Shown: in pieces, positions 1 to 17,414 of the stretch
Layout: each line of letters opens with the position of its first letter
Numbering within the stretch: position 1 is the stretch's first letter
Source: a bacterium
GTDB lineage: Bacteria > SM23-81 > DAOVCL01
DNA: 17,414 bases
NCBI GenBank assembly: GCA_029932675.1
Contig: JAOZPP010000073.1
Span: 1-17,414 of the forward strand
Direction: 5' to 3'
Notes under the pieces: model-generated
The model's database searches: none
What the model saw: the letters and a program-made list of their open reading frames with translations, nothing else
What the model was told of the DNA's origin: nothing
Translations under genes and position numbers: made by a program

Positions 1-70
1 TGAAAGAGAGAGAATCTATCCAGGGTGGTTACCATGTGGGGTCATCAGCCAGGTGAATTGCTTTTTCTTC

Positions 71-99
71 TTGACTTTTGACCAACGAGGACTTAAATT
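71..99 (+). promoter_or_regulatory. Candidate sigma70 promoter of the small membrane protein gene
   Basis: A -35 box TTGACT (71-76) and a -10 box TAAATT (94-99) are separated by 17 bases. The predicted start of transcription lies only about 1-3 bases before the ATG at 107, so this promoter would give a leaderless or nearly leaderless mRNA. The only purine-rich stretch (GAGG, 87-90) is about 16 bases from the ATG, too far for a normal ribosome binding site. Bases 1-70 show nothing else I can support. Confidence 0.4.
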
Positions 100-106
100 T
101 TGACCT

Positions 107-391
107 ATGGCCAAACTAAAGGCTCAAAAAGCTCCTCAGAAACAGGAGAAAAAACCTCAGCTTAAGAAACCCAAGGTTGGTGAACTCTTCACTTCCCGGA
201 ACAGAACCCTTTTTGCCATTGGAATTGTTGTCATGTTGATAGGCTATATTGCCTTAGATATGGGGTCTATTACCCTGGCTCCCATTCTTCTTGTTGCCGC
301 TTACTGTGTGATCATCCCAATTGCCATTGTGGCTCGAGGGAAGAAGAGACCGAAAAAGTTGGGGACAAAGAAAAAAGCTGAGGTTTCCTAA
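107..391 (+). CDS. Small basic two-helix membrane protein, conserved hypothetical
   Basis: This gene encodes 94 residues with a very lysine-rich N-terminus (about residues 3-23). Two hydrophobic helices follow, near residues 34-51 and 55-76, joined by a short DMGS turn. The tail is again basic (RGKKRPKK, residues 77-84). The positive-inside rule suggests that both termini are cytoplasmic. The pattern IGYI..., then GSITLAPILLV and a PIAI end, resembles small DUF3098-like membrane proteins seen in several uncultured phyla. That assignment is from memory and uncertain, and no function is known to me. A promoter-like sequence sits immediately upstream and a 10-bp inverted repeat follows the stop. 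The ATG is the only sensible start, although no well-spaced Shine-Dalgarno sequence precedes it. Confidence 0.75.
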   Translation: MAKLKAQKAPQKQEKKPQLKKPKVGELFTSRNRTLFAIGIVVMLIGYIALDMGSITLAPILLVAAYCVIIPIAIVARGKKRPKKLGTKKKAEVS

Positions 392-397
392 CTGAGG

Positions 398-428
398 CCC
401 TGCGGAACTACTGAGAAATTCCGCAGGG
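398..428 (+). terminator. Perfect 10-bp inverted repeat after the membrane protein gene
   Basis: CCCTGCGGAA (398-407) pairs perfectly with TTCCGCAGGG (419-428) across an 11-base loop. It begins 7 bases after the stop codon, as a transcription terminator would. No T-tract follows (the next bases are purine-rich), so it may instead be a 3' stabilising or Rho-associated hairpin. Confidence 0.45.
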
Positions 429-561
429 GAGGGAGATGCTTGCCAGGGATATGTTCCTTTAAGGGGGTGTGGGCAGAGCAACCCGCCTCGGGGGAAGATT
501 GTGCAGCGCCAAGGGGGAGTCCCTATGGAGAAGTGGGCGAGCGGAGTGCGATTACTATCCA
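429..561. other. Non-coding stretch before tRNA-Val, nothing assigned
   Basis: About 130 G-rich bases lie between the hairpin and tRNA-Val. I see no convincing coding sequence and no promoter with both boxes well spaced. A TTGCCA (440-445) lacks a -10 box at the right distance. I do not recognise SRP RNA, tmRNA or RNase P RNA signatures here. The stretch may be tRNA leader or part of a longer precursor. Confidence 0.4.
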
Positions 562-636
562 GGGCGATTAGCTCAGTTGGTAGAGAGCGTCTGCCTTACA
601 AGCAGAAGGTCACTGGTTCGAATCCAGTATCGCCCA
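562..636 (+). tRNA. tRNA-Val (anticodon TAC)
   Basis: A full cloverleaf can be drawn. The acceptor stem GGGCGAT pairs with ATCGCCC, and the D arm is GCTC/GAGC. The anticodon stem TCTGC/GCAGA encloses loop CTTACAA, giving anticodon TAC (valine, GUA codons). The T arm is ACTGG/CCAGT with loop TTCGAAT. The discriminator base is A636. The 3' CCA is not encoded (TCT follows), so it must be added after transcription. Confidence 0.96.
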
Positions 637-670
637 TCTCCCCTTGACGGAGCTCAACTGGAAAAAGGTC

Positions 671-699
671 TTGCCAAATGGGAAAAAATGTGGTATCTT
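671..699 (+). promoter_or_regulatory. Candidate sigma70 promoter of tRNA-Asp
   Basis: TTGCCA (671-676) and TATCTT (694-699) are separated by exactly 17 bases. Transcription would begin near 706, about 32 bases before the tRNA-Asp gene. The two tRNA genes are therefore probably at least partly expressed independently. Confidence 0.5.
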
Positions 700-737
700 T
701 TTACCCGCTAAGCGGTGTCTAAACTTTCCCATCTTCT

Positions 738-811
738 GGGGTCGTGGTGTAGTTGGTTAACACACTGGCCTGTCAAGCCAGAGATCGCCGGTTCAAGTCC
801 GGTCGACCCCG
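738..811 (+). tRNA. tRNA-Asp (anticodon GTC)
   Basis: The acceptor stem GGGGTCG pairs with CGACCCC. The anticodon stem CTGGC/GCCAG encloses loop CTGTCAA, giving anticodon GTC (aspartate). The T arm is GCCGG/CCGGT (one G-T pair) with loop TTCAAGT. The discriminator base is G811, as expected for tRNA-Asp. CCA is not encoded; CTTTTT follows directly. Confidence 0.96.
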
Positions 812-819
812 CTTTTTAA

Positions 820-852
820 TTAAGCGGTCAGATTTCTAATCTGGCCGCTTAA
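820..852. repeat. 15-bp inverted repeat hairpin downstream of tRNA-Asp
   Basis: Bases 820-834 pair with 838-852 around a 3-base loop (TCT), with a single T-G wobble at 828/844. The arm reads TTAAGCGGTCAGATT. It lies just after tRNA-Asp, where a terminator is expected. However, the T run (813-817) precedes the stem instead of following it, so it is not a classical intrinsic terminator. It may act as a processing or Rho-blocked 3' structure. Confidence 0.6.
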
Positions 853-964
853 TGTATTGTACGGAGACCATTGTGGTAGAGGGGTGAAGCTCTCCGGCAC
901 CTTGTGGAACGGGAACCTGAGGGCATTTCGATGCCAGGCAAGAGATTCCTGCCCACTATTTCAG
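853..964. other. Non-coding, hairpin-rich stretch ahead of mutL
   Basis: No convincing gene is seen; a 65-codon frame at 857-1054 has no protein-like composition. The stretch contains GGCAT-TTCG-ATGCC, a stem capped by a TTCG tetraloop (about 925-938). Directly after it comes a second stem, GGCA...TGCC (about 941-957). GGAGACCA (861-868) could pair with TGGTTTCT (980-987), closing a domain of about 125 bases. This could be a small structured RNA, but I cannot match it to 6S RNA, SRP RNA or a riboswitch class that I know. Confidence 0.3.
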
Positions 965-993
965 TTGACAGCTAAAGGGTGGTTTCTTATTTT
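965..993 (+). promoter_or_regulatory. Candidate sigma70 promoter of mutL-miaA
   Basis: A perfect -35 box TTGACA (965-970) is followed after 17 bases by TATTTT (988-993), a 4/6 match to the -10 consensus. Transcription would start near 1000, giving a leader of about 95 bases to the mutL ATG. That leader contains AGGCAA/TTGCCT and CCTC/GAGG inverted repeats. Confidence 0.5.
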
Positions 994-1093
994 CTTCATA
1001 AGGCAACCTCTTAAAATTGCCTCAAGTTTTGAGGCCGAGGATGGACTCCACTGATTAGAGTTTTTGGGGGCCGCTAATTCCTAAAAAGGCAGA

Positions 1094-2782
1094 ATGGATA
1101 GGAAGATAAAGGTTCTACCTCCCCAACTGGTGCAGAAGATAGCAGCCGGGGAGGTGATCGAACGGCCAGCTTCGGTGGTCAAGGAGCTGATGGACAATTC
1201 CATTGATGCGGGGGCCAGGAGGATAAGGGTAGAGGTGAGGGGAGGGGGGAGGGAGCTGATCAGGGTGAGGGATGATGGGGAGGGGATGGAGGGGGAAGAT
1301 GCAATTTTGGCCTTTAAAAGGTATGCCACATCAAAGATATCCTCCCCAGATGACCTTTGGTCCATCTCCACTTTGGGCTTCAGAGGAGAGGCGCTGCCCA
1401 GCATAGCTGCGGTCTCCCAAGTGCTCCTGGTTACCAAACAGAGGGGTTCCCTCTCCGGAACTTCTGTAGAGGCTATTGGGGGAGAGGTGAGGGAAGTCAA
1501 GGAGGTGGGGGCGCCGGAAGGGACATCGGTAACGGTGAGAAACCTCTTCTTCAATACCCCTGTGCGCAGGAAGTTCCTCAAGAGCCTTTCCGCGGAATAT
1601 AGGCAGATAATAGATCTGCTCTATAACTACCTATTTGCCTATCCGGGACTTTGCCTTCAATATTTACAGGACGGGAGGGAGGTTTTTAGCTACTCTCAAG
1701 CCCAGGGAAAGGGGGAGAGGGTAAAGGAGATATGGGGGGCCAGGTTTGGAAATCAAGTTTTACCCCTTTTTCATCAGGAGGAAGATTTAAGGATAGAAGG
1801 GTTTATTTCCTCCCCGAAAGCTTCTCGCCCCTCAGGGAGGCATCAGCGGTTTTTTGTCAACGGAAGGGCAATTACCAGCAAACTGCTCAGCCACTCCCTT
1901 CTTCAGGGCTATGGTAACCTTCTCCTCCCCGGCAATTATCCTGTGGCTGTTGTCTTCTTGGAGGTGAACCCCAAGCTGGTCGATGTCAATGTCCATCCCA
2001 CGAAAAGGGAGGTGAAGTTCTCGGAGGGAGGTTGGGTGCACGATACCCTAGCGCAGGCAGTGAAGGCTACGCTGGGGAGAGGTGCCCACATCTCTTCCCC
2101 CCAGAGGGAAAGTCGAGTGGAAGAGGCAGTGGCCAGCTATCTAAATCGCCGCATGACCCAGGTTAGTCTCCCTTTGACCCGCAAGGAGCGGGAACAGCCT
2201 CCAGCAGGGGAGGAATCCGGAAAGGAGCTCCATATTGAGTTCTGGCAGGTGCACAACCTCTACATCCTCACCGAGACGAAGGGGGGGGTTCTTATTATGG
2301 ATCAACATGCGGCCCATGAGAGGGTGCTTTATGAAAGGGCTTTGCGCAATCTCAGAGGTGAACGGGCCACTGGACAGAGGCTCCTCTTTCCCCAAACCAT
2401 CGAGCTTAGCCAGGTTGAATTTTCCCTCTGGGAGGAACATCAGGAAGATTTTAAGATGCTTGGCTTCGAGCTTAGGCCCTTTGGGGGCCAAGCCTTGTTA
2501 ATAGAGGCCGTTCCGGCAGGGGTTAAGGGTGAGGGAGGGGAGTTAGTCAAGGGGATCTTAGATCAGTTGATGGAGGAGGGTCGCCCTCAGGGGAGGGATG
2601 AGTTTGCCAAATCATATGCCTGTCGCGGGGCAATTAAATCCGGAGACAAACTTACCCCACCGGAGATGAGCAACCTTTTCGATAGCCTTTTTGCCACCAA
2701 GACCCCTTATTTCTGCCCCCATGGTCGTCCTACGGTGATCAAACTAAGCTTAGAGGAGTTGAATAGAAGGTTTGGGAGGTGA
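1094..2782 (+). CDS. mutL: DNA mismatch repair protein MutL (endonuclease type)
   Basis: MutL couples MutS mismatch recognition to strand incision and excision. The protein has 562 residues. The N-terminal GHKL ATPase shows the catalytic Glu31 and Mg-binding Asn35 in KELMDNS, the DDGEGM loop (60-65), TSK (78-80) and GFRGEAL. A transducer domain and a linker (about 330-385) follow. The C-terminal dimerisation domain contains DQHAAHERVLYE (403-414), which fits the DQHA(X)2E(X)4E metal-binding endonuclease motif. It also has ACR (509-511) and CPHGRP (541-546). This is the nicking type of MutL, found in bacteria without MutH, not the E. coli type. The ATG follows AAGG by 4 bases. The stop overlaps the miaA GTG in a GTGA junction, so the two are translationally coupled. 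No mutS is present in the window. Confidence 0.97.
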   Translation: MDRKIKVLPPQLVQKIAAGEVIERPASVVKELMDNSIDAGARRIRVEVRGGGRELIRVRDDGEGMEGEDAILAFKRYATSKISSPDDLWSISTLGFRGEALPSIAAVSQVLLVTKQRGSLSGTSVEAIGGEVREVKEVGAPEGTSVTVRNLFFNTPVRRKFLKSLSAEYRQIIDLLYNYLFAYPGLCLQYLQDGREVFSYSQAQGKGERVKEIWGARFGNQVLPLFHQEEDLRIEGFISSPKASRPSGRHQRFFVNGRAITSKLLSHSLLQGYGNLLLPGNYPVAVVFLEVNPKLVDVNVHPTKREVKFSEGGWVHDTLAQAVKATLGRGAHISSPQRESRVEEAVASYLNRRMTQVSLPLTRKEREQPPAGEESGKELHIEFWQVHNLYILTETKGGVLIMDQHAAHERVLYERALRNLRGERATGQRLLFPQTIELSQVEFSLWEEHQEDFKMLGFELRPFGGQALLIEAVPAGVKGEGGELVKGILDQLMEEGRPQGRDEFAKSYACRGAIKSGDKLTPPEMSNLFDSLFATKTPYFCPHGRPTVIKLSLEELNRRFGR

Positions 2783-3714
2783 AAGGAGTTGTTCCGGTAA
2801 TCTTAGGTCCCACGGCTAGCGGAAAGAGCGAGCTGGGGTATAGGGTTGCTCAGGCCTTGGATGGGGAGATCGTCTCCGCCGATTCTCGGCAGATCTACAG
2901 GCTGATGGATATCGGGACAGCAAAGCCGCCTTTGCATTACAGAGAGGCTGTTCCCCATCACCTCTTGGATATCCTTGATCCTGTTCAGCCGTTCAATGCC
3001 TACCTTTACTCCCAGTTGGCGAGGGAGGTCATAGATTCCATCTTCCAGAGAGGAAGGGTCCCCATAGTAGTGGGTGGGTGTGGGTTCTATATCAGGGCCT
3101 TGATTGAGGGGCTGATGCCAGATCTACCACCTTCCCCTCGCCTAAGGGCGAGGTTGGTAAGGATAGCCCAAAAGCGGGGAAGGGAGTATCTCCACGGCCT
3201 CCTCCTCAGGGTTGACCCCCAAGGAGCAAAGCGGATTTCACCAAGGGACCTGGTGAGGACAGTGAGAGCCCTGGAGGTTTGGCTGCTTACCCACCGCCAG
3301 TTTTCCCAGCTTCAGGATGAAAGGGTATCGAGTAAAGCGAGTTTCTCCCCTTTGAAGATTGGCCTGAGGCTGGAGCGAAAGAGGTTATATGAGTCGATTG
3401 ACCAGAGGGTAGAGGAAATGATGGAGAGGGGGTTGGTGGATGAGGTAAGAGGGTTATTGGACAGAGGCTTATCCCCGGAGCTTGGTCCACTCCGTTCCCC
3501 AGGTTACAAGGAGATAATCTCCTATCTTAAAGGGGAGATCGATCTTCTGGAGGCCAAGGAACTCATCAAGCGAAGAACGCGCCGTTATGCCAAACAGCAG
3601 CTCACCTGGTTTAGAGGGGAGGAGGGGGTTAACTGGCTGGATATGGAAGAGGGGATGGAAGAAGCGGAAAGGAAAGTAATTGCCCTTTATCGGGAGGCTG
3701 GAGAAATCTGTTGA
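2779..3714 (+). CDS. miaA: tRNA dimethylallyltransferase MiaA
   Basis: MiaA transfers a dimethylallyl group from DMAPP to N6 of A37 in tRNAs that read UNN codons (EC 2.5.1.75). The protein has 311 residues, the normal length. Seen motifs are the P-loop GPTASGKS (10-17), SADSRQIYR and DIGTAKP after it, and the C-terminal TRRYAKQQLTWFR typical of the family. The usual VGGTG segment reads VGGCG here, a Thr-to-Cys change whose effect I cannot judge. The GTG start overlaps the mutL stop by 4 bases and is preceded by GGGAG inside mutL. The mutL-miaA order is common in bacteria; hfq, often the next gene, is absent and rpsU follows instead. Confidence 0.96.
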   Translation: MKGVVPVILGPTASGKSELGYRVAQALDGEIVSADSRQIYRLMDIGTAKPPLHYREAVPHHLLDILDPVQPFNAYLYSQLAREVIDSIFQRGRVPIVVGGCGFYIRALIEGLMPDLPPSPRLRARLVRIAQKRGREYLHGLLLRVDPQGAKRISPRDLVRTVRALEVWLLTHRQFSQLQDERVSSKASFSPLKIGLRLERKRLYESIDQRVEEMMERGLVDEVRGLLDRGLSPELGPLRSPGYKEIISYLKGEIDLLEAKELIKRRTRRYAKQQLTWFRGEEGVNWLDMEEGMEEAERKVIALYREAGEIC

Positions 3715-3739
3715 CAAAGTTTAGGATTGACTTTATATT
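3711..3739 (+). promoter_or_regulatory. Near-consensus sigma70 promoter of rpsU
   Basis: A perfect -35 box TTGACA (3711-3716) and a -10 box TATATT (3734-3739, 5/6) are spaced by 17 bases. The -35 box overlaps the TGA stop of miaA (3712-3714). Transcription would begin near 3746, about 33 bases before the rpsU start. The strength fits a ribosomal protein gene. Confidence 0.75.
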
Positions 3740-3778
3740 GGTTTTAGGAAGTAAAAAAAATTAAAGGAGCTGATCTAT

Positions 3779-3964
3779 TTGGTCCAAGTTAAAGTTCGTG
3801 ACAATGAGTCATTTGAGAGGGCATTGCGCCGATTTCGGCATCTTTGCCAGAGGGAGGGGATACTTAGGGGGTTGAAGGAGAGGAGATTTTATCAGAAACC
3901 AAGTGAGGAGAAGAGAAAGAGGTTGATGGAAGCAAGGAGGAGGTTGCGGAGGCAGAAGGGGTAA
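3779..3964 (+). CDS. rpsU: Small ribosomal subunit protein S21 (bS21)
   Basis: S21 binds the 30S platform near the anti-Shine-Dalgarno end of 16S rRNA and helps mRNA docking. The gene encodes 61 residues, within the family's range of about 58-71. The N-terminus VQVKVRDNESFERALRRF is characteristic. The rest is highly basic (RKRLMEARRRLRRQKG at the end) and helical. The start is TTG at 3779, placed 9 bases after a good Shine-Dalgarno AAGGAG (3764-3769). No in-frame ATG or GTG lies closer to the conserved N-terminus. It has its own strong promoter, and the hairpin at 4029-4051 is the first terminator downstream. Confidence 0.95.
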   Translation: MVQVKVRDNESFERALRRFRHLCQREGILRGLKERRFYQKPSEEKRKRLMEARRRLRRQKG

Positions 3965-3988
3965 CAGGAGTAATCTTAGAAAAATCCC

Positions 3989-4017
3989 TTGCATAATCCG
4001 CTGTCTTTTCGTATATT
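3989..4017 (+). promoter_or_regulatory. Near-consensus sigma70 promoter of the rimP-nusA-infB operon
   Basis: TTGCAT (3989-3994) and TATATT (4012-4017) are spaced by 17 bases, the same layout as the rpsU promoter. Transcription should begin near 4024-4025. The transcript would run at once into the terminator hairpin at 4029-4051, before the rimP start at 4066. Confidence 0.7.
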
Positions 4018-4028
4018 CCTCTCCAGAG

Positions 4029-4051
4029 AGTGGGTGGATGCCCACTTTTTT
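4029..4051 (+). terminator. Intrinsic terminator / attenuator in the rimP leader
   Basis: AGTGGGT (4029-4035) pairs with GCCCACT (4040-4046), 7 bp including one T-G, around loop GGAT. Six T residues follow (4046-4051). It terminates rpsU read-through. Because it lies downstream of the promoter at 3989-4017, it must also be passed by every rimP-nusA transcript. It begins only about 5 bases after the predicted start of transcription, so it may also serve as a 5' protective stem-loop. Confidence 0.75.
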
Positions 4052-4065
4052 GGTATGGGGGAGCG

Positions 4066-4515
4066 ATGAATTTAGGGGAAAGGGTTAAGGAGTTGGTTAG
4101 TTCGCGGGTGGAGAGCCTGGGATTCGAGCTGGTGGAGGTCAAACTCTGGGGCTCAGGGCGGAAATTTTTACGGGTGCTCATCCACAAGCCGGGAGGGGTG
4201 AGCCTGGATGACTGTGTCCTAGTAAACAGGAGCCTCTCTGATCTCTTAGACACCGAGGATCCTCTGCCTGGGCCCTATACATTGGAGGTCTCCTCCCCAG
4301 GGCTGGATCGTCCCCTAACCCAATCCTCTGATTTTGATCGGAATAGGGGAGAAGAAGTGAGGGTGACCCTCCACCGTCCTTACGAAGGGAGTCAGGTCTG
4401 GCGGGGAAGGATCCTTGAGGCCCAGCCCGAAGGACTTCTCCTCAAGGTGGGAGCAAGGGAGGTACTTCTGCGGTGGGAACTAATTGCCAAGGCAAACTTA
4501 GAGGTGAAGATCTAA
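4066..4515 (+). CDS. rimP: Ribosome maturation factor RimP
   Basis: RimP is needed for late 30S subunit assembly. The protein has 149 residues, the usual size. The N-terminal domain includes LGFELVEVK and FLRVLIHKPGGVSLDDC, followed by the family hallmark YTLEVSSPGLDRPL. A C-terminal SH3-like barrel runs over roughly the last 55 residues. A longer frame opens at GTG 4030, but that start lies inside the terminator hairpin and adds 12 non-conserved residues. I therefore choose ATG 4066, preceded closely by GGGGGAG (4057-4063). It is the first gene of the operon, and its stop directly abuts the nusA ATG. Confidence 0.95.
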   Translation: MNLGERVKELVSSRVESLGFELVEVKLWGSGRKFLRVLIHKPGGVSLDDCVLVNRSLSDLLDTEDPLPGPYTLEVSSPGLDRPLTQSSDFDRNRGEEVRVTLHRPYEGSQVWRGRILEAQPEGLLLKVGAREVLLRWELIAKANLEVKI

Positions 4516-5787
4516 ATGTCTAATCTGGAGATAGCAGAGGCCCTGAGGCAGATAACCAGGGAAAAAAGCATAGATATGAGCATGGTCTTAGAGACCTTGA
4601 AGGCAGGCCTTCTTCTGGCCGCCAAGAAGATGTTTGGTAGCTCTGAGAACATAGAGGTCAATGTCAACCAGAACAGTGGACAGATAGACATCTTTGCCGT
4701 GAAGAAGGTAGTGGAGGAGGTAAAGAAGCCAAACCTTCAGATAGCCCTCCAAGATGCTAAGGAGATAGACCCGGAGGTTGAATTAGGGGGGGAGGTAAGG
4801 GTGGAACTCTCCCTCTCCGATTTTGGCAGGAATGCCATTTTGGCCGCTAAACAGGTGCTTATGCAGAGGATCAGGGAAGTGGAGAGGGACAAGATCTTTG
4901 AGGATTACCAGGCTAAGATCGGGGAGATCGTTACCGGGACAGTCCAGCAGATGGATCGAGGGGCGATAATCATTAACTTAGGCCGCAGTGAGGGGGTAAT
5001 CCCTCCTTCCGAACAGCTAAAGAAGGAGAGGTATAGACAAGGGGATACGGTGAGGAGTTATGTCCTGGATGTGCAGCGTTCCTCCAGAGGACCTCAGATA
5101 AGGCTTTCCCGCACCGCCCCTGGATTTTTGGTTAAGCTCTTTGAATTGGAAGTTCCGGAGATCTACGAAAAGATTGTGGAGATAAAGGCTGTAGCCAGGG
5201 AACCTGGTTCAAGGTCGAAGATAGCTGTGGCCTCGGCTGATGCCCGGGTTGATCCGGTGGGGGCCTGTGTAGGGGTAAAGGGCTCGCGGGTGCAGAATGT
5301 AGTGAGGGAGTTAGGGAACGAAAGGATAGACATCGTCCATTGGAACCCTGATCCAGCTATCTTTGTGAGTAATGCCTTGAGCCCAGCAAAGGTTAAGCAC
5401 AGCGATGTCTACCCAGAAGAGAAGAAGGTAAGGGTAGTAGTTGATGATGACCAACTCTCCTTAGCCATAGGCAAATCTGGCCAGAATGCTCGATTGGCTG
5501 CCAAGCTTACCGGATGGAAGATCGACATCCTTAGCCAGTCCCGTTACGCACAGCTTATGGAAAAGGAACGCCTTTTGGCTGTAAGCATAGACCAACTCCC
5601 CGGAATAGGCCCGAAGCTTGCGGAGAAGTTGAGATCGGCTGGTATAGAGACCCTATATGATCTCCAGGACAAGAAGGTGGAGGAATTAACCTCCATCCCA
5701 GGGATTGGCCGGCAACGGGCGGAGTCGATCTTGGCCCGGGCAGCAGAGTTTGAAGCGGAAGGAGGTAGTGTAATTGGCGAAAGATAA
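4516..5787 (+). CDS. nusA: Transcription termination/antitermination protein NusA
   Basis: NusA binds RNA polymerase near the RNA exit channel and promotes pausing, hairpin-dependent termination and rRNA antitermination. The protein has 423 residues. The N-terminal polymerase-binding domain covers about 1-125 and an S1 domain begins at GEIVTG (136). KH1 carries GVKG (253-256) and KH2 carries IGKSGQ (318-323). A C-terminal helix-hairpin-helix region has two LPGIG/IPGIG turns (361-365 and 394-398). It lacks the two long acidic repeats of the enteric protein. The ATG follows the rimP TAA with no spacing, and the 3' end overlaps infB by 14 bases. The terminator in the operon leader makes autogenous control by NusA plausible. 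Confidence 0.97.
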
Positions 5788-7963
5788 AAGGGTATATGAA
5801 ATTGCCAGAAAGTATGATGTCTCCAGTGAGGCCCTTCTTAATATCCTTCATGAGCTTGACTTTAAGGTGAAAAGCCCAATGAGCTTGGTCAATGAGGATA
5901 TGCTTGAGGCGATAGAGAGGAAGTTTAGCGAGGAGAAAGAGGCAGTCAAGAGGGAATATAAACGGAAGAAGAAACTTATTGAGGCTCGCCGGAGCAAGGA
6001 AGAGGCGAAGAAAGCGGTTAAGAAAAAGAAGAAAGGAAAACCAGTATTTCGGGCCGCCCCCCCCCGCAGGGGAAAGAGACCAACCAAGAGAAGAAAGGTA
6101 GACGAGAAGGAAGTAGAGGAGAATATAAAGAAAACCCTTACTCAGATGGCCGCCAAGCTTCCTAAAAGGAGGAAACGCCGCCAGGAGGTGGGAAAGGGTG
6201 GTGAGGAGGAGTTAAGGGAGGTGAGGGTCTCCGAATTTATCTCCGTGGCTGAGTTGGCCCAGCAGATGGGGGTAAAGCCAACTGATGTGATTAGCAAATG
6301 TATGGAGATGGGCCTTCTGGTTACCATAAACGAGAGGTTGGATATAGAGACTATTGAGATGGTGGCTGACGAATTTGGATTTCAGGTGAGGCAACTCGAT
6401 GAATATGGGGCAGATCTGCTGGAGGAAGAGGAGGAGGCCTCTCCTGGGGCTGAGGAACCAAGGGCTCCGGTAGTCACTATGATGGGCCATGTCGATCACG
6501 GGAAGACATCCCTTCTGGACTACATCAGGAAGAGCAACATCATTGCTGGAGAGTCAGGGGGGATAACTCAGCACATTGGGGCCTATGAAGTTGAGCTCCC
6601 CAACGGAAGGATAGTCTTTTTAGATACTCCGGGACATGAGGCGTTTACTGCAATGAGGGCGCGGGGGACGCAGATCACGGACTTGGTGGTCTTGGTGGTG
6701 GCTGCTGATGATGGTGTTAAGCCGCAGACCGTGGAGGCTATCGACCATGCGAGGGCTGCTGGTGTTCCTATAGTGGTGGCCATAAATAAGATCGACCTCC
6801 CCCAGGGGGACGCGGAGAGGGTGAAAAGGCAGCTCTCCGAGTTGGGCTTAGTGGTGGAGGAATGGGGGGGGAGGACGGTGGCAGTAGAGGTTTCGGCTAA
6901 GACGGGGGAGGGTGTGGATAAGCTCTTGGAGATGCTTCTTCTTCAGGCTGAGCTATTGGAACTGAAGGCCAACCCTCAGGCCCGGGCCACTGGGGTTGTT
7001 GTGGAGTCGAAATTGGATTTAGGCAAGGGGCCTGTGGCCACTATTTTAGTGCAGAACGGTACCCTTAGCTTAGGTGATCCCTTTGTCTGTGGAATTACCT
7101 GCGGGAAGGTGCGGGCCTTGATCGATGGGAGAGGGAAAAGATTAAAGGGGGCCCCTCCTTCCACCCCTGTAAAGGTCTTGGGATTTGAAGGCCTTCCTCA
7201 AGCCGGTGAATCCTTTCATGTAGTCTCCGATGAGAGGAAGGCAAAGGAGATCAGCCTAAAGAGGCAACAGATCCACAGGGAGGAGGCTTATCGGAGGGTG
7301 AGGAGGGTAACTTTAGTCGATGTTTATGATTACATAAAGAGCGGCCAGATAAAGGAACTGAAGATAATCATCAAAGGCGATGTTGACGGCTCGGTTGAGG
7401 CTTTGAGCGATGTCTTAGAGAGGCTCTCCACATCAGAGGTGAAGGTGATGGTTATCCATCGGGGGGTAGGGACGATCAATACTTCAGATGTCCTTTTGGC
7501 CGCCGCCTCAGAGGCAGTTATCATTGGTTTCCATGTGCGGGCGGATCTAAGGTCTATGGAACTTGCCGCCAAGGAGGGGGTGGATATTCGGTATTATGAT
7601 GTGATCTATGAGGCAGAGGAAGATGTCAAGGCAGCATTGGAGGGTATGTTGGAGCCAGAGAGGGTGGAGGTTCCCCTTGGTCTGGCAGAGGTGCGGGCGA
7701 CATTTCACTCCTCCAAGGTGGGAACCATTGCTGGCTCATATGTGAAAGAGGGTGTAGTGAGGAGGGGGTGTAAGGTGAGGGTAAGGAGGGAAGAGAAGCT
7801 GATATTTGAGGGGGAGATATCCTCTTTGCATCGGTTTAAGGAGGATGTGAGGGAGGTGGGCTCAGGCTATGAGTGTGGCATCAGGATTGAGGGATTAAAC
7901 GACATCAAAGAAGGGGATATATTAGAGGCCTACGAGGAGAAGGAGGTGAAGAGGAAGCTGTAA
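5774..7963 (+). CDS. infB: Translation initiation factor IF-2
   Basis: IF2 is the GTPase that recruits fMet-tRNA to the 30S subunit and promotes 50S joining. The protein has 729 residues, at the short end for bacteria. It starts with an IF2_N module (about 4-55), then a lysine/arginine-rich linker (about 55-145) and a second IF2_N module (about 155-205). The G domain shows GHVDHGKT (238-245), DTPGH (284-288), NKID (338-341) and SAK (374-376). Domains II-IV follow, including KGDVDGSVEAL and IIGFHVR. The start is TTG at 5774, 7 bases after a strong AAGGAGGT (5759-5766) that lies inside nusA. The first 14 bases overlap nusA, so translation is probably coupled. Confidence 0.97.
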   Translation: MAKDKRVYEIARKYDVSSEALLNILHELDFKVKSPMSLVNEDMLEAIERKFSEEKEAVKREYKRKKKLIEARRSKEEAKKAVKKKKKGKPVFRAAPPRRGKRPTKRRKVDEKEVEENIKKTLTQMAAKLPKRRKRRQEVGKGGEEELREVRVSEFISVAELAQQMGVKPTDVISKCMEMGLLVTINERLDIETIEMVADEFGFQVRQLDEYGADLLEEEEEASPGAEEPRAPVVTMMGHVDHGKTSLLDYIRKSNIIAGESGGITQHIGAYEVELPNGRIVFLDTPGHEAFTAMRARGTQITDLVVLVVAADDGVKPQTVEAIDHARAAGVPIVVAINKIDLPQGDAERVKRQLSELGLVVEEWGGRTVAVEVSAKTGEGVDKLLEMLLLQAELLELKANPQARATGVVVESKLDLGKGPVATILVQNGTLSLGDPFVCGITCGKVRALIDGRGKRLKGAPPSTPVKVLGFEGLPQAGESFHVVSDERKAKEISLKRQQIHREEAYRRVRRVTLVDVYDYIKSGQIKELKIIIKGDVDGSVEALSDVLERLSTSEVKVMVIHRGVGTINTSDVLLAAASEAVIIGFHVRADLRSMELAAKEGVDIRYYDVIYEAEEDVKAALEGMLEPERVEVPLGLAEVRATFHSSKVGTIAGSYVKEGVVRRGCKVRVRREEKLIFEGEISSLHRFKEDVREVGSGYECGIRIEGLNDIKEGDILEAYEEKEVKRKL

Positions 7964-7966
7964 GAG

Positions 7967-8248
7967 ATGGTTGTGGGGATATTGAGGATAGACCTTTTCC
8001 TGCCGCACAGCCAGTCCCTAAAGGCCAAGAGGCAGGTAATTAAGGGGTTGAAGGAGAGGGTAAGGAGAAGGTACAATGTCTCTATCTGTGAGCTCGATGG
8101 CTTAGAGCTTTGGCAAAGGGTTACCCTGGGGGTAGCCTTTCTCTCTAACGGTTCGGGCTACGTGCATCAGGTTCTGGCTAAGGTGGAGAGGGCTTTAGAG
8201 GAGGATGGAAGGGTACAAATCTTAAATTCCTCGATTGAGTTACGTTAA
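7967..8248 (+). CDS. DUF503 / YlxP family protein
   Basis: The gene encodes 93 residues. The start VVGILRIDLFLPHSQSLKAKRQVIKGLKERVRRRYNVS splits into a beta strand plus a SLKxKRxVIKxLKxRVR helix typical of DUF503 (YlxP). The C-terminal half continues with TLGVAFLSN and a KVERALEEDGRVQILNS strand. Members sit between infB and rbfA in Firmicutes, Desulfobacterota and others, and a link to ribosome maturation has been suggested from this context. The biochemical role is not established to my knowledge. The ATG is 3 bases after the infB stop. The stop overlaps the rbfA ATG by one base (TAATG). Confidence 0.88.
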   Translation: MVVGILRIDLFLPHSQSLKAKRQVIKGLKERVRRRYNVSICELDGLELWQRVTLGVAFLSNGSGYVHQVLAKVERALEEDGRVQILNSSIELR

Positions 8249-8595
8249 TGGAAAGCAGACGATGTCAAAGGGTGGGGAGACTTCTTAAGGAGGAGATCGG
8301 GGATATAATCGAAAATGAGCTGAAAGATAGCTCAATAGGTTTTGTTACCATCACCCTGGTCAAGGTCTCTCCAGATCTTAGGTATGCCAAGGCCTATTTC
8401 AGTGTGTTGGGTAGCGAGGTTCAGCGGAAGGCAGCTATTGAAGGATTGAGGCGGGCCAGGAATTTTATTCAAGCCCAGTTGGGCAAAAGGATTAGGCTCA
8501 GATATACCCCTCAGGTAAGCTTCATCTTTGATGATTCCATTGAGTATGGGGCACATATTTTGGATCTCCTCCGCCAGGTAGGGGGAGGGGGGTGA
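8248..8595 (+). CDS. rbfA: 30S ribosome-binding factor RbfA
   Basis: RbfA is a KH-like protein that binds immature 30S subunits and assists 16S rRNA 5'-end maturation, especially in cold. The protein has 115 residues, a normal length. Family signatures are the N-terminal RVGRLLKEEIGDII, the central GFVTITLVKVSPDLRYAKAYFSV and the C-terminal RIRLRYTPQVSFIFDDSIEYG. The ATG overlaps the preceding stop by one base, and the stop overlaps the truB GTG by four bases (GTGA). The phosphoesterase gene (nrnA type) found between rbfA and truB in some lineages is absent. Confidence 0.96.
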   Translation: MESRRCQRVGRLLKEEIGDIIENELKDSSIGFVTITLVKVSPDLRYAKAYFSVLGSEVQRKAAIEGLRRARNFIQAQLGKRIRLRYTPQVSFIFDDSIEYGAHILDLLRQVGGGG

Positions 8596-9512
8596 GGCCT
8601 CAGGCAGGCCTGCTCAATGTATATAAGCCAGAGGGATGGACATCCTATGATGTCTGTTCCTATTTAAAACCCCTTCTCAGGGCATCCAAGGTTGGCCATA
8701 CGGGAACCTTAGATCCCTTTGCCCAAGGGGTCCTCCTGGTCTGTTTTGGCCGTGCCACCAAGTTATTTCCTTATCTCCAAGGGGAGAAGGAATATAGGGC
8801 CCTCCTCAAGCTTGGTGCCAAGACGGATACCGGTGACCTCACCGGGAAGGTAATTGCTGAGGCTCCTGTAGGCGATTTAGAGGAGGAAAGGGTGAGGGAG
8901 GTTATAGGGGATTTTATGGGGAGGATATGGCAGAGGCCACCTCAATTTTCCGCCCTCAAGAGGGATGGCAAAAAGCTCTATGAATTGGCCAGGAGAGGGG
9001 AAGGGGTGGAGCTTGCGCCGCGAAGGGTAACGATCAAACGGATCGACTTAAGGGATTTCTCCTCTCCTTATATGGAGATAGAAGTAGTTTGTTCCTCCGG
9101 TACCTATATTAGGTCTTTGGCCTCTGATATTGGTGAACGGTTGGGCACCCATGCTCATCTGACAAAACTGGTGCGTACTCGCATAGAAAACTTCAGGGTG
9201 GAAGAATCCCTTTCCCCTTCCCGGATCAGCGAACTAGTGCAGGAGGGGAGATGGGAGGATTTCGTCATCCCCATGGAGGATGCCCTTCCTGACTTTAAGG
9301 AGGTGAGGGTCCGCAATTCTTCCCGTGAGCGAGTAAGGGTGGGCCTCCCCTTGCGGGAGAGGGAAATCTTATCCCTTCCCCAGAGGGTAAAGAAGGGGGA
9401 AAGGATTAAACTCTTGGATGAAGGAGGGAATCTTCTTGCCCTCCTTTTGGCCACTGCCGATATTGATGAAAAGGGGGGCTTTGAAGCCTCCTATCTAAGG
9501 GTTCTCTGCTGA
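8592..9512 (+). CDS. truB: tRNA pseudouridine(55) synthase TruB
   Basis: TruB isomerises U55 in the T-loop of tRNAs to pseudouridine (EC 5.4.99.25) and acts as a tRNA chaperone. The protein has 306 residues. The opening GLLNVYKPEGWTS and the catalytic motif GHTGTLDPFA are clear; the nucleophilic aspartate is Asp41. KEYRALLKLGAKTDTGD and CSSGTYIRSLASDIGERLG are also diagnostic. The last 75 or so residues fit a PUA-type RNA-binding domain. The GTG start overlaps the rbfA stop and is preceded by a run of G-rich sequence. The stop is directly followed by the ribF ATG. Confidence 0.96.
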   Translation: MRPQAGLLNVYKPEGWTSYDVCSYLKPLLRASKVGHTGTLDPFAQGVLLVCFGRATKLFPYLQGEKEYRALLKLGAKTDTGDLTGKVIAEAPVGDLEEERVREVIGDFMGRIWQRPPQFSALKRDGKKLYELARRGEGVELAPRRVTIKRIDLRDFSSPYMEIEVVCSSGTYIRSLASDIGERLGTHAHLTKLVRTRIENFRVEESLSPSRISELVQEGRWEDFVIPMEDALPDFKEVRVRNSSRERVRVGLPLREREILSLPQRVKKGERIKLLDEGGNLLALLLATADIDEKGGFEASYLRVLC

Positions 9513-10472
9513 ATGGAGGTATACTCATATCCAGGTGACTCACCCTCGGTCTCCGCCCCCGTAGTGACGGTAGGGACATTTGACGGACTTCACCGCGGGC
9601 ATCAGGCCATCATCGGTGAGCTATTGAAAAGGGCCAGCCTCTATCGCTGCCCCTCAGTAGTCGTTACCTTTCATCCCCATCCCCAATGGGTGATCGACCC
9701 AGCGACCGCCCCCCTTGTGCTGACGACCAAGCAGGAGAAGCTGAGGCTATTGGAGAGATTAGGGGTGGACCTTTGTTTGGTCATTAACTTTACCCCTCAC
9801 TTTAGTAGCTGGGGACCAGAGGAGTTCATCGAGAAGTTCCTGGTCGGATTTTTACAAGCCCAGGAGGTTGTTGTGGGGCCGAGCCATGCCTTTGGACAGA
9901 GGAGGAGGGGAAGGCTCGGTTTCCTGCGAAGGATGGGGAGAAGGCATGGGTTTAGGGTCGAGGTGGTGGAGAGGATGAGCTTTTCCGGTGCCCCGATCAG
10001 CAGCACCAGGATCCGGCAGACCATCTCCCCGAAGGGCGATTTCACCAGTGCCCTGAATATGTTAGGTCATCCATATCCTCTTACCGGTACGGTGGTCAGG
10101 GGAGAGATGAGGGGGAGGTTGCTTTCCTTTCCTACTGCTAACCTTTCCCCGTATTTTCGGAAGCTACTTCCTCCGGATGGGGTTTACATAGTCAAGGCAC
10201 GGTTTGCCCAAAGGGAGAGGATGGGTCTGATGAATGTGGGCCAGCGGCCTACCTTTGGAAAGGGGGAGAGGAGGGTGGAGGTCTATCTCATTGATGAAGG
10301 TGAAGACCTCTATGGATTAAATATTGAACTGGAGGTATATCGGCGGATAAGGGAGGAGAGGTTTTTCCCTCATCCAGAAGACCTCCTGGCTCAGCTAACA
10401 AAGGATGAGGAGGAGGCATTGGCCTATTTCGGGACAAAAAAGGCCAAAGATTTGATGAGTCATTCCGCTTAG
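9513..10472 (+). CDS. ribF: Bifunctional riboflavin kinase / FAD synthetase RibF
   Basis: RibF phosphorylates riboflavin to FMN (EC 2.7.1.26) and adenylates FMN to FAD (EC 2.7.7.2). The protein has 319 residues. The N-terminal nucleotidyltransferase half has GTFDGLHRGH (21-30) and SSTRIR (163-168). The C-terminal kinase half has GTVVRGEMRGR (from 192), PTAN (207-210) and LNIELEVYRRIREERFF. The ATG directly follows the truB stop, and GGAGG lies just inside the gene, not upstream. The gene is conserved between truB and rpsO in many bacteria. The 142 bases after it hold the rpsO leader. Confidence 0.96.
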   Translation: MEVYSYPGDSPSVSAPVVTVGTFDGLHRGHQAIIGELLKRASLYRCPSVVVTFHPHPQWVIDPATAPLVLTTKQEKLRLLERLGVDLCLVINFTPHFSSWGPEEFIEKFLVGFLQAQEVVVGPSHAFGQRRRGRLGFLRRMGRRHGFRVEVVERMSFSGAPISSTRIRQTISPKGDFTSALNMLGHPYPLTGTVVRGEMRGRLLSFPTANLSPYFRKLLPPDGVYIVKARFAQRERMGLMNVGQRPTFGKGERRVEVYLIDEGEDLYGLNIELEVYRRIREERFFPHPEDLLAQLTKDEEEALAYFGTKKAKDLMSHSA

Positions 10473-10614
10473 AGATCTATTAAATTCTGTATCTGATGAG
10501 ACAGTTTTAAAAGATAGAGGTGCTTTAATTCAGTGGTAAAAGTTTCTCCCGGCCACACCTGGGATTAGGTCTAACCCGGCTTAAGAGCTGACATAAAGGT
10601 TAAAGGAGGTCAAA
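10473..10614 (+). promoter_or_regulatory. rpsO leader with alternative hairpins, possible S15 autoregulatory site
   Basis: This 142-base gap is the longest within the operon. CCCGG (about 10544-10548) can pair with CTGGG. The same GGG can instead pair, as GGG-A-TTA with TAACCC, around a GGTC loop. The two structures are mutually exclusive and lie just before the Shine-Dalgarno AAAGGAGGT (10602-10610). Ribosomal protein S15 is known to repress its own mRNA through leader structures that differ between bacterial groups, so this is a candidate site by position and foldability. A weak promoter (TTGATG 10452-10457, TCTATT 10476-10481, spacing 18) may add transcripts. Neither claim is certain. Confidence 0.35.
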
Positions 10615-10884
10615 TTGTCCTTAGAAAAGGAAGAAAAGGCCAAGCTAATTAAGAAATTCGGCTTGCATCCTTCAGATACGGGATCGGCGGAGGTTCAGGT
10701 CGCCCTTTTGACCACCAGGATAAATGGGTTGATCCATCACTTTAGGATGCACAAGAAGGATCATCATTCCCGTAGGGGGTTGCTAAAGATGGTGGGAAGA
10801 AGGAAGAGGCTCCTTGCCTATCTGGAAAGGGAAGATCCTGAGCGGTATTTTAGCTTGGTAAAGAAGTTAAAGTTACGGAAATAA
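10615..10884 (+). CDS. rpsO: Small ribosomal subunit protein S15 (uS15)
   Basis: S15 is a primary 16S rRNA binder that organises the 30S platform and contacts 23S rRNA in a bridge. The protein has 89 residues, exactly the standard length. Diagnostic segments are [46 protein letters not shown] and the C-terminal [13 protein letters not shown]. The start is TTG at 10615, five bases after the strong AAAGGAGGT. No ATG or GTG lies in frame near it, so the TTG start is well supported. The pnp gene follows 15 bases later, the classic rpsO-pnp pair. Confidence 0.97.
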
Positions 10885-10899
10885 TTGGAGGTTTTATAA

Positions 10900-12990
10900 A
10901 TGGTTTACAAAGCGGAAAGGGAGTTGGGGGGGAGGAAGTTAGTTATCGAATCGGGCCAAGTGGCCAAACAGGCCGATGGCGCGGTAACGGTTAGGTATGG
11001 CGATACGGTCGTCTTGGCCACAGTGGTGATCTCAGAGGAACCAGACTATGAGAGGGGTTTCTTACCCCTTTTCGTCGAATATCGAGAAAAGGCATATGCC
11101 GCGGGTAAGATTCCCGGCGGATTCTTTAAAAGGGAGGGGAGGCCCAGGGAGAAGGAAACCCTTAGTGCCCGATTGGTTGATCGCCCTTTAAGGCCCCTTT
11201 TCCCTCCTGATTACCCCTACGAGATCCAGATTGTGGTCACCGTGCTCTCCTCTGATCAGGAGAACGACGCGGATATTTTAGGGATGATTGGTGGCTCAGC
11301 AGCGGTTACCCTTTCTGGTCTCCCCTTCCATGGACCGGTGGGAGCGGTGAGGGTAGGAAGAATAGGTGGAGAATATTGCTTAAACCCCACCTTTTCCCAA
11401 CTGGAGTCTTCTGAATTAGACCTTGTCGTCGCTGGAACAAAGGACGACATTATAATGGTGGAAGGTTCGGCCCGGGAAGTTTCGGAGAAGGTGCTTTTGG
11501 GGGGTATGGACTTTGCCCGGGAGGCCCTCGGCCAGATAATCGAGATGCAATCTGAACTGGCCCAGCAATGTGCACAGCCACAAAGGGAGTTTACACCTTC
11601 CCCGGTGGATAAGGATCTTCTGGAGGCCGTTGAGGAGCTTGCCGCCGAGAGGGTAAGCCAGGCGAACATCATTCCCCGGAAGTTGGAAAGGGGGGAAGCG
11701 CTCAACAAGATAATCAAGGATACTGTTGAAAAACTTGCCGACAGGTTCCCAGAAGAGGAAAGGGTGATTGCGGCGCTAATCGCCGAGATAGAGAAGAGGG
11801 ATTTGCGGAGGAGGTTGCTCAAGGAAGGGCTGAGGATCGATGGAAGGGGTCCAGATGACCTCAGGCCGATAAGTTGTGAGGTAGGCGTTCTCCCCCGTAC
11901 CCATGGTTCAGCCCTCTTTACCAGAGGGGAGACCCAGAGCCTGGTAGTCACCACCCTGGGTACAAAGATGGATGAGCAGAAGATCGACGACCTGGAAGGT
12001 GAGTCCTGGAAGAGCTATATGCTCCACTACAATTTCCCTCCTTTTTGTGTGGGGGAGGTAAAGCCGATAAGGGGTCCGGGAAGGAGGGAAATAGGCCACG
12101 GCGCCTTGGCGGAGAGGGCTATCCAGCCAGTCATACCTTCGGATGAGGCATTTCCTTACACGATAAGGATAGTTTCGGACATCTTAGAATCCAATGGTTC
12201 ATCGTCGATGGCTACTGTATGTGGGGGGAGCCTTTCCCTGATGGATGCTGGTGTGCCCATAAAGACAGCCGTCTCCGGGGTGGCTATGGGGCTGATAAAA
12301 GAGGGGGAGGACTGGGTTGTTCTCACCGACATCTTAGGGGCAGAGGATCATTGCGGGGATATGGACTTCAAGGTGGCCGGAACTAAAGAGGGGATAACGG
12401 GGTTTCAGATGGATGTGAAGATAGAAGGGGTGAGCTCCCAGATCCTCTGGAAGGCTTTGGAGAAGTCGCGACAGGCCAGGTTGAAGATCTTAGAGATTAT
12501 GGATCAGACCATCTCTCGTCCTCGTCCCCAGCTTTCCGTCTACGCTCCTCGGATAACCAGCTTTAGAGTCCCCCAGGAGAAGATAGGGGAGATAATTGGC
12601 CCTGGTGGAAAGATGATTCGGAAGATAATTGAAGAGAGTCAGGCCAAGATCGATATAGAGGATGATGGCACAATTACTATTGCGGCTACGGATGAAGCAT
12701 CGGGAAAGAGGGCGAAGGAACTAATAGATTTGATCATCGAGGAACCAGAGGTGGGCCGCTCCTATCAGGGGACGGTGAAGAGGGTTGTAGACTTTGGAGC
12801 CTTTGTGGAGATACTTCCCCAACAGGAAGGGCTTCTCCACATCTCGGAGATCGATCACAAACGGATTGGTCGAGTCGAAGATGTCCTCAAGGTGGGGGAT
12901 AAGGTGCTGGTCAAAGTGACGGGGATAGATGCGCAGGGAAAGATTAGGTTAAGCAGGAAGGCCCTTCTTCCTCGAGAGAAGAGGAGATAA
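10900..12990 (+). CDS. pnp: Polyribonucleotide nucleotidyltransferase (PNPase)
   Basis: PNPase is a trimeric phosphorolytic 3'-5' exoribonuclease (EC 2.7.7.8) in mRNA decay and RNA quality control. The protein has 696 residues. The first RNase PH domain includes GGFFKREGRPREKETLSARL. An all-helical linker precedes the second RNase PH domain, which has LRIDGRGPDDLRPI, ESNGSSSMATVCGG and EDHCGDMDFKVAGT. Within the last motif, Asp483, Asp489 and Lys491 align with the E. coli catalytic Asp486, Asp492 and Lys494. A KH domain with GPGG (567-570) and an S1 domain (about 619-691) complete it. The ATG is preceded by TTGGAGG about 8 bases upstream. The M16 peptidase GTG follows the stop by one base. 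Confidence 0.97.
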   Translation: MVYKAERELGGRKLVIESGQVAKQADGAVTVRYGDTVVLATVVISEEPDYERGFLPLFVEYREKAYAAGKIPGGFFKREGRPREKETLSARLVDRPLRPLFPPDYPYEIQIVVTVLSSDQENDADILGMIGGSAAVTLSGLPFHGPVGAVRVGRIGGEYCLNPTFSQLESSELDLVVAGTKDDIIMVEGSAREVSEKVLLGGMDFAREALGQIIEMQSELAQQCAQPQREFTPSPVDKDLLEAVEELAAERVSQANIIPRKLERGEALNKIIKDTVEKLADRFPEEERVIAALIAEIEKRDLRRRLLKEGLRIDGRGPDDLRPISCEVGVLPRTHGSALFTRGETQSLVVTTLGTKMDEQKIDDLEGESWKSYMLHYNFPPFCVGEVKPIRGPGRREIGHGALAERAIQPVIPSDEAFPYTIRIVSDILESNGSSSMATVCGGSLSLMDAGVPIKTAVSGVAMGLIKEGEDWVVLTDILGAEDHCGDMDFKVAGTKEGITGFQMDVKIEGVSSQILWKALEKSRQARLKILEIMDQTISRPRPQLSVYAPRITSFRVPQEKIGEIIGPGGKMIRKIIEESQAKIDIEDDGTITIAATDEASGKRAKELIDLIIEEPEVGRSYQGTVKRVVDFGAFVEILPQQEGLLHISEIDHKRIGRVEDVLKVGDKVLVKVTGIDAQGKIRLSRKALLPREKRR

Positions 12991-12991
12991 G

Positions 12992-14242
12992 GTGCGGAAG
13001 AGCAAACTTCCCAATGGTATGCGGGTGCTCAGCGAAAGGATCCCCTGGGTAAGGTCCATCTCCTTAGGGGTTTGGGTGGACGTGGGCTCCCGGGACGATC
13101 CCCCTGGTCAAGCGGGGATCTCCCATTTCATAGAGCATATGCTCTTCAAGGGGACAAGGAAGAGGTCTGACGAGGAGATCGCTAAATCGCTGGAATCGGT
13201 AGGTGGGCAGTTAAATGCCTTTACCAGCAGGGAGAGCACCTGTTATTTGGCTAGGGTCTTGGATGAGTATCTGCCCCTGGCCTTGGATGTCCTCTCCGAC
13301 CTCATCCAGAACTCCCTCTTTGACCCCAACCAATTAGAAAAGGAACGTGGGGTTATCCTTGAGGAGATAAGGGATTTAGAGGATTCCCCCAGTGAGCTGG
13401 TGGTGGATAACTTCATCAAGCTTCTCTGGGATGGCCACCCTATGGGGGAGTTCATTCTGGGAAATAGTGGTACGGTCTCCTCTTTAAGCAGGGAGGATTT
13501 ACTGAGCTTTATGAGAAGAAACTATATCCCTGGTAAGGTAGTTGTTGCCGCTGCTGGCAACCTCCATCATGAAGGACTCCTCTCCTTGGTTGAGGAGTCC
13601 TTCCACATTTCCACCTCCCCACTTCCCCAACGCGATGGTCCCCCTCCCCCTTCATCGAAGAGGCTTGAGGTGATGGAAAGGAACACATCCTTGACCCATA
13701 TAGTTTTAGGGGCACCTGCCTTTCCCTTTTCTGATCAGCGGAGGTATCCTTTTCTCTTTCTAAACAATATCTTGGGTGATGGGATGGGCTCTCGCCTCTT
13801 TCAGACCGTGAGACAAAGGAACGGACTTGCCTATAACATCTATTCCTTCATCGATTTCTTCCGGGACACAGGGGTCTTTGGGATATATTTGGGGGCTAAC
13901 CATAAGAAAGCCAGGGAGGCCTTAAAGCTGGTTATCTCCGAGCTGGAGGAGTTGGTTACCAAGGGGATAACCGACCAGGAATTTGCCTATGCCAAGTCGA
14001 GGCTGAAGGGGGCGATGGTGCTCTCTTGGGAGAGCACCACTGCGCGGATGGAGAGGCTGGCTCAGTTGGAGTTCTTCTTAGGGAAGTACCTCTCTTTGAA
14101 CAGGACTTTAAAGGAGATTGAGCAAGTAGAGAAAGATATGGTAATCTCTGTAGCCCGGGAATATCTTTCCTCCTCAAGGTTTTTTCTTACTGTACTCGGA
14201 CCGGAGGTCTCTGATGAGGACTGGGAGAGGGATCTGATATGA
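12992..14242 (+). CDS. M16 family zinc metallopeptidase (PepR/YmxG-like)
   Basis: The protein has 416 residues with two M16 halves. The inverted zinc motif HFIEH gives ligands His45 and His49 with catalytic Glu48. The third ligand is the EE pair at 124-125, about 76 residues later, as expected for pitrilysin/processing-peptidase types. The C-terminal half carries RQRNGLAYNIYSF, the conserved substrate-binding segment. No signal peptide is visible, so it is probably cytoplasmic. Homologues next to pnp are common (for example ymxG in Bacillus), but the natural substrate is not settled. The start is GTG at 12992 after GAGGAG (12981-12986). The end overlaps the TPR gene start in an ATGA junction. 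Confidence 0.93.
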   Translation: MRKSKLPNGMRVLSERIPWVRSISLGVWVDVGSRDDPPGQAGISHFIEHMLFKGTRKRSDEEIAKSLESVGGQLNAFTSRESTCYLARVLDEYLPLALDVLSDLIQNSLFDPNQLEKERGVILEEIRDLEDSPSELVVDNFIKLLWDGHPMGEFILGNSGTVSSLSREDLLSFMRRNYIPGKVVVAAAGNLHHEGLLSLVEESFHISTSPLPQRDGPPPPSSKRLEVMERNTSLTHIVLGAPAFPFSDQRRYPFLFLNNILGDGMGSRLFQTVRQRNGLAYNIYSFIDFFRDTGVFGIYLGANHKKAREALKLVISELEELVTKGITDQEFAYAKSRLKGAMVLSWESTTARMERLAQLEFFLGKYLSLNRTLKEIEQVEKDMVISVAREYLSSSRFFLTVLGPEVSDEDWERDLI

Positions 14243-14874
14243 GGGGAACGAGGAAAGCAGAGGAGGAGGTCCATTACCAGGAGGGTAAGAGGCTATTTCA
14301 GGAGGGGAAATACGAACAGGCCATAGCCGAATACAAGAAGGTTTTGGAGATTTCCCCCCACCACATCAAGGCCAGGAATAACCTGGGTTTAGCCTTAGAC
14401 CGGACGGGAAACTTCGAGAAGGCAGTGGAGGAGTTCAAACGTGTCCTTCAGCTCGCTCCGGGTTGTGTGGAGGCGTATTGTAACTTAGGAGCCACCTATG
14501 CGGAGAGAGGCCTCTTTGACAAAGCAATTACCGAGCTGAAGAGGGCGGTAAAGATCGACCCCGAAAATGGTGAGCTTCACTTCAATCTGGGGGCGGTCTA
14601 CTTCAAAAAGGGGTTATATAGCCAGGCTGTGCCAGAGCTGGAAAAGGCCATCTCCTTCTCCCCCGATCATTCTGAAAGCCGATTCTACTTAGCCAAAGCC
14701 TACTATATGGCAGATATGCAGGAGAAGGCCATTGAGGCATACGAGAAGCTCATCAGGGATTATCCGCACTACCGGAGGGGATACTGGTATTTAGGTATCC
14801 TCTACAGCAAGGTGAATATGGGGGAAAAGGCAAGGGAGATGTTCAAGAAGGCCAACCAAGGAGAGGGGGGCTAA
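14239..14874 (+). CDS. Six-repeat TPR protein
   Basis: The 211-residue protein is almost entirely tetratricopeptide repeats of 34 residues, at about 9-42, 43-76, 77-110, 111-144, 145-178 and 179-211. Each has the W/N-L-G-Y-A-F-A-P pattern, for example NLGLALDRTGNFEKAVEEF. There is no signal peptide or membrane segment, so it is a soluble protein-protein adaptor. Its partner is unknown. The ATG overlaps the M16 peptidase stop by four bases, which makes coupled expression likely and suggests, but does not prove, a link with that peptidase or with the small protein encoded next. Confidence 0.9.
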   Translation: MRGTRKAEEEVHYQEGKRLFQEGKYEQAIAEYKKVLEISPHHIKARNNLGLALDRTGNFEKAVEEFKRVLQLAPGCVEAYCNLGATYAERGLFDKAITELKRAVKIDPENGELHFNLGAVYFKKGLYSQAVPELEKAISFSPDHSESRFYLAKAYYMADMQEKAIEAYEKLIRDYPHYRRGYWYLGILYSKVNMGEKAREMFKKANQGEGG

Positions 14875-14877
14875 CCA

Positions 14878-15171
14878 ATGGGGGATATTGACCTTTTGTT
14901 GGAGGCTCATCGGAGACTGGCCTCCAAGTTAGAGAAGAGCTCCTTCTTAGAGATAGTGGCCTCTCTGAAGGGGAAGGACAGGGTACTGCAGAGGAGGGGG
15001 GAGAACCTAAAGAAGAGATTTGTCTCCTTGACCAATGCCATAAAGGAGAAGCAAAGGGAGGGATCAACGAAGTTTAAGCGGGAGCTCTCTCGAATGACCA
15101 AATTTGAGGTGGATTGTGATGAATTCCTTGCCCAAGCCAACCAATTCTTGCGCAATTTCCGTCGTGGGTAG
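14878..15171 (+). CDS. Small helical basic protein of unknown function
   Basis: This gene encodes 97 residues that I do not recognise. The sequence is rich in Lys, Arg, Glu and Leu with heptad-like spacing, and it should form two or three long helices or a coiled coil, for example LEIVASLKGKDRVLQRRGEN and LKKRFVSLTNAIKEKQRE. There are one Cys and no Trp. No signal peptide, membrane segment or catalytic motif is visible. The ATG is 3 bases after the TPR stop and is preceded by AAGGAGAGGGG, a usable ribosome binding site. It is the last gene before the operon terminator. Its codon use matches the core genes, so it looks native and expressed. Confidence 0.75.
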   Translation: MGDIDLLLEAHRRLASKLEKSSFLEIVASLKGKDRVLQRRGENLKKRFVSLTNAIKEKQREGSTKFKRELSRMTKFEVDCDEFLAQANQFLRNFRRG

Positions 15172-15189
15172 TCTGGTTTCTTTCTAAGG

Positions 15190-15230
15190 ATGGTCGGAGG
15201 GTAACCCCCGGCCATTTCTCTTTATGTTTT
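15190..15230 (+). terminator. Intrinsic terminator closing the rimP-to-small-protein operon
   Basis: ATGGTCGG (15190-15197) pairs with CCGGCCAT (15208-15215), with one T-G. After a bulged A, GGG pairs with CCC around a TAA loop. A T-rich tract (TTTCTCTTTATGTTTT) runs to 15230. This is the strongest terminator at the end of the 11-kb run. The next gene's ATG begins at the first base after the tract. Confidence 0.85.
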
Positions 15231-15800
15231 ATGGGCAAGCTTAATCGGGACTTCTATTCATCTCCCACCTTGGTTGTAGCCAAGGGTGTCTTAGGTAAGC
15301 ACCTCATCCATCGCACAGAGGGTGGGATCATCTCTGGAAGGATTGTGGAAACAGAGGCCTATATTGGTTCTGGCGATCAGGCCTCCCATGCCAGGTTTGG
15401 ATATACTCCGCGGAACAGATTGATGTTTGGCCCCCCGGGTTACGCCTATATCTACTTCATTTATGGGATGTATTACTGCCTGAATGTGGTTACCGAGCCT
15501 GAAGGCTTCCCGGCCGCTGTGCTCATCAGGGCCTTGGAGCCCGCAGATGGCCTCGCCCTAATGCTTAGGAGAAGGGGCCGAAGAAGGGAACTGACCAATG
15601 GGCCGGGGAGGTTATGTCTGGCCCTGGGGATTGATGGTTCCCTGAACGGGATAGATCTTTGTGGAGATAGGCTTTATATTGAGGATAGGGGTGAGGAGGT
15701 GGGTGAGATCTGCTCCTCCTCACGGGTAGGGGTATCCGGGGGAAAGGATAAGCACTGGCGGTTCTACATCAAGGGGAACAGATGGGTTTCCAGAAGGTAA
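15231..15800 (+). CDS. 3-methyladenine DNA glycosylase (AAG/MPG family)
   Basis: The enzyme excises alkylated purines such as 3-methyladenine to start base excision repair. The protein has 189 residues, normal for bacterial members. FYSSPTLVVAKGVLGKHLI matches the family's start. RIVETEAYIG carries the catalytic Glu42 and the intercalating Tyr44, and ASHA gives His53. TPRNRLMFGPPGYAYIYFIYGMYYCLNVV and TNGPGRL are further hallmarks. The ATG lies directly after the terminator T-tract and has no Shine-Dalgarno sequence. Either the mRNA is nearly leaderless or translation depends on another feature. I found no clear promoter. The hicB gene starts 38 bases after the stop. Confidence 0.94.
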   Translation: MGKLNRDFYSSPTLVVAKGVLGKHLIHRTEGGIISGRIVETEAYIGSGDQASHARFGYTPRNRLMFGPPGYAYIYFIYGMYYCLNVVTEPEGFPAAVLIRALEPADGLALMLRRRGRRRELTNGPGRLCLALGIDGSLNGIDLCGDRLYIEDRGEEVGEICSSSRVGVSGGKDKHWRFYIKGNRWVSRR

Positions 15801-15838
15801 AGCCTGGTTTGAAAGCAAATTATCCGGAGGGATTTGTT

Positions 15839-16033
15839 ATGAAATTTAATGTAATCTTAGAAGCAGCGGAGGAAGGTGGATATAATGTAACGGTACCAGC
15901 CCTAGATGGCTGTTATACCCAGGGCGATACGGAAGAAGAGGCGTTTAAAAACGCCAAAGAAGCCATTCTCTGCTGGCTCGAAGGGCTTCAGAAATTGAAC
16001 GGAATAAAATCAAAGCCCAGGGGATCTTCATGA
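15839..16033 (+). CDS. hicB: HicB family antitoxin (short form)
   Basis: HicB neutralises the HicA mRNA interferase by direct binding. The protein has 64 residues. The degenerate RNase H-like fold is evident in GGYNVTVPALDGCYTQGDT, followed by the helix EEEAFKNAKEAILCWLEGL. It ends without the C-terminal ribbon-helix-helix or HTH DNA-binding domain of longer HicB proteins, so it may not bind its own operator. A longer frame opens at 15782 inside the glycosylase gene. I choose ATG 15839 because GGAGG (15826-15830) stands 8 bases before it and because MKFNVILE is the expected family start. hicA begins 19 bases after the stop. Confidence 0.88.
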   Translation: MKFNVILEAAEEGGYNVTVPALDGCYTQGDTEEEAFKNAKEAILCWLEGLQKLNGIKSKPRGSS

Positions 16034-16052
16034 GAGGAGTGGAGGAGAGAGT

Positions 16053-16262
16053 ATGAATCGAATAATCTCCAGCAGACAAGCTATTAAGGCTCTCCGTAAA
16101 GTTGGTTTTGTAGTGGTGGGTCGCCGGAGAAATCATATCTATATGCGTAACTCGGAGGGGGATATCACAGTGATTCTCCCCTTTCGCAAGGAGTTAAAAA
16201 GGGGAACCCTCCACCATATATTGGAAAAGGCAGGACTTACCGTTGAGGATTTACCTGAGTGA
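16053..16262 (+). CDS. hicA: HicA family toxin (mRNA interferase)
   Basis: HicA is a small double-stranded-RNA-binding-fold ribonuclease that cleaves mRNAs and arrests growth when free of HicB. The protein has 69 residues. It shows SSRQAIKALRKVGFVVVGRR, the catalytic His28 in RNHIYM and the conserved ELKRGTLHHILEKAGLTVEDL. The catalytic His is kept, although the usual GSH is RNH here. The start ATG follows GGAGGAGAGA (16041-16050). The order is antitoxin first, the reverse of the classic hicA-hicB order but seen in many genomes. No frameshift is visible, so the pair looks intact. Confidence 0.92.
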   Translation: MNRIISSRQAIKALRKVGFVVVGRRRNHIYMRNSEGDITVILPFRKELKRGTLHHILEKAGLTVEDLPE

Positions 16263-16299
16263 CCAGAGGTTCGACCGCACTTTAGTGGGGATCGCCCTC

Positions 16300-16318
16300 T
16301 GGGGTAAAGCCCCATTTT
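16300..16318 (+). terminator. Short terminator-like hairpin after hicBA
   Basis: TGGGG (16300-16304) pairs with CCCCA (16310-16314) around TAAAG, followed by four T residues (16315-16318). The stem is short but G-C rich. It is the first terminator-like element after hicA. It overlaps the alternative pairing of CCAGAGG with CCTCTGG. Confidence 0.45.
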
Positions 16319-16380
16319 GCGGGGGTAGAAAACCTGTGGGGATAGGGCTGAAACCCCCTCCCTAAGCAGCTTCCCTTGCC

Positions 16381-16409
16381 CGTCATTGCGGGCGAAGCGA
16401 AGCAATCTC
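16381..16409. repeat. REP-like palindromic repeat
   Basis: The unit starts CGTCATTGCGGGCGAAGCGA and ends AGCAATCTC. It closely matches the dispersed motif (GTCATTGCGAGCGAAGCGAAGC...) found in many bacterial genomes as a REP-type element mobilised by RAYT transposases. ATTGC pairs with GCAAT as the stem. On the reverse strand it gives the familiar spurious peptide LLRFARNDG. No transposase gene is in the window. Confidence 0.7.
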
Positions 16410-16517
16410 TGACTTATGCCTTCAGGGCTTCTACCTGGGTGGTAGAGAAACCACACCAAAATAGGAAAGACCTCAAGGAATAGTGGGGGCGTATCGGTTC
16501 AAATAAGCGAATTAGAG

Positions 16518-16546
16518 TTGACTTTTGTAAGCGCCGTTATTATATT
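16518..16546 (+). promoter_or_regulatory. Near-consensus sigma70 promoter of the nucleotidyltransferase gene
   Basis: TTGACT (16518-16523) and TATATT (16541-16546) are spaced by 17 bases. Transcription should begin near 16553, a few bases before the 12-bp palindrome, and about 32 bases before the ATG at 16585. Confidence 0.7.
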
Positions 16547-16556
16547 TCCATAAGTG

Positions 16557-16568
16557 GACAATATTGTC
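16557..16568. promoter_or_regulatory. Perfect palindrome GACAATATTGTC, candidate operator
   Basis: GACAAT and ATTGTC form a perfect 12-bp dyad at the predicted transcription start (16555 and 16570 extend the symmetry around a G-T pair). A repressor bound here would block the promoter at 16518-16546. Such dyads are typical operators of toxin-antitoxin and XRE-type regulators. The regulator is not identified. Confidence 0.5.
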
Positions 16569-16584
16569 TATAAAGGGAAATGTG

Positions 16585-17414
16585 ATGTTATGGCCTATCT
16601 TATACGAAAAGGCACGTGAGCAAGGACTTCCGCTTAGTACGGTTGTAGCTGAAGTATTCCACCTCATTGTCCTAGATGCTCTTTTTGCTATCCCTGAGAG
16701 TCAATGGATATGTTTCCAAGGGGGAACGAGTATTCATCTGCTTTATGGGGGGTATCGCTATTCTGAAGATTTAGACTTTGCAGGTGAAACTATCAATCCG
16801 ACTTTGGCGCAACGATTAATCACCAGATCGCAGTCGAAGATTGAGAAAACCGTCATTCAATTGTTAGGCCAGGGGCAATGTGATTGGGAGTTTCCATCGC
16901 CTTTAACCGATCGGCGTGTTTGTGCCTTCTGGTTCCATTTCCAGCCGAAAGGCAAACAGCAGAAATTTAGGGTGAAAATGGAATTTGCACGCTACCCGGT
17001 TTATGAATCAAAGGTAGCCTCAGTACATTCTGATTTGGATGTATTGCAATTCCATCCTTTAATAACTGGGCTCACCACCGAAGAGCTTTTGGCCGAAAAG
17101 ATCACGGCTGTGGGTGGGCGCCCCCATATTAAAGGCCGAGACCTTTTTGACCTTTGGTATTTGTCCGAGGTGCTCGCTACATCCTTGCAATTCGAATTGG
17201 TTAAAAGAAAGCTTCAGGACTATCATGTTAACCTATCAAGGTTAGGATTAGAGCAGAAGCTCACCAACTACAAGGCCGAAACATTAACTGCCGAGATGAA
17301 ACGATTCTTACCCCAACGCTATCGTCGACAGTTGCAACAGAGTAATTATGAAGGAATTCTTAAGACAGCAATGCAAATTATGCAATCGGTTATGATGGCC
17401 TTTTCACCCCCAAG
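16585..17414 (+). CDS. AbiEii/AbiGii-family nucleotidyltransferase toxin-like protein, 3' end cut by window
   Basis: The open frame runs from ATG 16585 to the window end without a stop: 276 complete codons. FQGGTSIHLLYGGYRYSEDL holds GG (46-47), and the SEDLDF segment places Ser60, Asp62 and Asp64 as in the polymerase-beta-type catalytic site GG[TS]...DxD. EELLAEK (166-172) and KGRDLFDLWY (183-192) are further hallmarks of the AbiEii/AbiGii type IV toxin group, whose members add nucleotides to tRNA or other targets. AAAGGG (16572-16577) precedes the ATG. I see 12 of 16 Arg codons as CGN, unlike the AGG-rich core genes, and the base composition looks more AT-rich, which suggests horizontal acquisition. 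No AbiEi-like antitoxin gene lies upstream; a partner might follow downstream. An ATG at 16590 is in another frame and stops within ten codons. Confidence 0.85.
   Translation, partial: MLWPILYEKAREQGLPLSTVVAEVFHLIVLDALFAIPESQWICFQGGTSIHLLYGGYRYSEDLDFAGETINPTLAQRLITRSQSKIEKTVIQLLGQGQCDWEFPSPLTDRRVCAFWFHFQPKGKQQKFRVKMEFARYPVYESKVASVHSDLDVLQFHPLITGLTTEELLAEKITAVGGRPHIKGRDLFDLWYLSEVLATSLQFELVKRKLQDYHVNLSRLGLEQKLTNYKAETLTAEMKRFLPQRYRRQLQQSNYEGILKTAMQIMQSVMMAFSPP

Follow-up and report, generated by a model that had tools for sequence, protein, structure and literature searches.

A rimP-leader transcription attenuator in compact form ahead of rimP-nusA-infB in a sparsely sampled bacterial phylum

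The element directly upstream of rimP-nusA-infB in the window (the whole stretch analysed, 17,414 nucleotides of contig JAOZPP010000073.1) is a rimP-leader transcription attenuator, an already described and widespread element that is present here in a compact form. Its most probable function, to which a probability of about 0.7 is assigned, is partial termination that is raised by NusA and thus exerts negative feedback on the operon. The addition to the known rimP-leader is the compact geometry, in which the predicted transcript opens with its own terminator and leaves no room for an upstream sensor. The analysis adds a sparsely sampled phylum to the known range of this little-studied, though widespread, attenuator, and finds the promoter-to-attenuator spacing to be conserved in several families. 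A preliminary description, made from the letters of the window, had proposed a promoter immediately followed by an intrinsic terminator, with NusA tuning its own read-through; this interpretation is found to be largely right and partly supported.

All features described here lie on the forward strand. The gene rpsU, encoding ribosomal protein S21, has a TTG start and occupies positions 3779-3964 (Pfam PF01165, 4.8e-19); its promoter, TTGACA-N17-TATATT at 3711-3739, matches 11 of 12 consensus positions in the promoter scan and is the source of read-through transcripts. It is followed by rimP (4066-4515; PF02576, PF17384), nusA (4516-5787; PF08529, PF13184, S1) and infB for IF-2 (5774-7963; PF11987, PF00009, PF04760). 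Between rpsU and rimP, a second promoter is read from the sequence, with the −35 element TTGCAT at 3989-3994, a 17-nt spacer at 3995-4011 and the −10 element TATATT at 4012-4017. The position of the −10 element predicts transcription from C4024, or from A4025 as the purine. The rimP promoter matches 8 of 12 consensus positions, which is under the threshold of the scanner, and is absent from its list. Generic scans of the window for promoters (10 matches against 12.0 by chance) and terminators (16 against 21.6) gave no excess and were therefore not used as evidence; the case rests on comparison.

The terminator hairpin, AGTGGGT-GGAT-GCCCACT at 4029-4046, has a stem of four G-C, two A-T and one T-G pair around a loop at 4036-4039, and is joined to a U-tract of six T at 4046-4051, the first of which (T4046) is also the pairing partner of A4029. 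Both promoter elements are where the preliminary description had placed them, with a start at about 4024, and so is its 7-bp G-C-rich hairpin with a six-T tail, provided that the T-G pair is counted among the seven. The 3′ end of the RNA is predicted at about 4048-4051; the U-tract ends 14 nt, and the hairpin 19 nt, before the ATG of rimP at 4066. For the predicted RNA (4024-4051), the folding energy is −14.1 kcal/mol (z −5.2), a stability reached by none of 200 shuffled sequences. As the stem can be extended by A/G-U pairs from 4025 to 4050, the hairpin fills practically the whole predicted RNA. The pattern GTGGG-N2..10-CCCACTTTT has a single match in the 3.03-Mb genome, as does its reversed-pattern control, and a search of viral contigs with the exact hairpin gave no match. 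A GTG at 4030, in frame with rimP, was considered as a start, in which case the gene would include the hairpin; it was rejected, as the corresponding frame in genome G002 reads GTG GGT TGA and the distance between hairpin and gene varies.

The rimP-leader was the most widespread attenuator in the survey of Naville and Gautheret (2010; PMC2965389), who argued that some protein recognises the motif, NusA being their best candidate for the regulator. The window shares with their element a short hairpin with a G-rich 5′ arm and a C-rich 3′ arm, a U-tract directly after the stem (T4046-4051) and a location directly upstream of rimP-nusA-infB, the 19 nt to the Pfam-assigned rimP falling within the 4-130 nt reported for operons headed by rimP. 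The described GGGc...gCCC core appears here as GGGT-GGAT-GCCC, that is GGGU...GCCC in the RNA with a closing T-G pair, a c-to-T variation that occurs in other leaders as well. The window further differs in that the stem begins only 0-5 nt into the predicted RNA. Like the rimP-leader, it has no larger conserved structure of the riboswitch or antiterminator type: Rfam gave no relevant match in the leader region (3900-4200) at gathering or permissive thresholds, and, given the predicted start, only 4-5 nt lie 5′ of the stem. Since the predicted RNA starts with the stem, an upstream riboswitch, leader peptide or antiterminator cannot act on transcripts from the rimP promoter. The Rfam model of the element, RF01770 (rimP), has no match in the window and, in the rest of the genome, six weak matches that stay below the threshold; among the control genomes, it exceeds its cut-off only in E. 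coli.

Comparable leaders are known from three other bacteria. In the operon gbs0413-gbs0418 of Streptococcus agalactiae, RNA-seq located termination 31 nt after the start, and NusA feedback was proposed (PMC4448216). The operon is the same, but the organism belongs to a different phylum, and the terminated RNA was measured there whereas that of ~25-28 nt in the window is predicted. NusA of B. subtilis is autoregulated through NusA-stimulated termination in its own leader (review PMC12288461). A nusA-operon leader with an intrinsic terminator is common to both organisms, with stimulation by NusA demonstrated in B. subtilis; however, the leader there is ~180 nt long (PMC2965389), in contrast to the promoter-proximal stop of the window. 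The metY-rimP-nusA-infB operon of E. coli is repressed by NusA, and its transcripts go up on reduced NusA-dependent termination (PMC6511841). Its leader ends in a GGGCTTTAGGCCC-TTTTTTT hairpin just before rimP and resembles the window in having a hairpin and T-tract in that place, but it differs in its tandem terminators (t1, t2), its metY tRNA and its several promoters, and it fits RF01770.

Conservation was assessed on 145 rimP leaders from genomes chosen as relatives at all distances, in which the relaxed motif (A/G)G(T/C)GG-N3..14-CC(A/G)C(T/C)-N0..4-TTT was searched within 200 nt 5′ of rimP; the rimP starts follow the match positions, with a possible error of some codons, and the genomes added to the set are the top of a score list. 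The relaxed motif is present in 84 of the 145 leaders and the backwards pattern in none, and the strict GTGGG form gives 56 against 0. Some of the 61 leaders that lack the motif carry another hairpin. The preliminary description had proposed an alignment of related rimP leaders as a check for compensatory changes in the stem, and such changes were indeed found. Immediately outside the pattern, the pair is A-T in 44 leaders, G-C in 26, G-T in 10 and A-C in 3 (A-T to G-C, Fisher 2e-10), and the T/C-A/G pair changes from T-A to C-G with no C-A combination, which the pattern permits (Fisher 2e-6); the leaders are related by descent, so that both p-values overstate independence. Furthermore, the seven positions 3′ of the stem hold a mean of 5.3 T against 2.0 expected, in stems picked without requiring T. 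A separate NusA-based scan of named genomes returned mostly Fibrobacterota, at most 48% identical. In the 1,200 nt 5′ of nusA in these records, a credible motif was seen only in the sole non-Fibrobacter record (L007), a far-upstream match in L009 being without a U-tract.

Within the phylum, the window's genome was compared with one genome of the same genus and two of another family. The same-genus genome has an identical block of 46 nt, TATATTCCTCTCCAGAGAGTGGGTGGATGCCCACTTTTTTGGTATGG, running from the −10 box up to the region ahead of the rimP start, despite a diverged promoter spacer. The two genomes of the other family keep TTGCAT-N17-TATATT, followed after 10-11 nt by the GAGTGGG...CCCACT stem and its T-tract; their spacer and loop sequences differ from those of the window. 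Hence a TTGCWT −35 element, the −10 element 10-11 nt 5′ of the stem, and the stem itself, whose loss in relatives was to have told against the element, are kept in all four genomes. The distance from hairpin to rimP match is ~58-62 nt in the other family, as compared to 17 in the window. The region 5′ of the element in that family is not rpsU, and one upstream frame looks by eye like the end of proS. As the element is retained without rpsU upstream, it is assigned to rimP rather than being just the terminator of rpsU. The earlier reading of the hairpin as a terminator is thus well supported by the compensatory changes in the stem, by the U-tract across many families and by the linkage to rimP rather than rpsU.

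The spacing between promoter and stem was analysed in 76 non-redundant leaders with the motif. A strong sigma-70-like promoter lies at most 75 nt 5′ of the stem in 41 of them, against 2.7 in dinucleotide shuffles. In 12 of the 76, against 0.5 expected, the distance from the end of the −10 element to the stem is 4-15 nt, and none of 200 shuffles reaches 12, one of the twelve (L027) being doubtful as it refers to an upstream hairpin. These compact leaders, from about a dozen genomes in which the −10 box ends 8-12 nt 5′ of the stem, include all four of the phylum. In a second group, the −10 box lies 16-37 nt 5′ of the stem. The compact layout is therefore recurrent across several families and constant in the phylum of the window.

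The promoter type was also examined over the whole genome. TTGCWT-N17-TATATT has 10 matches against 1 for the reversed pattern, and the main class, TTGAYW, to which the rpsU promoter belongs, has 66 against 5; the former is a real minor promoter class beside the latter. Of the 41 strong rimP promoters predicted over the rimP leaders of many genomes, 29 have a TTGC-type −35 element. In 24 of the genomes with such a rimP promoter, TTGCWT is far rarer than TTGAYW (~240 and ~1,390 matches summed). The idea of a translation regulon behind TTGCWT promoters was dropped, as the downstream genes showed no common function; those named by eye include ThiD, prfB, groES-groEL and NADH dehydrogenase-type subunits.

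In the feedback proposed here, a polymerase starting at about 4024-4025 would make the hairpin as the first ~20 nt of its RNA and would arrive at the U-tract between about +22 and +28. Some polymerases would terminate there and free an RNA of ~25-28 nt, and others would continue into rimP-nusA-infB. NusA would aid the formation of the hairpin in the RNA exit channel and so raise the terminating fraction, with the effect that plentiful NusA would lead to less transcription of its own operon; read-through from rpsU would meet the same stop. Partial and NusA-dependent termination in this organism is suggested by analogy with the leaders described above. Counting against the dependence on NusA, the stem and U-tract of the window are fairly good, whereas the importance of NusA in B. 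subtilis is greatest where terminators are suboptimal (review PMC12288461).

A constitutive boundary terminator, stopping a constant share of transcripts without sensing NusA (most of those from rpsU and some of those begun at the rimP promoter), would suit a sound intrinsic terminator located directly after rpsU. We consider it unlikely, as the stem goes with rimP even in the family without rpsU upstream, the motif recurs at rimP in many families, and a promoter placed 5′ of the terminator would be senseless for mere insulation of rimP. More improbable still is the control of termination by another protein, such as RimP or some unknown RNA-binding protein, through recognition of the conserved GGG/CCC stem. 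The primary sequence of the stem hardly varies at its G-C pairs, which goes beyond the needs of a terminator and agrees with the motif-recognising protein argued for by Naville and Gautheret (PMC2965389); this invariance is, however, partly a product of the search pattern, and the stem, at the time it has to act, would be inside the exit channel or close to it, where NusA is the known partner.

The preliminary description had also offered a protective 5′ stem-loop. In this reading, the hairpin at +1 to +5 would guard the rimP-nusA mRNA from 5′-end decay and would not be a terminator. In all four genomes of the phylum, and in other families, the stem does begin only a few nucleotides from the predicted start, but protection by itself leaves the conserved U-tract (5.3 T of 7) unexplained. 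Many other leaders have a predicted start 10-30 nt 5′ of the stem and, furthermore, termination and not protection alone was mapped in S. agalactiae (PMC4448216), making this explanation very improbable. The read-through mRNA could still benefit from the stem.

NusA-raised attenuation may be carried a step further, to a tentative and rather doubtful proposal: in this phylum and several unrelated families, the leader might act as an initiation-coupled gauge of NusA whose transcript is the terminator alone, with a possible second layer, in the genus of the window, by hiding of the rimP Shine-Dalgarno. If so, the sole input would be whether sigma on the polymerase has already given way to NusA in the first ~25 nt, and read-through would report free NusA directly, without ribosome, ligand or antiterminator. 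A natural terminator-only transcript of less than 30 nt is about the simplest template for testing NusA as the sole setter of its own expression, and the same template suits asking how early after initiation NusA can act.

The Shine-Dalgarno-like sequence of rimP is GGGGGAG at 4057-4063. Within 4016-4063, RNA that reads through from rpsU is predicted to pair this sequence with UUCCUCUCC, located 5′ of the hairpin, whereas the predicted fold of an RNA begun at A4025 leaves most of the Shine-Dalgarno-like sequence free. The same pairing is predicted in the same-genus genome and is absent from the other family of the phylum. Such hiding is only a lead, as C-rich runs readily pair with sequences of this kind.

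Elsewhere in the window, a gene for a HicB-like antitoxin is followed by a HicA toxin gene at 15782-16262 (PF15919, PF07927). At 16518-17412, a TTGACT-N17-TATATT promoter stands directly 5′ of a gene for an AbiEii-like nucleotidyltransferase toxin, which overruns the end of the window. Three contigs of assembly G000 (C13, C25 and C55) share an identical TTGCATTTTGATCTTTGATATGATATATT at their very ends, which suggests that the assembly breaks at a repeated sequence.
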